The translations under genes were made by a program, and so were the position numbers. This document shows positions 1-64,000 of a stretch of DNA of 64,000 nucleotides, piece by piece. The first letter of the stretch is position 1. Every line of letters begins with the position of its first letter. Under the pieces are notes generated by a model, which searched no databases, was not told the origin of the DNA, and saw only the letters and a program-made list of their open reading frames with translations. The stretch is from Candidatus Angelobacter sp. Gp1-AA117 (GTDB taxonomy: Bacteria; Acidobacteriota; Terriglobia; Terriglobales; Acidobacteriaceae), in the NCBI GenBank assembly GCA_003223515.1, contig QHVI01000019.1, positions 1-64,000 on the forward strand, in the 5' to 3' direction.

Positions 1-391
1 AGGGCACGCCTACCTGGCGGGCCAGCAGCACGTGCTCGCGGGTCTGCGGCATGGGGCCGTCCGTGGCCGCCACCACCAGGATGGCGCCATCCATCTGCGC
101 CGCTCCGGTGATCATGTTCTTGATGTAGTCGGCGTGGCCGGGGCAATCTACGTGTGCGTAGTGCCGGTTAGGGGTCTCATATTCCACGTGCGCGGTGGCA
201 ATGGTAATGCCGCGCTCCCGCTCTTCCGGCGCGTTGTCAATCGAATCGAACGAGCGGAACTTGATCTTGGGGTTGTGCTTGCTCAACACCTTGGTGATGG
301 CCGCCGTAAGGGTGGTCTTGCCGTGGTCAATGTGACCAATCGTGCCCACGTTCACGTGCGGCTTGCTGCGATCAAATTTTTCCTTTGCCAT
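1..391 (-). CDS. tuf: Elongation factor Tu, N-terminal part (cut by the window edge)
   Basis: The product is the translation GTPase that delivers aminoacyl-tRNA to the ribosome. The minus strand from the ATG at 391 reads [20 protein letters not shown] and continues without a stop to base 1, so only about 130 N-terminal residues are present. The GTPase signatures are visible: G1 GHIDHGKTT, the switch-I region [13 protein letters not shown], and G3 DCPGH. A GGAGAA ribosome-binding site lies just before the start. The ORF track misses the gene because its stop lies outside the window. Upstream are tRNA-Gly, tRNA-Tyr and two tRNA-Thr genes on the same strand, the classic thrU-tyrU-glyT-thrT-tufB type of arrangement. 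Confidence 0.98.
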
Positions 392-433
392 TGCTTCTCC
401 TCAAGTACCCTGAAGGGCCAACTCCAGCGGTGC

Positions 434-775
434 TCAGTAATACCGATAAATCTTCTGATACTTTGCCCGGAGCGCCGGGCCGGCCTGCTCGATCCGCTCC
501 AGGTAAAACTCGCGAATCAGCGCCTGGTCAGATAAAGCGAGCGAATCATAAAGCTGCCGTCCTGACCTCCCTGCCATATCCAGCAGCGGGTCGGCTTGCT
601 CAAGAAGCCTCTCATCCAGCACCTTTTCAAACTGGCGGATGTGAACGTCTGCGCTCTGCAGCTTCTTGAAATACTTTTCTACCGCTCCCGGAGCAAAAAC
701 CCGCTCAATCGCCGCTCTCAAGTGCTCAAATTCTTCGGTCTTCTGTACCGGTATCTGGGCCTGTTGATACGCCAT
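434..775 (-). CDS. Small hypothetical protein between tRNA-Gly and tuf
   Basis: This is a soluble protein of about 113 residues, rich in charged helices, with no signal peptide or membrane segment and no motif I recognise. The ORF track starts at a TTG (787). The ATG at 775 (MAYQQAQ) is the more usual codon, but neither has a convincing ribosome-binding site. The gene is only about 40 bp upstream of tuf on the same strand and probably shares its transcript. Its position inside the tRNA-tuf block and its sensible amino-acid composition argue that it is real. The function is unknown. Confidence 0.6.
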   Translation of the reverse strand: MAYQQAQIPVQKTEEFEHLRAAIERVFAPGAVEKYFKKLQSADVHIRQFEKVLDERLLEQADPLLDMAGRSGRQLYDSLALSDQALIREFYLERIEQAGPALRAKYQKIYRYY

Positions 776-817
776 TTCTGAACTCAACCTCTGAATGCGA
801 TCTCTTTGACTGAACTC

Positions 818-892
818 TGGAGCGGGAGACGGGAATCGAACCCGCGACCAACAGCTTGGAAGGCTGTGACTCTACCACTGAGTTACTCCCGC
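818..892 (-). tRNA. tRNA-Gly (anticodon TCC)
   Basis: The minus strand folds as a complete cloverleaf. The acceptor pairs GCGGGAG with CTCCCGC, the D-arm contains CTCAGTGGTAGAG, the anticodon loop CTTCCAA carries TCC, and the T-loop is GTTCGAATC. The 3' CCA is encoded. It is the last tRNA before tuf. Confidence 0.97.
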
Positions 893-906
893 CCGCTTTC
901 AATCTG

Positions 907-957
907 AGGCTGTGACTCTAGTCAAGGCTAAAGCCCTGACCTGCCATTACTCCCGCC
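907..957 (-). pseudogene. Broken 5' fragment of tRNA-Gly with a palindromic insert in the D-loop
   Basis: Immediately upstream of the intact tRNA-Gly, the stretch repeats its 5' half. GGCTGTGACTCTA and TTACTCCCGCC (plus strand) match the functional gene exactly. The 8-nt D-loop segment between them is replaced by about 26 nt that contain the imperfect hairpin GTCAAGGCT-aa-AGCCCTGAC. The anticodon loop, T-arm and 3' acceptor are absent, so it cannot be a functional tRNA. Confidence 0.75.
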
Positions 958-967
958 AACCACAATT

Positions 968-1062
968 GGTAATTGAGTAATTTGGTAAATGGGTAATTGA
1001 ACTGCGCGTTATTCCGCCCGCCGTTTTAATTTACCAATTACCAAATTACCCACTTACTCAAT
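968..1062. repeat. Inverted-repeat element of the GGTAATTTGGTAAATGGG family (copy 1)
   Basis: Two AT-rich arms of about 32 bp (968-999 and 1031-1062) are near-perfect reverse complements, built on TTACCAAATTACCCA, and separated by about 31 bp. The right arm overlaps the end of the 68-residue membrane ORF and supplies its stop codon. Related elements lie at 7545-7635 and 59233-59682. Confidence 0.85.
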
Positions 1063-1260
1063 CTTTTCCCTGATCTTCTCGGCTTTCCAGTGCAGCACTG
1101 TTCTGACTGCGAAAAACGCTACCACCGCCAGCGTCAAGGCCCTGATGCCGATCTTGCCGCCGGCAATGCTGATTGGAACATCGTCCATAGTGGTCCAGAT
1201 CAGCAGCCCTAAAAGGACATAAACCACGAGCGCAATCAACAGCTTCTTATGTTTTTCCAT
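1054..1260 (-). CDS. Small two-helix membrane protein (hypothetical)
   Basis: The product has 68 residues: a lysine-rich start (MEKHKK), a first hydrophobic helix at about residues 7-24, a polar turn, a second helix at about 41-58, and a basic amphipathic tail. It starts only 15 nt after the encoded 3' end of tRNA-Tyr and is probably carried on the tRNA transcript. Its last codons lie inside a dispersed inverted repeat, so the C-terminus may be repeat-derived. No family was recognised. Confidence 0.55.
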   Translation of the reverse strand: MEKHKKLLIALVVYVLLGLLIWTTMDDVPISIAGGKIGIRALTLAVVAFFAVRTVLHWKAEKIREKIE

Positions 1261-1275
1261 CTGCGCTCAAAATCC

Positions 1276-1363
1276 TGGTGCACAGGGGAGGATTCGAACC
1301 TCCGTAGCTCCGAAGAGCGGCAGATTTACAGTCTGCTACCATTAACCACTCGGTCACCTGTGC
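1276..1363 (-). tRNA. tRNA-Tyr (anticodon GTA)
   Basis: The minus strand is a class-II tRNA with a long variable arm (CGCTCTTCGGAGC region). The acceptor pairs GCACAGG with CCTGTGC, the anticodon loop CTGTAAA carries GTA, the T-loop is GTTCGAATC, and CCA is encoded. It lies between tRNA-Thr and tRNA-Gly, as in other tuf clusters. Confidence 0.96.
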
Positions 1364-1429
1364 ATTTTCATTTCAAGGGCCCGGCGCTTACTTCCGCCCT
1401 CAACCGAGCTACAGCAACCTGGCAAATTC

Positions 1430-1550
1430 TGGAGCTGATAACCGGGACGGGAAAAACATGAACCGGTGACCCCCTTTATTTTCACCGCGACGACGCTACG
1501 CTGTCGCGATACTTACCAAGGGAGTGCTCTACCAACTGAGCTACATCAGC
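1430..1550 (-). pseudogene. Disrupted tRNA-Thr(GGT) copy with two insertions
   Basis: This is a near-full copy of the neighbouring tRNA-Thr(GGT). Both acceptor halves, the D-arm and the anticodon TTACCAAGGGAG are recognisable. About 10 nt are inserted in the T-arm. A GC-rich insert of about 36 nt, containing CGCGAC...GTCGCG complementary ends, interrupts the anticodon stem and variable region. The result cannot form a normal cloverleaf. Confidence 0.8.
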
Positions 1551-1567
1551 CCTGTGTATTTAAATTC

Positions 1568-1643
<76 letters not shown>

Positions 1644-1669
1644 TCAAAACTTTCAACTACGCTACGGCG

Positions 1670-1739
1670 CTCCCTTACCAAGGGAGTGCTCTTTATTTCG
1701 GGCTTCCGCTGCGCTCCGCCGCAACTGAGCTACATCAGC
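1670..1739 (-). pseudogene. 5' fragment of tRNA-Thr(GGT) with a 30-nt D-loop insert
   Basis: The fragment keeps the anticodon arm (TCCCTTACCAAGGGA), the D-stem and the 5' acceptor (AACTGAGCTACATCAGC). The D-loop is interrupted by about 30 nt of GC-rich sequence (TTCCGCTGCGCTCCG core). The T-arm and 3' acceptor are missing. It sits about 27 bp upstream of the intact gene in the direction of transcription. Confidence 0.78.
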
Positions 1740-1937
1740 CCTTTAAATCAAAGCCGGCCGAAAAAGGAGAATTGCGCCGCTTATAAGCGGGCTGCAAACG
1801 CGCAAAACATACTTCCGCACAGACGCCAGTTACCTTACGGAGAAGTCTTCGTGGATTGCGTTCCGGTGGAAAGTCTTCGTGCGCAGTATCTGCCAATCCT
1901 GAGACGCGCCAGCTACACGTTCCAGGCTCCCCTTATC

Positions 1938-2013
1938 TGGAGCTGGCGAAGGGATTTGAACCCCCGACCCTCTGATTACAAATCAGATGCTCTACCAACT
2001 GAGCTACGCCAGC
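1938..2013 (-). tRNA. tRNA-Thr (anticodon TGT)
   Basis: The minus strand gives an intact cloverleaf. The acceptor pairs GCTGGCG with CGCCAGC, the anticodon loop TTTGTAA carries TGT, the T-loop is GTTCAAATC, and CCA is encoded. It is the first tRNA of the cluster that leads to tuf. The 200 bp on either side hold no convincing gene. Confidence 0.96.
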
Positions 2014-2561
2014 AAACTACTTTTCCCGACACTACGGGGCAAAGATAATAAGTTAGCACAGCGGCATTCCACGTGCAACAGCAACACTGGTACAGGGCAA
2101 TCGCATTTGAAAACAGAGTTGACGGGGACAACCGCTCTTCGACCTAAATGCAATTGATTTTGATTACCAATCCTCCCGAAACGCCGTCAGGATGAACCAA
2201 TCGAGTAATCTCTATCGTGCCAAATGTCTTGTCGCACCGCTGATCCATGGCCGTTCCATGCCTATGGCGCAGGACGGATGGCTCCACTGGCTCTGAAATT
2301 CCAAATGCGATTGCCCTGAAACACTGGTAACTGTTTAGGGGGCGTACCGGCTGTCCTGCTTCCCTGACTATTGTATCAATTTCCGCCCTTTCAGGCAGGC
2401 GAAAGCCGGCATAACCGCATTGGATTAAAGGGTACCTCTGGGCTGAAGCACTGCTCAAAGCCTTTTGGCCGAGATTCAGATGAGTCCCAAATTGAAGGTG
2501 GAATAGTAAAAAGAAGCATCAGCGGGCCGCCGAACAGAAACCCGCAAGCCTCGATGCAGGA
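2014..2561. other. Intergenic stretch without a supported gene
   Basis: The only long frame, 2144-2458 on the minus strand (104 codons), has no ribosome-binding site and looks low-complexity in translation, with no family resemblance. This stretch should contain the promoter of the tRNA-tuf transcript close to 2014, but I could not pick clear -35/-10 boxes. Confidence 0.4.
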
Positions 2562-2792
2562 CTACGCTATGCCATCCAGCAATGCCGAGATGCTTATTTC
2601 CAGCTTGGTGGTGATCGTTAAGAGAGTGGCAAAGGTAACGTTGCACTCGCCGCGTTCCACTTCGCCCATGTGGCTGCGGTTAATCCCACAACTGTCCGCG
2701 AAGGCCTCCTGGGAATATCCTTTCTTCGAGCGCAAATCCCGTATCCGTGCCCCAATCGCAATAAGCTGTTTTTCCATGTGTCCGATTGTCAT
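2562..2792 (-). CDS. XRE-family HTH transcriptional regulator (Cro/C1 type)
   Basis: The product is a small DNA-binding protein of about 76 residues made almost entirely of one helix-turn-helix domain. It contains RIRDLRSKKGYSQEAFA, then the recognition-helix region CGINRSHMGEVERGE and the stabilising helices TLLTITTKLEISISALLDGIA. The ORF-track start at 2825 would run into the intergenic operators, so the ATG at 2792 (or 2777) is preferred. It is divergent from a paralogous XRE gene at 2909 that also ends in ALLxGIA. Such stand-alone XRE proteins usually autoregulate. The target beyond this pair is unknown. Confidence 0.85.
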   Translation of the reverse strand: MTIGHMEKQLIAIGARIRDLRSKKGYSQEAFADSCGINRSHMGEVERGECNVTFATLLTITTKLEISISALLDGIA

Positions 2793-2813
2793 ACCATGAC
2801 CGCCCATAACGCC

Positions 2814-2850
2814 ACTGGTTATCACCAGTCTTGCTATAACTTGTTATAAT
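2814..2850. promoter_or_regulatory. Shared operator region of the divergent XRE pair
   Basis: Two palindromes lie side by side between the divergent regulators: ACTGGT-tatc-ACCAGT (2814-2829) and the perfect TATAAC-tt-GTTATA (2835-2848). The second overlaps a TATAAT box (2845-2850) suited to the plus-strand gene. The position and symmetry fit binding of dimeric XRE repressors. Which protein binds which site cannot be told from sequence. Confidence 0.6.
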
Positions 2851-2908
2851 AGGTGCGCCTTCCGAATTCCGGCGGATTCTTTCTTCGGAGGGCGGCACAG
2901 GAGCATCC

Positions 2909-3145
2909 ATGAGAAAGCTGGATCCAGGTGTGGAGTTGGCCCATAAAGCCCTTGGACAACGCATCAAGAGATTGCGTCAGAAAAAAGGCCTGTCTCAGGA
3001 GGCGTTTGCCGCGAAGTGTGGCATTGGCACACGCTACGTGGCCAAGATCGAGATGGGCGAAACTACACTTCCGTTTTCAGTACTCACCCAGATTGCTGAA
3101 GGACTCGACACAACCCTCTTCGCCCTGTTAAAGGGTATTGCCTGA
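2909..3145 (+). CDS. XRE-family HTH transcriptional regulator (paralogue of the divergent neighbour)
   Basis: The product has 78 residues, with a single HTH domain: RIKRLRQKKGLSQEAFAAKC, then GIGTRYVAKIEMGE and SVLTQIAEGLDTTLFALLKGIA. It shares the SQEAFA core and the C-terminal ALLxGIA with the gene at 2562-2792, so the two are duplicates now transcribed divergently. A GGAGG-containing stretch lies about 20 bp before the ATG. It is likely an autoregulated repressor or a heterologous partner of its twin. No restriction-modification or toxin gene is adjacent. Confidence 0.87.
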   Translation: MRKLDPGVELAHKALGQRIKRLRQKKGLSQEAFAAKCGIGTRYVAKIEMGETTLPFSVLTQIAEGLDTTLFALLKGIA

Positions 3146-3819
3146 AGACTAATCAAGGCCCGCTGGCATGGGATTCGGTGGGCCTTGATTACTTCGTTGA
3201 GACCGAGCACATTGCAATTTCCTTCTTTCCTCCCGGTATTCCTCCGACCCATTGTCCGATTTCGGATCACCCCGGCTGTTCTGTCAGGGATAGAGTAAAC
3301 AGGCCTGACAGGGATTTGGCGAAAAAGTCCAATAAACATGCGGGTTGTCAGGGCGTCAGGCTGTCAGGGCTAATTTTTCGTTCCGGCAGCAACGAGCAAC
3401 AAAAACATGCAGGCAGGCAGACGGATGTCCTGAGCCAAAGCGGATTCCGGTCATAAGCTTGAGTCATGGTGTCGTCGGTACGCATGGTGTTTTCGGCACG
3501 CACCCTGGCCATATAAATTAGTAATATAATAAAAATATTACAATGTCAAGGCCAATTAAGAATTCGGGGGTGGATTCGGATCTTTCACCGGCAGTGATTC
3601 GCGGCACGTGGACGAAGCGGACGGTGATTTGCTCATCAACATTCGGAAAGGTTGCGCGTGTTTGTCCCCTAGAGGCTGCATCGTCACGCCGCCTGCACTT
3701 CGGTCTACGACCAGCCAGTTGCCATTGGCGAAAGGGTGATCTGGGATCCCAGACTGCTGGTTCACCCGGGTGGTAAATCAATCATTGCAGTTTGTCCCGG
3801 CCCTGAGTAGCCTCAGTCC
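3146..3819. other. Intergenic stretch, possibly with a decayed ORF
   Basis: This stretch holds several short GTCAGGG-containing direct repeats (3283-3375) and a perfect AT-rich palindrome GTAATAT-aataaaa-ATATTAC at 3521-3541. Two overlapping minus-strand frames (3518-3781 and 3556-3765) give partly protein-like but mutually frame-shifted translations. They may be a decayed gene. I do not call either as functional. Confidence 0.35.
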
Positions 3820-4572
3820 ATGATCTTTGGACGCATTTTATTTACACTGCTTCTCATCGTGGATGGTACAGCCTGGGCCGGAGACTGCAAGCAGCCATTG
3901 GATAAAAACACTCTCAACAGCATCGGGTTAGGACACACAACCGATGTGCAACTCAAGCCCGGTGACACATACCAGTTCACTCTGGCCATTTTGAGTACTT
4001 ACGCGCCTTCTCAGCCTGTAAATGCTTGTGCCACCTGGAAGGTAGAGCCGACAGGAAAGGGCGCTTCCATTTCAGACAATGGGCTGCTGAAAATCGATCC
4101 CGCGACAACGCCGGATTCCCGCTTCGTTGTGACCGCAGATATTGAGAAAGGCCGCACGCAGCGTACCATACCGGTAGTCGTCTATACCGATAAGACGCAC
4201 CCGCTGGTTGGGTTCTGGAGGCAAACAGGCTTTCAATGCAAGCCCGTTGGCGGCACGAATATGCCCGTAACGGGGACCATCGAGGAACTGGAATTTCGCG
4301 CCAGCGGCTGGTTCTCGGTAACCTGGACGCCATTCGAGGTATACAAAGATTATTGGGGAACGTATAAGATCGATCCGGCCAGCAACAGCTTTTCATTGAA
4401 GATTGAAAGAGGTAATTACGTGCCGCAAGTTTTCCATGGCGATGGCACGTACAAGCTGACCAATCCATCTACCCTGGAATTCCAGGATATTTTTCTGGGA
4501 GTGGAACATAAGGCAGATAACCAGCAAGTGCAGGTTCCAGCCGGATGCGTTTATACCTTTAAACGCATGTAG
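3820..4572 (+). CDS. Secreted hypothetical protein with an Ig-like domain
   Basis: The product has 250 residues. It has a hydrophobic signal peptide (about residues 5-20, ending in TAWAG) and then a mature protein with four cysteines. Residues 40-125 look like a bacterial Ig-like or cadherin-like beta-sandwich, with the phrase ISDNGLLKI typical of 'attribute versus variable' Ig repeats in Acidobacteria. The second half (HPLVGFWRQTGFQC onward) resembles a lipocalin-like beta domain, GFWR...YKDYWGTYKID. It is probably periplasmic or exported. The function is unknown. No operon partner is evident. Confidence 0.8.
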   Translation: MIFGRILFTLLLIVDGTAWAGDCKQPLDKNTLNSIGLGHTTDVQLKPGDTYQFTLAILSTYAPSQPVNACATWKVEPTGKGASISDNGLLKIDPATTPDSRFVVTADIEKGRTQRTIPVVVYTDKTHPLVGFWRQTGFQCKPVGGTNMPVTGTIEELEFRASGWFSVTWTPFEVYKDYWGTYKIDPASNSFSLKIERGNYVPQVFHGDGTYKLTNPSTLEFQDIFLGVEHKADNQQVQVPAGCVYTFKRM

Positions 4573-4668
4573 CAGCTACAGACGAATTCCTGCAGCAGCA
4601 GTTCTGCCTGCGAATGCAGGCTGCATCTAAGACAACAGCACAGCAAATGGGGGTTGTTCCACACTGCT

Positions 4669-5949
4669 ATGGAGTGTTCCACCGGCTTTGTTGTCTTTGC
4701 ATGGATGGTGATTGGCTGGGAGGCGTTCCTGCTGCTGATGGCCTTATTTGAGCCGGCACTCAGGTACAAAATTGCTCAGTTTGAATCCCCTGCACTCGAT
4801 TCAGAGGCGTTCCTGCGCACCATCGAGGCCCTTACTGACGCCCAGGTGAATCATGCCAGCCTGCTGACTGTCCATACCAATGGAGAGCACTTTTACGAAG
4901 CTGAACTCGAAGCCATTGGTAAAGCCCGCCGCAGCATTAATCTTGAAGCCTACATCTTTCAAAAGGGTGAGGTCACACGCAGGTTTGTCAGCGCGCTGGC
5001 AGAACGCGCGCGTGCCGGAGTGCGGGTGAACGTGGTGCTGGACGCCATCGGGAGCCTCTCCACGACGAAAAGCCACCTGAAAGAATTGCTCGAGGCTGGC
5101 GGCAGGGTTCAGTTCTATCATCCATTGAGCTGGCGCAGTGCTGCGCGCATCAACAACCGTTCCCACCGGGAGTTGCTGGTCATCGATGGTGAAACCGGAT
5201 TCATCGGGGGCGCCGGATTCGCCGACCACTGGCTGCATTCGAAGAAGAAGCGGAAACGGTGGCGTGACACCATGATCCAGGTAGAAGGCGAAGTGGTATG
5301 CAACCTCCAGGCTACTTTCGCCGAAAACTGGCTGGAATCGAGCGGAGAAGTGATCTTCGGTGAGGAGTATTTCCCGTTCTGCGAGAACAAAGGCCAAAGC
5401 AAAGCCATGGTGATCAACAGCGCGCCTTCAGTTGGGGGCTCAACCCGCGCGCGAATTCTGTTTCAGGCCATGGTTTCCGCCGCAGAAAAATGTATCTACA
5501 TCACCAGCCCTTATTTTTTGCCTGATTCGAGCCTTGTTAAGGAGTTGGTTCGGGCAGTGCAGCGCGGCGTAGAACTAAAAATCATTGTTCCGGGCAAGAA
5601 GAGCGATCACGCCTTGACTCGCAGTTCGAGCCGCAGGCTCTATGGAGAACTGCTCAAGGCCGGCGCTCAAATCCACGAATACCAGCCCAGCATGATTCAC
5701 GCGAAAATTCTCATCGTGGATGACTTGTGGAGCATAGCCGGCTCTACTAACTTCGATAACCGCTCCTTTGGCCTGAATGATGAAGTAAATGTTGCTGCGC
5801 GTGATCCTGAGCTTGCTGCGAGATTGACGCAGGATTTTGCTGCTGATCTGGCTGAGAGCAAACAAATGAGTCTTGAGTCATGGAGACATCGCTCTATTCT
5901 CGAACGATTGAATGAAGTTTTAGGCTGGGCCCTGGAGCGGCAGCAATGA
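4669..5949 (+). CDS. Phospholipase D-fold protein, cardiolipin-synthase-like
   Basis: This PLD-superfamily enzyme of about 426 residues has two catalytic halves, most like bacterial cardiolipin synthases that condense phospholipids in the inner membrane. An N-terminal hydrophobic helix (GFVVFAWMVIGWEAFLLLMA) anchors it. The second motif is a full HKD, IHAKILIVDD...GSTNFDNRS. The first reads SHRELLVIDGETGFIGG, with glutamate where the lysine of HxKxxxxD is expected. The ORF-track start is a TTG (4654). ATG 4669 is preferred. It may be a cardiolipin synthase, a phosphatidyltransferase or another PLD-type transferase. Confidence 0.85.
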   Translation: MECSTGFVVFAWMVIGWEAFLLLMALFEPALRYKIAQFESPALDSEAFLRTIEALTDAQVNHASLLTVHTNGEHFYEAELEAIGKARRSINLEAYIFQKGEVTRRFVSALAERARAGVRVNVVLDAIGSLSTTKSHLKELLEAGGRVQFYHPLSWRSAARINNRSHRELLVIDGETGFIGGAGFADHWLHSKKKRKRWRDTMIQVEGEVVCNLQATFAENWLESSGEVIFGEEYFPFCENKGQSKAMVINSAPSVGGSTRARILFQAMVSAAEKCIYITSPYFLPDSSLVKELVRAVQRGVELKIIVPGKKSDHALTRSSSRRLYGELLKAGAQIHEYQPSMIHAKILIVDDLWSIAGSTNFDNRSFGLNDEVNVAARDPELAARLTQDFAADLAESKQMSLESWRHRSILERLNEVLGWALERQQ

Positions 5950-6339
5950 ATATTCAAAGGGCAGGGAGTCACGGCGTCATGTCGCTAAACCTAAAACGGA
6001 AATATCCAATAAATAGAATTTATCGCTCTAATCCTTCTAATGTTGGCTTGGAGATTTAATTTGTTAATCATTCAGGCGGTATTTCTTTATAAATAGACAT
6101 GGCGGAATGTCGCTACTCTGGAGAGGCGCAGCAGGATGCAATAGCTCTGCAAGCACCGCTATCCTTACATTCAGTGCTGGCTGGACTATAACAAAAATGT
6201 AAAAGTTTCTGTGAACTATATTTTCAGGTATAGTTTCATTCCCTACTATTCACTATAGTTGTTCATTTCAGGATAGTTACTAATCTAGATAATTGCAGAA
6301 TTATAAGAGAGCCTGTTAGGATGGCTGCGAAGGAGCCCT
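5950..6339. other. AT-rich intergenic region upstream of the small basic protein
   Basis: No gene is supported here. The region is markedly more AT-rich than its surroundings and carries the TATAGTT-type repeats listed separately (6214-6260), so it most likely holds the control region of the gene at 6340. Confidence 0.5.
6214..6260. promoter_or_regulatory. Candidate operator: AACTATA-N8-TATAGTT plus an extra half site
   Basis: AACTATA (6214-6220) and TATAGTT (6229-6235) form a 7-bp inverted repeat with an 8-bp spacer. A further palindromic ACTATAGT follows at 6252-6259. All lie 80-130 bp upstream of the ATG at 6340. This layout is typical of a dimeric repressor or activator site. The binding protein is unknown. 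Confidence 0.45.
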
Positions 6340-6576
6340 ATGGATACACATTCAATATTATCAGAACTCAGAGCGGAAAGGGACCGGTTAGACCAGGCCA
6401 TTACTGCTCTAGAGGGAGGAAACGGGAGAAGACGTGGCCGCAAGCCAGGTCCTGTGCCCGGGAACGGAAGGCGTGGAAGGCGTGGCCGTCGTCGTTTGAG
6501 CGCTGCCGCCAAGAAGCGCATTTCTGACATGATGAAGTTGAGGTGGGCGGAACGCAAGAAGGCCGCCAAGAAGTAA
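6340..6576 (+). CDS. Small basic protein with AT-hook-like motifs
   Basis: The product has 78 residues and is very basic. Residues 5-25 form an amphipathic, coiled-coil-like helix (SELRAERDRLDQAITALE). The middle is arginine and glycine rich with GRRRGRKPGP, resembling the GRP core of AT-hooks. The C-terminus has LSAAAKKRISDMMKLRWAER, which looks like a short DNA-contacting helix. Proteins of this layout are common small chromatin-like or regulatory proteins in Acidobacteria. The exact role is unknown. It has its own AT-rich control region and is followed by a strong terminator, so it is monocistronic. Confidence 0.8.
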   Translation: MDTHSILSELRAERDRLDQAITALEGGNGRRRGRKPGPVPGNGRRGRRGRRRLSAAAKKRISDMMKLRWAERKKAAKK

Positions 6577-6599
6577 GGGTCGTTAGGCCAGGTATAAAC

Positions 6600-6634
6600 A
6601 AAAGCGCCGAACTCGGCCAGAGTTCGGCGCTTTT
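6600..6634 (+). terminator. Strong intrinsic terminator
   Basis: A perfect 15-bp stem, AAAAGCGCCGAACTC / GAGTTCGGCGCTTTT, with a 5-nt loop ends in TTTT. It lies 24 bp after the stop of the small basic protein. Its A/T flanks would let it work in both directions. Confidence 0.9.
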
Positions 6635-6698
6635 GCTTTCTGTGATAAACGTGAGCACTCAATCAGAACTTCATTCCTCTCGTATATAGTGTAGGGCT

Positions 6699-7493
6699 AT
6701 GTTCCGGAACAGCTTTATCCTGCTCGCGCTGCTGGTGTTCGCCGTCTGTCTGCAGGCGCAGGACAATTATGAAATCCAGGTCTATGGCGCTGACACAGTC
6801 GAACCCCATGCGACCATGGTCGAGTTTCATACAAATTTCACTGTCGATGGAAGTAAGGCGCCTACTGACGACGTACGCCCAACCAACCATGCCATCCACG
6901 AAACCCTCGAGATTACCCACGGGTTCAATGACTGGTTTGAAACTGGCTTTTACGTGTTCACAAGCGCCCGCTCCGGCGATGGATGGGACTGGGTAGGAGA
7001 TCACATCCGCCCGCGCTTCCGGATTCCCGAGAAGTGGCACTGGCCAGTAGGAATCAGCATTTCCAATGAAATCGGCTACCAGAGAAGAAGCTACTCACCG
7101 GACACCTGGACCTGGGAAATCCGTCCCATTGTAGATAAGAAGATCGGCCCATGGTACCTATCTTTCAATCCGACGATTGGCAAGTCTCTACATGGCGAAA
7201 ATGTCAAAAATGGCTATGACTTTTCGCCTAACGTGAAAATATCTTACGACTTCACCAAAATTGTGAGCGGCGGCCTGGAATACTATGGCGTTCTGGGCCC
7301 CATCGGCAGCTTCGATCCTATTGCCGATCAGGAACAACAGATATTCCCTTCCATTGATCTCAATGTGTCACCGCAATGGGAATTTAACTTCGGAGTAGGA
7401 GTGGGGCTGACCCGTTCCACCGACCATCTGATCGTGAAAGCCATCATCGGCAGGAGATTCACCTGGGGACGCCAGGGAGAAAAAGTACCATAA
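6699..7493 (+). CDS. Predicted outer-membrane beta-barrel protein
   Basis: The product has 264 residues with a clear signal peptide (FILLALLVFAVCLQAQ). The mature part alternates polar and aromatic residues in strand-like segments (WFETGFYVF, PVGISISNEIGYQ, WYLSFNPTIGKS, WEFNFGVGVGLT) and ends in a short strand with a terminal aromatic cluster (GRRFTW). This fits a 10-12-strand outer-membrane barrel. It resembles uncharacterised transporter-like or structural barrels. No substrate can be inferred. Upstream is a terminator and downstream an inverted-repeat element, so it is a single gene. Confidence 0.8.
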   Translation: MFRNSFILLALLVFAVCLQAQDNYEIQVYGADTVEPHATMVEFHTNFTVDGSKAPTDDVRPTNHAIHETLEITHGFNDWFETGFYVFTSARSGDGWDWVGDHIRPRFRIPEKWHWPVGISISNEIGYQRRSYSPDTWTWEIRPIVDKKIGPWYLSFNPTIGKSLHGENVKNGYDFSPNVKISYDFTKIVSGGLEYYGVLGPIGSFDPIADQEQQIFPSIDLNVSPQWEFNFGVGVGLTRSTDHLIVKAIIGRRFTWGRQGEKVP

Positions 7494-7544
7494 TGAGATG
7501 ATGTCAATGTTTGCGTCGTCTCATGCTCGAATCGCACCTTCAGG

Positions 7545-7635
7545 AATGGGCAAATGGGTAATTTGGTAAGTGGGTAAATGAAACCAGGATCTCAGGTCAA
7601 AATTACCCATTTATCAAATTATTCATTTGCCCATT
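7545..7635. repeat. Inverted-repeat element of the GGTAATTTGGTAAATGGG family (copy 2)
   Basis: The arms, 7545-7577 and 7603-7635, are 33-bp imperfect reverse complements around a 25-bp centre. They carry the same TTACCAAATTACCCATTT theme as the elements at 968-1062 and 59233-59682. The element lies between the barrel protein and the gamma-glutamyltransferase gene and could fold into a long hairpin in RNA. Confidence 0.85.
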
Positions 7636-7717
7636 GCCGTACCATGCTCTGCGCTCAGATTTTATTTGCTACGGGCCAGAATGCACTATAATTCTGCGCT
7701 TCGGACCGGGGCACAGA

Positions 7718-9388
7718 ATGCTGCGCATAATCTTTTTTCTCACGGTGCTTCATCTCACAATGTCGACTTTTGTTTTTCCTCAAGACCGCGCCTATGGCCG
7801 CTCCATGGTCATTACCGACCGGGGGATCGTAGGAACCAGCCACTATCTGGCTTCTCAGGCGGGCGCCCAGGTGCTGGCCAAAGGCGGTTCAGCCATGGAC
7901 GCTGCCATTGCCGCCAACGCAGTCCTGGGCGTAACCGAGCCCATGATGAATGGCATGGGCGGCGACCTGTTCCTGATCTATTGGGACTCCAAGACCGGAA
8001 AACTCTACGGCTTGAATGCCAGCGGGTGGGCTCCACGTAAACTCACCATTGAATTCCTGGCGCAGCACGGGATCACTGCTATGCCTCATGATGGCATTCA
8101 CAGTGTGACGGTTCCGGGCGCTGTGGAGGGATGGAGCCAGGCGCACCAGAAGTTTGGCCGGTTGCCGTGGAAAGAGCTGTTCACACCTGCGATCTACTAT
8201 GCGGAACATGGCTATGCCGTCCCGGAGATTATCCGCGCTTATTGGGCGGATGAAGTGCCCAAGATGCAGAAGACCGCTGAAGCGCGCAGCGTCTTTCTGC
8301 CGAATGGCAAAGCTCCGGAGTTGGGAGCCAGGTTCAGCAATCCTGATGTCGCACATGCCCTGAAGTTGATCGCGGAGCAGGGCCGCGACGCTTTCTATAA
8401 AGGTGAAATTGCGCAAGCTATCGTCGAAACATCCAATGCCCTGGGTGGGGCCATGCAGCTCGAAGACCTCGCCGACTTCTCGGCGGAATGGGTGGAACCT
8501 GTTTCGATCGACTATCGGGGCTGGAAGATATATGAACTGCCTCCGAATGTGCAGGGCATGGCTGCTCTGGAGATGCTCAACATCATGAGCAACTTTCAGC
8601 CGGAGAAAGCCGGCCCCCACAGCACGCCTGAACTTCACAAGAAAATCGAAGCCATGAAGCTGGCCTATGCCGACCTTTACCGTTATAACGCTGATCCGCG
8701 TTTCGCCAAGGTTCCGGTAACAGGGCTGCTGTCAAAAGAATATGCTGCGCAGCGCGCGTCAATGATCAATCCTGACAAAGCCAATTGTGATCCCGGAGCC
8801 GGCAAACCTTCCGGCAGCGACACGACGTATCTGGCAGTGGTAGACAAAGAGGGCAATATCGCCTCGCTGATCCAGAGCAACTATTCCGGCTTTGGTTCAG
8901 GCATAGTGGTCAACAAAATGGGGTTTGCCCTGCAGAACCGTGGTGCGCTGTTTACCCTTGATGCCAGGCATCCGAATGCGCTGGCCCCGCGCAAGCGCCC
9001 GTTCCATACGATCATTCCTGCATTTATGGAGCGCGGCGATGTTCATATTGGATTCGGCATCATGGGGGGAGCGAACCAGCCTCTGGCCCATGCCCAGTTT
9101 GTCTCCAACCTGGTGGATTATGGCATGAACATCCAGGGAGCACTGGAAGCGCCGCGCTTCACTGTGGCCAGCGGAAGAGTGACTTGCGACATTGTGATCG
9201 AATCGCGCGTGCCACCTGACGTCTTGAAAGCTCTTACCCAGAAAGGCCACAATCTGATGGTTCGCCAGCAATACACGTCGCTCATGGGACGCGGTCAGGC
9301 CGTGGTGCACAACTCCAGTACCCGCATGAACTATGGAGCTTCTGATCCCCGGGCAGACGGTGTGGCAGAACCGGAACCATTGCCTTAA
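7718..9388 (+). CDS. ggt: Gamma-glutamyltransferase (glutathione hydrolase)
   Basis: This is an N-terminal nucleophile hydrolase that cleaves or transfers the gamma-glutamyl group of glutathione and related peptides in the periplasm. The ATG at 7718 gives a signal peptide (MLRIIFFLTVLHLTMSTFVFPQ); the ORF-track start at 7634 would bury it. The family landmarks are present: ASQAGAQVLAKGGSAMDAAIAAN near the N-terminus, GGDLF, and the autocleavage site before the catalytic threonine in GSDTTYLAVVD. The binding segment SNYSGFGSG and the C-terminal IMGGANQPLAHAQ follow. Its length (about 556 residues) is normal. It is followed by a dispersed repeat, so it is probably monocistronic. Confidence 0.95.
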   Translation: MLRIIFFLTVLHLTMSTFVFPQDRAYGRSMVITDRGIVGTSHYLASQAGAQVLAKGGSAMDAAIAANAVLGVTEPMMNGMGGDLFLIYWDSKTGKLYGLNASGWAPRKLTIEFLAQHGITAMPHDGIHSVTVPGAVEGWSQAHQKFGRLPWKELFTPAIYYAEHGYAVPEIIRAYWADEVPKMQKTAEARSVFLPNGKAPELGARFSNPDVAHALKLIAEQGRDAFYKGEIAQAIVETSNALGGAMQLEDLADFSAEWVEPVSIDYRGWKIYELPPNVQGMAALEMLNIMSNFQPEKAGPHSTPELHKKIEAMKLAYADLYRYNADPRFAKVPVTGLLSKEYAAQRASMINPDKANCDPGAGKPSGSDTTYLAVVDKEGNIASLIQSNYSGFGSGIVVNKMGFALQNRGALFTLDARHPNALAPRKRPFHTIIPAFMERGDVHIGFGIMGGANQPLAHAQFVSNLVDYGMNIQGALEAPRFTVASGRVTCDIVIESRVPPDVLKALTQKGHNLMVRQQYTSLMGRGQAVVHNSSTRMNYGASDPRADGVAEPEPLP

Positions 9389-9445
9389 AATTACCGACCT
9401 GTGCGTGCTGCGCAGTAGTGAGCCGAGATTCTCCCCCGAGGGCGG

Positions 9446-9558
9446 CCAATGTCACTTACTTTGCACATTCGAGCATGAATTTAAAAGAATTTTCGCATGG
9501 GCGGGCAGCAGCGGGGCAGATTCCTCCGCCCTACTCACGCGCTGAAGAAAACGCGCGT
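9446..9558. repeat. 113-bp dispersed repeat, copy 1 (partner at 20278-20389)
   Basis: The sequence from CCAATGTCACTTAC to ACGCGCGT is nearly identical to 20278-20389, with mostly single-base differences. It ends in a hairpin CACGCGC / GCGCGTG. It lies about 60 bp after ggt. The other copy lies about 60 bp after the phosphoesterase pseudogene. Confidence 0.9.
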
Positions 9559-9639
9559 GAGCTTAACGGGCGTTCGGAATGACATCTCTCATTGGGATAC
9601 AGCATGGTGTCCCTAAAGTAAGTGAGTTAGCCGAGGGCG

Positions 9640-9701
9640 GCTGCGCTCCATAAAGATTTTTGTTTTTATTGCCGGCTCGTCCTGCTGCGCTCCATAAAGA
9701 T
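9640..9701. repeat. Two direct copies of GCTGCGCTCCATAAAGAT
   Basis: The 18-bp unit occurs at 9640-9657 and 9684-9701, separated by a T-rich stretch, just past the stop of the DUF5916 gene on the opposite strand. It may be slippage or a mobile-repeat remnant. No gene is present in the rest of 9389-9705. Confidence 0.75.
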
Positions 9702-9705
9702 CTTT

Positions 9706-12039
9706 TTAGTATCTGAACAGATATGAGAGTTTCACAAACACCTGCCGTCCATCGTTGAGGAAGGTGCGCCGGGTACGCAGCAGGCCGTCAGGCGTGGAAG
9801 CCAATGACGGATCAAGATTCTGAAGATCGCTGTTATATCCCACGTAAATGGCAGTCCCGGGATTCAGAAGATAGGTAAACAGCACGTCTCCATTGAACTG
9901 CTTGGTGTTCTGCAGGGTCGTGAGGGCCGGATTGGAGATGGTGGTCACATACTGCCCGATCAGGCGCAGGGAGAATTCCTTAGTGAACTGGTAGTTCCAC
10001 TTAGACCGCGCGATGTGATTGGTAAAGATATTCAGGCTGGTATCGCGATCGATGAACCGGGTAAGAAAATAGGCATTTTCAATCGTAAGGCTCTTCGTGG
10101 GACGCACGGTCGCCCGCAACTCAGCATTATTGTTATAAGCCAAGGTAGGCCCCCCGGCGCGCGGGACAAAGTTGGTTGCCGTCCCCCAGTCCATTTCGCC
10201 ATTCACATTGAGCCATTTCCAGAACTGTGTGCCTGCATCGATTCCGCCGTTGACATGGGCATAGTCCACATTCCGGGTAAGCGCCGAGAAATCGACGGGC
10301 CGCAGCCGTTCGTGCTCAAGGCCTGTGACAACCGTGAAAAAGCTGTTCCGGTGGAAGTTCCAGCGATAAGAAGGATTGAGGGTGTAGCCCAGGAAGTTGT
10401 GCTCGTGGTCCCAGAAGGTCTGTTCAAAAAAGGCCGGGCCATGGGAAAGCAGATGCTCGCCTTCCGGATGGAAGGTGTAATTCGCAAAATTGCTGAAGCG
10501 ACGATAGTCAACGCGGTTGACGAAACCGGTGTCGGCTTCGAACCCGGGAGAGACGTCGAGAAACAGCGAATTGAATTCCACGTTGCGGGAGCTGCGTTCA
10601 ACGTAAGCCTGGTAAGCCGGCCCCGCGCGGTGTGTGCCGTCATTGAATCTGGTCTCGCTGGTTACCGCCTGCGCATTCATTTGCCAGTTGCTTCCCATCT
10701 TCATCTGTATATCAAAGCCGCCCACGCGGTTGAACCCAACCGAACACTCATGCAATGTGCAGAAGCTGCCGGGATTGGTATGCAGTTCGCGGTCGGTATA
10801 GATGAAGCCGATGCTGTTGTTCTTTCCGATTTCGCGATTGAGCCGGAAGATGCTGAAGTACGCGTTGTTTCTAAACAAAGGGTCGCCTTCGAGCACGGTC
10901 TTGCCGGGCGCCTGATCGTTAGCCACTAAAGTGCCGATTGCCCATTTATCAAGCTTGCCGGTCAGCCGCACTCCATAAAGAGGATTCACGATGCGGCGGG
11001 TAAACACCAGATTCAGCGGCGTGGAAAAATAGCTGGCGTTCTCCTGGAAAAAAGGCCGCTTTTCGGGGAAGAAGACCTCGAAGCGCTGGTTTACTGTGAC
11101 CTGCGGGTCATCGGATTCGACCTGCCCGAAATCGGGATTGACGGTGGTGTCCAGCACCAGGCTATCTTTAATAACAATCTTGGAATCAAGACCGGCTTTC
11201 GGTTCCACATGTTTGCCGGTGAAGCGCTCCCCTGCGGGATTGCGGTCGTCAAGGCCGCGAAATGCCCGCACGGCTGTATACGGGATGAACTGCATGTTTC
11301 TGCCCGGCGAGATGCCTTCGAAGCCCTGAATCTTGGCAGCCTGACGCAACGTGCCCTGAATGCGGCTGGTATTTTGCGGGTAATAAGCGCGTTCGCCGTT
11401 GCGGGCAATCACGCGGGCCAGCATCACACCCCAGATCTGAGGCGATCTTTGAGAAAAGCGCAGGGACTTGAAAGGAATTTCAAACCACACCATGTAGCCG
11501 TGGCTGGTCACTTTGGCGTCAGTATGCCAGAGGGTGTCAAAGGATGTATCGAAACCCTGATTTTCGGTCAGCAGGAAGTCCTGCTGGATGCCATAAGCAT
11601 TGCTGTAGAAGCCGTAGGCATGGCGTTGATCGTTAAAGGTATCGAGCAACATGCCGACCTGGTCGTCATCATCGATCAATTCACGGCGCAGCATGCGGGC
11701 GCGTATCTTCTGCGGCTCGGTGTCGAAAGCCAGAAAGATGATGTAAATGTTCCTGTTGGTATAACCCAGGTAGGCTTCCGTTCGCTGCGAACACAGCGTG
11801 CCGTCACGCGGATCACGTTGCACAAACTTGTCGACTTTCAGCATCCTGCGGGCAAGCTGGGTGGCAGGCTCCATGCCTTCAAAGTCGGTCAGTCTTGGCG
11901 ATGTTTCCAGCTTAGGGATATCCGGGGAGCCGATCTCAGCCGCAAGCACCGGCCGTTCCTTGACTGCAACCGGCTGCTGGGCCGCCACGGCGGCGCACAA
12001 CAACAGGATCACCGAAACAAAACATCGCAGCGAAAGCAA
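9706..12039 (-). CDS. DUF5916-type outer-membrane protein with a CBM9-like N-terminal domain
   Basis: The product is a large exported protein of about 777 residues. A TTG at 12039 preceded by GGGAG gives a compact signal peptide (LLSLRCFVSVILLLCAAVAAQQ); the ORF-track start at 12087 adds 16 unlikely residues. Residues 50-230 look like a carbohydrate-binding family 9-like beta domain (TEAYLGYTNRNIYIIFLAFD, WFEIPFKSLRFS). The rest is a beta-barrel rich in aromatic strands that ends in VKLSYLFRY, a typical outer-membrane C-terminal phenylalanine/aromatic signature. The family is frequent in Acidobacteria and Bacteroidetes and is thought to act in surface binding or uptake. The ligand is unknown. 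Confidence 0.88.
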   Translation of the reverse strand: MLSLRCFVSVILLLCAAVAAQQPVAVKERPVLAAEIGSPDIPKLETSPRLTDFEGMEPATQLARRMLKVDKFVQRDPRDGTLCSQRTEAYLGYTNRNIYIIFLAFDTEPQKIRARMLRRELIDDDDQVGMLLDTFNDQRHAYGFYSNAYGIQQDFLLTENQGFDTSFDTLWHTDAKVTSHGYMVWFEIPFKSLRFSQRSPQIWGVMLARVIARNGERAYYPQNTSRIQGTLRQAAKIQGFEGISPGRNMQFIPYTAVRAFRGLDDRNPAGERFTGKHVEPKAGLDSKIVIKDSLVLDTTVNPDFGQVESDDPQVTVNQRFEVFFPEKRPFFQENASYFSTPLNLVFTRRIVNPLYGVRLTGKLDKWAIGTLVANDQAPGKTVLEGDPLFRNNAYFSIFRLNREIGKNNSIGFIYTDRELHTNPGSFCTLHECSVGFNRVGGFDIQMKMGSNWQMNAQAVTSETRFNDGTHRAGPAYQAYVERSSRNVEFNSLFLDVSPGFEADTGFVNRVDYRRFSNFANYTFHPEGEHLLSHGPAFFEQTFWDHEHNFLGYTLNPSYRWNFHRNSFFTVVTGLEHERLRPVDFSALTRNVDYAHVNGGIDAGTQFWKWLNVNGEMDWGTATNFVPRAGGPTLAYNNNAELRATVRPTKSLTIENAYFLTRFIDRDTSLNIFTNHIARSKWNYQFTKEFSLRLIGQYVTTISNPALTTLQNTKQFNGDVLFTYLLNPGTAIYVGYNSDLQNLDPSLASTPDGLLRTRRTFLNDGRQVFVKLSYLFRY

Positions 12040-12243
12040 CTTGTTCTCCCGCAGGGCAAGAAATGGCAGGGCACACCAGAGGCTCAAACTTAGACTCCGT
12101 CATCCTAAAAACGTTAGAGAGAGTTGTAGCCATGATAATCGGAATTCACGAACAATTCATTATGGAGATTACTGATGTACCCAGCGAACAAGTCTATGGA
12201 TCGCAGCGCCCGCGGCTGCGCGGGAAAATCTGTCTATTGAGGA

Positions 12244-13311
12244 TCAAAAAAGGTCCGGCTGGCGTCCGTAGCGGATATTGAAATGGTCATAAGCCAGCCT
12301 GGTCGCGACACGCCCCCGTGGCGTCCGGTCAAGGAACCCGATCTGGATGAGAAATGGTTCATAGATTTCTTCGAGCGCATCCGGTTCTTCAGCCAGTGCG
12401 GCAGCCAGGGTGCTGAGGCCGACAGGGCCGCCATTGTATTTCTGGATAATCGTCAGCAACAGCCGGCGATCGATCTCATCAAAGCCGTGCTTGTCTACCT
12501 CCAGCATCTCCAGTGCAGCCTGGGCGGTGGCCTTGTCAATGCGCCCGGCGCCGCGAACCTGGGCAAAATCACGCACGCGCCGCAGCAGGCGGTTGGCAAT
12601 GCGCGGAGTGCCACGCGCCCGGCCTGCCAACTCGCTGGCGCCTGCATCGTCAATCTCAACGCCCAAAATCTCCGCCGAGCGCTCGATGACGAACTTCAAT
12701 TCTTCCTCGCTGTAGAACTCAAGGCGCAGCAGAATGCCGAAACGGGAGCGCAGCGGCGCCGAGAGCAGCCCGGCACGAGTGGTGGCGGCGACGAACGTGA
12801 ATGGACGCACATCAATGGTATGGGTACGCGCCGATGGTCCCTGCCCGATGATGATATCGAGCTTGTAATCTTCGAGCGCTGAATAAAGGATTTCCTCCAG
12901 CGCCGCCTGGAGGCGGTGAACCTCGTCTACAAACAGTACCTGTTTGTCGCTCAGGTTGGTGAGAATGGCGGTGAGATCACCCTTGATCTGGATGGCTGGC
13001 CCGGCAGTCTGCTGGTAGGCCACGCCCATCTCGTTGGCGATGATGGTGGCCAGCGTTGTCTTCCCCAATCCGGGTGGGCCATATAGCAGCACATGGTCGA
13101 GGGCTTCGCCGCGTGATTTGGCCGCCTCAACCGCCACCTGCAGATTGTCTTTTACTTTTTTCTGCCCAATAAATTCCCGCAGGAACCGGGGACGAAGTTT
13201 CAACTCAAACGAAGCATCATCTTCCGCCTGCACAGCAGAGACAAGGCGGTCATCGGGAACGGGTTTTTGGTTGGGACCAGGCACTTGGGCGATGGTAAAG
13301 CGAAGGGGCAA
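12244..13311 (-). CDS. ruvB: Holliday junction branch-migration helicase RuvB
   Basis: The product is the AAA+ motor of the RuvAB complex that drives branch migration during recombination repair. It has Walker [10 protein letters not shown], Walker B LFVDEVHR, sensor 1 [18 protein letters not shown], the arginine finger region, and the C-terminal winged-helix end [13 protein letters not shown]. At 355 residues it is slightly longer than usual because of an N-terminal extension before [12 protein letters not shown]. An internal GTG could be the true start. ruvA and ruvC are not next to it. The TPR gene lies 24 bp upstream on the same strand and may share its promoter. Confidence 0.97.
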
Positions 13312-13335
13312 GGGGACGCAAGACGCCGGAATGGG

Positions 13336-14505
13336 CTACTGTTTCTTGGCCACGCTCAGATCCTCAAGATTCCTGGCTTTGGTCCTGACCTCTTCAGCAT
13401 TTGGCGCATTGGGCGAGATGGCAAGGAAGTCGCGCATTTCCTGGGCTGCGGCCGCATAGTCCTGTTTGCGGGTAAATATCTCTCCCAGCAACAGACAAAC
13501 TTCAGGATGGTGGTGGTTGGTGTCCAGAGTTTTGTATTTGCGCGCGCTCTCCTCCGCGAAATTAAATTTGCCCATGTTGTAATTGGAAACCGCGTTGTAG
13601 AAGTATGCCGCCGGGAAGGCGAGCGCGTTAAGCTTGCTGACGTGGCTGGTAAACTGTGCGGCGTCCTGCCATCTTTTTTCCTGCATGGCCACCAGTCCCA
13701 GTCCAAATGACGGGTTTACGAATTGCGGATCGGCAGCCAGGGAGTGGTTGTAATCCTTGATCGCTTCCTCAAGACGGTTCTGCTGCTGGTGGACGTCACC
13801 CAGCAACGACCACGCCGCAGCGAAGTTCGGGTAGATCTGGACGGCCTTGTTGAGTTCTTTTTCAGCATCGGCAAATTTGTCCCGGGCGAATGCCTTTTCA
13901 GCTTTTTCGTAGGCAGACCTGGCATCTTTCGGGGCATTCATAGTGGTCATGCTGATGGTGGCGCCCTGCACGTTGTCCATGCGCTTGAGAAAAATCGTGC
14001 CTACGTCGTAGTTCCAGGAATTACCCTGGAGCTTAAGCATGACGGTTGTAGATTGAAACCCGGGCAGCACCGCGCGAAATTCGCAGCTCTGCGAAAGCAT
14101 GCGGCGCCCATCCTGGCTCATCCTGGAATTGCTCTGCCGGTCACCCGGTAATGTGACCTCACTCTCACTCGCATCCTGAAAGCCGGGATTCTGGCCAAGC
14201 TGAAACTGGAATTGCCCCTTGGAATCGGTGTAGCCCTCGCGGTGGGCTGTGCCACTGCACACCCGCTCGATGACTACAGGCTCAGGGAGTGCGCCTCCCC
14301 CATCGAGCACTACTTTTCCAAAAATAAATGTCGGCTGCAGCGAAGAATCCGGATTCGGATTGCGCGGCTGAGGCGTGCTTGGCCCGGTGGTAGTCTTGTT
14401 GCCGCCCGTTCCCCCGCCGCCGGTCCGCTGCAGGGCGGAAGTGGTTTGCAGGAAAACAAAAACTGCGGTCACCGCGAGAAACCTAAAGCGAGAGGAGATA
14501 CGCAT
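13336..14505 (-). CDS. Secreted tetratricopeptide-repeat protein with a carboxypeptidase-regulatory-like domain
   Basis: ATG 14505 (MRISSRFRFLAVTAVFVFLQTTSA) is preceded by GGAGG and gives a signal peptide; the ORF-track start adds five residues. A low-complexity Gly/Thr/Pro linker follows (GGGGTGGNKTTTG). Next comes a beta-domain of the CarboxypepD_reg type (GKVVLDGGGALPEPVVIERVC...GYTDSKGQFQFQLG). The C-terminal half has at least five TPR units (APKDARSAYEKAEKAF, YPNFAAAWSLLGDVHQQ, DPQFVNPSFGLGLVAMQ). It is probably a periplasmic scaffold or adaptor. It lies directly upstream of ruvB, but a functional link is not evident. Confidence 0.88.
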   Translation of the reverse strand: MRISSRFRFLAVTAVFVFLQTTSALQRTGGGGTGGNKTTTGPSTPQPRNPNPDSSLQPTFIFGKVVLDGGGALPEPVVIERVCSGTAHREGYTDSKGQFQFQLGQNPGFQDASESEVTLPGDRQSNSRMSQDGRRMLSQSCEFRAVLPGFQSTTVMLKLQGNSWNYDVGTIFLKRMDNVQGATISMTTMNAPKDARSAYEKAEKAFARDKFADAEKELNKAVQIYPNFAAAWSLLGDVHQQQNRLEEAIKDYNHSLAADPQFVNPSFGLGLVAMQEKRWQDAAQFTSHVSKLNALAFPAAYFYNAVSNYNMGKFNFAEESARKYKTLDTNHHHPEVCLLLGEIFTRKQDYAAAAQEMRDFLAISPNAPNAEEVRTKARNLEDLSVAKKQ

Positions 14506-14711
14506 CACACTGCCCTCCATGAAAAACGCTCGATATCAGGGCCAAGACCACCCAGAGCCTCTGGGCTGATTAGAGGAATGTTACGCCTGCCAGGTGGTTC
14601 GTGTCGCCGGTAATTTTGAATGGCAAAATCTTTTACCGCAGAGCGCGCAGAGAACGCAGAGGACAACAAGAGAGAGGCTGCGGAGTCTCTGATCCGCAGC
14701 CCGCATTCATC
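14506..14711. other. Intergenic gap with a short GCAGAG-type repeat
   Basis: 14632-14668 contains TTTTACCGCAGAGCGCGCAGAGAACGCAGAGG (abbreviated family: CGCAGAG units), a relic of the ACCACGGAGACACGGAG repeat family seen in full at 30222-30395 and 59336-59510. No gene is visible. Confidence 0.6.
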
Positions 14712-15524
14712 TCACTGGTACGTGATATTCCATTTATCTACCCAGGTTGAGTAGGGTACACCGCTGAAGTTGCCGTCCAACTGCATGGACGCGTTGAATT
14801 CATGGGCCTTGGTGCTGCCCAGATTCTGTGCACCCAACGTCTGGTTCACCACTACATGGGTATTGTTGACGTAAAAATCCACGTAATGCACGTGGGAGAG
14901 GTCGGGCCGCGTGAAGTTGAACACAAAATGATTGAATGACGGCCCGTTCGGATTGGTATTGGAGAAGCGCACGCAGCCGGCCCCGGTTGAGACCCAGCTA
15001 TCAGTAGCGCCATCCCAGATTCTCCACAGCCTGGTATTGCCGAAGTCGCACTGGAAGCTGTAGATGAATTTTGTATAGGTTCCGCTGGGGCAGGCACCCG
15101 AGGTGCAGAATGTCTGGTTTACGGTGAATTCCAGCGCCTGGCTGTTGTTAATGCCGGCGCTGTCCATGCCTACATATAAATCGAGAGAAATATTGGTGGC
15201 GTTGTCTGTGCCGGAATTGGGCACTCCGTAGGAAGCGAGCTGGTTCCAGAACAACGCATTGCTGTAACAATTTGAAGAGCAGCCGTTCATGGCCAGATCA
15301 AAACGCAACGAGCTGCCGTCAATGGTGTAATTAAAAGGAGCGCTTTCAGTGATGTTGGCCACTCCTGCGGTGGAATTACCGTTTCCTCCGGAACAGCCGG
15401 GATCAGTGCAATGTTGCCAGTCTAACCTGCTGGTGTCATCGATATTTGGAAGGGTCGTTTGGGCGTGAACAGCTAGTGGCGCGAGCAGCAGCGCCACCGC
15501 GCACACAAGTAGGAATCGAGACAT
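14712..15524 (-). CDS. Secreted hypothetical protein, lectin/LamG-like beta fold
   Basis: The product has 270 residues, with signal peptide MSRFLLVCAVALLLAPLAVHA. The mature protein is rich in Asn, Ser and Thr and has four Cys pairs (CTDPGCSGG, CSSNCYS, CTSGAC). The aromatic strand pattern (FNHFVFNFTRPDLSHVHYVDFYVNNTHV) is like that of a concanavalin/LamG jelly-roll domain. A GAGGT ribosome-binding site precedes the ATG. The family is recurrent in Acidobacteria secretomes but uncharacterised. It is probably a surface or extracellular protein. It stands alone between repeat-containing gaps. Confidence 0.75.
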   Translation of the reverse strand: MSRFLLVCAVALLLAPLAVHAQTTLPNIDDTSRLDWQHCTDPGCSGGNGNSTAGVANITESAPFNYTIDGSSLRFDLAMNGCSSNCYSNALFWNQLASYGVPNSGTDNATNISLDLYVGMDSAGINNSQALEFTVNQTFCTSGACPSGTYTKFIYSFQCDFGNTRLWRIWDGATDSWVSTGAGCVRFSNTNPNGPSFNHFVFNFTRPDLSHVHYVDFYVNNTHVVVNQTLGAQNLGSTKAHEFNASMQLDGNFSGVPYSTWVDKWNITYQ

Positions 15525-15963
15525 GGCTTACCTCATTTATTTGGAAGTTGGCGCCGATTTGGCCTAATTATCCAATTGAGAAGCAATTTGCAGGCCACAG
15601 CCATTCAGTCACAGACCGGAGCACACCGGAGAAGAACAGTTCCACAAAGAAGCAGCGTGTGAGTATTGGTGTGCATTTCGCGAACGACGATTCAAGCTTT
15701 AACCACAGCGTGGCGGAGCCGCACCCAAAACCCTTACCACAAAGGACATAGAGGTTTCACAAAGGGCACGGAGGAAAGCTGTTGGAGATCTGGGAAGTAA
15801 GCCACAAATGACGCGAATCAGAAGATTGGCGAAGCGCAGAAAAAGACCCGGAAGTTCTTCGCGGCTCGAGACGAATTTGATCGTTAATACGAATTTGATC
15901 GTTAATAATGGAGAGGACGCAGAGGACGCAGAGAAAATAGAGCGGGTTTGGCGGTTAGAGCCG
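15525..15963. other. Repeat-rich intergenic region
   Basis: No gene is supported. 15700-15780 (AACCACAGCGTGGCGGAGCC, then ACAAAGG/CACGGAGG units) is a diverged member of the ACCACGGAG repeat family. 15871-15906 is an exact tandem duplication of ACGAATTTGATCGTTAAT. 15911-15935 has GAGGACGCAGAGGACGCAGAG. These look like decaying intergenic repeats. Confidence 0.65.
15871..15906. repeat. 18-bp perfect tandem duplication
   Basis: ACGAATTTGATCGTTAAT occurs twice head to tail with no mismatch. This suggests a recent slippage event and a possible variable-number locus. Confidence 0.9.
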
Positions 15964-16926
15964 TTACGCTACCTCGCGGAAGGTCTTTTCCGTCAGTGAA
16001 GCCACGCGGATGGTTGGCTGATGCAGCTTATGGATGAGGTAGAGCGGACGGCGGCGGACTTCGTCGTAAATTCTGCCGATATATTCGCCCAGCAGTCCAA
16101 TACAGATCAGCTGGACACCGCCCAGGAATAGAATGCTCAGCACGGTTCCGGCATTGTTCACAATGCCATGGCCGGCAATGGCGGCAACCAGCAGTCCCAG
16201 CCCAACCAGCAGCGCGGCGGTCACAATCAATCCACCGAGTGCCAGCCCTACACGCAGCGGCTTGTAGCTGAAGCTGAAAATGGCATCCATCGCATACTTG
16301 AAGAGCTTGAGCAAAGTTTGCTTCGGCTCTCCGGCAGCCCGGTCGGCGCGGTCATAGTAGACAACCGCGGTGGGGAATCCTACCCAGGAGCGCAAACCGG
16401 GAAGATAGCGGTTTCCTTCCTGAAGATTGTTGATGGCATCTGCAGCCTGGCGATCAAGCAGGCCGAAGATTCCGGCATTCAGGGGAATGGGGAAATCAGA
16501 GATGAATCCCAGAATCTTGTAGAACAGCGGAAAGAGTCTGCCTCTCAGCCCTTTTTCTGCGCGGCTGGTGCGCTCGGCAATCACAACCTTAGCTCCGGTT
16601 TTCCACGCAGTAACCATGCGCGGCAAGACTTCAGGCGGGTCCTGGAAGTCGCCATCCATCAGGATGACCGCCTCACCCTTCGCCGTGGCAAGCCCGGCAG
16701 TCAGCGCGGGCTGGTGGCCAAAGTTGCGTGAAAATTCGACGACGGTGACATGCGGATCGCGCTGCTGGATGTCAAGCAGCAATGAGAGCGACGAATCACG
16801 GCTGCCGTCATTGACAAAAACAATTTCCCAGTCTTCCTGGATGCTTTCCATCACTGCTGAAACAGCAGCATGGAATGCGGAGATGTTTTCTTCCTCGTTG
16901 TAGATGGGTACGACTACGGAGATCAT
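15964..16926 (-). CDS. Family 2 glycosyltransferase, membrane-anchored (DPM1/GtrB-like)
   Basis: The product has 320 residues. The N-terminal GT-A domain begins SVVVPIYNEEENI, has the nucleotide-sugar motif FVNDGSRDSS, the DXD-type ILMDGDFQDPP, and the acceptor region RNFGHQPALTAGL. Two C-terminal transmembrane helices (about 230-255 and 265-290) and the GEYIGRIYDEVRRRP tail are typical of undecaprenyl-phosphate glycosyltransferases such as GtrB and ArnC. The sugar is transferred to a lipid carrier at the inner membrane for envelope polysaccharide or lipid modification. It follows ugd on the same strand, so the donor could be UDP-glucose or UDP-glucuronate. Confidence 0.92.
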   Translation of the reverse strand: MISVVVPIYNEEENISAFHAAVSAVMESIQEDWEIVFVNDGSRDSSLSLLLDIQQRDPHVTVVEFSRNFGHQPALTAGLATAKGEAVILMDGDFQDPPEVLPRMVTAWKTGAKVVIAERTSRAEKGLRGRLFPLFYKILGFISDFPIPLNAGIFGLLDRQAADAINNLQEGNRYLPGLRSWVGFPTAVVYYDRADRAAGEPKQTLLKLFKYAMDAIFSFSYKPLRVGLALGGLIVTAALLVGLGLLVAAIAGHGIVNNAGTVLSILFLGGVQLICIGLLGEYIGRIYDEVRRRPLYLIHKLHQPTIRVASLTEKTFREVA

Positions 16927-16954
16927 CAGGGAACCCTTTTGAAAGAGTTAACGC

Positions 16955-16980
16955 GGGACCGGCCAATTGCGGCCGGTCCC
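16955..16980 (-). terminator. Perfect GC hairpin between ugd and the glycosyltransferase gene
   Basis: GGGACCGGCC-aattgc-GGCCGGTCCC is a perfect 10-bp stem just past the ugd stop. No T-run follows on the transcribed side, so it may be an attenuator or mRNA-stabilising hairpin rather than a full terminator. Confidence 0.6.
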
Positions 16981-16986
16981 GGATCG

Positions 16987-18423
16987 TTATGCGACCTTGT
17001 TGCCCGGCTCGCTCAATTCGGTCTTGAGTTCAGTCGTGCGGGGCACGGAGCGGCGCTCGCCCACTACGTCCGGACGGCCCACGCTGTAGTAATTCATGCC
17101 GGCGGCGGCCATGACTGAAGGTTTGAAGAGGTTGCGGCCGTCAATCACAATGGGATAACGCAATGCCTTCTTCATCTGGGCCACATCGAGGGCGGCAAAG
17201 TCTTCCCACTCGGTCAGAATGAGGCAGGCATCGGCGCCCTGAATGGCTTCATAAGGATCGTTAGCAAACTTGATGGCATCCGGAGGAAGCTCTTCGGCAG
17301 CGCGTTCCATGGCAGCCGGATCATACGCCGTGATCGAGCAGCCTTCCTTCAGCAGTGTCTTCATGATCGAGATGGCAGGCGATTCGCGGATATCATCCGT
17401 ACCGTTCTTGAACGCCAGGCCAAGCACACCCAGCTTCTTGCCTTTGAGCGTCCACAGGGCCTTGCGGATTTTCCGCAGGAAGCGGTTACGCTGCTCTTCA
17501 TTTACTTTCACGGTCTCATCGAGCAGTCCAAACTGGTAGCCATTTTCGCGGGCCACGGAGCGGAAGGCCAGCAGGTCTTTGGGAAAACACGATCCGCCGT
17601 AGCCCACGCCGGGATAGAGGAAGCGGCGTCCGATACGGGAATCGCTGCCAATGCCTTCACAGACCTGTTCAACATCTGCACCCACCGCTTCACACACACA
17701 GGCCACCGCATTGACAAACGAGATCTTCATCGCCAGGAAAGCGTTGGAAGCATGTTTGATCAGCTCGGCGCTCTTGGCGCTGGTGCGGATCAGGCGCGCC
17801 TTGAATGGTCCGGCCAGCGGACCGGGGATAATATCTCTCTTGTCGTAGTAGCTGCCATCCACCAGGGGCTTATAGGCCTGTTCCAGCACGGCGGCGCAAC
17901 GGTCAGCATCCGCGCCAATTACGATGCGGTCCGGATAAAGGAAATCGGCAACGGCAGTACCTTCGCGCAGGAACTCGGGGTTTGAAGCTACGTCAAACAG
18001 CTCTGCGGGAGCGCCATTGAGCAGCATGATCTTGCGGATCCAGCTATTGGTGTAAACCGGAACAGTGCTCTTCTCCACCACAACCTTATAGTCATCGATG
18101 GCAGTGGCAATGCCGCGGGCCACCGACTCGACATAGGAGAGATCAGCATCGCCATCTTCCTTGGGCGGCGTACCTACCGCGATAAAGATTGCCTGGCTGC
18201 GGCGCACAGCGTCATGCAGATCGTCAGTAAAGGCGAGACGCTTGCCCCGGTGCCGCTGGAGCAATTCGGGAAGAAATTTTTCATGGATTGGGCACTCACC
18301 CTTTTTGAGGGCGGCCAGTTTCCGTTCATCGTTGTCCACCAAAATTACGTTGTGGCCCAGCTCGGCGAAACATGCGCCCGCTACCAGACCCACATAACCT
18401 GATCCAACTACCGCAATATTCAT
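16987..18423 (-). CDS. ugd: UDP-glucose 6-dehydrogenase
   Basis: The product oxidises UDP-glucose to UDP-glucuronate with two NAD+, feeding envelope polysaccharide synthesis. The Rossmann start MNIAVVGSGYVGLVAGACFA places translation at ATG 18423, preceded by GGGGA; the ORF-track start at 18471 is 16 codons too early. It carries the family motifs EKSTVPV, NPEFLREGTAVADFLYPDR and the catalytic-cysteine segment GVGYGGSCFPKD. The C-terminal NAD/UDP domain (GLAFKNGTDDIRESPAI) and TEWEDF follow. The length of 478 residues is somewhat above the norm through a C-terminal tail. It forms a unit with the downstream GT2 gene. Confidence 0.96.
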   Translation of the reverse strand: MNIAVVGSGYVGLVAGACFAELGHNVILVDNDERKLAALKKGECPIHEKFLPELLQRHRGKRLAFTDDLHDAVRRSQAIFIAVGTPPKEDGDADLSYVESVARGIATAIDDYKVVVEKSTVPVYTNSWIRKIMLLNGAPAELFDVASNPEFLREGTAVADFLYPDRIVIGADADRCAAVLEQAYKPLVDGSYYDKRDIIPGPLAGPFKARLIRTSAKSAELIKHASNAFLAMKISFVNAVACVCEAVGADVEQVCEGIGSDSRIGRRFLYPGVGYGGSCFPKDLLAFRSVARENGYQFGLLDETVKVNEEQRNRFLRKIRKALWTLKGKKLGVLGLAFKNGTDDIRESPAISIMKTLLKEGCSITAYDPAAMERAAEELPPDAIKFANDPYEAIQGADACLILTEWEDFAALDVAQMKKALRYPIVIDGRNLFKPSVMAAAGMNYYSVGRPDVVGERRSVPRTTELKTELSEPGNKVA

Positions 18424-18471
18424 GCTTCGGTCCCCAGTTAAAAATTTGAAAGATTGCATTCCTGAGGGCAA

Positions 18472-18702
18472 TCTCAGGAGAGAGCAGCTAACGAAGTGTA
18501 GATGTCAGAACTGCTGGTAAGGATGTCAGCAGAGTTCCATTTTATCCGCATAAATACTGGCGAATCATAGTCTTGCCTTACGAGAGAATACTCTTAGAGC
18601 GGCAACGCCCCGGCCCTCACATACATCTCAGAACCATAATAGCCGCAGCTCCGCTCGATACTCAGAAGCAGCGCGCGAGATATCCCAGGTGTGCGCGTCA
18701 GC
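18472..18702. other. Divergent promoter gap
   Basis: This 230-bp gap lies between the divergent ugd and phosphoesterase genes. No gene or clear promoter boxes could be assigned. Confidence 0.4.
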
Positions 18703-20215
18703 ATGAAAACCATGACTCTCAAACCGTACTTCTTCATTATTTCTCTGCTTGCGCTGTTGTCGCTGTGTGGATGTGGCGGAACGGCGAATCCTGCGCCCAC
18801 AACCGGCGGCAATGGGAACGGTGGAGGACAGAGCCCGAATCCACCCACCCTGCAAACGGCCGTGAACCACATCATTCATGATGCAGGAAAACCGTTCTTT
18901 CGATGCGTACTTCGGAAAGATCAATGATTTTCGCGCCAACCAGGGACTGGGCCGCGATCTGGATGCCCTGGATACGGCGTTCAGTAATCCCGCGGACGAT
19001 GGCGACAATATTTCCAATTACCACCTGGTGACCAGTTGCCTTTACAACACCAGCGCTGCATGGCTGGTGAGCCATGGTGACGCAAACCGCTTCAGCCCGT
19101 CTGACGGCAATCCCATCCTGATCAATGGATACATGCATACCGCATCCGGAATTGCGCAGCAGCCTGCGCCGGATGGAAATCCCGACACCAAGGGCGTGCG
19201 CTCCATGGGCTTCTATAGCGGCGCTGACCTGCCCGGACCCTATTTTTATGCCACGCAGTTTGCAACTTCAGACCGCTGGTACTCACCGGCCCCGGTGCAG
19301 ACGGAGGTTGTGCGGCTCTATTCCATGGCGGCAACCTCGCAGGGATTTGCCAAGCCACCTCAGGCCAGCAATGCCACGCTGAGTGCCACCACCATTTTCC
19401 AGCTTCTGGATAACGCGAATATTTCCTGGAAGATTTACTCCGTAGATAAAGACCCGAATACGGGAAGACTGATCACCTTCCTGAACTTCTTCCAGCCTTA
19501 TGGCTCAAGCAAGCAGGACCACGTCTTTCCTATCTCGCAATACTTCACTGACGTGGCCGCCGGAACATTGCCGCAGTTTGCCTACATCGAGCCCGGTTTC
19601 CTTTCCGGGCGCGACGAGCACCCTGGCGGTACCAATAACATTCAGACCGGCGCACAATTCATGCAGTCTATTCTGAATGCCTTCATCAACAGCCCTTCTT
19701 ACAATGATTCGATTTTTATTGAGACCTTTGATGAAGGCGGCGGCCTCTTTGATCACGTTGGCCCGATGATAGATGGCCAGCCCATTCAGGAACTGACAGC
19801 GGGAGCCAGCGGACAGACTGTAACCACGGGGAAATATTCAACCGATGTGACGGCGCAGCATGTGCCCAGCCCGGATGGCATTCCGCCGCGTGATCTCACG
19901 GCCAGCGATCCTCAGGGCAACTTCACCCGTACCGGCTTCCGGGTACCGCTGATGATTGTGTCGCCATTCGCCAAGCCGCACTTCGTTTCTCATACGCCCA
20001 TGGATTTCACCGCAGTGCTCAGGCTGGTGGAGAAACGTTTCAACCTGCCCAACCTGACACAGCGTGACGCAGCCCAACCGGACATGACGGAGTTCTTTGA
20101 TTTCACCGGCCCCAACAAGACAGTTCCAGCAGCGCCAACGCAAGGTGTAAACATGGTATGCGACCCGAGCAAAGCATCGGCGACCAAAGGTACGACGTTT
20201 ACGCCGCCGCAGTAA
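18703..20215 (+). pseudogene. Phosphoesterase (acid phosphatase/phospholipase C-like lipoprotein) split by a -1 frameshift
   Basis: The N-terminal part (18703 on) is a lipoprotein signal, MKTMTLKPYFFIISLLALLSLCGCGG, followed by a Gly/Asn linker up to AVNHII. The family continues with F-M-M-Q-E-N-R-S-F-D-x-Y-F-G, which is found in the +1 frame starting at 18878. One missing base in ATCATT-CATGATG (about 18874-18877) breaks the frame. The downstream 445 codons are intact and carry MMQENRSFDAYFG and FIETFDEGGGLFDHVGP of the PF04185 phosphoesterase family, which are metal-dependent secreted hydrolases of phosphate esters. It is either a recent pseudogene or a sequencing error; an intact remainder favours recent or artefactual. 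Confidence 0.85.
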
Positions 20216-20277
20216 AGAAGTCGAATGAGCGAGGAAGGCAACACTCATCAGAAGGACACAGCAGCAGGGGCTAAAGC

Positions 20278-20389
20278 CCAATGTCACTTACATTGCATAT
20301 TCGACATGAATTTAAGAGAATTTTCGCATGGGCGGGCGACAGCGGGGCAGATTCCTCCACCCTACTCACGCGCTGAAGAAAACGCGCGT
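20278..20389. repeat. 113-bp dispersed repeat, copy 2 (partner at 9446-9558)
   Basis: This copy is nearly identical to 9446-9558, including the GTCACTTAC start, TTTCGCATGGGCGGGC centre and ACGCGC...GCGCGT hairpin end. It is followed here by TTTT, so it may work as a terminator. It is preceded by GGGGCTAAAGCCC, a small palindrome. Confidence 0.9.
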
Positions 20390-20392
20390 TTT

Positions 20393-20475
20393 CCTGCTCT
20401 TGCTGGAAATGGCGTGTCATTTTTTATGATTGATATGCAGCCGGGCGCGCTTAGAGTTCCCCACTGGCACCCGAC
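20393..20475 (+). pseudogene. Cupin-domain remnant
   Basis: A short in-frame stretch reads GVSFFMIDMQPGALRVPHWHP, strongly like the metal-binding first cupin motif of oxalate-decarboxylase-type bicupins (PGxxRxxHWHP). It runs straight into an unrelated frame after PHWHP. It is a truncated fragment and not a gene. Confidence 0.5.
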
Positions 20476-20658
20476 TTCTTTGACGCAGTGCCTGTCGAAG
20501 GCGCGCATACCCATGATGTGTCATTCAGCTTTGACGTGACTGCCGCCCTGCCTCGGCCGAAACTCGCGAATGAACCAGTGGTAACCGTGGCACTAGTCAA
20601 CCAGTCGGACGCTGAGGCCAAACCGTTTGTGGGCAGTATTGCTCTGGTCAGAGAGTGA
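20461..20658 (+). pseudogene. C-terminal remnant resembling tyrosinase/polyphenol-oxidase family
   Basis: From 20461 a protein-like frame (PLAPDFFDAVPVEG, HTHDVSFSFDVTAALPR, EAKPFVGSIALVRE) runs to a TGA at 20656. The HxxxxSFSFDVT and KPFVGSIALV strands resemble the C-terminal beta domain of bacterial tyrosinase-like copper enzymes. There is no start codon or N-terminal part. It has been joined to a cupin fragment by deletion. Confidence 0.4.
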
Positions 20659-20704
20659 ATCGCGCCCCGTAAGTGGAGTAACTTATCGAGTGTTTCCGCT
20701 TTCC

Positions 20705-20737
20705 TGCCCGGATTTGATAAACAAGTCCGGGCATTTT
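20705..20737 (+). terminator. Intrinsic terminator after the gene remnants
   Basis: TGCCCGGA and TCCGGGCA form an 8-bp stem around a 13-nt loop, followed by TTTT. It lies 46 bp past the stop of the tyrosinase-like remnant, so it is likely that lost gene's original terminator. 20738-21021 holds no other feature I can support. Confidence 0.75.
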
Positions 20738-21021
20738 CACGATTGTGCCCGGTTACCGTTCTTTTGGCGCACAAGAATGATTTTGTTCAACATCATCTGT
20801 AGCAGTCATTCCAATTTCCATTGGAGATGTTCTTCCCAGAAATGATATCTGCCTGAAGTCACAACACCGAAATCCGATGAAGCGCTACCGGGCTGCGAGG
20901 GAAAATCTTTGCCACCGAATCTCGTAGCATCACTCACCTCTTAAGGATTCAACTTAAAAGCCGATAGTTGCAACAGTTCAGATTCAGCAAGTAGTTCAAA
21001 TTCAGGAAAGCGACAGTACTT

Positions 21022-22074
21022 ATGTATTCCTATGTAGCTATAAGGACTGCTGGTTGGCTGTGGGTTGCAACCGCGCTGCTATCGATTTTGTATTTGACGG
21101 AAATCAGGACACACGCCCAGGCTTTACAGGTACTCTCCCTGGCTCCCGATGCGAACGTGCCTCAGACGGCGCATCGGGACCTGAAGCTTTCAAAGCAGGA
21201 GCGCAAGCGTTTGAAGTATGACGTAAGCAGGATTGGCACACGCGACTTAGGCAAAGGCATGAACTTCTATAGCATCGAAAGCGAGCGCGCCATGGGCCGC
21301 GAACTGGCCGATGAAATTGAAGAACAGGCCAAGACCGTCGATGATCCTTTGCTTCAGAATTATGTCGACCAGCTATGCCGCCGACTGGTGAACCATTCGG
21401 ATGCAGTTTTTCCTTTCACGGTAAAAATCCTTCAAAACGACGAGATCAACGCCTTCGCACTTCCGGGCGGCTACCTATACGTGAATAGCGGGCTGATTCT
21501 CTCGGCAGACAATGAGGCCGAGCTGGCGGCAGTGATGGCGCATGAGGTTGCCCACGTAGCCGCGCGACATGCCAGCAGGAATGCGACCAAGTCGCAAATC
21601 TGGAACCTGGCTTCCATTCCGCTGGTTTTCGTAAACGGGCCGGCAGGCATGGCAATGCAGCAGCTCAAGGGAATCGCTGTGCCGCTCACCTTCCTGAAAT
21701 TCAGCCGGGACGCTGAGCGAGAGGCAGACCTGCTCGGTCTTCAGTATCAATATGCGGCCGGCTACGACCCTGAAGCATTTGTGAGCTTCTTCGAAAAGCT
21801 GAGCATGAAAGGCCGCACGCCGGGATTTGTGGCCAAGGCGTTCTCTACGCACCCAATGAATGAAGAACGCATGCGCAGCGCCCGGCATGAGATTGACACC
21901 ATGCTGCCGTCCCGCGACCAATACGTGGTTTCAAGCAACGAATTCGACGAGGCCAAGTCCCGCCTGGCAACAATCCTCTCCGGCAAACCCGCTGTCGATG
22001 ACCATGGCGACAAGCCCATTCTGGTGCGCGCCGCCAAAAGCCTCACCGCTGATGACCCTGATCAGCACAACTGA
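21022..22074 (+). CDS. M48-family zinc metalloprotease, exported
   Basis: The product has 350 residues with an N-terminal signal or anchor (about residues 10-32). The catalytic motif is HEVAHVAARH (HEXXH), with the downstream glutamate ligand in SRDAEREADLLGLQY. The region NDEINAFALPGGYLYVNSGLI is typical of BepA/LoiP-like periplasmic M48 peptidases that degrade misfolded outer-membrane proteins. An AGGA site precedes the ATG. The neighbours do not indicate a specific substrate. It is probably an envelope quality-control protease. Confidence 0.92.
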   Translation: MYSYVAIRTAGWLWVATALLSILYLTEIRTHAQALQVLSLAPDANVPQTAHRDLKLSKQERKRLKYDVSRIGTRDLGKGMNFYSIESERAMGRELADEIEEQAKTVDDPLLQNYVDQLCRRLVNHSDAVFPFTVKILQNDEINAFALPGGYLYVNSGLILSADNEAELAAVMAHEVAHVAARHASRNATKSQIWNLASIPLVFVNGPAGMAMQQLKGIAVPLTFLKFSRDAEREADLLGLQYQYAAGYDPEAFVSFFEKLSMKGRTPGFVAKAFSTHPMNEERMRSARHEIDTMLPSRDQYVVSSNEFDEAKSRLATILSGKPAVDDHGDKPILVRAAKSLTADDPDQHN

Positions 22075-22338
22075 AGTTGTGGCCTGATATAAACCGTTTG
22101 TGCATGGTTAGTCCAACCCGTCAGGATTGAGGCTGAACGGCTTCTGAAGCAATCCAGGTGCTACTAAAGTTTTGGCGAAGTTGTCCGAACATGTTTGCGT
22201 GGGAAGGAAAGAGAGGAGCTGTGAATGGCTGCTTGTAGTTCCTCCCACCTGAAAGCTTTCTCACAAAGGGGCCTTTTGTAATCCCGCGGAAGATGATTGG
22301 AGAAAGCACAGAAGCTTACGTTTCGGTGGAGAGGATTT

Positions 22339-23277
22339 ATGTCATCCAGAAGCAGCTTCCGTCAAAAAATGGTGCTTGCCGTTATGGTCGTCAGGCATGG
22401 GGGACACGAAAAGCAACTGGCACACACGATGGACCTGACTGAGGTCTCGGCAAGGCTTGGAGGGATCGTTTCACCACTTGAACCAGGTGAAATCATCGAA
22501 ATAGAACGGGGAGCAGTCAAGGCCGAGTTCAGGGTGGTGTGGATGGGAGATCCGCGAAGCGCTTTAGCACATCAAGCGGGTATCCACATTGTGCGTCCCC
22601 AAAAATTCACGTGGAATATTGAATTGAAAACGGACCAGGTCGAAGTTCCTGTAGACATTGACCATCTCAGGCACTTCGAGCGGCTTCCCCTGCAGGAGCA
22701 AGCACGGGAAGAAAGGCGGTGGCACCAAAGATATGTCTGCTCCGGGACCGCCGCTATCAAAACAGACGGCGCCTCTTTTGAGATCTTCGGAGAGGTAAAA
22801 GATATATCTGAAGGAGGCATTTACGTCGAGGTGGCTGCCCCCCTGCCTGTCAACTCCAAAGTGAACCTGAAGTTATGTATCGAAAATATCTCATTCACGG
22901 CAACCGGGGTGGTACGAACGAGCTATCCACTGTTGGGAATGGGCATCCACTTTCAAGATGTGACACGAGAAAGCCTGGAGAAACTAGCGGTTGTGGTGGA
23001 ACGGGCTAAACGAAGACGGCCGCAAGAACAATGCACAAACCCAGAATTGCTCCAGATGGAGCAAAGCTCTTCAGAAGAAGCTGATCAGGAGGCCGTCATA
23101 CATGAGTGGAGCCCGAATCCTGAAGGCGATTGCGCGCCCATATCTGTTTTGACCGCAGCTTCCCAGGAGATACTGAGCGATTTTGACCGGTGGCGGCGTG
23201 CCTCCTCACCAGCCGAAGTTGCCAAGCTCAGATTGGCTATCGATCAGCTACATGAGAAGCTCGACGCGGCTACCTGA
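22339..23277 (+). CDS. PilZ-domain protein (c-di-GMP effector), tandem PilZ-like
   Basis: ATG 22339 is preceded by GGAGAGGA; the ORF-track start at 22297 is a TTG. The first ~90 residues resemble a degenerate PilZ barrel (DLTEVSARLGGIVSPLEPGEIIEIE) without the ligand residues. The second domain is canonical, with RRWHQRY (RxxxR) about residue 127 and DISEGGIYVE (D/NxSxxG), so c-di-GMP binding is expected. The C-terminal ~80 residues are acidic and unassigned. It lies 58 bp upstream of a REC-GGDEF diguanylate cyclase and is likely co-transcribed, so synthesis and sensing of the messenger are paired. Confidence 0.9.
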   Translation: MSSRSSFRQKMVLAVMVVRHGGHEKQLAHTMDLTEVSARLGGIVSPLEPGEIIEIERGAVKAEFRVVWMGDPRSALAHQAGIHIVRPQKFTWNIELKTDQVEVPVDIDHLRHFERLPLQEQAREERRWHQRYVCSGTAAIKTDGASFEIFGEVKDISEGGIYVEVAAPLPVNSKVNLKLCIENISFTATGVVRTSYPLLGMGIHFQDVTRESLEKLAVVVERAKRRRPQEQCTNPELLQMEQSSSEEADQEAVIHEWSPNPEGDCAPISVLTAASQEILSDFDRWRRASSPAEVAKLRLAIDQLHEKLDAAT

Positions 23278-23335
23278 AATGCGCGTGCAGGCTCAGAGAT
23301 GATGCCTGCCCGAAGGAGCAAACGAAAGGGAATCT

Positions 23336-24310
23336 ATGGCTAAGAGAGTGCTGATTGTCGAGGATGACGCTGTTTCCCGGCGGCTATTGCACAAGCTGCT
23401 GGAACAGTGGAAATATGATGTTATCGAGCTCGAAGATGGCGCTGAAGCCCTGAAGATACTACGGAGTAAGGATGCGCCCAAATTGGCCATCGTGGATTGG
23501 ATGTTGCCAGGACTGAACGGTCCCGATGTGGTGCGCCAGCTTCGAAGTTTCCAGGCCGCTTCTTACACCTATGTATTGCTGCTAACCAGCAAGTCTGAAA
23601 AATCGGACATTCTCCAGGGTTTAGATTCTGGAGCTGATGATTATCTAACGAAGCCGTTCGACGCTCAGGAGCTGCGAGCGAGACTTCGGGTCGGAGAGCG
23701 AATTGTCGATCTCCACGAGCGGCTCACGGATGCTTTGTCGGCTTCAGAGTTCCGGGCCAGTCATGATGGCTTGACCGGTCTCTATAATCGCAGCATGATT
23801 TTGAATCTGCTGGATCGGGAGGCGGCAAGATGTGAACGAGCGGCAACTCCTTTAGGGGTCATACTCGCGGATATCGACCGGTTCAAAGCAATCAATGACA
23901 GCCATGGGCATGCGGCCGGCGATCAAGTGCTGCTGGAGGTTGCCGGCAGAATGCAGTCCAGCCTGCGCTCCTATGATTTTCTCGGCCGTTATGGCGGTGA
24001 AGAGTTCCTGATCGTCGCGCCCGATTGCAGCTCTGAAGCTATTCAAGAAGTGGCTGAACGCGTACGGCAATCTGTAGCGAAAAGCCCCATCTCGGTGGCA
24101 GGCGCCAACCTGACGGTCACTATCAGCCTGGGCGCGAGTCTTGCACCCGGATCAGAGAATCTGCGCGCCTTATTAAAACGGACTGACCTGGCGTTGTATG
24201 CTGCCAAACGACAAGGCCGGAACCGGTCAACTTTTATGCCCGTTCCGCATGATGCTCATCCCGCGGTTACGGAGCCGGCCCACGTTCCGTATCAGCCTTT
24301 CGCCATGTGA
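23336..24310 (+). CDS. Response regulator with GGDEF output (PleD-like diguanylate cyclase)
   Basis: The product has 324 residues. The receiver domain (residues 4-120) has the acidic pair VEDD, the phospho-aspartate in IVDWMLPG, and the lysine in TKPFDAQEL. The GGDEF domain (about 155-310) has the active-site RYGGEEF and, five residues before it, the RSYD inhibitory site for product feedback. It should therefore be a phosphorylation-activated, feedback-controlled c-di-GMP synthase. An AGGGA site precedes the ATG. It follows the PilZ gene, which is its likely effector. No kinase is immediately adjacent; orphan histidine kinases lie 8-12 kb away. Confidence 0.95.
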   Translation: MAKRVLIVEDDAVSRRLLHKLLEQWKYDVIELEDGAEALKILRSKDAPKLAIVDWMLPGLNGPDVVRQLRSFQAASYTYVLLLTSKSEKSDILQGLDSGADDYLTKPFDAQELRARLRVGERIVDLHERLTDALSASEFRASHDGLTGLYNRSMILNLLDREAARCERAATPLGVILADIDRFKAINDSHGHAAGDQVLLEVAGRMQSSLRSYDFLGRYGGEEFLIVAPDCSSEAIQEVAERVRQSVAKSPISVAGANLTVTISLGASLAPGSENLRALLKRTDLALYAAKRQGRNRSTFMPVPHDAHPAVTEPAHVPYQPFAM

Positions 24311-24670
24311 ATCGAACAGTGAACGCAGGCCACCGCTTTCCTATCCAATCAATGCGCATGTTTTCGCGAGACGTGTAACAGGGTAACCCCCAGTTTGACA
24401 GTGCCGCGGCATACAGCAACTTTGGTTTTATTCTAAGTGAACAGTATTGGGGCGAGCACTGTTTCGCCCGCATTGCGGGCTGAATTATCGAGAATCCTCG
24501 CGTCCCATATTACATTCCGGCTTGCAGCCGGTCAGGGCACAAGCGCTGTTTGATTCAGGAAGGTCTTAAGTCCAGAAAATTTCTATCCAGATTCCAGAAT
24601 TTAGATGAGCCTGCACAAATTCACCGCTCCATTGCCTTTATCGAATCAACCACTTAACCACTCACGGCGA
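24311..24670. other. Intergenic gap
   Basis: There is no gene. A short hairpin GCCCGC-att-GCGGGC lies at 24466-24480 without a T-run. The right end leads into a candidate -24/-12 promoter. Confidence 0.4.
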
Positions 24671-24687
24671 TTGGCATGTTATGTGCT
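24671..24687 (+). promoter_or_regulatory. Candidate sigma-54 promoter
   Basis: TTGGCATGTTATGTGCT matches the -24 element TTGGCA well. It has the required 10-bp gap between GG (24673-24674) and GC (24685-24686), with GTGC instead of TTGC at -12. It lies 42 bp before the preferred ATG (24729) of the small secreted protein. The local NtrC-type activator is 2.3 kb downstream. Confidence 0.5.
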
Positions 24688-24728
24688 TTTATGAGGGCGA
24701 GCAGAAGTCAGCTCGAAAGAAACGCATC

Positions 24729-25079
24729 ATGCTGGTATCGCAACACAGCAATCTCGAAAGAATGGCTCGCAGGCGAGGTCTTATCCTCCTGAGTACTCTC
24801 TTTTGGATTTTCGCCACTGGCACCATCTCAGCTCAGAATCTCGCAAGCCGCGGTAATGATGCCTCCGCGACTTTGCGTATCAGGGTGAATATTGCTCCAT
24901 TTGTATATGCGAAAGCAGAGAAAGCTTCTGATTCCGCGCACACGGCAATGGTCGCGTATAACATACCAGTGAGAATGGAAAAGACCGAGTCATATTCAGC
25001 CACTCAAGCGATAGATATCACTACCAGGAATGGTGTGGTGAAAGCTCTTCTGATAACAACAACGACCATTCTTCAATAG
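24729..25079 (+). CDS. Small exported hypothetical protein
   Basis: From ATG 24729 the product has about 116 residues. A basic stretch, ERMARRRG, is followed by a hydrophobic signal sequence (LILLSTLFWIFATGTISAQ) and a short mature beta-rich part (TLRIRVNIAPFVYAKAEKA). The ORF-track ATG at 24681 overlaps the candidate -12 promoter element and is therefore unlikely. The mature part resembles small beta proteins secreted next to signalling genes in Acidobacteria. The function is unknown. Confidence 0.6.
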   Translation: MLVSQHSNLERMARRRGLILLSTLFWIFATGTISAQNLASRGNDASATLRIRVNIAPFVYAKAEKASDSAHTAMVAYNIPVRMEKTESYSATQAIDITTRNGVVKALLITTTTILQ

Positions 25080-25107
25080 ATAGGAACCGGATAAACGGAA
25101 GTGGACA

Positions 25108-25486
25108 ATGCCAGACCTGCATCAGAATACAATCGATCTAATTACAAACGCACATAGTTGCTTGCCACGTGACGAATATGACTTCATCGGCAGGTACTTA
25201 CAGACTGTGGATAGTTATCTTGCCCGGTACCAGCAGGAAAAAGAGCCCGGTTCAAACAGCACCCCTGGCGCGAAGGAGAGAATCTCATATGAAGGCGCCC
25301 GGCGCTGTGATTCCAGCGATGAGGCAGGCTTGCAAATCCCACATTTGCGCCGGCTCATTTCTACCCTTCTTCTCTTATTAAAGCGTCTTCTTCGATGTGC
25401 GCCATCTTTATCCGGGCAAGATGCGCCTGATCGAATTGTACGAGTCCTGGATGGATCTCGCCGATGATGCACTGGTTTTCAAATAG
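25108..25486 (+). pseudogene. Hypothetical gene, apparently frameshifted near its 3' end
   Basis: The first frame (MPDLHQNTIDLITNAHSCLPRDEYDFIGRYLQ) is protein-like for about 90 codons. Around 25380 the good coding signal moves to another frame, SVFFDVRHLYPGKMRLIELY, ending DDALVFK at TAG 25484. The ORF-track tail (CAPSLSGQDAPDRIVRVLDGSRR) looks like out-of-frame read-through. This suggests a one-base change in or before TTATTAAAGCG. No family was recognised. It lies between a secreted protein and a REC-PilZ gene. Confidence 0.45.
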
Positions 25487-25534
25487 ACCTAAAGATCGCT
25501 ATATGCCCTGCCGAATATCAATAATGAGCATCCT

Positions 25535-26305
25535 ATGAATAAAATAGAACAATCCGTTACTTCTATACTCCTGCTATGTGCGGATGTGAAGTTGCGATCG
25601 TTCATAGGCCGCGTATTCACCAGCTTCGAAACCAAAGCTGAAATGTGCCTGAATGTTTCTGACGCTTTAAATGCCCTCAAACAACGGCAGTTTGATGTGC
25701 TGGTGCTTGATTTCGATGTGTCACAGGCGCCAGAGGTATTCAAGGAACGCGCCCGAGTTCCATGGCGTTATCCCGGCGTAGTGCTGGCGCTGGTTCGCAC
25801 AGAGCAGATAGCGCAAACAGCAGGACACCGGATTCACCTGGTCTTGCAAAAGCCTTTTGCCGAGGGATGCCTGAAGCGAACTCTCAAAATCGCTCACAGC
25901 TTCGTCGTCAAAGATAAGCGGGCTGCTTTCCGGCATCCAGTTCAAATCCCAGCATCAGCCAGTATGTTTGAACAGGGTAAATACCTGAAGCTGCAGGATG
26001 CCGTAATACAGGACATCAGTTACACAGGGTTGTGTTTGAACAGTGATCCAATCCCACCCCGGAACTCTATGGTGTCCGTCGCTTTTAATCTCCCCGATAC
26101 CAGGGAGCACGTTGACATCTCCGGAAAGATAATGTGGACGGATCCAAACGGACGATCAGGGGTACGCTTCGAGCAGGTCACTGCGGTTCAATTCCAGAAA
26201 CTCCGGAACTGGCTTGAAACCAAGTGTCCCTGGGATATCGAACTGCCCCTGGCAGCGGCCTCACTCAACGACCAGTTGCGTAGTCCAGTGAGCAGTATTC
26301 AATAA
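25535..26305 (+). CDS. Receiver-like plus PilZ-domain protein
   Basis: The product has 256 residues. Residues 8-120 fold like a receiver (SILLLCADVKLRSFIGRVF, DVLVLDFD, LVLQKPF). They lack the early acidic pair, so it may be a pseudo-receiver. Residues 125-235 form a PilZ domain with KRAAFRHPV (RxxxR type), DISYTGLCLN (DxSxxG) and GVRFEQV, so c-di-GMP binding is plausible. It is the second PilZ protein within 4 kb and probably couples messenger level to a partner. The downstream terminator at 26428 closes the unit. Confidence 0.88.
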   Translation: MNKIEQSVTSILLLCADVKLRSFIGRVFTSFETKAEMCLNVSDALNALKQRQFDVLVLDFDVSQAPEVFKERARVPWRYPGVVLALVRTEQIAQTAGHRIHLVLQKPFAEGCLKRTLKIAHSFVVKDKRAAFRHPVQIPASASMFEQGKYLKLQDAVIQDISYTGLCLNSDPIPPRNSMVSVAFNLPDTREHVDISGKIMWTDPNGRSGVRFEQVTAVQFQKLRNWLETKCPWDIELPLAAASLNDQLRSPVSSIQ

Positions 26306-26427
26306 TCCATTGTCAGCAGACTATAGGTAATACTACTCTACTTCGCAGTTGCGATGGCTCCATTGCATTGCTCAGAGTATTTCTACCCCGGCAGGATCCA
26401 ATCATATATCTTGAAGTAAAGGTCATG

Positions 26428-26454
26428 GCCCTGCTGCAAACAGCAGGGCTTTTT
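26428..26454 (+). terminator. Intrinsic terminator
   Basis: GCCCTGCTG-caaa-CAGCAGGGC is a perfect 9-bp stem followed by TTTTT. It lies 120 bp downstream of the REC-PilZ gene. The stem makes a clean Rho-independent terminator. Confidence 0.9.
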
Positions 26455-26960
26455 GCGTGTTCTGCTAATGATCTGATCCTGCCCGTTGTTCCGCTGCACT
26501 CACCATGGTTGTCTTTACCCTTTTGACTGTGTTTCGAACTCTTGAATGATGAATTGCGGGAACTGTTTGCATAGCAATGAGTTATACTAAGCGCTATTAG
26601 CATAAAACCTGGTAGTGGATCAGTTTGGGCGATGGGTCCTTCCGACTAGGCAAGCCGACCTCAGGACAGGCTTAAAGGCCCGCGATTCGCAAGCGAATCG
26701 CTAGTGCTCTGCCGCATGGAAATAGGAATCGAGGCATTCCGATGGAATGAGGGTGCATTACAGCTATGGCGCTGGCTTCGCCAGCTCTGTTCCTTGTCTA
26801 TTTCTATACCCACAGCTTGCGCTGTGGGCTAGAAGAATGCCGCCAGCTTCGCTGGCTATCCAACAATCACACGGTCAGAGGACTAGACACTGATATCCAA
26901 TGGGTACTTTCTTTGAAAGTACCCACTAAACAAACTTGTGCAATCGTGGGAGAAGGGTTA
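26455..26960. repeat. Cluster of short palindromes upstream of the sigma-54 activator
   Basis: There is no gene; the ORF-track N-terminal extension (26766-26960) translates palindromes. Four hairpins follow each other: GCGATTCGC-aa-GCGAATCGC (26682-26701), GCTGGC-ttc-GCCAGC (26771-26785), CCCACAGC-ttgc-GCTGTGGG (26809-26828) and GCCAGC-ttc-GCTGGC (26842-26856). The first also occurs at 55032-55049. They may be mobile palindromic repeats or a structured 5' leader of the activator mRNA. Confidence 0.75.
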
Positions 26961-28328
26961 TTGAAACAAGCCAGGCTACTGGTCATCGATGATGATGCCG
27001 CCATTCTTGCAGGCATAACCGAATACATGCGGGGTGAGGGCCATTTGGTGGTTCAAGCCTCGAACCTGGAGTCTGCATACAAGGCACTGGAAAACGCGAT
27101 GCCTGATTTGATCTTCGTGGATTACCAACTCCCCGATGGTGATGCCCTGACGTTTCTGGCCACGCTCAAGCACATGCATGCGTCTGTTCCATGCATTGTC
27201 CTCACCGGTCACGGCACTATCGATCTGGCGGTACGGGCCATAAAAGAAGGCGCAGAGCAATTCATTACCAAGCCGGTGCAGTTCGCGGTGCTCGGTTCCT
27301 ACGTACGCGCCGGCCTGGAAAACCAGAAGAACAAGCGCAAACAACTGGCGCGCAGCTTGCATACCGCGCGCTATGACAAGAACCCGTTTCAGGGAACCAG
27401 CGCAGCTATCCGGCAGTTGGAGCAGGAAATTCATCGCTTTCTCGAAACAGAGCGTCCTCTTCTGATTCAAGGCGAGACCGGCACCGGAAAAGGCGTGCTG
27501 GCGGAATGGGTTCACAAGAAAGGCCCACGCGCAGAAGAGGCCTTCGTAGATGTAAACTGTGCGGGTCTTTCCAAGGAGTTGTTGGAATCGGAGCTGTTTG
27601 GACACGAGAAAGGCGCATTCACCGGCGCGTCTGTCAGTAAGCAGGGACTGGTGGAGGCGGCGCATCGAGGCATTTTGTTCCTGGATGAAATCGGCGAAAT
27701 GGACCTTCTGGTCCAGCCCAAACTGCTCAAGGTGCTGGAAAACAACCGGTTTCGCAGGCTAGGCGAGGTGCGAGAGCGCAGCGCGGATATCCAGGTGATT
27801 GCTGCAACCAACCGCAACCTGATGCAGGCAGTACGCGAGATGAAATTTCGCGAAGACCTTTACTTCCGCATCAGCACCTTCCATATCCGCATCCCGCCCT
27901 TGCGCGAACGCACTGAAGACATACTGACTCTTGCCAATACGATCCTGCGCAATCTGGCTAGCGATCTTGCCCAGGATCAGAAGGAATTGACTGCGGGCGC
28001 GCAAACCGCTTTGAAGGCTTATTCCTGGCCGGGAAACATCCGTGAATTGCGCAACGTGCTGGAGCGTGTGGCGCTCACTGGTGATACTCACCTCATCCAG
28101 ACCGATGACCTTGCCTTGCCACAGCGATCAAGTGTAGCCTCCAACCCGGCCTTTCAGCCGGGACTGACGCTGGAAGACATGGAACGCCAATACATCCGCA
28201 GCGTATTAAGAGAAGAACACGGAAAAGTCACTCAGGCGGCTGCCAGGCTGGGAATTCCCCGCAGCACGCTCTACCAGAAGATTAAGACTTATGGAATCCC
28301 GATCGATGTTGAATCTAGTGAAGTATAG
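26961..28328 (+). CDS. NtrC-family sigma-54-dependent response regulator
   Basis: A TTG at 26961 behind GGGAGAAGGG gives MKQARLLVIDDDAAI, about 455 residues. The receiver (1-120) has the DDD pocket, phospho-Asp in IFVDYQLPDG, and Lys in ITKPVQ. The AAA+ domain (about 145-380) has Walker A GETGTGKG, the sigma-54 contact loop GAFTGA, Walker B ILFLDEIGE and the R-finger region. A Fis-type HTH at the end (VTQAAARLGIPRSTLYQKIKTYG) binds enhancers. It hydrolyses ATP to open sigma-54 promoters. A well-formed -24/-12 site lies 1 kb downstream before the FliA-like sigma gene. No sigma-54-linked kinase is adjacent. Confidence 0.96.
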   Translation: MKQARLLVIDDDAAILAGITEYMRGEGHLVVQASNLESAYKALENAMPDLIFVDYQLPDGDALTFLATLKHMHASVPCIVLTGHGTIDLAVRAIKEGAEQFITKPVQFAVLGSYVRAGLENQKNKRKQLARSLHTARYDKNPFQGTSAAIRQLEQEIHRFLETERPLLIQGETGTGKGVLAEWVHKKGPRAEEAFVDVNCAGLSKELLESELFGHEKGAFTGASVSKQGLVEAAHRGILFLDEIGEMDLLVQPKLLKVLENNRFRRLGEVRERSADIQVIAATNRNLMQAVREMKFREDLYFRISTFHIRIPPLRERTEDILTLANTILRNLASDLAQDQKELTAGAQTALKAYSWPGNIRELRNVLERVALTGDTHLIQTDDLALPQRSSVASNPAFQPGLTLEDMERQYIRSVLREEHGKVTQAAARLGIPRSTLYQKIKTYGIPIDVESSEV

Positions 28329-28350
28329 GGAAGTATAGGGAAGTATAGGG
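28321..28350. repeat. Three tandem copies of GAAGTATAGG across the activator stop codon
   Basis: The 10-bp unit is repeated exactly three times. The first copy contains the TAG stop of the upstream gene. A change in copy number would not alter the protein. Confidence 0.9.
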
Positions 28351-28449
28351 AAGGCATACCAACAAGCGCAGTCTTTGCGGGATAAGCCATCTATTCCGCG
28401 CAGATCAGGCAGGCAGGAATCTTTCAGTTCACCCGCACAGCCCGATGGC

Positions 28450-29079
28450 TCACATGGTTATCGTCTTTCTTCCGGCATCCTCAACTCCGTTGTTGAACTC
28501 CGGTTTCCAGTCGCTGGGGACATTGGTTTCGGTGGGAGCACCTGTCTTCAGGATCAGTAATGTCAGTTCGACTCGGCTCCATACGCCCATCTTCTTGAAT
28601 ATCCGCGAGAGTTCATTGCGCACACTTTGCTCCCTGATCCCGAGCCTGCGCGCGATCTCTCGATTGGGATATGCCTGGGCGACCAGCATAGCAATGCGTT
28701 TCTGGGCAGGACTCAGGCTAAACAAATCCAGGGACACGCCAGGCTTGGTTGCCCCTCCTGGATCATCGGGCCCATCCAGCGCCTCAACCACAGTCTTATG
28801 ATGAGTATGGGTATGGGCATGCATTTCGCGTGCCGGCTGCATCATGATAACTAATGTATTGGGGCAGAACTTCTGGACGAAACGCAAAAGCTTGAGCCGC
28901 TCCGGGTCATGTTCTGCGTTTAGATCAATCAATACTCCACCGACGTTTCCTCGTTGAAGAAACTGCTTGGCCGCCTGAATGTCTGCAGTAATCGTAACTA
29001 CCCAGCCAGCCGTCCTCAGGGATTGCAGCAAGTCCGGAGAAAACTCGTTATCTACAGCGACGACAAGCAAACGGTCCAT
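28450..29079 (-). CDS. LuxR-type regulator with an atypical receiver
   Basis: The product has 209 residues. The N-terminal ~100 residues fold like a receiver (LLVVAVDNEFSPDLLQ, GVLIDLNAEHDPE) but lack the usual acidic pair and end in a histidine-rich loop (HAHTHTHH). The LuxR helix-turn-helix is at about 118-175: FSLSPAQKRIAMLVAQ, NREIARRLGIREQSVRNELSRIFKKMGV. An AGGGAG site precedes the ATG. Phosphorylation is doubtful, so it may be a pseudo-receiver regulated by protein or metal contact. It is divergent from the sigma gene and shares the 29080-29395 control region. Confidence 0.88.
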   Translation of the reverse strand: MDRLLVVAVDNEFSPDLLQSLRTAGWVVTITADIQAAKQFLQRGNVGGVLIDLNAEHDPERLKLLRFVQKFCPNTLVIMMQPAREMHAHTHTHHKTVVEALDGPDDPGGATKPGVSLDLFSLSPAQKRIAMLVAQAYPNREIARRLGIREQSVRNELSRIFKKMGVWSRVELTLLILKTGAPTETNVPSDWKPEFNNGVEDAGRKTITM

Positions 29080-29172
29080 TTGAAAACTCCCTTACTGGTC
29101 TGCTCTATCCAATCGGCGCATTTCAGAAAAGCTTGAGCGTTCAATTCCCAAGTACCAGCGTCAATTCCATAC

Positions 29173-29192
29173 GAATGGTGTCAGCACCATTC
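29173..29192. promoter_or_regulatory. Palindrome in the LuxR/sigma intergenic region
   Basis: GAATGGTG-tcag-CACCATTC is an 8-bp perfect inverted repeat with a 4-bp centre, about 95 bp upstream of the LuxR-type gene. It is a candidate operator. Confidence 0.4.
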
Positions 29193-29341
29193 TCGCGATA
29201 AAAGTACTTCCTGCCGTATAGGCCTCACCCAATCGCGTTCTTGTCTAGTCCCATTGTCTGAATTCTGGAATCTGAACAGCCTGATAAAGCTGCTTAGTAC
29301 TCTCGTCCTTGTTTTTTGAAGGGGTTAGCAGTACTTGCGTT

Positions 29342-29357
29342 TTGGCCCGACGCTTGC
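29342..29357 (+). promoter_or_regulatory. Sigma-54 (-24/-12) promoter of the FliA-type sigma gene
   Basis: TTGGCCCGACGCTTGC matches the consensus TTGGCACGrNNNTTGC at all positions but one. GG at 29344-29345 and GC at 29356-29357 are exactly 10 bp apart. It ends 38 bp before the ATG. Several AGTACT palindromes lie around it (29295, 29331, 29371), which could be activator sites. The NtrC-type activator gene is close by. Confidence 0.72.
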
Positions 29358-29395
29358 CTTAGTACCTACCAGTACTTCACTGAGGAGAAGAGAAC

Positions 29396-30145
29396 ATGTC
29401 GACGAATGTATTCAGCACAGTTGGGCCGGAAATAGTAGTCCAGAACTACTTCAGCCTGGTGCGGACGATTGCCAGACGAATCAAGAGACGTTTGCCTGCA
29501 CACGTGGATGTCGAGGACCTGGTTCAGACGGGTGTGATCGGGTTGATGGAAGCTTCGGGACGCTATGATGCTTCGCGCGCGGTAGATTTTTCGAGTTTCG
29601 CCAACTCGCGTATTACCGGCGCCATTCTGGATGAATTGCGCAAGTGGGACACCTGTTCACGCCATGATCGCCACAAGGCGCGTGAGGCCGAAGAAGCAAA
29701 GCTGCGCTTGCGAGCCACCGCCGGGGACGAGCCTTCGCGTGAGGAGATTGCCAAAGCCGTAGGCCTGGCTCTCGCTGAATATGAGCAGATTCTGCAGCGA
29801 TTGGAGTCGGGCAGGCAGAGCAATCCTCCTTGTGCTAATGGTGAGGAAAATATCGTAGATGAAGTCAATGAGCTTCCCTGCCCTGACGAAAGCCCGTTTG
29901 AGACGTGCAGCAGGCGCGAGGACATTACTATGCTGGAAACGTATATCAGGCAGCTCAAGCCCAGGCAGCAGAAAGTTTTGCGCCTGTATTACTTCAAAGA
30001 CCTGAGCTTGAAGGAAATTGGCCAGCAGCTCGGCGTTGGTGAAGCGCGAATTTGCCAGATACACAAGCAGGGACTCATGGACCTTCGGCGATTCATGAAC
30101 CGCAAACCGGTTTCCGCCCCTGCCATAAGCAACATGATCCAGTAG
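29396..30145 (+). CDS. RNA polymerase sigma factor, FliA/WhiG (sigma-28) family
   Basis: The product has 249 residues, with GAGGAGA before the ATG. Region 2 (NYFSLVRTIARRIKRRLP, VEDLVQTGVIGLMEAS, SFANSRITGAILDELRKWD) contains the FliA-type GAxLDELR motif. Region 3 has DEPSREEIAKAVGL. Region 4 has KPRQQKVLRLYYFKDLSLKEIGQQLGVGEARICQIHKQGL, a canonical -35-binding helix-turn-helix. The spacer after region 3 is atypical. FliA-type factors drive motility or envelope and development genes; no flagellar gene is in the window, so a non-motility regulon is possible. A sigma-54 promoter precedes it. Confidence 0.93.
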   Translation: MSTNVFSTVGPEIVVQNYFSLVRTIARRIKRRLPAHVDVEDLVQTGVIGLMEASGRYDASRAVDFSSFANSRITGAILDELRKWDTCSRHDRHKAREAEEAKLRLRATAGDEPSREEIAKAVGLALAEYEQILQRLESGRQSNPPCANGEENIVDEVNELPCPDESPFETCSRREDITMLETYIRQLKPRQQKVLRLYYFKDLSLKEIGQQLGVGEARICQIHKQGLMDLRRFMNRKPVSAPAISNMIQ

Positions 30146-30221
30146 CATTGCACGGAGCCACAGCCAAGAACTTTAACCGCAGCGTGGCGAGCCACAATCA
30201 AAACCTTTTACCGCAGAGGAC

Positions 30222-30395
30222 GCAGAGGTAATAAGAATCAAAACCTTAACCACGCAGACACGGAGAACACTGAGACACGGAGAAAAGCGACAAGAATTTT
30301 GTGGAGGTGATCCGATATTTACCTCCCGCCGAAGACAAAGTCTCATCCGTAAATACCTGAGGAAAAGGGAGGTCACGGAGAAGCGCCAAATTCTT
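30222..30395. repeat. ACCACGGAG-type intergenic repeat, copy A
   Basis: About 170 bp are highly similar to 59336-59510 (AATAAGAATCAAAACCTTAACCACG core, GGAGGTGATCCGATATTTACC, AGGAAAAGGGAGGTCACGG end). It contains inverted GGAGGT...ACCTCC. The minus-strand frame 30173-30376 (MTSLFLRYLRMRL) translates the repeat and is not called as a gene. Confidence 0.88.
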
Positions 30396-30398
30396 GAA

Positions 30399-31037
30399 TC
30401 AAGCTTCCACTAATTTATTGCGGATGGCATGCCGTACAAGGTCACTGAATGAATTCAAATGAAGTTTTTGCATGATACGAGCACGGTGGTTTTCCACGGT
30501 GCGCACGCTCAGGTTGAGATGCACAGACACTTCCTTATTGCTTTTGCCTTCAGCCAGCAATTGAACAATCTGTGTTTCCCGCATTGTCAAATGGCCTTTT
30601 CTCCTGCGGCGGTCGTCGTGCTGTTGGGCGAGCAACGAGTGCGGAACGGCCGGCGAAAAGAATTTTTCGCCGCTCAGGACTTTCCTTATGGCGGTGATCA
30701 CCACGTCTTCCGCCTCTGACTTCAGCACATACCCGTGAGCTCCCGTGTTTGCGACTATGTCAATAAATTCTTCAGTGCAGTGCATGGTCAGCACGATCAC
30801 CCGTGAATTCGGGGAAGCTGCCAGTAGTAATGGCGCCGTATCCAGGCCATTCAACCCAGGCATGCTGATGTCCAGGACCACCACGTCAGGATGCAGTTCA
30901 CCGGCCTTCTGTACGGCTTCTCTGCCGTTTGCGGCTTCTCCCACAATTTTCCAGCCGGGCTGCTCCTGAAGCAGGCTACGCAAGCCGTGCCGGACCACGG
31001 CATGGTCATCCACAATCAGAATTGATATTTGTTCCAT
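30399..31037 (-). CDS. NarL/FixJ-family response regulator
   Basis: The product has 212 residues. The receiver has VDDHAVVRHGL, phospho-Asp in VVLDISMPGLNGL, the switch Thr in VIVLTMH and Lys in YVLKSEAED. The LuxR-type HTH is at about 148-205 (LTMRETQIVQLLAEGKSNKEVSVHLNLSVRTVENHRARIM). It is a transcription factor that dimerises on phosphorylation. It lies 12 bp downstream of the NarX-like kinase on the same strand, so the two are a cognate pair. The target genes are not evident. Confidence 0.97.
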   Translation of the reverse strand: MEQISILIVDDHAVVRHGLRSLLQEQPGWKIVGEAANGREAVQKAGELHPDVVVLDISMPGLNGLDTAPLLLAASPNSRVIVLTMHCTEEFIDIVANTGAHGYVLKSEAEDVVITAIRKVLSGEKFFSPAVPHSLLAQQHDDRRRRKGHLTMRETQIVQLLAEGKSNKEVSVHLNLSVRTVENHRARIMQKLHLNSFSDLVRHAIRNKLVEA

Positions 31038-31049
31038 GACTCTGAGGCC

Positions 31050-32168
31050 TCATGCATCCTTGTCTTTCAGAGACCGCGGCAATATTGCCTTCACAGTTGT
31101 GCCGCGCCGCCCAAACTTGACCCGCAGTTCACCTCCCAACTGTTGCAGCCTTTCCCGCATTCCAGGAATTCCTACGCCCAGAGAACCTAATGTTAGCGCT
31201 TTCTTTGCACGTTTGCGCACCTTGCCGCTATTTCCATAGTCTCGCACCGTCAGCACCGTGAAGTTAGGATAAGAACGGATGGTAATGTCCGCTCTTGCAG
31301 ATCCCGAATGCTGCAAGACATTGTTGAGGCTTTCCTGGACAACACGAAACAGGGCTGTCTCGGCCTCGGGAGCAAGACGTTCAGTTTTTCTGGAATGCAG
31401 CCGGACGGTAATTCCGCTGCGCTCACTGAACCCGCGTACATACCATTTCAGGGTTTCCACCAGGCCATGATCGTCGAGCATGGGTGGATGGAGAAGGTAG
31501 GAGATGGTCCGCACTTCATTTGCCGCCTGCCTGGCTAGCGCCAGGGCGGAAGCAATCTTCTTCTGCGAGGCTTTATCCAGGGCAGAAGAAGATTGCTTTA
31601 GAGCTCCGAGCAGCAGGATCAGCCCGGCAAGGTGTTGTCCGGTAGCGTCATGCAGGTCGCGGGCAATGCGGCGGCGCTCCCGGTCCTGCGATTGCAGGAG
31701 CTTATTGGAAAGTTCGTGGATGGCCTGTTCACTGCTTTTTCGTTCGGTGATGTCCTCAACAAGCGCAATAAAGTTCGCGGGTTTGCCGCCCGGTTTGGCA
31801 AAGGCTGACGTGCTGTTCCTCACCCATACAACATCGCCTGATTTTGTTATATATCTTTTCTCCAGGACAAAGCTGGAGACTTCGCCGTTACGCATTCCGA
31901 CAACCAGCCTGCGGTTTTTTTGAAGGTCCTTGGGATGAGTGATTTTCATCCACGTCAGGGCCTTCAACTGTTTCTCCGGATAGCCTGTAATCCGGCAGAA
32001 CGCCGGATTGACAACCACGAACTTGCCCTGCCGGTCTGTGATCGCAACTCCAATGGTTGCGCTAAACAGGGCACTTCTGAACAGGCCTTCTTCTCGCGTT
32101 AATGCTACCGGCCCGTCATTACGGCTCTTCTTTCTTACTACACGACTAGAACCAGATTGTGATCCCAC
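31050..32168 (-). CDS. PAS-domain sensor histidine kinase of the HisKA_3 (NarX/DegS) type
   Basis: The product has 372 residues and is cytoplasmic, with no membrane segment. A PAS domain at about 27-145 (LFRSALFSATIGVAITDRQGKFVVVNPAFCRITGY) ends in the PAC motif ALVEDITERKSSEQ. The H-box is RRRIARDLHDATGQHLAGL, and the ATP-binding domain has ETALFRVVQESLNNVLQHS, VRDYG and LGVGIPGMRERLQQLGG. It starts with GTG at 32168 behind GGAGCAGG. It phosphorylates the adjacent NarL-like regulator. The input is likely a soluble ligand or redox change sensed by PAS. Confidence 0.95.
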   Translation of the reverse strand: MGSQSGSSRVVRKKSRNDGPVALTREEGLFRSALFSATIGVAITDRQGKFVVVNPAFCRITGYPEKQLKALTWMKITHPKDLQKNRRLVVGMRNGEVSSFVLEKRYITKSGDVVWVRNSTSAFAKPGGKPANFIALVEDITERKSSEQAIHELSNKLLQSQDRERRRIARDLHDATGQHLAGLILLLGALKQSSSALDKASQKKIASALALARQAANEVRTISYLLHPPMLDDHGLVETLKWYVRGFSERSGITVRLHSRKTERLAPEAETALFRVVQESLNNVLQHSGSARADITIRSYPNFTVLTVRDYGNSGKVRKRAKKALTLGSLGVGIPGMRERLQQLGGELRVKFGRRGTTVKAILPRSLKDKDA

Positions 32169-32609
32169 TTGCCTGCTCCTTCATCCTCCTGGGAGATGCG
32201 GGCCGGCCAATGCCCTTGGTTGTGCAAGTTCCATGAAGCTCTCCTGGGGCGGCCGGTCTGTATGCTGGCGGAGCGCCAGGGGCAGCGCGCAGACGGGCAC
32301 AAGAGTTTCATTTCTCTTTAATACTTAACACATAGCATCATGGTGTTGGACTGTGCAAGAGGCACCCATTGAATAAATCACAGCAACAGATCCACGAGTG
32401 CATAAGACTTAATAAGAGCTAATTATGAGGAGAAGTTTGAGTAATAATACTTATCTATTCCATTGTCAGATAAAAACTTTGTAACATCCTGGACAATCTG
32501 CACTAAAGTACTTATTAACTACTCGCAATTCCTATTGATTTGAAGTGTGCAGCGTCATACTACTATTCATTCAGACGCTCTCCTGTTGATTTTCTATGAG
32601 GTCGAAGGT
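32169..32609. other. Divergent intergenic region between two kinase genes
   Basis: There is no gene. The right half (32400-32530) is AT-rich with AGTACTT/AATACTT elements (AATACTTATC, AGTACTTATT), similar to the AGTACT motifs near the sigma-54 promoter at 29342. It is likely the promoter region of the three-kinase run. Confidence 0.45.
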
Positions 32610-33785
32610 TTGAACTTGAATTCCGGAGCCATTCATTCACACAAAGACTGCGTTGACTTTTCGCAATGGACCAGCGCCGACTACCGTGCCCTCTTCGATG
32701 CTGTTCCCGATGCTGTGGTGATCGCCAGCAGTTCCGGTGAGATCGTGATGACAAATGTGCAGGTCGAAACACTGTTCGGGTATGAGCGTCTCCAATTGGT
32801 TGGTAAAGGAATCAGCTTTCTCGTTCCAGAGAGATACCGGGAACAACATGCCATTCACACCGGGAATTTTTTGAATCACCCCTGCAAGCGTGAGATGGGG
32901 GTTGGACTGGAGCTTTGCGCGTTACGATCCAACGGCACAGAATTTCCCGCCGAGATTAGTCTAAGTCCGCTGGCCATCGGCACGGCCATGTTCGTAGTCA
33001 GCACGATCCGCGACAGCAGCGAACGCAGGCGCGCCAACGAAAAGATCAGACTCCAGCACCAGCAATTGAATCAGCTCACAAATGAACTTGCCGCCAGTCA
33101 TCATGAACTGGAGGCATTCAGCTACTCGATCGCTCACGACCTGCGCGCCCCCCTTCGCCAGATCGAAGGGTTCTCGAAGATCCTGCTGGAAGACAGCCCT
33201 CATTCTCTTCCCACCGACTTGCCTGAATGCGTGAAACACATCCGCCAGGGGGCGCTGCACATGAGCAGGCTCGTGGACGGCCTGCTGGAGCTTTCCTGCC
33301 TGGCGCGCCGCCCTGTCGAGCGGCAAGCAACGGATATGAACCGGCTGGTGCGGGAGGTGATTGACGAAATAAGGCCTGAACTTCGGACACGCGATGTGCG
33401 ATGGAAAGTGAGACCTCTCTCCAATGTGCAATGCGATCCGATTTTGACCAAACAGGTGTTCACAAACCTGCTTTCCAACGCTGTAAAGTTCACGCGGCCA
33501 CGCTCCCGGGCAATCATCGAGATTGAGGAAAGTTTCAAAGACGGACACCCTGTTTTCTGTATCCGGGATAACGGAGTGGGATTCAATATGCAATATGCGG
33601 ACAAACTGTTCGTGGTTTTCCAAAGACTGCATCTGCAAGAAGAGTTCGAAGGCCTCGGCATTGGACTGGCGACTGTCCAGCGTATTGTCCGGAAACATGG
33701 CGGGAACATCTGGGCTGAAGCGGAACCAGAGCACGGTGCTGCTTTCTTTTTTACATTGTCGCCTGGTACAGAGGGTGCTTTTTGA
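32610..33785 (+). CDS. PAS-domain histidine kinase (phytochrome-type HisKA)
   Basis: The ORF track begins at a GTG (32547). The TTG at 32610, 7 bp after GAGG, gives a cleaner start (about 391 residues). A PAS domain at about 20-140 reads YRALFDAVPDAVVIASSSGEIVMTN. The dimerisation H-box is FSYSIAHDLRAPLRQIEGFSKIL, and the catalytic domain has N-box NLLSNAVKFT, G1 IRDNGVGFN and G2 GLGIGLATVQRIVRKHGG. It is cytoplasmic with no output domain. It overlaps the next gene by 4 bp (TTGA), so the two are translationally coupled. The partner is probably the receiver in that hybrid. Confidence 0.93.
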   Translation: MNLNSGAIHSHKDCVDFSQWTSADYRALFDAVPDAVVIASSSGEIVMTNVQVETLFGYERLQLVGKGISFLVPERYREQHAIHTGNFLNHPCKREMGVGLELCALRSNGTEFPAEISLSPLAIGTAMFVVSTIRDSSERRRANEKIRLQHQQLNQLTNELAASHHELEAFSYSIAHDLRAPLRQIEGFSKILLEDSPHSLPTDLPECVKHIRQGALHMSRLVDGLLELSCLARRPVERQATDMNRLVREVIDEIRPELRTRDVRWKVRPLSNVQCDPILTKQVFTNLLSNAVKFTRPRSRAIIEIEESFKDGHPVFCIRDNGVGFNMQYADKLFVVFQRLHLQEEFEGLGIGLATVQRIVRKHGGNIWAEAEPEHGAAFFFTLSPGTEGAF

Positions 33786-35746
33786 GCAGTGCGGGCAACC
33801 ATCACGTAAGCGGAACAGGGCTAGAGCGAAAACTGATCCGGATCTTACTGCTGGAAGACAGCGAAGCGGACGCGCAATTGAGCATCCGCAAACTTCAAAG
33901 CTCCGGACTGTCCGTGCAGGTCGACATGGCCACCAGTTCCGGGCAATTCAAACGGCATGTCGCAGACAAACTCTACGATATCGTACTGGCTGATTACCGC
34001 ATTCCCTCATGGACAGGACTGGAAGCTTTCCACTGGCTGCGCGCATCCGGTTATTCTTTGCCCTTCATCCTTGTGACTGGAACCCTGGGCGAAGACACTG
34101 CCGTGGAGTCTATCAAGCAGGGAGTCAGCGACTATGTTCTGAAGAAGAACCTGGAACGCCTGCCCATGGCGCTCATTCGGGCGCTGGAGGACCATGCTCT
34201 GCGGCTGGACAGGGACCGTGCAGAACGTGAGCTGCGCCAGTCCACTGAAGAATATCGCTCCATCATTGAAGGAGCGCCTTATGGCATCGTACGCAGCAAA
34301 GAGACGGGCGAGGTTGTCATGGCGAACCCTGCGATGCTGGAGATGCTCGGCTATAGCGCGGAAGAACTCAGCCAGTTGAATGCCGGTGAAGTCTATCTTG
34401 ATCCGGCTGATAGAAAAAGGATATTCGAGCAATTGAACCACGAGCCTTTCTCTATTTGCACGGAAGTCAAGGTGCACACAAAAGGCGGGAAACAGGTCCA
34501 TGTGCTGCTGGCAGGAAAACGCGTGCCTAAGCGCACGGAAGAAGAACAACTCTATGAATTTTTCGTGCAGGACGTCAGCCAGCAGCGCGCGCTGGAGCAG
34601 CAGTTCCTTCAGGCCCAGAAGATGGAGGCGGTCGGCCGCCTGGCGGGAGGTGTGGCCCATGACTTCAACAATCTGCTGATGATTATTGGCGGTTACACTG
34701 AATTGCTGCAGCAGCAGGTGCTTCCTGAGAAAGTTGCCGGATACATAAGCCAGATTCAGAACGCCTCGAAAATGGCGGCATCCGTAGTCCGCCAGCTTCT
34801 TGCCTTCAGCAGGAGACAAGTTCCTGAACGCCACATCCTCGATCTCAATACCATCGTTACTGATTTGAAGAAAATGCTCCCCAGGCTACTGGGCGAGGAT
34901 GTTGACCTGGTTATCGTGCCGGGAGAGGCGTTGAACTGTGTTTCCGCAGATCGCGGACACATGGAGCAGATCATCATGAACCTGGCTGTGAATGCGCGTG
35001 ATGCCATGCCGGAGGGCGGCAGAATGACTATTCAGACCGCCAACGCGCTGGTGGACAACGAATATCTACAGCAAAACACCCTCTCTATGCCGCCCGGAAG
35101 TTATGTCACATTATCCGTCACCGATACCGGGACGGGCATGGACGAAGAGACGCAGGCACACATATTTGAACCGTTTTTCACCACAAAGGAGCATGGCAAG
35201 GGGACAGGACTGGGCCTGGCGACCGTCTATGGCATCGCAAAGCAGAGTGAAGGCCATATCACCGTTCAGAGCGCCCCCGGTAATGGCACGTGTTTCACAC
35301 TTTATTTTCCCGCAGCCTTGATGGAAGGAACCAAACAGCGGCAGGCAAAGAGTGCCGGTCCTGTACTCACCGGACACGAAACGATCCTTCTGGTTGAAGA
35401 CGAGCCTGACCTGCGCGAGATAACGCGCGAATATCTGGAGCCAAAGGGGTACAAGGTGCTGAGCGCCGGATCAGGCGAGGCTGCCCTGCAGCTTGTGCGA
35501 GCCCATGAAGGCGCTATTCATGTTCTGCTGACTGACTTGATCATGCCGGGAATCCGGGGGCAGGAGCTTGCAAAGACCCTTCGCAAGTTGCATCCAGCGC
35601 TGAACATTATCTTTGTTTCAGGTTATAGCGACCAGCCTGTGGCGATTGAGGAGTATGGGCCAAACGCGGCTTATCTTCAAAAACCAGTAAGTCTGGGCGA
35701 CCTGGGAATTTCCGTTCGCACCTTGCTGGACCGCCGTCCAGAGTAG
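33782..35746 (+). CDS. Hybrid histidine kinase REC-PAS-HisKA-HATPase-REC
   Basis: The product has 654 residues and starts at a TTG overlapping the upstream stop. An N-terminal receiver (residues 17-135) has LLLEDSEADAQ, IVLADYRIPSWTG and VLKKNL. A PAS domain follows at about 155-275. The kinase core has an H-box VGRLAGGVAHDFNNLLMIIGG, N-box MEQIIMNLAVNARDAMPEGG and G-boxes DTGTGMDEE, GKGTGLGLATVYGI. A second receiver is at about 530-650 (LLVEDEPDLRE, VLLTDLIMPG, YLQKPVS). It is typical of signalling relays without DNA-binding output. It is flanked by two further kinases, so it may form a relay. Confidence 0.95.
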   Translation: MSSAGNHHVSGTGLERKLIRILLLEDSEADAQLSIRKLQSSGLSVQVDMATSSGQFKRHVADKLYDIVLADYRIPSWTGLEAFHWLRASGYSLPFILVTGTLGEDTAVESIKQGVSDYVLKKNLERLPMALIRALEDHALRLDRDRAERELRQSTEEYRSIIEGAPYGIVRSKETGEVVMANPAMLEMLGYSAEELSQLNAGEVYLDPADRKRIFEQLNHEPFSICTEVKVHTKGGKQVHVLLAGKRVPKRTEEEQLYEFFVQDVSQQRALEQQFLQAQKMEAVGRLAGGVAHDFNNLLMIIGGYTELLQQQVLPEKVAGYISQIQNASKMAASVVRQLLAFSRRQVPERHILDLNTIVTDLKKMLPRLLGEDVDLVIVPGEALNCVSADRGHMEQIIMNLAVNARDAMPEGGRMTIQTANALVDNEYLQQNTLSMPPGSYVTLSVTDTGTGMDEETQAHIFEPFFTTKEHGKGTGLGLATVYGIAKQSEGHITVQSAPGNGTCFTLYFPAALMEGTKQRQAKSAGPVLTGHETILLVEDEPDLREITREYLEPKGYKVLSAGSGEAALQLVRAHEGAIHVLLTDLIMPGIRGQELAKTLRKLHPALNIIFVSGYSDQPVAIEEYGPNAAYLQKPVSLGDLGISVRTLLDRRPE

Positions 35747-35763
35747 AACCCTGAGTGAAGTTG

Positions 35764-37986
35764 ATGCGTAACGCCGCGAAAAATCCCACGACAAACAGAA
35801 ACTCACGGTATGGGCTGATTGCCGCTTCAGGTCGCGGCAGTGTCATGCTGAGGCGGCTGCTGCCGGTCGCCATCGCTCTCCCGGCATTGCTGGGATGGGC
35901 ATGGTTTGCGGACGAGCGGGCCAAGATACTGGGACCCAGGCTGGGCCTGGGGCTGTTTACTCTGACCAATATCGTGATGTTCGTTGTATTGCTGTACGCG
36001 ATGGGAATATGGCTCAACCGCGCAAATATGGCCCGTCGCAGAGCCGGAGATCGCGACCTGCAATTGACAGCCATTCAACGCGCCCAAGAGGCCCTTCTGC
36101 AAAGCCAGAACCAGCTCCAGGGCATCATTCACTCAGCCATGGACGCGGTGATCACCGTGGATTCAGAACAACGGGTGATGATGTTCAATACTGCTGCGGA
36201 AAGGATGTTTCTCTGCCTTTCCCGTGAAGCACTGGGACAGCCGCTGGGTCGCTTTATTCCGGAACGCTTTCGCGCCGCCCATGACCGGCATGTTGCACAC
36301 TTCGGCGAAACCGGCGTGACCAGCCGCGCCATGGGCGCGCTGGGAACTCTAAGCGGATTGCGGGCCAACGGTGAAGAATTCCCCATTGAGGTTTCCATCT
36401 CTCAAATTGAAAGTGGTGGGAACAAGCTCTACACCGCTATTGTTCGCGATGTTACCGACCGGCAGCGGAGCGAACAATCTTTGCGCGAACAAGCCAGTGT
36501 CCTGGACCTGGCCCAGGTCCTGGTGCGGGACACGGAAGACCGGATCGTGCTGTGGACCCGTGGCATTGCCAAACTCTACGGCTACTCGCGGGGAGAAGCC
36601 CTGGGCCGTTATTCGCATGAACTGCTGCGTACAGAATTTCCTGAGCCGCTTGCGGGAATCCACGAAAAACTGTTTAGAAATGGCTTTTGGGAAGGAGAAC
36701 TCTCGCATTATGCGCGCAATGGCCGGCGGATGATTGTGGCTAGTCTGTGGGTTTTGGAGCGTGACCATCATGGCCACCCGTTACGGGTGCTGGAGGCCGA
36801 CACTGATATTACAGAGCGCAAGCAAATGGAAGAGTCATTGCTGCAATCACAAAAGATGCAGGCACTGGGGACACTGGCCGGGGGCATCGCCCACGATTTC
36901 AACAATATCCTGCTGGCAATCACAGGAAACACCCGCCTTGCCATCGAGGATCTTTCCCCGGATCATCCTGTCCAGCAGAGCCTCAAAGAGATTGTCCAGG
37001 GTTGTACACGCGCCTCTGCGCTGGTGCGGCAGATTCTGACCTTCAGCAGACGCCAGGAAGCCAGCCGCAAAACCATCGATATTCGTCCGGTATTGGAAGA
37101 AGGATTGGCCCTGCTCCGCGCCACTCTTCCAGCAAGAGTCGAAATCCGCAAGGATTTTGCTGATGGCCTGCTTCCCATCTCTGCCAATTCAACCCAAATC
37201 CATCAGATCATCATGAACCTGGGCACGAATGCCGCCCGTGCTATCGGTGAAAAACCGGGAGTCGTCGAGTTCAGGGCCATGACTCAGAAAATCCATTCAG
37301 AGCATGCCGGAATGGTGGACAAACTTAAGCCTGGAGTTTATGTGCGGCTTTCTGCCAGGGATACCGGGTGTGGCATGGATTCGGCAACGCTGGAACGCAT
37401 CTTTGAACCGTTTTTCACCACGCAACCGGTTGGACAGGGCACAGGACTCGGCCTGGCTGTAGTCCATGGGATCATGAAAGACCATGGAGGATACGTCTCT
37501 GCCTATAGTGAACCGGGCAAAGGTACGGTATTGAACCTGTATTTCCCGGTCTCAACCGAGGTTCGGCAGGAGGCGATGAAAACGGCTGCTGTTGTACCCA
37601 GAGGAAGCGGCGAACGGCTGCTTTATGTCGATGATGAGGCGACTCTGGTGCTGCTAATGAAGAGGTCTTTGCAGCGGCTTGGCTATGAGGTAACGGGCTA
37701 CAGCAATCCACTTGAAGCGCTGAAAATTTTTCGGCAGCAGCCACAACAGTTTGATGCGGTGATTACCGATCTTTCCATGCCAGGAATGTCCGGCTCAGAT
37801 CTGGCAGCCCAGATCATCGCGATCCGGCCGGAGATCCCCGTGATAATGATTTCAGGCTACATACGTCCTGAAGACCAGGAGCGGGCCCAGCAATTGGGAG
37901 TGCGCGAGCTTGTCTTCAAGCCCGACAATGTAGACGAACTGGCAGCAGCGCTCCACCGTGTCTTCTCACAGTCGCGCGTCGGATAG
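35764..37986 (+). CDS. Membrane hybrid histidine kinase with two PAS domains
   Basis: The product has about 740 residues. ATG 35764 is chosen; the ORF track uses GTG 35755. Two membrane helices at about 28-45 and 62-82 are followed by a short coiled coil. The first PAS domain is at about 115-235 (IIHSAMDAVITVDSEQRVMMFN), the second at about 245-365 (DLAQVLVRDTEDRIVLW). The H-box is LGTLAGGIAHDFNNILLAITG, the N-box IHQIIMNLGTNAARAIG, and the G-boxes DTGCGMD, GQGTGLGLAVVHGI. A C-terminal receiver (about 620-740) has LLYVDDEATL, AVITDLSMPGMSG and LVFKPDN. It follows the previous kinase by 17 bp, so it belongs to the same operon. Confidence 0.95.
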   Translation: MRNAAKNPTTNRNSRYGLIAASGRGSVMLRRLLPVAIALPALLGWAWFADERAKILGPRLGLGLFTLTNIVMFVVLLYAMGIWLNRANMARRRAGDRDLQLTAIQRAQEALLQSQNQLQGIIHSAMDAVITVDSEQRVMMFNTAAERMFLCLSREALGQPLGRFIPERFRAAHDRHVAHFGETGVTSRAMGALGTLSGLRANGEEFPIEVSISQIESGGNKLYTAIVRDVTDRQRSEQSLREQASVLDLAQVLVRDTEDRIVLWTRGIAKLYGYSRGEALGRYSHELLRTEFPEPLAGIHEKLFRNGFWEGELSHYARNGRRMIVASLWVLERDHHGHPLRVLEADTDITERKQMEESLLQSQKMQALGTLAGGIAHDFNNILLAITGNTRLAIEDLSPDHPVQQSLKEIVQGCTRASALVRQILTFSRRQEASRKTIDIRPVLEEGLALLRATLPARVEIRKDFADGLLPISANSTQIHQIIMNLGTNAARAIGEKPGVVEFRAMTQKIHSEHAGMVDKLKPGVYVRLSARDTGCGMDSATLERIFEPFFTTQPVGQGTGLGLAVVHGIMKDHGGYVSAYSEPGKGTVLNLYFPVSTEVRQEAMKTAAVVPRGSGERLLYVDDEATLVLLMKRSLQRLGYEVTGYSNPLEALKIFRQQPQQFDAVITDLSMPGMSGSDLAAQIIAIRPEIPVIMISGYIRPEDQERAQQLGVRELVFKPDNVDELAAALHRVFSQSRVG

Positions 37987-38015
37987 TGTTCTTGCCATTC
38001 TGCGCTTGTTGACGT

Positions 38016-38732
38016 TCACAATTCACACGGGTTCCATGACAGGTTGGGGGCATTGCCATTGAATGTGAGCCGCCGGTAAAGGTCGTATTCGAGCCTCACA
38101 TCATTCAGGCAATACTCGCGGATGTCGTCAAACCGTCCTGCACGCCATAATTCATAGACTTGATTTCCCGCGCCGGTCTTGGCTCCCAACCCCATGATCT
38201 GCGTCAGGTTTCCAAGTTTCACGAATTGACGATTGCCGGGAGGGGACCAGTGGGCCCATACCTGCATGGTATCGAAGGTAAATCTGGTGGATTCGCGCTG
38301 GAGATGCAGCGGACGCGAGGGACACACATTACAAATAACGGAGCGGTTCCATAAGAAAGGCAGATCAAAACCTAAAATGTTGTGCCCTATGAAGTAGTCG
38401 TCCGGCGACAAGAATTGCCAGAACGATCTCAGTACTTCGGCTTCTTTGGCCAGACTCGTCTCCAGCGAATCTTCCGCACCGATCCAAGCCACGAACGACT
38501 TCTCTTCTCTCGGATGGCTCTCATTCTCTATCAGGAGGCAGATGCAGACGATGCGTCCCAGGGTCCAATTCAACGAGGTCTGCAGGTACGGTTCTTCGGT
38601 GGAAGCCTCGCGCTGGAAAAGCCGGCGCCAGAAGCTGACAGGAGCGGCAGGTCGCGGCGGGGGAATAAATAGGCGCTGGGCATCCGCACACGGGATGGTT
38701 TCAATGTCTACGACTACTTTACGGGAGGACAT
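38016..38732 (-). CDS. DnaQ-fold 3'-5' exonuclease, PolB-associated type
   Basis: The product has 238 residues. The exonuclease motifs are ExoI VVVDIETIP, ExoII YFIGHNILGFDLPFLW and ExoIII YCLNDVRLEYDLY. This matches the 'predicted 3'-5' exonuclease related to DNA polymerase B' family (DEDDy type), which uses two metal ions to trim DNA or RNA 3' ends. No polymerase domain is present. It is convergent with the kinase operon. The role is probably DNA or RNA maintenance. Confidence 0.88.
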   Translation of the reverse strand: MSSRKVVVDIETIPCADAQRLFIPPPRPAAPVSFWRRLFQREASTEEPYLQTSLNWTLGRIVCICLLIENESHPREEKSFVAWIGAEDSLETSLAKEAEVLRSFWQFLSPDDYFIGHNILGFDLPFLWNRSVICNVCPSRPLHLQRESTRFTFDTMQVWAHWSPPGNRQFVKLGNLTQIMGLGAKTGAGNQVYELWRAGRFDDIREYCLNDVRLEYDLYRRLTFNGNAPNLSWNPCEL

Positions 38733-38859
38733 GGGCCTGGCAGGATTATATAAGCCAGCTCATCCATGCTGCCGCGGCCTATTGAATGCTACATAAGTAA
38801 AGCCACCCGGCAGAGCAGGAGGAGCCACGAAGATCGAGCCAGCAAAGCATAATTGCAGT

Positions 38860-39696
38860 TCATTTTCGTCCGGTATACCGGTTCAATACTTCAAGGATCC
38901 CTGAGACCAGCATGGCGGGGGTTGGCGGACATCCGGGAATATAACCATGGACGGGAAGAAGCGAGTCAACGGGGCCGATGATCTCCTCGTTCAAGTTGAC
39001 AAGAGTTCCCACCGGGCAATTGCGCCGGTCAAAGATCCCACCGCTACAACCGCACGCTCCTACAGCTACCACTAATTTGGGTAATGGCACCGCCTCATAG
39101 GTTTTCTGCACTGCCGTGGCCATGTTGCGGGTCACGGGACCGGTAATGAGCAACATGTCAGCATGCTTTGGCGATGCTACAAAATGAATTCCAAAACGCT
39201 CCAGGTCGTAATATGGATTGGTGAGGGCCGTTATCTCCGCCTCGCATCCATTGCAAGAGCCGGGATCGAGTTGGCGGATATTCAAGGCCCTTCCCAGCAA
39301 AGCGTACACGCGGTCCCGAGCAGAGGTGTGCATTTCTCCGGCCTGTGCCTCAACTCCTGAACCAGTTTGCCAAGTCTGGACCAGTTCGCTTCGCGAAACA
39401 CCAGAATGTGAAAACCGTTTCGCTGGACGGATGGCCCCGTCTCCGACTTCGACACATCGTCCGCAGCCAATACACTTTCCGTAATCTAAACGCAAAGCAC
39501 AGCCGCCTTCAACAGGTGTGTCAGTGGTGATGGCACGCGTGGGACAGACTTCTGCGGCGGCGGCCGCGATCGGGGCAGTCAACAATTCCGGTATAATTTC
39601 CGGCATTCGGCTTCCGGCACAATCGCGAATCAGATCTTCGACGGGAATCAACTGAGAACGGCTCCGCAAACTATGAAACATCACATCAGTAATCAT
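38860..39696 (-). CDS. Ferredoxin-NuoB/HyfI fusion subunit of the hydrogenase-4-like complex
   Basis: The product has 278 residues and fuses two electron-transfer modules that are separate (HyfH and HyfI) in E. coli. The N-terminal part (about 35-95) has EVCPTRAI and CIGCGRC, enough ligands for only one [4Fe-4S] cluster; a second cluster's set is missing. The C-terminal part is NuoB-like and keeps the cysteines for the N2-type cluster: GSCNGCEAEI, GACGCSGG and GCPPTPA. It overlaps hyfG by 4 bp and closes the operon. It would pass electrons between the soluble donor and the large subunit. Confidence 0.93.
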   Translation of the reverse strand: MITDVMFHSLRSRSQLIPVEDLIRDCAGSRMPEIIPELLTAPIAAAAAEVCPTRAITTDTPVEGGCALRLDYGKCIGCGRCVEVGDGAIRPAKRFSHSGVSRSELVQTWQTGSGVEAQAGEMHTSARDRVYALLGRALNIRQLDPGSCNGCEAEITALTNPYYDLERFGIHFVASPKHADMLLITGPVTRNMATAVQKTYEAVPLPKLVVAVGACGCSGGIFDRRNCPVGTLVNLNEEIIGPVDSLLPVHGYIPGCPPTPAMLVSGILEVLNRYTGRK

Positions 39697-41159
39697 CGGT
39701 CACACCCGGAATAAGAAAGATTGAAACTCTTATTAATCAAAGGAAAATCGGCGATGATGTTTCCTGTGACCGCAAACGGAAGCGCCGGCCAGTTCTGAAA
39801 CGATGGCGACCGGACGTGACACCGGGCGATCTTGCCTTCTTCGACTCGCAGCCAATAGACCAACTCGCCGCGTGGCGCTTCAACTGCGGCAAAGGCCCTG
39901 CCGGTTGAGATTGCCGGCAGCGGAAGCCAGATGGGGCCTGCGGGCAGGGCTTCGAGATAATCCAGAAGCAGCCGGGCGGACGCATGGACTTCCATCATCC
40001 GGATGCGGGCACGCGCCATGACATCGCCATAATGCCAGGTTGGAACATCAAAGTTTAAATTCTTGTAAGCGCCGTAAGGGTGGTCCCGCCTGACGTCAAG
40101 AGCTATTCCACAAGCTCTCGCGACTGGACCGACCACGGCCAGATCGGCAGCTCGATTGGGGGCAAGAATGCCAGCTCCCTCGAAACGGTCTTCCAGCGAA
40201 GGCGTACGCAAGGCTTGCTCTGCGATGCCAACAAAGTCTTCTACAGCGATGCGAATCGATTCTTTGAGTTCCCGGCCATCGGCGCTGCCAATCTCGTGCC
40301 GCACGCCGCCAGGAACTGCTACACCGCGCCAGTACCTGGTACCCACAATCTTTGCTGAAGCCTGAAGCAGGTCTTCCTTGATCCGGGCACAATAGGCGGC
40401 GGGAACCGCGAAGCCGACGTCGCCGCAGAGCGCTCCGAGATCGCCAATGTGGGCCAGCAATCTTTCGAGCTCGAGTCCGATGAGCCGTATGGCATTGGCT
40501 TTGGGCGGAACGATTGCCTGATGCACTCCTTCGACGGCCTGGCAATAGGCAACCGCATGGGCAAAGCAGTTATCGCCAGAGACAGATTCAGCAATCGGAA
40601 CAGCATCCGTGGCGACTCTGCCCTCAAAGAGTTTCTCTGTGCCCTTATGCGTATAGAAAAGCCGAAGCTGAAGGTGCAGGACAGTATCGCCGACCACGCT
40701 AAAACGAAAATGACCTGGCTCGATGATCCCAGCATGCACCGGACCCACCGGGATTTCACAAACTCCCTCGCCTTGAACTCTCAGAAACTGGGATTCTTCC
40801 ATTTCCTGGGTACTTCCGTTTGAGGGTAGCCCTGAGTCAAACCTGCTATGGCGCATCAGTGGCCGGAGATGTGGATGGCCAATAAATTCAACTCCGTACT
40901 GCTCGTGGACTTCCCGCTCATGCCATGAGGCTGCCGGCGCTACTGGGGTCATAGAGCGAACCGGACCCGCCACAACGTATTCAAAATCCCCATAACCGGC
41001 CCCTGGCAAATCCACCAGATAATGCAAGATGGTTGTGCCGCCAGTGTTGTCACCAAAAATAGAGACCAGGCGGCCTGTGAACCGCCTATCGGCATCGAGA
41101 GGCAAAGCTTCGTTCCTGCCACTCTCCGGACCCCATTGATTTGCTGCGTTGCCTTTCAT
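39693..41159 (-). CDS. hyfG: NuoCD/HyfG-like large subunit without [NiFe] ligands
   Basis: The product has 488 residues. The N-terminal NuoC-like domain has SWHEREVHEQYGVEF, the rest is NuoD/HycE-like (PVGPVHAGIIEPGHFRF). In [NiFe] hydrogenases the L1 motif is RVCGICGFAH; here it is ESVSGDNCFAH, both cysteines lost. The L2 motif DPCxxC near the C-terminus is NLSYSGC here. The active site therefore cannot hold NiFe, as in complex I NuoD and the Ehr-type complexes. It may bind a quinone or another ligand at this pocket. Both ends overlap their neighbours by 4 bp. Confidence 0.95.
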   Translation of the reverse strand: MKGNAANQWGPESGRNEALPLDADRRFTGRLVSIFGDNTGGTTILHYLVDLPGAGYGDFEYVVAGPVRSMTPVAPAASWHEREVHEQYGVEFIGHPHLRPLMRHSRFDSGLPSNGSTQEMEESQFLRVQGEGVCEIPVGPVHAGIIEPGHFRFSVVGDTVLHLQLRLFYTHKGTEKLFEGRVATDAVPIAESVSGDNCFAHAVAYCQAVEGVHQAIVPPKANAIRLIGLELERLLAHIGDLGALCGDVGFAVPAAYCARIKEDLLQASAKIVGTRYWRGVAVPGGVRHEIGSADGRELKESIRIAVEDFVGIAEQALRTPSLEDRFEGAGILAPNRAADLAVVGPVARACGIALDVRRDHPYGAYKNLNFDVPTWHYGDVMARARIRMMEVHASARLLLDYLEALPAGPIWLPLPAISTGRAFAAVEAPRGELVYWLRVEEGKIARCHVRSPSFQNWPALPFAVTGNIIADFPLINKSFNLSYSGCDR

Positions 41160-42619
41160 TGCAGCACCGCCACAGCTGCCTTCAGCAGGTAATTCAAAGG
41201 CGCTGGAATGCTGAGGCCGAGCGTGATCAGCACAGCAACACAGATTCCCATGGCGACGAATTCCGGACCTTTTCTGTCACTCACAGCGGTCTTGCTTTCC
41301 GCCATCTGGGAAGATCCAGGGAGTACCTTCAGGAAGTGAAAGGTCATCGCCGCGAACACAATGGACAGAGTTGTTAAGAGCACAAGGGCTGCAAGCCAGT
41401 GTCTTTGGCTAAAGGCCTCTCGCAGGATTGAGAACTCGCTAACGAATAGTCCGAAGGGAGGCAGACCAACAATCGCGATCAGTCCCACCACCAGCGCAGC
41501 ACTGGTCCAGGGGAGCTGGCGTGCAAGCCCCTTGAGCATGGAGATTTTCGATGTGCCTACCATCTCCCGTACCTGGCCCGCGCCGAAGAACAGAAGTGAT
41601 TTCGCCATGGAATGAGTAAAAGTGTGAAGGAGAGCGCCATAAATTCCGAAAAAGCCGCCGAGCCCCAGGCCTGTAGCAATGATGCCCATGTGCTCGACGC
41701 TGCTATACGCAAGGAGCCGCTTCAAATCTTTTTGCACGATCATCAGAAGTCCGGCTACAAACACGGAAGCCGCGCCAAAGAAGATGAAAAGGCGGTGACT
41801 GAAAGTAGCGCCAATCGCGTTGGAGGTGATCGCGTCATACCGGATTAACGCGTAGACTGCACAATTCAGGAGCGCAGCGGAGAGCATAGCGCTAACAGGC
41901 GAGGGAGCCTCGGCATGGGCATCCGGCAACCAACTGTGCATGGGAACGAGTCCTATCTTAGTGCCATAGCCCACCAGCAGAAAAATAAATCCTAGTTTGA
42001 GAAGAGCGGGGGAGTTCGCAAGCATTTTCCCGGCGTGCGCCAGCGCGTACCACTGCAACGCCATTTCCGGCTGTAAGCCGGCATGGACAGCAGCAACATA
42101 GAAGACAATGGTTCCAAAGAGGGCAAATGCCAGGCCGACAGTGCACACGATCAGGTACTTCCAGCCGGCCTCAACCGCTCCTTCAGTGTTGTAGAACCCG
42201 ACTAAGAGAGCCGAGGCCAATGTAGTCGCTTCCATCATGATCCAAAGAAAGCCAAGATTGCCGGCAAGGTAAACGGCAATAATGCTGAATAAGAACAAAA
42301 ACAATAAGGAATAGAACCAGCGCGGCGAGGAAAATCTTCCCGCCGGAATGTGGCGAATGTAGCTGGTTGAGTAGAGCAAAACCAGGAAAAATACTGCGCC
42401 AAGATTGACAAGAAAAAATGCCGTTAAAGAGTCTGCGCGAAGATATTTGCCCAATTCCAGACTGCTTGTCCTGGAGATTCGCCAGACTGCAAGAGCCAGA
42501 GCAAGAACTTCCAGAATGCCAGCCCCAAGGGCAAATGAGGTAGCGGCTCGCCGCGATTTGAACATCAGGACAAGTCCTGCAGCAGCGGCCGGCATGAACA
42601 GGATCGACGCAAGTAACAT
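41156..42619 (-). CDS. hyfF: Antiporter-like membrane subunit HyfF/NuoN type
   Basis: The product has 487 residues with about 14 transmembrane helices and is homologous to MrpD-type proton/cation translocators. The conserved glutamate helix (WIMMEATTLASALLVGFYN), the lysine helix (YGTKIGLVPMHSWLPDAHAEAPSPVSAM) and the second lysine region KDLKRLLAYSSVEHMG are all present. It should therefore be able to pump ions. It starts 3 bp after hyfE and overlaps hyfG by 4 bp. The membrane arm of the complex has two such subunits (this one and HyfB). Confidence 0.94.
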   Translation of the reverse strand: MLLASILFMPAAAAGLVLMFKSRRAATSFALGAGILEVLALALAVWRISRTSSLELGKYLRADSLTAFFLVNLGAVFFLVLLYSTSYIRHIPAGRFSSPRWFYSLLFLFLFSIIAVYLAGNLGFLWIMMEATTLASALLVGFYNTEGAVEAGWKYLIVCTVGLAFALFGTIVFYVAAVHAGLQPEMALQWYALAHAGKMLANSPALLKLGFIFLLVGYGTKIGLVPMHSWLPDAHAEAPSPVSAMLSAALLNCAVYALIRYDAITSNAIGATFSHRLFIFFGAASVFVAGLLMIVQKDLKRLLAYSSVEHMGIIATGLGLGGFFGIYGALLHTFTHSMAKSLLFFGAGQVREMVGTSKISMLKGLARQLPWTSAALVVGLIAIVGLPPFGLFVSEFSILREAFSQRHWLAALVLLTTLSIVFAAMTFHFLKVLPGSSQMAESKTAVSDRKGPEFVAMGICVAVLITLGLSIPAPLNYLLKAAVAVLQ

Positions 42620-42622
42620 GAC

Positions 42623-43285
42623 TCAGCCCCTTAGCCCCCGCAGCCTGGAAACATCCAAATGATCAAAGGTGTCGCGGATTCGAAATACAAAGATGCCCAT
42701 CAGGAACAAGCCGATCAGTAAATCAAAGACAATTCCGATTTCAATGATCAAAGGCATGCCAAAAGTGGTGACCAGGGCCGCCAGGAAAATCCCATTTTCA
42801 AGAACCAGAAGCCCCATCATCAGCATCAAAGCTTTCGACCGGGTCACCATCAGGAACGCACCGTTGAGGATGAGGGCAACCGCCGCTGCCAGGATGACTT
42901 CTGTAGCGTGCAGCTCGATGAGATAGAGGCGCACTGCGGCGAAGGAAAGAATAATCAAGCCTGACATTACAAATACCGAATAACCCGGGCTCAGTGATGC
43001 GCCAACATCATGCGCAGTGCGAAGTTTCTTCATCAGCCAGAGAAGCGCAAAAGGAATGGCAAAAACCTTGACCAACAACACCATTCCAGCAATGATGTAT
43101 GCCTCTCGCATGTGCTGCACGTAGCCAGCCGCAACCACCTCCGCAGTGAGAATCGCTGACTGGCAGGCGAACAGATAGACGCACGTAGAAATCCTCTTGG
43201 CTGTGGCCATGAGAAGGACCGTGCCGAACAACAACATCGCGGCTGAACTCAACATCTTGGCTGCAGCCAGTTCAAAAAGTCCCAT
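42623..43285 (-). CDS. hyfE: Membrane subunit HyfE (NuoK-like)
   Basis: The product has 220 residues and about seven helices. The C-terminal half resembles NuoK/MrpC (MMGLLVLENGIFLAALVTTFGMP) with the glutamate of the LLVLENG helix. The N-terminal half is the extra segment found in hydrogenase-4 HyfE. Its length matches E. coli HyfE. The spacers are 5 bp from hyfC and 3 bp to hyfF. It is part of the ion-translocating arm. Confidence 0.92.
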   Translation of the reverse strand: MGLFELAAAKMLSSAAMLLFGTVLLMATAKRISTCVYLFACQSAILTAEVVAAGYVQHMREAYIIAGMVLLVKVFAIPFALLWLMKKLRTAHDVGASLSPGYSVFVMSGLIILSFAAVRLYLIELHATEVILAAAVALILNGAFLMVTRSKALMLMMGLLVLENGIFLAALVTTFGMPLIIEIGIVFDLLIGLFLMGIFVFRIRDTFDHLDVSRLRGLRG

Positions 43286-43290
43286 GCTTT

Positions 43291-44235
43291 TTACCTCTTG
43301 GTTATCGCGGTAAAGATTACGGCCAAAATCGCCAACGCCGAGGCAACGCGAAGAAAATCAGGTACGGCATACATCCGTAATTTCGCGACGCTGCTCTCGA
43401 CGACGGCCAGGCCAATTACAAGACAGGCGAGCTTCAGAGCGTAAGTACCCAGGGCAGCGGCGAGGCCCAGCGGAGTGACCGTCAGAGACATCCCCCACGG
43501 GGCAAAAAGACCGATCATGAGCGTAGCCAGCAAATTCAGTTTGATGGCCTGAGACCACTCGATCAACGCGAGACTGGGTCCTGAGTACTCCAGCACCATC
43601 GCTTCATGAATCATGGTCAACTCCAGGTGCGTTGTTGGGTTGTCCACTGGGATGCGTCCGGTTTCCGCAACGGCAACGATTGCGAGAGCGGCCAATGCCA
43701 GAAGGTGCACTGTAGAGACGTCAAAGAAGTTTTGACGAATTGTCCAAGCGGCGATTTCACTCAGGCTTCCAGTCCTGGCAAGAATCGCGAGCGCAGTGAG
43801 CACCAGGAACAATGGCGCTTCTGCCAATGCCGCCACTAACGCTTCCCGGCTCGAACCCATCCCACCAAAGGAACTTCCGCCATCCAATGCCCCAAGGGAC
43901 ATCGCAAACCGGCCTATAGCCAGCAGATAGACAAACAGGAAAATATCGCCGTCAAGTGTGAGGAACGCGGCCGGGTGCAACACCGGCAAAAAGGCCGCAG
44001 CCACTACAGTCGCGGCGAACGCAACGACAGGCGCCGAGCGGAAGATCAAGGTAGCTGTGTTGGGAACCAGTTCTTCTTTGTGGAAAAGCTTCCACAGGTT
44101 CGCATAGGGTCGCCAGACACTTGCACCCTGGCGTTTCTGAATCCAGGCTTTCAGCTTGCTGATAATGCCACGCAATAGAGGCGCCGCAAGAACAAGGAGC
44201 AGCATCTGCACGATGTTGATGACGAAGCCCATCAT
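43291..44235 (-). CDS. hyfC: Membrane subunit HyfC (NuoH-like)
   Basis: The product has 314 residues and about eight helices. The NuoH-like signatures are LKAWIQKRQGASVWRPYANLWKLFHKE near the N-terminus and the charged loop GRIPVDNPTTHLELTMIHEAM. NuoH-type subunits link the peripheral arm to the membrane arm and hold the acidic residues of the quinone or proton channel (EDNPxTHLELTM type). It overlaps hyfB by 4 bp (ATGA), so it is translationally coupled. Confidence 0.94.
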   Translation of the reverse strand: MMGFVINIVQMLLLVLAAPLLRGIISKLKAWIQKRQGASVWRPYANLWKLFHKEELVPNTATLIFRSAPVVAFAATVVAAAFLPVLHPAAFLTLDGDIFLFVYLLAIGRFAMSLGALDGGSSFGGMGSSREALVAALAEAPLFLVLTALAILARTGSLSEIAAWTIRQNFFDVSTVHLLALAALAIVAVAETGRIPVDNPTTHLELTMIHEAMVLEYSGPSLALIEWSQAIKLNLLATLMIGLFAPWGMSLTVTPLGLAAALGTYALKLACLVIGLAVVESSVAKLRMYAVPDFLRVASALAILAVIFTAITKR

Positions 44236-46244
44236 GCAAACCTCAGCACGACAAGCAGCGACAGAATCACCAGGAATATGTACAGCAAGTAAGTTTGAAT
44301 GTTGCCGGTGTGCAGTCGCCGAAGCTGACGAGCCACCGCCACGACACCATCCACTATTGGGCGGTAGAGCGTTTTTTCAAAAGAAGTAGTACGGACTGAG
44401 CGATAGCTGATATTCACGGGAAAATAAGGCTCGTCCGGTGGCTCGAGATCCATCTTTCGCTCCGGCCGGTAAACAGCCGCAAATACAGACCGCAGAGGTT
44501 TGGAGAAGGAGGTGGCGGTATACTGCATGCGCCCGGTCAGACCGGGCAGACCACACGCCCAGGTATTCACAGAGCGGCTTGCCGGTTTTCTCAAGAGCAG
44601 CACCACGATTACCAGCAACGCAATAGCCGCAGCTACCAAAGGCATCATGCGGGATATGGACGCGATTTCCGGAGGGGACGTCGGGTTTGGGATCATCGTT
44701 CCGGCCAAAACAGAAAGCGGATGAAGAGCGACTCCGGGATGCACCCCAAAAAGAATGCAAGCCGCGGCTATCATCACAAGCGCTAAATTCATGTTTTCAG
44801 GCGCGGCGACCACGTACTTCGCTGCATCGCTCCGGGGTCTGCCCAAAAATGTAATTCCATACAGCTTGACAAAGCAGGCGCAAGCCAGAGCGCTGGTCAG
44901 GGCCACCGCGCCAATGAGCAAGGGAACCGCTGGATCAGGTTCCAAAACAGAGCCGTGGAGCAAGGATTTGAAGATCAGCCACTCGCTGACAAAACCATTC
45001 AGCAAGGGCAACCCAGCGATAGCCGCACAGCCGATGAGAAAACTTATCCCTATGCCTGGAAGACGCGGCAACAGCCCCCCAAGTTCCTCTATGTCGAGCG
45101 TGCCCGTAGTATGCTTAACTGCTCCGGCCCCAAGAAACAGCAATCCTTTGAAAAGCGCATGATTGAGCGTGTGGAAGAGAGCGGCCGTAAGCGAGAGGGC
45201 AGCCAGGATGGGCAAGCCACGCGCTTCAAAGATCAGTGCCAGTCCCAGAGCTACAAAGATGAGTCCGATATTTTCAACGCTACTATAGGCGAGCAACCGT
45301 TTGAGGGTGTGTTCGGCCAGCGCATATAAAATGCCCAATACGGCAGTTACGATGCCCACAACAACGATCAGATATCCCCACCAGATTTGAGGTGTTCCCA
45401 GGATATCGAATGTCAGGCGGATGAACCCATAAATCGCTATTTTCAGCATCACGGCCGACATCAGTGCCGACACAGGGCTTGGAGCTATGCCATGGGCTTT
45501 AGGCAGCCAGAAATGCAGCGGGACAAGGCCCGCCTTCATGCCGAACCCGGCAAACGAGAGAAGGAAGATGACAACCCGCAAGTGTGCTGGAAGACTGCCA
45601 GCGGCCGCACGCATAGCGGCCAGAGTCAACGCAGGTGCATAGGGCACAAACAGCAGGAATGAAGCAAAAACAGCCGCAGCGCCAGCATGCATCATCACGA
45701 GGTAAAGGAACAGGCTGCGTCTCCGGTCTTCGCCATCGCCTTCGATCAGAATGAGACCTGCAGATAAAAGCGTCATCAATTCCCAGCCCACCATGAACGC
45801 AAAGATAGTAGAGGCTACAACCACCAGGACCATGGACAGGATGAAAAGCGCCACTAAGCTCCAGTACCATTTCCAATTCGCGCGGGTATAGTGTTCAGCG
45901 TAGCTCGCGGAAAACAACGCCACAGGTATTCCTAACCCGCAGATCAGCAAGAGGAAGAAGCCGCTCAGTCTGTCCATCGAAAGGCCTAGAGCGAAGGGGA
46001 GATGGCCGGAGTAATCGAGATTGATGGTCCTGCCGTTCAGAAAACAGCTTCCAGCAATACCCAGGCCCAACAACAACGAGCAAATCAGAAATCCCGGGAC
46101 AAATGCTCGAGTCCACCTTCCCTGGCCGGCTAAACCCGCGAAGACCGCTAAAAAAAGCAAACTCGACAGGAAGAGTATAAGTAGAAGCCCGATCAACGAG
46201 GACTCCCGGGAAGGTATTGCCCTGGCCACAAAATCGCAAGGCAA
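44232..46244 (-). CDS. hyfB: Antiporter-like membrane subunit HyfB (NuoL type)
   Basis: The product has 670 residues, close to E. coli HyfB. It is a long MrpA/NuoL-type translocator with about 16 helices. The ion-path residues are FMVGWELMTLLSAG (Glu), KAGLVPLHFWLPKAHGIAPSPVSALMSAVM (Lys) and HTLKRLLAYSSVENIG (Lys). A C-terminal amphipathic helix (YRPIVDGVVAVARQLRRLHTGNIQTYLLYIF) looks like the lateral helix typical of NuoL-like subunits. The start is a TTG/GTG near 46244 and is uncertain. It is the first structural gene after the ArsR regulator, 111 bp away. Confidence 0.94.
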   Translation of the reverse strand: MPCDFVARAIPSRESSLIGLLLILFLSSLLFLAVFAGLAGQGRWTRAFVPGFLICSLLLGLGIAGSCFLNGRTINLDYSGHLPFALGLSMDRLSGFFLLLICGLGIPVALFSASYAEHYTRANWKWYWSLVALFILSMVLVVVASTIFAFMVGWELMTLLSAGLILIEGDGEDRRRSLFLYLVMMHAGAAAVFASFLLFVPYAPALTLAAMRAAAGSLPAHLRVVIFLLSFAGFGMKAGLVPLHFWLPKAHGIAPSPVSALMSAVMLKIAIYGFIRLTFDILGTPQIWWGYLIVVVGIVTAVLGILYALAEHTLKRLLAYSSVENIGLIFVALGLALIFEARGLPILAALSLTAALFHTLNHALFKGLLFLGAGAVKHTTGTLDIEELGGLLPRLPGIGISFLIGCAAIAGLPLLNGFVSEWLIFKSLLHGSVLEPDPAVPLLIGAVALTSALACACFVKLYGITFLGRPRSDAAKYVVAAPENMNLALVMIAAACILFGVHPGVALHPLSVLAGTMIPNPTSPPEIASISRMMPLVAAAIALLVIVVLLLRKPASRSVNTWACGLPGLTGRMQYTATSFSKPLRSVFAAVYRPERKMDLEPPDEPYFPVNISYRSVRTTSFEKTLYRPIVDGVVAVARQLRRLHTGNIQTYLLYIFLVILSLLVVLRFA

Positions 46245-46355
46245 GAAGAGGTGTTCAAACGAACTTTGGGCGGCAGCTTAGCTTTATCAGATGTCATGCT
46301 GTGCGATTTCCTTCTCTTTTTTATGCAGCAATCCAATAGCCTGGACAGAACATCC

Positions 46356-46694
46356 CTAGCTGCCTCCCCCTAAAGGACTTTCCATTTGCGACAGCAGGTC
46401 TTTGACATCAATCAGATGATTATTGAAGATCTCTTTTGCAACATCGAGCAGCCTGAAAACTGTTGCGTCACGGACAGAGTAGTACACGTTTAACCCTTCT
46501 TTACGTCCCGCCACGATATTGCGAGAGCGCAACACGGAAAGCTGCTGCGAAAGCGTGCTCTGCTCAACCTTGAGGTGATTACAAAGCTCATTCACTCCCA
46601 GTTCCCCTTTGCGAAGCGCGTCTAAGACGGCAATTCGCAAGGGATGAGCGAGAGCTTTGAAGAATTCCGCTTTGAACCTTCCAAGATCAGTCAT
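46356..46694 (-). CDS. ArsR-family winged-helix repressor, first gene of the Ehr-like operon
   Basis: The product has 112 residues. The winged HTH reads HPLRIAVLDALRKGELGVNELCNHLKVEQSTLSQQLSVLRSRNIVAGRKEGLNVYYS. It lacks the ELCVCDL metal-binding cysteines of ArsR proper; the only Cys in the recognition region is in NELCNHL, so a metal signal is not suggested. It lies upstream of hyfB on the same strand, so it is likely to control the complex genes and itself. The signal is unknown. Confidence 0.92.
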   Translation of the reverse strand: MTDLGRFKAEFFKALAHPLRIAVLDALRKGELGVNELCNHLKVEQSTLSQQLSVLRSRNIVAGRKEGLNVYYSVRDATVFRLLDVAKEIFNNHLIDVKDLLSQMESPLGGGS

Positions 46695-46716
46695 GCGCCA
46701 AGTAAATCATTGATTT

Positions 46717-46750
46717 TGTATATTATCAAATAATAGAATTTATATATAGT
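46717..46750 (-). promoter_or_regulatory. AT-rich promoter/operator of the arsR-hyf operon
   Basis: The region is nearly all A/T. TATTA-tcaaa-TAATA (46721-46735) is an inverted repeat just upstream of arsR, with several TATA-like boxes (TATATATAG). This is a typical site for an ArsR-type dimer to block transcription. Precise -35/-10 boxes cannot be assigned. Confidence 0.45.
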
Positions 46751-46902
46751 AAAATAGTATCATCTTGGCCGAATCGACCCACACCAGGCACCATTAAGAT
46801 TGGCCCCTGAGAAATTGCAGGGGAACTGTTATTCATGACAGTGCTCCCGCCCGCCGCCGGTCATAAGAGGACGCGGGCAGTTCATCTATACTTATCGCAT
46901 CG

Positions 46903-47850
46903 ATGAACCGTAAAGCTCTGATTGCCCTGTTGGTGCTGGTGGCTCTGGTTGCCGGCGCCTTTGTGTTGTACAGGCAGATGGGCGGCGGCAAGCCTGAGAC
47001 CGTCGCCCTACTTCCTGAAGGCGACCTGCTGGTTTACGCCAACATAAAACCGCTGCATTTCGTGAACCTGAACAAATCTGATCCGGACGATCCGGAATAC
47101 CAGGATTTTGTGCGGCAGACCGGAATCGAATGGGGGCGCGACCTGGATAATGTCGCCGTCTCCCAGCGCAATCCCGGCGCGAACAGCGAGTCATCGGCGA
47201 TTTTCACCGGACAGTTCGACAGCGCGCGTCTTACGAACTATCTGAAGAAGCTCTCGACCGGTACGGAGCGCTACGCGGACAAAGTCATCTATTCCATTCC
47301 GCACGAGGGGCGCACGGTTCGCGTGACGATTCTGAGCCCAACCACGGTCGCGGTAACGAATGTAGGGCCTGCCGATCAGATACACAGCATCATTGATAAG
47401 TTCCGCAATTCATCCCTGGCGGGGCGCGGCCCGTATTTATTCGAAACTCATTATCGTGATGTCCCCTTCGGGAGCCTGGCCTGGGCGATTTACCGCGTGC
47501 CTGCGCAGTCCAGCAACTCACAATTGCTCGGCGGCTGGGGCCTTGATTTTCTCGACAACGCCACCACCGTGGCATCCTTGCGCTACAGTGGATCGATTCA
47601 TTTCAAGGGACAGATCTTCACCGAATCTGAGGCCTCTGCACAGGATCTGGTGGAAAGAGCCAACGGCTTCCTGGCCCTCTACAAGAGTGTAGGAAAATCG
47701 TTTGGAACGAAAGGCACCGATCCCGACGTAAAAGCCATGATCAACAGCATCAAGGTAGAGGAAAGCGGAAAAAGCGCGCTCATCACCGCGACCATTCCCG
47801 AAGGATTCATTCAAAAGGTCTCGCAGGGAAATATTTCAGCCGGAAAATGA
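46903..47850 (+). CDS. Membrane-anchored hypothetical protein
   Basis: The product has 315 residues, with a single N-terminal anchor (LIALLVLVALVAGAFVLY) and a large periplasmic part. It begins VALLPEGDLLVYANIKPLHFV, like DUF3352-type and related 'ALPxGxxxyxxi' proteins of unknown function. No catalytic motif is visible. The homologous theme is common in Acidobacteria and Planctomycetes. It is divergent from the arsR-hyf operon and convergent with the M23 peptidase gene. Confidence 0.8.
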   Translation: MNRKALIALLVLVALVAGAFVLYRQMGGGKPETVALLPEGDLLVYANIKPLHFVNLNKSDPDDPEYQDFVRQTGIEWGRDLDNVAVSQRNPGANSESSAIFTGQFDSARLTNYLKKLSTGTERYADKVIYSIPHEGRTVRVTILSPTTVAVTNVGPADQIHSIIDKFRNSSLAGRGPYLFETHYRDVPFGSLAWAIYRVPAQSSNSQLLGGWGLDFLDNATTVASLRYSGSIHFKGQIFTESEASAQDLVERANGFLALYKSVGKSFGTKGTDPDVKAMINSIKVEESGKSALITATIPEGFIQKVSQGNISAGK

Positions 47851-47888
47851 AAACCAGCCGCGAATAACGCGAATCGCAGCCAAGAAAT

Positions 47889-47912
47889 AAGCGCAGCCGG
47901 GAGGCTGCGCTT
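47889..47912. terminator. Bidirectional terminator between convergent genes
   Basis: AAGCGCAGCC-ggga-GGCTGCGCTT is a perfect 10-bp hairpin located between the stops of the convergent genes at 47850 and 47933. Confidence 0.85.
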
Positions 47913-47932
47913 CATACGATCCAACAAGAAAC

Positions 47933-48820
47933 TTACATCGCCCCGGTAGCCGAGCCGAACTGTTGAGCGAAGGTGGTGCGCAGGAACTTATTGGGGTTTA
48001 CCGGTGTATTCCTCACACGAACTTCATAGTGCAGATGTGGTCCGGTGCTGCGGCCACTCAGACCCACATAGCCCAGCGTGTCGCCACGGTGAACTCTCTG
48101 TCCTTCAGTTACGGTAAAACCAGAAAGGTGGCCGTAAAGAGTGGTCATATCGCCGCCGTGATCCACCACGATAGTCCGGCCATAGCCGTTCATAAAGTCG
48201 GCAATCATCACCGTGCCGTCAGCAGGAGCAATCACCCGGGTGCCGTACTCGGCGGAGATATCCACGCCGCGATGGAATGCGCCTTCACCGTTGAACGGGT
48301 CAATACGTTCGCCGAAGGAGCCGCTGATATGACCATCCACCGGCCACAATGTGGGCGCCGCCGCCATGCGCGTCCAGTCCAGAATGGTGGCATTGCGCAG
48401 CCCGCCGCCAATACCTATGGAGGCGGTTCCGTTCATGGCGGTGGTCTTCAATTCGGAAAACTGCCTGCTGGCCTGGGCGGGATCTTCTTTTTCAAACGCC
48501 GGATCAGGTTTCAGGCCGTAGAGGGTGGAAACCTCACTGGCCAGTGAACTCAGGGATTCCGCCTGCAACTGGTTGGCCTGCGCGATCTGCTCAAGCTGGG
48601 TGTAACGCTTGTTCAGGGCTTCTTTTTCGGTGCGCAGTTGGTTGAACCGCTGCGTTTTGAGCAGCATGCGTGTATAAGAACCGGCCATACCGGTAATCGT
48701 GAGCATGCCGATCAGCGCTCCGGCAATGAATACGTACAGATAATGCAGTGGAATCGGAATCTTGAGGAGCTCCCCTTCGGAGTTCCGGGCAACCAGCATG
48801 ATGTAATAACGTTTACGCAA
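47933..48820 (-). CDS. M23-family (LytM-type) peptidase with coiled coil
   Basis: The product has 295 residues. An N-terminal transmembrane helix (LHYLYVFIAGALIGMLTITGM) is followed by a coiled coil at about 58-95 (FNQLRTEKEALNKRYTQLEQIAQ). The C-terminal LytM domain has HRGVDIS (zinc ligands), LYGHL and HLHYEVR. All four metal ligands are present, so it should be an active endopeptidase on peptidoglycan cross-links or an activator of amidases. The location is inner membrane facing the periplasm. It is likely a cell-wall remodelling or division factor. Confidence 0.94.
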   Translation of the reverse strand: MRKRYYIMLVARNSEGELLKIPIPLHYLYVFIAGALIGMLTITGMAGSYTRMLLKTQRFNQLRTEKEALNKRYTQLEQIAQANQLQAESLSSLASEVSTLYGLKPDPAFEKEDPAQASRQFSELKTTAMNGTASIGIGGGLRNATILDWTRMAAAPTLWPVDGHISGSFGERIDPFNGEGAFHRGVDISAEYGTRVIAPADGTVMIADFMNGYGRTIVVDHGGDMTTLYGHLSGFTVTEGQRVHRGDTLGYVGLSGRSTGPHLHYEVRVRNTPVNPNKFLRTTFAQQFGSATGAM

Positions 48821-49146
48821 TGAAATACTCTCCGCCTGGAAATTTTGGTCTCCGTCGTCTGCTCAACATTGGCGGTTCTTATTTCCGGGGCCGTTTGTCA
48901 TTTGGGCCCGGTTTACTGCAACTCAAGTTCCTCTGCCGGGTCAATGGGGGCTATGTACAAGTACGGTCAGAGGTTAAAGGAAATGGCGAAATAAAAGTTA
49001 ACAGGCGGCTTCTCTCCCTGTCAATGTTCAAGGGGTACATAGCCGATAACTAAGGTTTCGGTCTGGCGGCAACCGAGGCATGACCTTCCGGATCAGTATC
49101 CTTCACAATCTCTCCGTAAGTCATTTATTCGGTATAGTTTACGTTG
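48821..49146. other. Divergent intergenic region
   Basis: There is no supported gene between the M23 peptidase and thiL. TATAGT at 49133-49138 ends only 8 bp before the thiL ATG and could be a -10 element giving a nearly leaderless mRNA. No riboswitch-like fold (for example TPP) is recognisable. Confidence 0.4.
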
Positions 49147-50103
49147 ATGGTGCTAGCGGAAAGAAAACTCATCGCGAGAATCCGGCACATGGCCGAAACG
49201 GGCAGAAGCACAGCCCTGCTGCGCGGCATTGGGAACGATTGCGCGATCATCAGTCCGCCGCGCGGCTCAGAATTACTGGTCACTACAGATTTATGTATTG
49301 AGGATGTACACTTTCGCCGCAGGTGGCACCCTGCCCGCAGCATCGGCCACCGCTGCCTTGTGCGCGGGCTGAGCGATATTGCCGCCATGGCAGGCGAACC
49401 TCTGGCCTGTTTTCTCTCTCTGGGTTTGCCTGCAAAACTGCCACAGGCCTGGGTGGATGAATTCATGCGAGGGCTGCTGCGGCTTGCCACGAAATTCAAG
49501 GTGCCTCTGGCCGGAGGAGATACCTCAACGGCAGACAAGATCGTCGCCGACATCCTGGTGTTGGGATATACGCCTGCCGGAGCGGCTGTCCTGCGAAGTG
49601 GAGCGCGTCCCGGAGACCGCATTTATGTCACGGGCGAACTGGGTGGCTCGGCCGCCGTCCTGAAACAACTTTATGCAGGCAAGAAGGTGACGGCCGCGAG
49701 GAGCAGCCGGCATTTTTATCCCTTACCCCGCTTGCAGGCTGCGCGCTGGCTGCGGGAAAAGAAAATCCCCAGCGCCATGATCGACCTGAGCGATGGCGTG
49801 TCAGTCGATCTGGGCCATATTTGCGAGGAAAGCAAGGTGTCGGCGGCCATCTATGAAGCGAATATTCCTATGTCCCGGGGAGCGGACCTGCAACTGGCGT
49901 TGCACGGAGGCGAGGATTACGAATTGCTGTTTACCGCTCCCGCATTGGCCAAACTGCCGCCTAAAATCGCGGGTGCGCCGATCACGCTGATTGGAGAAAT
50001 TCATTCTGCGCGATCAGGGGGTGGGCTCATCCACATTTTTGGCGAGTCCGGCCAGCGCCGGGTGCTGCGGCCTGCCGGGTGGCAGCATTTTCGCCAGATT
50101 TAG
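49147..50103 (+). CDS. thiL: Thiamine-monophosphate kinase
   Basis: The product has 318 residues and phosphorylates thiamine monophosphate to the coenzyme thiamine diphosphate using ATP and Mg2+. The family motifs are LLRGIGNDCAII (GxGDD-type), TTDLCIEDVHFR, HRCLVRGLSDIAAMAGEP, AGGDTS, IDLSDGVSVDLGHI and HGGEDYELLF. The GxGDDA motif has Asn and Cys (GIGNDCA) as in many members. ATG 49147 is used (TTG 49144 in the track). The TATAGT box 8 bp upstream suggests a nearly leaderless message. The Yip1-family gene follows after 67 bp. Confidence 0.95.
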   Translation: MVLAERKLIARIRHMAETGRSTALLRGIGNDCAIISPPRGSELLVTTDLCIEDVHFRRRWHPARSIGHRCLVRGLSDIAAMAGEPLACFLSLGLPAKLPQAWVDEFMRGLLRLATKFKVPLAGGDTSTADKIVADILVLGYTPAGAAVLRSGARPGDRIYVTGELGGSAAVLKQLYAGKKVTAARSSRHFYPLPRLQAARWLREKKIPSAMIDLSDGVSVDLGHICEESKVSAAIYEANIPMSRGADLQLALHGGEDYELLFTAPALAKLPPKIAGAPITLIGEIHSARSGGGLIHIFGESGQRRVLRPAGWQHFRQI

Positions 50104-50170
50104 CTGGCAGGTGCTCATCACTGCGGCTACAATCGCTCACACAGAATCCACATTTTTATCAAGGAATATT

Positions 50171-50929
50171 ATGAGCACTGCCATACCGCCGATGCCTGCT
50201 GAAACAGCACCGCGCTTATCTGAACCTGCCCGTGTTATCAACACCTTCATTGCTCCGTCGAAGACCTTCACCGATATATGCCGCAGGCCAAGCTGGGCGG
50301 GTTTCCTGCTGCCATTCGTGCTGGCTTGGATTTTCAGCTTTGGTTATTTCTATACCGTGGACAAGAAGGTCGGCATTGAATCCATCATGACCCAGAATAT
50401 GGAACACATGCCCCAGTTCATCCAGGACGCGATGCAACGTATCCCGCCGGAACAGCAGCAAAAGAGTCTTGAGCGGCAGCGCCGGTCGGTACTCTATTAT
50501 TCGTGGATCAACTACCTCATCATTGGCGCGATAGCGGCGGCCTTATTTATGGTGGCCTTCAACTTCGGTCTGGAAGCAGGCGTTCCTTACAAAAATGCGC
50601 TGACGATCTATTTTTACGCCATGCTGCCGAAGATCTTGTGGGCGCTGCTGGCCATCGTTGTCTTGTACAAAGGCGTGGATCCTGGCGGATTTAATATGGA
50701 AAATCCCGTCACCACCAATATTGGCGCATTCTTTGACCGCTGGACCACGAACAAGCTGTTGTATACATTCCTGTCATTCATTGACATATTCACTATCTGG
50801 TCCGTGATCTTGCTGGCGATTGGATTCATGCGCTCCTCGGCGAAAAAAATCAGTATGGGCGCGGCGTTGGCAGCGGTGATTTGCGTGTATGTTCTGGGAA
50901 TTCTGATCCGCTCGGCGGTGCCGTTCTAA
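50171..50929 (+). CDS. Yip1-domain membrane protein
   Basis: ATG 50171, preceded by AAGGA, is the start; the ORF track begins 60 codons early within thiL. The protein has 252 residues, and five membrane helices are visible (WAGFLLPFVLAWIFSFGYFY, YLIIGAIAAALFMVAFNFGL, ILWALLAIVVLYKG, FIDIFTIWSVILLAIGF, ALAAVICVYVLGILI). The N-terminus reads ETAPRLSEPARVINTFIAPSKTFTDI, the typical bacterial Yip1 lead-in. The role in bacteria is unknown. Confidence 0.88.
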   Translation: MSTAIPPMPAETAPRLSEPARVINTFIAPSKTFTDICRRPSWAGFLLPFVLAWIFSFGYFYTVDKKVGIESIMTQNMEHMPQFIQDAMQRIPPEQQQKSLERQRRSVLYYSWINYLIIGAIAAALFMVAFNFGLEAGVPYKNALTIYFYAMLPKILWALLAIVVLYKGVDPGGFNMENPVTTNIGAFFDRWTTNKLLYTFLSFIDIFTIWSVILLAIGFMRSSAKKISMGAALAAVICVYVLGILIRSAVPF

Positions 50930-51035
50930 TTGAAGGTTGAGGAGTCAAGATTTACCATTCGGCTGCTAAAAAGCCCTTCTTAATGAATAAGTTATGCGTT
51001 AAGCGGCTGTGTATGTTCTAATAACTAATTACTAC

Positions 51036-52130
51036 ATGGCATCGGTTCGAACCAGACTCAGACGGCAGCTCAAAGCTGCACATCGCAAATCCCGCGAACT
51101 GCTCATGGTAGCCAAAGGGCTGCTCTCTACGGATCATCCTGTTCAGGCGCAGCTCATTCCCATGCGCCGCTGCAACCTCTCCTGTACTTACTGCAGTGAG
51201 TTCGATGATTTCTCCGATCCCGTGCCTCTGGAAGAGCTATACCGCCGTATCGATAAGCTGGCGGAACTGGGCACCACGGTTGTCGTGATCAGTGGAGGCG
51301 AACCTCTGCTGCACCCGGAACTTGACGATGTGATCCGCCGCATCCGCTCCCATGGAATCATCTGCGGTCTAATTACCAATGGTTACCTGCTGGTTCCTGA
51401 GCGCATTCAGCGGCTGAACCGCACCGGCCTTGACCACCTGCAGATCTCTATCGACAATGTGCAGCCCGACGATGTCTCGGTGAAGTCACTCAAGGTGCTT
51501 GACAGAAAGCTGCAGTGGCTGAAGGAGCATGCCGATTTCCACGTAAATATCAACTCAGTGATCGGCGCCGGCGTAAAGAATCAATGGGATGCGCTTACCG
51601 TGGCCAAACGCGCCTTGGAGATGGGATTCAGCTCAACCGTAGGAATCATTCACGATAGCGCCGGCCAGTTGAAGCCTCTGGCAGAGGATGCCCAGGCAGT
51701 CTTCCAGCAGACCAGCAAGCTGGTTAAGCGCAGCTATGCCCGTCTGAATGGTTTCCAGAACAATATTGCCCAGGGCAAACCGAATCACTGGCGTTGCCGC
51801 GCGGGTGCGCGCTTCCTCTACATCTGCGAGCACGGGTTAGTACATTACTGTTCTCAGCAGCGCGGATTTCCCGGCATACCTCTCCTCGAATATACGAAAG
51901 CTGACATCCAGCGCGAATTCCTCACGCAAAAGGCCTGTGCGCCTGTGTGTACGGTCTCATGCGTTCACCAGACTTCGCTCATGGATTTCTGGCGCGCGCC
52001 GCAGACCGGAGAATCGCACGCTACAGTTGGCGGCGCCCAGTGCGAATGCACCTCCCGCAATCAGGACGACCTGGTACAGATCGGCCTTGGAACATCTATC
52101 GGAAGTTCCATAGAGACGGTCACAAAGTAA
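51036..52130 (+). CDS. Radical SAM protein with SPASM-like C-terminal cysteines
   Basis: ATG 51036 (MASVRTRLRRQL) is the start. The radical SAM motif CNLSCTYC binds the [4Fe-4S] cluster, then SGGEPLLHPEL (SAM binding) and the TIM-barrel strands follow. The C-terminal third has WRCRAGARFLYICEHGLVHYC and CAPVCTVSC, enough for an auxiliary cluster of the SPASM/twitch type. This family includes peptide and sugar modifying enzymes. The adjacent, convergent small ORF (52169-52435) could be a substrate but there is no direct evidence. The enzyme's substrate is unknown. Confidence 0.9.
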   Translation: MASVRTRLRRQLKAAHRKSRELLMVAKGLLSTDHPVQAQLIPMRRCNLSCTYCSEFDDFSDPVPLEELYRRIDKLAELGTTVVVISGGEPLLHPELDDVIRRIRSHGIICGLITNGYLLVPERIQRLNRTGLDHLQISIDNVQPDDVSVKSLKVLDRKLQWLKEHADFHVNINSVIGAGVKNQWDALTVAKRALEMGFSSTVGIIHDSAGQLKPLAEDAQAVFQQTSKLVKRSYARLNGFQNNIAQGKPNHWRCRAGARFLYICEHGLVHYCSQQRGFPGIPLLEYTKADIQREFLTQKACAPVCTVSCVHQTSLMDFWRAPQTGESHATVGGAQCECTSRNQDDLVQIGLGTSIGSSIETVTK

Positions 52131-52168
52131 TTACCATCGCTGCAAATCAGCAATCAGTGAGTTAATTC

Positions 52169-52435
52169 TCACACCAGCTTGCGCTGAATGCCGGCCAGAA
52201 CGGATGCGAGTTCCTGCAGAGCTTCTTCATCCATGCCGATATTGGCTGCCCGCATTGCCGCTACGGGGTCTGCAGTGAAAAAGGCGGCATTCTCTTCTGA
52301 ACGGTCCAGCCAAGCATGCAACTGCTCTTCGCAGGCATAGAGCTGGGCGAGCAGCAGTTCAGTGCCAGGGCCGGTGTGGGAAGGAAATCCGCTGGTGGTG
52401 TCCTGAGATATTCGATGTATGCGATATGTGCCCAT
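52169..52435 (-). CDS. Small hypothetical protein (88 aa)
   Basis: The product has 88 residues and is soluble with a helical composition. The C-terminal segment FFTADPVAAMRAANIGMDEEALQELA resembles the F-x-x-D-P-x-A-x-x-x-A-G-I-x-x-E-E motif found in Nif11/NHLP-type peptide leaders and in LigA-like small subunits. It has one cysteine. It is convergent to the radical SAM gene with a 38-bp gap. The role is unknown; it could be a peptide substrate or a stand-alone regulator. Confidence 0.6.
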   Translation of the reverse strand: MGTYRIHRISQDTTSGFPSHTGPGTELLLAQLYACEEQLHAWLDRSEENAAFFTADPVAAMRAANIGMDEEALQELASVLAGIQRKLV

Positions 52436-52999
52436 TGCCTGATCCCTTCTATGTACTTATCGGCACATTTAAAAATTCTTTAGCGGCAATGTGGCCAATC
52501 CATTTGGGCTTTCCGGGCAACTCTGACAGGAAGTTCTTACATACCATTGCCAGAATTTCCACCCCTGTACAGCCCGGGTACCGGCTTCCCTCTGGCGCTG
52601 CCACATTCAATTTGAGGGAAACTCGGCAGGGGCGGACATAAAAGCATCCATGATGGAGCGAGATTGCCTTTGGGGGGAGGCCGGATTGGCTCGAACGGAA
52701 CAGGCGCCCAACCTATTCCCTTCCCGACCGCCCCACACCCCTGGAAAGCAATTCTTCCGCCGTTTACAACCGCAAGTGTGTCACGCCATCATGTCACCGT
52801 CCATATGCCGGAAGTAACTGTCCTGATTCATCCTCTTGGAGGCGCTTTGAAATTCAAAAACTTTAATTATTCAGCGGTGTGGAACAAATAACGGGGCCTG
52901 CAACTGGTCGGGCAAGAGTTTACTCAGTGGTAACTGATCCGAAAGAACTAAGGCAAAATTTGGCGCGTTATACGCACCTGGGCTGAATATAATTCCTAT
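52436..52999. other. Intergenic stretch with no supported gene
   Basis: The ORF-track frames here (52426-52641, 52664-52891, 52871-53074) have no ribosome-binding site and look non-coding. I see no clear repeat or terminator. It includes the promoter of the small secreted protein at 53000. Confidence 0.4.
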
Positions 53000-53305
53000 G
53001 TGCGTCGCCTCGCTCTTATCCTGCCAGTTCTGTGTCTCGCGTGCAGCCTGCACGTTTCGTCCTCTACCCTGCAAGCCCCTGCTTTAGTTCCTGAGAAAAA
53101 ACAGGCTGTTGCCGAAGACTACCAGCTTCGCAGCACGGCGCAGAGCCGGTATCAGAAGGCCACCAGGGATAAAGCTCCTCTGACCGCGTCTCCGGCAGAT
53201 GGCAAGTCTTTCGTGAATGAATTTGTCGGCTCGGTCAATGACGACAATGCAGCCTCAGATGAGACCCTGACCAGCAGCGAAAATCCTGCCCGGTTGCCGA
53301 AATAG
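53000..53305 (+). CDS. Small exported protein
   Basis: The product has 101 residues and starts with GTG at 53000 (the overlapping ATG at 52998 is in another frame). The signal peptide is MRRLALILPVLCLACSLHVSSS, possibly a lipoprotein (LAC). The rest is hydrophilic, low complexity and probably disordered (SPADGKSFVNEFVG, DDNAASDETLTSSENPA). No family was recognised. It lies 130 bp upstream of the DsbA-like gene on the same strand. Confidence 0.55.
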   Translation: MRRLALILPVLCLACSLHVSSSTLQAPALVPEKKQAVAEDYQLRSTAQSRYQKATRDKAPLTASPADGKSFVNEFVGSVNDDNAASDETLTSSENPARLPK

Positions 53306-53437
53306 ACTTGCGGCCTGGGCAGCAATCCCAATCTTAAGGTAATGATTACGCGCAACTAAGTACCGCCTTCTTGCGTTAAAATCTTAAGAAGCTCCCATAC
53401 CTGCAAATCATCAAATCAGGTATGCTTTGGATTGAAT

Positions 53438-54091
53438 ATGAAACTTTTGATTAGATCAGTTCTCGTTCTGCTGGCCGCGCTCTCTCTGGCCAGTCTCTGT
53501 TTTGGCGCAGATGCCTCGTTGCTGAAGCCTCCTCCAGGGGCCAAAGTCGCCGTCGTCATGTTTGAAGACCTGGAATGTCCGGATTGCGCCCGCAGCTATC
53601 CCATTGTCTGGGAAGCCGCCAAGGCCCACAAAGTCCCGGTGGTGCTGCATGATTTCCCGCTGCCGAAGCACAACTGGTCTTTTGACGCCGCAGTATATGC
53701 CCGCTACTTTGATACCAGGTCACAGCAAACCGGGAATGATTTCAGGGCCTTCATGTACCAGAACCAGCCCAACGTCACCCGCGATAACCTGCGGCAGTTC
53801 GTGCAGAAATTTGCCGACGATAACAAGGTGCCTCTGCCCTTCAATATCGACCCCGAAGGAAAGCTTAAAGCCAAAGTCCAGGCCGACTATGACCTGGGGC
53901 AGCGCATCAATCTGGAGCACACGCCTACGATCTTTGTCATCGGCGAAGGCGCCTCTTCCACTCCGTTTGTCGAAGTGGTGGACCGCGATAAGCTCTCTCA
54001 ATACATTGAAAACATGCAGAAGCAGGCTGGGGCGGCCACTCCGGCCACAGTCAAGCGGACCGCTGCGAAGGTACACAAAAAGCCGAGCTAA
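53438..54091 (+). CDS. DsbA/thioredoxin-like periplasmic protein
   Basis: ATG 53438 is the start. The product has 217 residues, with a signal peptide (LLIRSVLVLLAALSLASLCFGA). The active site is FEDLECPDCARSYP (CPDC) in a DsbA/Thioredoxin_4 fold. The cis-proline loop is EHTPTIFVIG. It is a periplasmic thiol-disulfide oxidoreductase or isomerase that helps fold exported proteins. It belongs to a redox cluster with the selenoperoxiredoxin and the deiodinase-like protein, though it is convergent with the former. Confidence 0.9.
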   Translation: MKLLIRSVLVLLAALSLASLCFGADASLLKPPPGAKVAVVMFEDLECPDCARSYPIVWEAAKAHKVPVVLHDFPLPKHNWSFDAAVYARYFDTRSQQTGNDFRAFMYQNQPNVTRDNLRQFVQKFADDNKVPLPFNIDPEGKLKAKVQADYDLGQRINLEHTPTIFVIGEGASSTPFVEVVDRDKLSQYIENMQKQAGAATPATVKRTAAKVHKKPS

Positions 54092-54163
54092 ACACAGCTA
54101 TCTCGAAAGATTAAAGGGGAGCAGCAGAAGCTACTCCCCCTTAGAATTTGAAACCAGATGTGC

Positions 54164-54652
54164 TTACTCACGCATCTCTCTCAGGACTTTCAAGTATTCC
54201 TCGTTGTCCGGCTCCTGGCCCAATTCATAGACCTTGGAAAAGACGATCTTGCCGTTTTTATCCACCACAAAGACGGCCCGATCGTTGATTCCCGGCAGAG
54301 GCTCCCCCAGGCGGAGAATACCGTACTTCTCAGCAATGCCGCCATGAGGCCAATAATCGCTGGCCAGAGGGTATTCCTGCCAGCCGATCCCCTTCTCCTG
54401 CCATGCGATATGGCTGTAAATTGAATCTGTACTGATGCCCACGACCTGGGCATTCGTCTCGGCAAATTCAGGCAGGTCCCTGCCGTATGCCGACATCTCG
54501 TTGCTTCATGTTGGGCTCCAGTCCAGAGGATAAAACGCCAGAACCACGTTCTGTTTGCCCCGGTAGTCGCTGAGCTTGAATTTATGCCTCTGTTTGCCTG
54601 TACAGGCAGGCAGTTCAAAGTCCGGAGCGGTATCTCCCGCTTTCAATGCCAT
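54164..54652 (-). CDS. Peroxiredoxin, probable selenoprotein (TGA at the peroxidatic cysteine)
   Basis: The product is an AhpC/Bcp-type peroxiredoxin of 162 residues that reduces peroxides. It starts [20 protein letters not shown] at ATG 54652, preceded by GGCGGAGG. At the active site the frame reads [23 protein letters not shown]. The TGA (54508-54506) stands exactly where the peroxidatic Cys of the PxxxTxxC motif belongs. The frame is open on both sides of TGA, and a SECIS-like hairpin follows at 54460-54492. A selenocysteine is therefore the simplest reading. The ORF track starts after the TGA and gives a truncated 110-residue product. The alternative is a nonsense mutation. Confidence 0.85.
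54460..54508 (-). promoter_or_regulatory. SECIS-like hairpin following the in-frame TGA
   Basis: In the mRNA, counted from UGA: CGGCA (14-18) pairs with UGCCG (42-46), and GGCAG (22-26) pairs with CUGCC (31-35). The apical loop is GGAC (27-30). A G in the first two loop positions and a distance of 26 nt from UGA to the loop fit the bacterial SECIS rules. The hairpin lies entirely inside the coding sequence. Confidence 0.6.
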
Positions 54653-55175
54653 CCCAAACCTCCGCCTTATGCGCTATAAAGTAGTTACGAAAAGTGATGC
54701 ACTTACGTACAGGCAAAATTCTTGCTCATACGCAATCGATCATTGTAACTTCGTTCAAAATGTAGAACAAATGGCACAACGCAGCAGAGTCGCAACCAAA
54801 GCAGCCTCGCGGAATTGCCAAAATTGCCATAATTTGTAATTGCCATAATTGAAGCCCTGTTAAGGCAGTTGAGGATACAAAATTTGCGCGAAAAGCACGA
54901 TTTCAAAGTTCCTAGTGGAACAAAGGCCAGACTGTCATAGGACTATTGCCTGCAACACAGATCATGGCTATGGTGATTACGTCTGCTTATTCGCTTCACT
55001 CACCCAGGACTAAAGGCCTGGGCTGAGCCTGCGATTCGCAAGCGAATCGGTAGACACTGATACACCGTAGAGGTCACTTTTTAAAAGCACGCCCTCTACG
55101 GGAAAACGGAGACAGCATCGCAGGCATCGAACCGAAAGGGCTTAGAGTAGAGTAATCTCTTATAGAGGCATCCAC
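54653..55175. other. Divergent intergenic region with repeats
   Basis: There is no gene. 54815-54850 holds short AATTGCCATAATT direct repeats. 55032-55049 is the palindrome CGATTCGC-aa-GCGAATCG shared with 26682-26701, preceded by TAAAGGCCTGGGCTGAG. The promoters of the peroxiredoxin and the deiodinase-like gene should be at the two ends; I cannot assign boxes. Confidence 0.55.
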
Positions 55176-56096
55176 ATGCTGGGATTCGGCGACTACAACT
55201 ACGAACATTTCACCCGGGAGCATCTGCACGATACCGGACGCACGCCCTTCACGGGACCTGAGCCCGGCGAGCATGCCCCTGATTTTAAAGGCAAGACCCT
55301 GGAGGGCGATGCCCTGCGCCTGAGCGACTATCAGGGTAAGAAGAACGTCCTGCTGATTTTCGGCTCTGCCACCTGTCCTATGACTGCCGGTTCGATTGAG
55401 GGAATCAATGAACTCTATGACGAGTTCCGGGGCGACGACGTCGATTTCCTCTTTATTTATGTGCGCGAGGCCCATCCCGGCGAGAAGATTTCCGCGCACC
55501 GCTCCATGGACGATAAAGCCCGGGCTGCCCGCCTGTTGCGCGATCAGGAAGATATGGAGATGCCGGTGATCGTGGACGACCTGCGCGGCTCCATCCACCG
55601 CAAATACTCCAAGCTGCCCAATCCCGCGTTCCTCATTGATAAGTCAGGGCGCATTGCCTTCCGTTCCATGTGGACCAGGCCAGAGACGCTGGCGGACGCG
55701 ATCAAAGAACTGCTGAAATTACAGCAGGAGCGCGGCCTCGATCATGTAGTAGTCAATGGCGGCCAGGATCTTTCCATGCCGCTGAGCTATGGAGTGCTTT
55801 ATTCCTACCGGGCACTGGAACGCGGTGGCTCGGAGTCATTGAAGGATTTTCGTGAAGCGCTGGGCTTCTCCGGAACAGTCGCCGTGACGACCTCGCGGGT
55901 AGCGCGACCGATTCTTGAAAATCCGAAGCGTGTGCTGGCTATCGCTGCCCTGACCGCAGCCGTACTCACCGGAGGCCTATACGCCGGATTTGAACTGCGC
56001 AAACGCCGTCTGGGCCTCACTCGCAATCCCTACAAGGCATACGAGAAAGAAGACGACACAGATACCGGCACAGATTACGGAGCGGTGGGGATTTAG
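55176..56096 (+). CDS. Iodothyronine-deiodinase-like thioredoxin-fold membrane protein
   Basis: The product has 306 residues. The N-terminal thioredoxin-like domain (about 25-175) contains LLIFGSATCPMTAGSIEGINELYDEF, then DVDFLFIYVREAHPGEK, closely matching the deiodinase family (GSCTUPPF...EAHP). Cysteine stands where animal enzymes have selenocysteine. The C-terminal part has a membrane helix (VLAIAALTAAVLTGGLYAGF) and an acidic tail. It could be a peroxide- or disulfide-reducing enzyme rather than a deiodinase. It is divergent from the selenoperoxiredoxin. Confidence 0.8.
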   Translation: MLGFGDYNYEHFTREHLHDTGRTPFTGPEPGEHAPDFKGKTLEGDALRLSDYQGKKNVLLIFGSATCPMTAGSIEGINELYDEFRGDDVDFLFIYVREAHPGEKISAHRSMDDKARAARLLRDQEDMEMPVIVDDLRGSIHRKYSKLPNPAFLIDKSGRIAFRSMWTRPETLADAIKELLKLQQERGLDHVVVNGGQDLSMPLSYGVLYSYRALERGGSESLKDFREALGFSGTVAVTTSRVARPILENPKRVLAIAALTAAVLTGGLYAGFELRKRRLGLTRNPYKAYEKEDDTDTGTDYGAVGI

Positions 56097-56327
56097 CAAT
56101 CAGCACTCAGCTCCTGAACATTGCCGCAGGGATGGGTGTGCCCCTGGAGTTTGTGCTCGTCCACTCCGTCCACAAGCTCTAAACACTCACTCTCACTTGC
56201 TTCCGAATGAACCAGTCCGGTTGAAACACAGAGATTCTTCTGCGTGGTATGCCAAAGCCATGGAGAAAGCATTATTTCCAAACGATTGAACTTTACCGAA
56301 AGAAATGCGAAGGCGTCCGAAAGAAGC
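56097..56327. other. Intergenic gap without a gene
   Basis: No gene or repeat that I can support lies between the deiodinase-like gene and the terminator next to rpsA. Confidence 0.4.
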
Positions 56328-56352
56328 AAGCCGCTCATGATGAGCGGCTTTT
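56328..56352. terminator. Terminator between rpsA and the opposing gene
   Basis: AAGCCGCTCA-tga-TGAGCGGCTT is a perfect 10-bp stem with a 3-nt loop and TT after it on the plus strand. It lies 36 bp past the rpsA stop (minus strand) and would serve both convergent units. Confidence 0.85.
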
Positions 56353-56387
56353 GCTAATTGCCAATTGCTGTTTGCCAGCTGCTGAAG

Positions 56388-58229
56388 TTAGTCCTGATCG
56401 TTCCCTGCGCGCTTCCAGTTGATGATGTCGCCCAGGGTGGTGGTGGCGCTGGATGCAGGATGCTTGTAAGCCTCAACATCAGCGCGGCTGGCTTCTTCGC
56501 CTACTGCACGCAGGCTCAACCCGACCTTCTTCTCATCCGCGTTCATCTTGATGATCTTGAAGTCGTGCTCCTGTCCGGCTTCCAGCTTGACCGGAGTTCC
56601 ATTGGAATCTGTGGCTTCAGAGTTGTGGCACAGGCCCTCAACTCCTTCCGCGATCTCCACGAAGGATCCAAACTGCGCCAGGCGCAGCACCTTGCCATGC
56701 ACTACATCGCCGACGCGGTGCGTGCTGAAGAAGGTCTCCCAGGCATCCGGCTGAAGCTGTTTTACGCCCAGTGACAGGCGGCGCTGCTCGGGCTCAATGC
56801 CCAGAACCACAGCGCGAACTTTCTCGCCCTTCTTCAGAACCTCTGAAGGATGCTTCACGCGCTTGGTCCAGCTCAGGTTGCTCACGTGCACCAGGCCGTC
56901 AATTCCATCTTCAATTTCAATGAAGGCGCCGAAGTCGGTCAGGTTGCGCACCCGGCCTTCCACGGTGGAGTTGATGGGATACTTCTCGTGCAGACGTTCC
57001 CAAGGATTTGATTCAAGCTGTTTCAGCCCAAGAGAGATGCGCCGCTCAGTGGGGTTCACATTGAGCACCACGCAATCGATCTCATCACTCACGTTGACCA
57101 GCTTCGAGGGATGCTTCATGCGCTTGGACCATGACATCTCGCTCACGTGCACCAGGCCTTCAATGCCCTGCTCCAGTTCCACGAACGCGCCGTAATCGGT
57201 CACGCTCAGCACGCGGCCCTTGACGCGCGCGCCGATTGGATAACGCTCGGCGGCATCGAGCCACGGATCAGGCGTGAGCTGCTTGAATCCCAGGGAAACG
57301 CGCAGCTTCTCACGATCAAACTTGAGGACTTTCACCTGAATCTGGTCGCCCACATGCACCAGATCACGCGGATGCGTGAGGCGTCCCCATGACATATCGG
57401 TGATGTGCAGCAGGCCGTCAATGCCGCCCAGATCGACGAACGCGCCGTAGTCGGTGAGGTTCTTGACTGTGCCGGTCAGCACGGCCTCTTCATGCAGGTG
57501 CTCCAGCGTCTTGTCGCGCTTGGAGGCAACCTCCTCTTCCAGGATGGCCTTGCGCGAAACCACGATGTTGCCGCGCTTCTTGTTGAGCTTGATGACCCGT
57601 ACTTCGACTTCCTGTCCCTTCAACGTGTCCAGGTTGCGCACCGGATGCACGTCGACCTGCGAACCTGGCATGAAGGCTTTCACGCCTATATCCACCGAGA
57701 CTCCGCCCTTCACCCGCTCCACGATCTTGCCTTTGATCGGCTCCTTCGAGTGATAGGCCTTATCGATCTCCTCCCAAACTCTTACGCGCTGGGCGCGTTC
57801 GTGGGAGAGAAGGACAGCGCCTTCCTCGTTTTCACCGCGCTGGACCATGACTTCAATCTCATCGCCCGGCTGGAACTTCACCTGGCCGTCAGCATCAGTC
57901 ACTTCGGCGATGGGAACCAGGCCTTCGGATTTAAAGCCAATGTCCACGACTACGTGGGTTAGGGTGATCTTCACGACGCTGCCTTTGAAGACATTGTCTT
58001 CACTGGGCGCCGGTTCGGTTTCAAGAGTGTACGACTCAAGAGCGGCTGCAAAATCTTCCATGTGGTTGTCTTCTTTTTGAGCTGTGCCCACGTTAGGCTG
58101 CTCAGTGGATTGGACGTCAAAATTATTCCCTGGCATAAAGGTCAAGTTGTCTGTATGAGGATGAGATGGAGCCTGGTGTTCAGCTTCAGACGCGGTTTCG
58201 AGAGTGCGGGCTGTATTATCTTTCGACAT
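56388..58229 (-). CDS. rpsA: 30S ribosomal protein S1
   Basis: Six S1 RNA-binding domains are seen in order: VFKGSVVKITLTHVVVDIG, IKGKIVERVKGGVSVDIG, LTGTVKNLTDYGAFVDLG, VKGRVLSVTDYGAFVELE, VEGRVRNLTDFGAFIEIE and VHGKVLRLAQFGSFVEIA. S1 recruits mRNA to the ribosome. The start is uncertain: 58229 (MSKDNT) is taken, but the first S1 domain begins near residue 85 and MEDFAAAL (about residue 57) would also give a full protein. The N-terminal segment is low complexity. Confidence 0.95.
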   Translation of the reverse strand: MSKDNTARTLETASEAEHQAPSHPHTDNLTFMPGNNFDVQSTEQPNVGTAQKEDNHMEDFAAALESYTLETEPAPSEDNVFKGSVVKITLTHVVVDIGFKSEGLVPIAEVTDADGQVKFQPGDEIEVMVQRGENEEGAVLLSHERAQRVRVWEEIDKAYHSKEPIKGKIVERVKGGVSVDIGVKAFMPGSQVDVHPVRNLDTLKGQEVEVRVIKLNKKRGNIVVSRKAILEEEVASKRDKTLEHLHEEAVLTGTVKNLTDYGAFVDLGGIDGLLHITDMSWGRLTHPRDLVHVGDQIQVKVLKFDREKLRVSLGFKQLTPDPWLDAAERYPIGARVKGRVLSVTDYGAFVELEQGIEGLVHVSEMSWSKRMKHPSKLVNVSDEIDCVVLNVNPTERRISLGLKQLESNPWERLHEKYPINSTVEGRVRNLTDFGAFIEIEDGIDGLVHVSNLSWTKRVKHPSEVLKKGEKVRAVVLGIEPEQRRLSLGVKQLQPDAWETFFSTHRVGDVVHGKVLRLAQFGSFVEIAEGVEGLCHNSEATDSNGTPVKLEAGQEHDFKIIKMNADEKKVGLSLRAVGEEASRADVEAYKHPASSATTTLGDIINWKRAGNDQD

Positions 58230-58256
58230 TCGTTGCTCAACGGAGCCTGCAAACAC

Positions 58257-58729
58257 GCCATGACCTATGCAGGAGAAAACGCGTTTGAAAGGCGAACTCG
58301 TGATTCCGAGTCTGACTGGTGTGATTTGCCTCAGCTTGCGCAGGAGGCTGGAAACCCAGCGGCCGGATCCTACAGCGTCGAATTTCTGACCATAGGACTC
58401 CTTCGACTATAGCAATGCCTTTCGGCAGTGTCAAACGTTCAAAGCCAGCAATTCCAGCCTAATTTTGGCCAATACCCGGTGTTGTACCTGAGTACAATAA
58501 GCAGCAATTAACAAATACTTAACAATCCGTAAGTCACCCGGGGTCGGGGTTCCTGACCTGACACAGCAGCAAGTCACTCCGGAACACGCCAGCTTCAACC
58601 CTGTCCTGCTAAGTCCATATGCCTTTGAAACACGAACTCGGTTCAGGGGCGAAATACTACCCCATTCGACGGGAATTGTGCTCTCAAGATTTCAAATGTT
58701 CCGTGTCTGGAAATTACAATGTTTCTTCC
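58257..58729. other. Divergent intergenic region
   Basis: There is no gene. The ORF-track extension 58619-58729 of the HIT gene has no ribosome-binding site and is not conserved-looking. It is likely the rpsA promoter region on the left. Confidence 0.4.
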
Positions 58730-59206
58730 ATGGACCACCTCTTTACACCCTGGCGCTACGCCTATGTCAGCACGGCGGAGAAAAGCGATGGATGCGTTTT
58801 CTGCCATGCTCTGCAACAGAATAATGACGAAAAATCCAGGATCGTCTATCGCGGGCGGCTCTGCTTCATCATCCTGAATACCTTTCCCTACACTTCAGGA
58901 CACGTGATGGTCGTTCCTTATGAGCACATCGACGAATTGCAGAAACTCCCGCCGGATGCAGCCCAGGAAATGATGGAGCTAACCCGGAAACTCGAAGGAG
59001 TTCTGCGCGGGCTTTACCACCCGGACGGCATCAACCTGGGAATGAACATCGGCAAAGCTGCCGGAGCAGGCGTTGCCGGCCATATTCACATGCATGTCCT
59101 TCCCCGCTGGGTAGCTGACGCCAATTTCATGAGCGTGATCGGCGAAACCCGCATTGTCCCGGAGGCGCTCGAGGATACCTACAAGAAGCTGAAGGCACGC
59201 TTCTGA
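58730..59206 (+). CDS. HIT-family nucleotide hydrolase/transferase
   Basis: ATG 58730 (MDHLFTPWRYAYVST) is the start; the ORF-track start adds 37 unlikely residues. The product has 158 residues. The family motif is GHIHMHVLPRW (HxHxH-type), with the CVFC zinc-like site near residue 22 (DGCVFCHALQ) and FPYTSGHVMVVPYEH. Such AP4A-phosphorylase-like or GalT-like HIT proteins hydrolyse or transfer nucleoside mono- and dinucleotides. The substrate is unknown. It is a single gene. Confidence 0.92.
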   Translation: MDHLFTPWRYAYVSTAEKSDGCVFCHALQQNNDEKSRIVYRGRLCFIILNTFPYTSGHVMVVPYEHIDELQKLPPDAAQEMMELTRKLEGVLRGLYHPDGINLGMNIGKAAGAGVAGHIHMHVLPRWVADANFMSVIGETRIVPEALEDTYKKLKARF

Positions 59207-59232
59207 AATCGGTAAATGGGTGATGACAACGT

Positions 59233-59682
59233 GTAAATGAGTAATTTGGTAAATGGGGTTAATTGAAAACCCTCAACCATAGCGCGGCAGGCCGCAACCA
59301 ACGGCAAAACCTTTGCAACACAGAGGAACAGAGTAAGCAGAGGCAATAAGAATCAAAACCTTAACCACGGAGACACGGAGAACACTGAGACCCGGAGAAA
59401 AACGATAAGAACTTTGTGGAGGTGATCCGATATTTACCTTCCCGCCGAAGGCAAGTCTCATCCGCAAATACCTGAGGAAAAGGGAGGTCACGGAGAAGCG
59501 CCAAATTCTTTTCTGGCCGCGAAGAATTTGAAAGATACCAATGCAGAGGCCGCAGGGAGCGCAGAGTGGTTAGTGAATGTTATATCCGAAGCGGCTCTCT
59601 TGATGAAACCACTCATGCATCATTGTTCAAGAATCGGCCGCAGACCGACCCGATTGACCCATTTTCCAAATTACTCATTTAC
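59233..59682. repeat. Long inverted-repeat element flanking an ACCACGGAG repeat (copy 3)
   Basis: The arms at 59233-59259 (GTAAATGAGTAATTTGGTAAATG theme) and 59657-59682 are reverse complements with one or two mismatches. They are about 400 bp apart and enclose the repeat copy at 59336-59510. Compared with copies 1 and 2 the centre is much longer, as if another repeat had inserted into a small palindromic element. There is no gene inside. Confidence 0.8.
59336..59510. repeat. ACCACGGAG-type intergenic repeat, copy B
   Basis: This copy is about 170 bp, near-identical to 30222-30395. The two differ by small indels (TTACCTTCCCG versus TTACCTCCCG, GAAGGCAAG versus GAAGACAAAG) that cancel out, so the minus-strand frame stays open in both (MTSLFLRYLRMRL). 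The indel pattern is noteworthy, but the frame is probably not a gene. Confidence 0.88.
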
Positions 59683-59758
59683 CTATTCCTGCCGGGCTGC
59701 ATCCTTCCGGTCAACCGCATCCTACTAATCATCCCGAGATAAGAGGAGAGATCCCCGC

Positions 59759-60637
59759 ATGCCTCATTACGGAATTCTTCGTGACCAGAAACTTGACGAT
59801 GTTGAAGACATTCGCGGCGCCGACGTCTATGGCGTAAACGATGAAAAACTTGGAACCATCGATGACGTAATCTTCAATCACTCCAGCGGCGACATTCGCT
59901 ATGTTGTGGTCAGCACCGGACTGCTTTCACGAAAGAAATTCATGGTGCCTGCCAACCGCGTTTCACCGTATGGGAACCATGACGATAAATTCTATGCAGA
60001 GCTCGATAAAGAGCGACTGGAGATGCTGCCGGAGTTCAACGACGAGACGCTTAAATCAGAGAGCGACTGGAATGATTACGAAAGACGGTACGAGGAACAC
60101 TGGAGAACGACCGGTGATGTTCTCCACCACGAACAGACGGGGCGCATCATCACTCCTCCGACCGAAGAGATCGTGGGCAGCGGAGGTGCGAATCTCTCAC
60201 AAAGGGATCGCGAGAGCCTGGCCCGCGACTTTACTCCGGAGAAGCGCGGCAAGCAGGATGAGTATCTGGGTGTGGCTCCCAGCGGCGATGACGTCACTTT
60301 GCGTCCGAAGAAACCATCGATCGGTGGCCGCAGAGATGTAGAGCTGATGCAGCAAGGCAGATCGAGGCAGGAACCTTCACCAACTTTTAAGCAGGGTACT
60401 GTCAGCGCAGATCAGTCGCTGGAAGAATCACACGTGGCTGACCAGCCCGGCCTGCAGGAACCCGGCATCTACAAAGTAGACGCCGTTCCCGAGGCGGAGA
60501 AGAGGTCAGACATGAACGAGCCTCTCAATGCCAACTACGGACGTCGCTGGATTGGCTTTCAGAACCGCCTGCGCGAAGGCCGCGACAAAGTCGTAGGCGG
60601 TTGCCCGCTCTGCGGCACACAGAAGAAAGTCGCGTAA
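59759..60637 (+). CDS. PRC-barrel domain protein
   Basis: The product has 292 residues, with AGAGGAGAG before the ATG. Residues 14-95 form a PRC barrel (EDIRGADVYGVNDEKLGTIDDVIFNHSSGDIRYVVVSTG). The long middle part is polar and probably disordered. A C-terminal segment has CPLCGTQKK, a zinc-ribbon-like pair. PRC barrels appear in RNA processing (RimM) and stress proteins; here an envelope-stress or signalling role is possible but unproven. It has its own terminator. Confidence 0.87.
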   Translation: MPHYGILRDQKLDDVEDIRGADVYGVNDEKLGTIDDVIFNHSSGDIRYVVVSTGLLSRKKFMVPANRVSPYGNHDDKFYAELDKERLEMLPEFNDETLKSESDWNDYERRYEEHWRTTGDVLHHEQTGRIITPPTEEIVGSGGANLSQRDRESLARDFTPEKRGKQDEYLGVAPSGDDVTLRPKKPSIGGRRDVELMQQGRSRQEPSPTFKQGTVSADQSLEESHVADQPGLQEPGIYKVDAVPEAEKRSDMNEPLNANYGRRWIGFQNRLREGRDKVVGGCPLCGTQKKVA

Positions 60638-60653
60638 GCATTAACATGTGCTT

Positions 60654-60684
60654 AAGGGACACTGTGATCGGTGTCCCTTTTTCT
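60654..60684 (+). terminator. Intrinsic terminator after the PRC-barrel gene
   Basis: AAGGGACAC-tgtgatcg-GTGTCCCTT is a perfect 9-bp stem followed by a T-run. It lies 17 bp past the stop. Confidence 0.9.
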
Positions 60685-60714
60685 TTCTGCTGTTTTGCGT
60701 CCTTTGCGGTTAAG

Positions 60715-61407
60715 TTAATCCAATGCATGTCTCAGCGCCGCCCGCGCCAGAATGCGCGTGGAATCCAGCACTGGAAGAGGGGTTTCTTCATCGCCAACCA
60801 GCAGCGGCAACTCGGTGCAGCCCAGCACCACGGCATCACAACCGCCGCCTTTCATCCTTTCGATGACCTGCTGGAAATAGAAAAGAGATTCGAGCTTCTG
60901 CTCTCCCCTGACCAGTTCGTCGAAGATAATGTTGTTGATATTCTTCTGCTGGTCGCGGCTGGGAAGAACATATTCGATATCCATCTGCTTCAGCTTCTCC
61001 GGATAGACCGGCCCGTTCACCAGATACCTGGTTCCGGTGATCCCCAACCTTTCATATCCCTGCCGCTGGGCCTCGCGTCCGACTTCTTCCGCAATATGAA
61101 GCCAGGGCAAAGGTGAGCGTGGCAAAACGTGCGGCAGAGCCTCGTGGATCGTATTGTCAGGGGTGATCACGAAATCGGCCCCGGCTCTCTTCAGCGCATC
61201 GGCAGAGCGCAGCATCAGCTCAGCGACCTTCTTCCAGTCGGCTTTTGGCTCAATGTGCTTCATGTAATCAGCCAGGCAGATGTTGTGCAGCGTGACTTCC
61301 GGATGGGCGTGCCGCCCCATGAGCGGCTCGGCTTCAAGGCAGATAGTCCGGTAGCAGAGCGCCGCGCCCTCTGAACTGCATCCGAGAATCCCGATATGTT
61401 TGTTCAT
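60715..61407 (-). CDS. Asp/Glu racemase-family protein with one catalytic cysteine replaced
   Basis: The product has 230 residues in the aspartate/glutamate racemase fold. The second active-site cysteine is present in VVLGCTELPLLV. The first (normally CNT) is replaced, reading ITPDNTIHEALP (Asp for Cys). Such enzymes cannot use the classic two-cysteine racemisation, although one-sided variants and other racemases in the family exist. It starts at the ATG that overlaps the stop of the deaminase gene (ATGA), so it is the third gene of a coupled operon. The substrate is unknown. Confidence 0.85.
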   Translation of the reverse strand: MNKHIGILGCSSEGAALCYRTICLEAEPLMGRHAHPEVTLHNICLADYMKHIEPKADWKKVAELMLRSADALKRAGADFVITPDNTIHEALPHVLPRSPLPWLHIAEEVGREAQRQGYERLGITGTRYLVNGPVYPEKLKQMDIEYVLPSRDQQKNINNIIFDELVRGEQKLESLFYFQQVIERMKGGGCDAVVLGCTELPLLVGDEETPLPVLDSTRILARAALRHALD

Positions 61408-62447
61408 AGGGCGAGAGAGTCAATCCTTTGCAGAAATTCCAGCTTCTTCTCCGGAGGCAGGAACGACGCTTCAAAGGAGTTGCGGGCCAACTCCCGCAGA
61501 TGCTCTTCAGAAAACCCGAACTCCTGCTGGACAATTTCATATTCGTGATTGAGGGTGGTCTGAAACATCTCAGGATCGTCAGTATTCAACGTAACCATGA
61601 TTCCATTTTCAAACATTACTTTTACTGGATGCTCATGAAGCGTTTTGCAGACGCCTGTGCGCAGGTTGCTGGAGACACAAACTTCCACCGGAACCTGCTT
61701 TTGTGCGAGCACCTCCAGCAGTTCAGGATCGTGGGGAATGGACAAGCCGTGTCCAATGCGCTCCGCGCCGATGTTGAGGGCTGCCCATACCGACTCCGGT
61801 CCTGTGGTTTCCCCTGCGTGCGCTGTGAGGCGCAGACCCCGATCAGCAGCTTTTTTATATAAATCTTTGAACTGCTCCGCAGGCCCTTTGCTCTCGATCC
61901 CCCCAATACCAATACCAACAACATTGCGGTCGCGTAGGATGGCGGCAAGGTCGAAGACCTTTTCCGCCGCCTCAACCCCGAAATGACGTACCGCATCGAA
62001 AATCCAGAGCAGCGAGACGCCAAAATCCCGCTCCCCTCGCTGGCGTCCTCTTTCCAGGCCTTCAAAGATCGGTTCGAACTGTTGCCCGCGCCAATGAACG
62101 ACTCCCACGCTTACGTAAACCTCGGCATGTAGAACACTCCGGCGGCTGAGTTTCTCCATGAGCCGCAAGGTAACCAGTTCGTAGTCTTCCGGCGTGCGCA
62201 GGCGCTCGGTCACCGCCTTGAAGGCCATCATGAAGCCCATAAAGTCGGTGAAGGAGTAGAGGCGCTGGACGTCTTTTTCGCTCAGCAGGCCTCCACTGCC
62301 TTCCGTGTTGTAGCGGTTATTTTCCGTAGGCAGCGGAGTATTATGCCGGCGGCTGAGTTCCGCCAGAGTTGCCGGTTCTACGCTGCCTTCCAGATGCAGA
62401 TGCAGCTCTGCCTTGGGAAGCCCCGCGACCAGACTGCCGGATTTCAT
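61404..62447 (-). CDS. add: Adenosine deaminase-family amidohydrolase
   Basis: The product has 347 residues. The metal ligands and catalytic groups are HLHLEGS, the AHAGE motif in LTAHAGETTG, IGHGLSI and NTDDPEMF. The reaction is hydrolytic deamination of adenosine or a close analogue. A similar branch of the family deaminates aminodeoxyfutalosine in menaquinone synthesis, and the phrase SFTDFMGFMMAFKAVTERLRTPEDY fits that branch, so the substrate is uncertain. It overlaps the permease gene upstream and the racemase gene downstream by 4 bp each (ATGA). Confidence 0.88.
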   Translation of the reverse strand: MKSGSLVAGLPKAELHLHLEGSVEPATLAELSRRHNTPLPTENNRYNTEGSGGLLSEKDVQRLYSFTDFMGFMMAFKAVTERLRTPEDYELVTLRLMEKLSRRSVLHAEVYVSVGVVHWRGQQFEPIFEGLERGRQRGERDFGVSLLWIFDAVRHFGVEAAEKVFDLAAILRDRNVVGIGIGGIESKGPAEQFKDLYKKAADRGLRLTAHAGETTGPESVWAALNIGAERIGHGLSIPHDPELLEVLAQKQVPVEVCVSSNLRTGVCKTLHEHPVKVMFENGIMVTLNTDDPEMFQTTLNHEYEIVQQEFGFSEEHLRELARNSFEASFLPPEKKLEFLQRIDSLAL

Positions 62448-63991
62448 CCCTGGCTACTGGCGAGCGTTTGATTTGCAAACTCGCTGTGACGGCGGCTGTA
62501 TAAAAAGTAGATGATAAGTCCGATTGCTAACCAAAGGAAGAAACGTATCCATGTCACCACCAGCAGCCCGGCCATCAACGAAACGCAGAGCACAACAGAG
62601 ATGATGGGGAAGAGCGGCACAAACGGCACCCGGAAAGCGCGCGGACGATTGGGCTGGTTCTTTCGCAGAAAGATCACACCCAGCGAAACCAGCACAAAAG
62701 CAAATAGCGTCCCTATATTCGACAGGTCGGCGGCCTGGCCGATATCTACAAGTCCAGCGGGAATGCCGACGAGAAAACCAGCAATCCAGGTGGACCAGTG
62801 CGGAGTTTTGAAAATAGGATGCAGTGATGAGAAAAACCGGGGCAGCAGTCCATCGCGCGACATGGCAAACCAGATGCGCGTCTGGCCGTATTGAAAGACC
62901 AATAGCGATGAAATCATCCCCATCAGAGCGCCGATAATGATGACGGTCTGAAAGAAGTGATTGGCCCCGAGTTGCTTCAGCGCGTAAATGACAGGAGCAT
63001 CGCTGGCTTCTCCGGCCATGCCGAAGGTCTGGTAGGGCATCATGCCGAGCAACACGATAGCCACACCGATATAGAGAATTGTGCAAACGATGAGAGAGGC
63101 GATGATGCCGAATGGCAGATCGTGTTGCGGATTGCGCGCCTCTTCCGCCGCAGTCGATACCGAGTCGAAGCCAATGTAGGTAAAGAAAATGATCGCGCCG
63201 CCGGCCATGATGCCCGGAAAGCCGCTGGGCGCAAAGGGATGCCAGTTTGTCGGCCGCACCAGCATTCCTCCTACTACAAGAAACAGCAGGATCGCGCCGA
63301 TTTTGACCAGTACCATGATGTTATTCGCCCGGGCGGATTCGCGCACGCCGCGCACCAGCAAAACAGTCAGAACAAAAACGATCAGGAAGGCGGGGAAATT
63401 GAAATAGGAATGGCTCCATCCATCCGGGGTAAAGACAGGCGTGGACCATTTATCAGGAAGGTTGAGCCCGAAGGCCGCCAACTGTGCTTTGAAATAACCA
63501 CCAAAGCTTACGGCTACGGCTACATTGCTTACCGCATATTCAAGAATCAGGTCCCAGCCGATGATCCATGCAATCAATTCTCCCAAAGTGGCATAACTGT
63601 AGGTGTAGGCGCTGCCCGCAATGGGGATCATCGAGGCGAGCTCCGCGTAACAAAGTCCGGCAAAAGCGCATGCCGCGGCCACCAGCAAAAATGAAATAGC
63701 AATAGCCGGACCCGCCGGTGGACGCCCATACATCGCGAGGTCATGGAGATTTCCATGACGAACCAGGTGCATAAAAAGATCCAGCACCTGGGCTTTATAG
63801 AAAGATGGATCGCCGCTCTCTCCGGCTGCTGCTGTGCCCGTCAGGGCAAAGATGCCTGAGCCGATGATCGCGCCGATTCCCAACGCAGTCAGCGACCACG
63901 GTCCCAGAGATTTTTTCAACCGGTGCTCCGGTTGTTGGGAATCGGCAATAAGTTTGTCGATGGACTTCTTGGCAAAAAATTGATTGGCCAA
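62444..63991 (-). CDS. APC-family amino-acid permease (CAT-like), 5' end close to the window edge
   Basis: The product has 515 residues, with about 12-14 membrane helices and the typical start SLGPWSLTALGIGAIIGSGIFALTG. The family motifs FTYIGFDSVSTAAEEARNPQHDLPFGI and GMISSLLVFQYGQTRIWFAMSRDGLLP match cationic amino-acid transporters and polyamine permeases. It starts with a TTG at 63991, so the true start could lie just beyond the window. It is the first gene of the permease-deaminase-racemase operon. Confidence 0.93.
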   Translation of the reverse strand: MANQFFAKKSIDKLIADSQQPEHRLKKSLGPWSLTALGIGAIIGSGIFALTGTAAAGESGDPSFYKAQVLDLFMHLVRHGNLHDLAMYGRPPAGPAIAISFLLVAAACAFAGLCYAELASMIPIAGSAYTYSYATLGELIAWIIGWDLILEYAVSNVAVAVSFGGYFKAQLAAFGLNLPDKWSTPVFTPDGWSHSYFNFPAFLIVFVLTVLLVRGVRESARANNIMVLVKIGAILLFLVVGGMLVRPTNWHPFAPSGFPGIMAGGAIIFFTYIGFDSVSTAAEEARNPQHDLPFGIIASLIVCTILYIGVAIVLLGMMPYQTFGMAGEASDAPVIYALKQLGANHFFQTVIIIGALMGMISSLLVFQYGQTRIWFAMSRDGLLPRFFSSLHPIFKTPHWSTWIAGFLVGIPAGLVDIGQAADLSNIGTLFAFVLVSLGVIFLRKNQPNRPRAFRVPFVPLFPIISVVLCVSLMAGLLVVTWIRFFLWLAIGLIIYFLYSRRHSEFANQTLASSQG

Positions 63992-64000
63992 GTCGCGGCT

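Follow-up and report, generated by a model that had tools for sequence, protein, structure and literature searches.

An operon for an energy-converting hydrogenase-related (Ehr) complex without a [NiFe] site in Candidatus Angelobacter, and Ehr relatives that also lack the N2 ligands

The window, a stretch of 64,000 nucleotides from Candidatus Angelobacter sp. Gp1-AA117 (contig QHVI01000019.1 of assembly GCA_003223515.1), carries six structural genes on its minus strand, and the reading frames of all six are open. The families assigned to the subunits with Pfam and NCBIfam were those of hydrogenase-4/complex I, and both agreed with the gene names. An earlier sequence-only reading had described hyfB-C-E-F-G and a ferredoxin-NuoB fusion that overlap by 4 bp or lie at most 5 bp apart, and we recovered the same order and spacing. 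The cluster coordinates, 38860-46694, also take in an ArsR gene that was absent from that reading.

46356..46694, minus strand: ArsR/SmtB-family regulator, 112 aa (HTH_5; HTH_metalloreg, 87 bits)
44232..46244, minus strand: HyfB, NuoL-like antiporter subunit, 670 aa (PRK06521, 608 bits)
43291..44235, minus strand: HyfC, NuoH-like subunit, 314 aa, 4-bp overlap with HyfB (PF00146, 1.7e-39)
42623..43285, minus strand: HyfE, small membrane subunit, 220 aa, 5-bp gap to HyfC (PRK11492, 75.9 bits)
41156..42619, minus strand: HyfF, NuoM/N-like antiporter subunit, 487 aa, 3-bp gap to HyfE (PRK06458, 428.6 bits)
39693..41159, minus strand: HyfG/EhrL, 488 aa, 4-bp overlap with HyfF (NuoC and NuoD/hydrogenase-large-subunit domains)
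38860..39696, minus strand: HyfI/EhrS, ferredoxin-NuoB fusion, 278 aa, 4-bp overlap with HyfG (PF01058, 3.6e-31; PF00037, 2e-6)

As had been claimed, the operon is without genes for formate dehydrogenase, hydrogenase maturation or a separate ferredoxin, and no NuoA homologue, HyfD or HyfH was found in it. Formate hydrogenlyase was ruled out, as the operon has neither a formate dehydrogenase nor a HycB/HyfA-type linker. An FdhA-like protein, just below the family cut-off, is encoded away from the operon on contig C11 of the same genome. ARAGORN called a 96-nt tRNA-Asn(att) at window positions 50660-50755, which is probably a false positive given its odd anticodon and length.

HyfG is a NuoC domain, absent from the earlier reading, fused to a NuoD/hydrogenase-large-subunit domain. 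Alignment to E. coli HycE and HyfG bore out the substitutions reported at both ligand sites: the window protein has ESVSGDNC where the E. coli proteins have DRVCGICG (L1) and NLSYSGCDR where they have DPCYSCTDR (L2).

40566..40580, minus strand: L1 position of HyfG, aa 194-198, SGDNC for CGICG (alignment)
39696..39722, minus strand: L2 position of HyfG, aa 480-488, NLSYSGCDR for DPCYSCTDR (alignment)

The four ligand columns are thus S194, N197, S482 and G485, and no [NiFe] ligands were present elsewhere in the aligned protein. HyfG ends right after ...CDR, without the 32-residue C-terminal (maturation) tail of E. coli HycE and HyfG. The replaced L1 and L2 motifs are identical in all clade members having those positions despite an overall identity of about 57-60%, and the replacement is therefore not due to chance. 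HypD was not detected in the window genome (G000; 100% complete, 1% contamination), although it was detected in E. coli and three other controls; the genome should therefore be unable to make a [NiFe] site. The missing ligands and the missing HypD ruled out an active hydrogenase. The best solved relative of HyfG is E. coli HycE (7z0s_E, E 3.3e-66), and the AlphaFold2 model of HyfG (pLDDT 87.8) likewise gave this formate hydrogenlyase subunit as its best fold match (TM 0.88), followed by E. coli NuoCD (0.84). The window complex resembles the group 4a enzymes, formate hydrogenlyase (HycE) and hydrogenase-4 (HyfG), in sequence, fold and membrane subunits, but differs from them by the absence of CGIC/DPCxxC, the C-terminal tail, and formate dehydrogenase, HyfD, HyfH and maturation genes in the operon.

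The small subunit retains the ligands of two clusters, one in each part of the fusion.

39454..39546, minus strand: ferredoxin part, aa 51-81, C51 with C75, C78 and C81, one [4Fe-4S] (alignment)
38929..39255, minus strand: N2 cluster region, aa 148-256, C148, C151, C215 and C256 all kept (alignment)

The ligands of the second ferredoxin cluster are missing, a loss that the earlier reading did not report, and the one-cluster ligand set is kept in all seven sequences aligned. The fold of the fusion was poorly predicted (pLDDT 54). About 11 extra residues (the DRRNCPVGTLVNLNEE region) occur in the NuoB part, at approximately 38977-39018, and are absent from six aligned relatives.

A scan of GTDB genomes, run with an alignment of close relatives, yielded at least 572 relatives, which are MAG-based, and 80 loci were kept as a sample. 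The scan used the patterns HAG[IT]IEPG and NKSFNLSY, so that the near-invariance of these peptides in the scanned set is partly by construction; in 14 relatives gathered free of the patterns, both peptides likewise showed little or no variation (I145 varies; S482 is kept in at least 90%). The set contains the Ehr-bearing Nitrospira moscoviensis (L070) and a member of the Geobacteraceae (Geomonas, L118), which identifies the window operon as Ehr. In a tree rooted on NuoD by assumption and made with the ligand columns left out, the Ehr sequences formed one family (100/100) apart from HycE, Mbh and NuoD. The phylogeny that had been suggested as a check on HyfG placed the window protein in this family, together with N. 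moscoviensis L070 in a fully cysteine-less clade of 38 rows (100/99). Ehr had been described as lying between complex I and group-4 hydrogenases, which the tree contradicts: with the NuoD root, Ehr falls within the group-4 side, nearest HycE/HyfG (80/63), and Mbh branches further out (99/96). Judged by its ligands and its relatives, the window complex is an Ehr complex and not a hydrogenase.

Published studies describe Ehr as lacking NiFe ligands and as of unknown function (PMC10284858, PMC6349859, PMC4378227, PMC10432482, PMC7304191). The Ehr of N. moscoviensis has been discussed in a study that found Ehr in about half of Nitrospirales genomes and no rise of its expression with H2 (PMC12342949), and Geobacter Ehr subunits were more abundant on formate (PMC7894505). 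Counting the four-cysteine forms, 93 of 396 Acidobacteriota genomes have a strong Ehr homologue; the distribution is patchy, with Ehr present in four of the nine genomes of the window genus. The genome G029 encodes a pair of distinct Ehr large subunits (L033, L040), of which one falls in clade A, defined below, and the other in a separate clade. A Rhodococcus plasmid operon with the small subunit first (L140) is among the loci gathered, which include no Mycobacterium sequence.

The proposal that Ehr complexes have lost NiFe fits the cysteine-less window complex, but the family is not uniform, since 12 sampled members keep all four cysteines. These four-cysteine forms (from Thermincola, Peptococcaceae and others) share HAGxIEPG and DFPxxNKSF, the gene order and the tail-less large subunit with the window complex, and differ from it in keeping CGxC and ELCYxC; an EhrL of this kind had been described earlier from Desulfotomaculum ruminis (PMC3569383). 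The tail-less subunits are L058, L062, L067, L074-L076, L078, L081, L095, L096, L098 and L117, and HypD was found in eight of the 12 genomes and not in the other four. We rejected HypD as a clean divider of four-cysteine from cysteine-less genomes (present in 18 of 32), as MAG gaps and other hydrogenases blur the comparison. The four-cysteine members interleave with cysteine-less ones and nest with cysteine-less Nitrospirota and a half-ligand member (L079); a single cysteine-less clade was rejected with the ligand columns excluded (delta lnL 106, AU p 8e-15). On this topology, the cysteines were lost more than once, or the loss was partly reversed, and the tree gives no direction for each change.

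Clade A (100/99) unites the window operon with the Acidobacteriota sequences closest to it. HypD was not found in six of the nine clade A genomes checked (the window genome, G008, G039, G045, G047 and G048), four of these six being less than 90% complete. Within the sample C198 occurs only in clade A, whereas C486 is also found in one Nitrospirota clade; each lies one residue after a lost ligand position, of L1 and L2 respectively. In clade A the fused ferredoxin has the ligands of a single [4Fe-4S] cluster. Other Ehr members have two ferredoxin clusters or none, and the one-cluster pattern recurs in clades close by and in three members with four cysteines. The Ehr of Geobacter and Nitrospira is like that of the window in its six core subunits, missing NiFe ligands and intact antiporter modules; clade A differs by its one ferredoxin cluster instead of two (none in Nitrospira), by the C198/C486 pair and by the upstream ArsR. 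The ArsR gene lies upstream of the operon in clade A relatives gathered by genome search, wherever that flank is present. ATATTC or GAATAT was found upstream of it in nine of ten genomes (0.6 expected; a count not reached in 2000 shuffles), and the one genome without either 6-mer there is that of the window. The best of 22 matches of the window ArsR to solved proteins was M. tuberculosis Rv0081 (6jmi, E 1.7e-16), and an ArsR of this kind next to the operon is a likeness to the Rv0081-Rv0087 locus. Rv0081 is reported to regulate a hyf-like, predicted formate hydrogenlyase operon (He et al. 2011, as cited in PMC13284343).

The neighbourhoods of the relatives examined showed no consistently linked gene for a donor, an acceptor or a redox partner. 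In the same-genus genome G003, a SulP-family transporter-like protein is encoded between ArsR and hyfB (L038:16106-17866). The G008 operon lies between cysteine desulfurase-like and MnmA-like genes (L031:1746-2909 and 10842-11981), and that of G007 adjoins a cysteine desulfurase-like gene (L032:16413-17576); neither arrangement is found in the window. The hyfB of G008 is in two frames (L031:3462-5437), possibly from a frameshift or an assembly error. Many non-acidobacterial Ehr loci have a helix-turn-helix protein (MNLTVKDVAALLNVSEKTIYR...) near hyfB (L087, L091, L100, L107, L112, L113, L115, L116, L118, L120, L126 and L128).

The proton-path Lys and Glu residues of the membrane subunits were said to be kept, and conservation across family members agreed, with His residues kept as well. 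HyfB has E155, K237, K268, K366 and E421, conserved in 70-73 of 71-73 members; E130, K154, K221 and K340 of HyfF and the acidic residues E139, E191, D198, E205, E211 and E280 of HyfC are kept by nearly every member, and E163 of HyfE in 76 of 77. We estimated dN/dS by simple pairwise counting and obtained values of 0-0.27 for the closest clade A pair, 0.06-0.20 for a wider clade A pair and 0.03-0.15 between Methanosarcina operons that lack the N2 ligands, the lowest being that of the small subunit (0.03). Purifying selection within the clade A and Methanosarcina operons is strong. The open frames and the dN/dS values ruled out a pseudogene, and the low dN/dS, the intact ion paths and the conserved new pocket residues argue that Ehr complexes work.

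Some relatives have also lost the N2 ligands. At the N2 ligand columns, five Patescibacteria members have D/T-C-D-D, Methanosarcina and Dehalococcoidales have D-T-D-N, and a Planctomycetales member has N-E-E-W. Wider sampling gave such small subunits in 12 Patescibacteria genomes, 19 genomes of one Methanosarcina family, one Dehalococcoidales member and one Planctomycetales member (L106, L111, L122, L123, L125, L077, L127 and L087; L143-L149, L153-L159 and L164-L182), with the motifs GSDN/GSTN ... GDDA ... PGDPP or PGNPP, and the loss requires at least three changes on the large-subunit tree. In the members from Patescibacteria, Methanosarcina and Dehalococcoidales the ferredoxin domain and the NiFe ligands are missing as well; therefore, no recognisable redox cofactor is left in those three groups, although they may still bind cofactors through unusual ligands. 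The key residues of HyfB, HyfF, HyfC and HyfE are identical at almost all positions in members without N2. In four Patescibacteria genomes (L125/L192, L123, L190 and L106) the Ehr genes are next to those of F1 ATP synthase, and in three of these genomes the operon lies downstream of atpD in the same direction. The limited set of literature examined made no mention of Ehr without N2. The description of the window complex as an ion-pumping redox machine fits its N2 and single ferredoxin cluster, but redox chemistry does not define the Ehr family, since in some relatives the N2 ligands are gone as well.

Alignments, tree and residues together supported the picture of an Ehr-type complex with no [NiFe] site and an intact ion path. 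We somewhat favour the view that ion pumping by the window complex would be driven by electrons passed to a substrate other than H2; its donor, substrate, direction and ion are what we infer. Ferredoxin or flavodoxin, as a small and soluble donor of low potential, would dock at the fused half-ferredoxin, and electrons would pass from its cluster through N2 to the former NiFe pocket, lined by SGDN-C and NLSYSG-C, where the substrate would react. The resulting change in the pocket would be relayed via HyfC to the antiporter modules HyfB and HyfF, moving H+ or Na+ one-way or reversibly. Regulation of the operon is probably by an ArsR repressor that recognises an AT-rich operator ahead of the arsR gene. 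In favour of this view count the replaced ligand columns and missing HypD, the retained N2 and ferredoxin ligands, the near-invariant ion path, the purifying selection in clade A, the place in the Ehr clade, the absence of the complex-I quinone residues, and the ArsR linkage with its upstream 6-mer in relatives. Against it count the lack of a consistently linked donor, acceptor or partner gene, the absence of the 6-mer upstream in the window, and the poorly predicted fold of the fused small subunit.

We evaluated several other explanations. It is improbable that the complex is a ferredoxin:quinone oxidoreductase, a complex-I-like machine without the NADH module, although HyfG is homologous to NuoCD and similar in fold, with the TM score of 0.84 given above, and the window complex shares the fold and the ion-path residues, including the antiporter Lys and Glu, with complex I (NuoCD/NuoB/NuoH/NuoL-N). 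HyfG has I146 at the second His of HPSxHG and G195 at the L1 Tyr of NuoD, which we take to be the quinone-ligand residues. Neither position is kept, which makes a role for quinone less likely. The operon is also without the NADH module and NuoA of complex I, and the only other NuoD-type protein of the genome is a NuoD at a separate locus, with Nuo genes around it. Reduction of sulfur or another small molecule at N2 would follow the archaeal MBS sulfane-sulfur reductase, in which sulfane sulfur is reportedly reduced at an Fe-S cluster. The two conserved cysteines beside the clade A pocket and the desulfurase gene adjoining the operon in two relatives would be in keeping with this analogy; however, the pair is restricted to clade A, and cysteine desulfurase and MnmA are a common tRNA-thiolation pair not found beside the window operon, making such a reductase doubtful in our view. 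Finally, the complex might be the decaying remnant of a hydrogenase, nonfunctional and under relaxed selection, as was stated for Geobacter Ehr in a 2026 paper (PMC13194489). The loss of the NiFe ligands and the patchy occurrence within the genus agree with decay, but six open frames, new pocket residues fixed across phyla and strong purifying selection make it highly improbable.

The main rival, and a serious alternative given the cofactor-free relatives, is that the core function of Ehr is independent of redox chemistry. Ion translocation might be coupled to a ligand that is bound, or converted without redox chemistry, in the SGD/NKSFNLSYSG pocket; alternatively, the complex might be a gated cation/proton antiporter. 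The Fe-S clusters would be dispensable and, in the window complex, vestigial or regulatory; we consider this unlikely for the window complex. The replacement of the N2 cysteines, mostly by Asp, Asn or Thr, agrees with such a function, as do the absence of the ferredoxin domain alongside ion-path residues identical at almost all positions in Patescibacteria, Methanosarcina and Dehalococcoidales, the purifying selection in Methanosarcina and the Patescibacteria operons beside ATP synthase genes. These relatives keep the same pocket and ion path, and electron flow may thus not drive the machine, which counts against the electron-driven pump. On the other hand, the window and most relatives retain all N2 ligands, and clade A has lost one ferredoxin cluster but kept precisely the four cysteines of the other, suggesting use; the lineages without N2 may have shifted function independently. 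We regard it as a rather unlikely history that the essential function of the whole family is non-redox, that of a ligand-worked ion machine with a strictly conserved pocket in place of NiFe. Lineages would then have shed NiFe, ferredoxin clusters and sometimes N2, and the window complex, with N2 and one ferredoxin cluster, would be an intermediate.

Ehr complexes are widespread, and the present analysis argues that they work. The family offers a natural series of complexes graded by the number of metal sites, down to none recognisable, in which the need of electron flow for ion movement in a relative of complex I can be tested.
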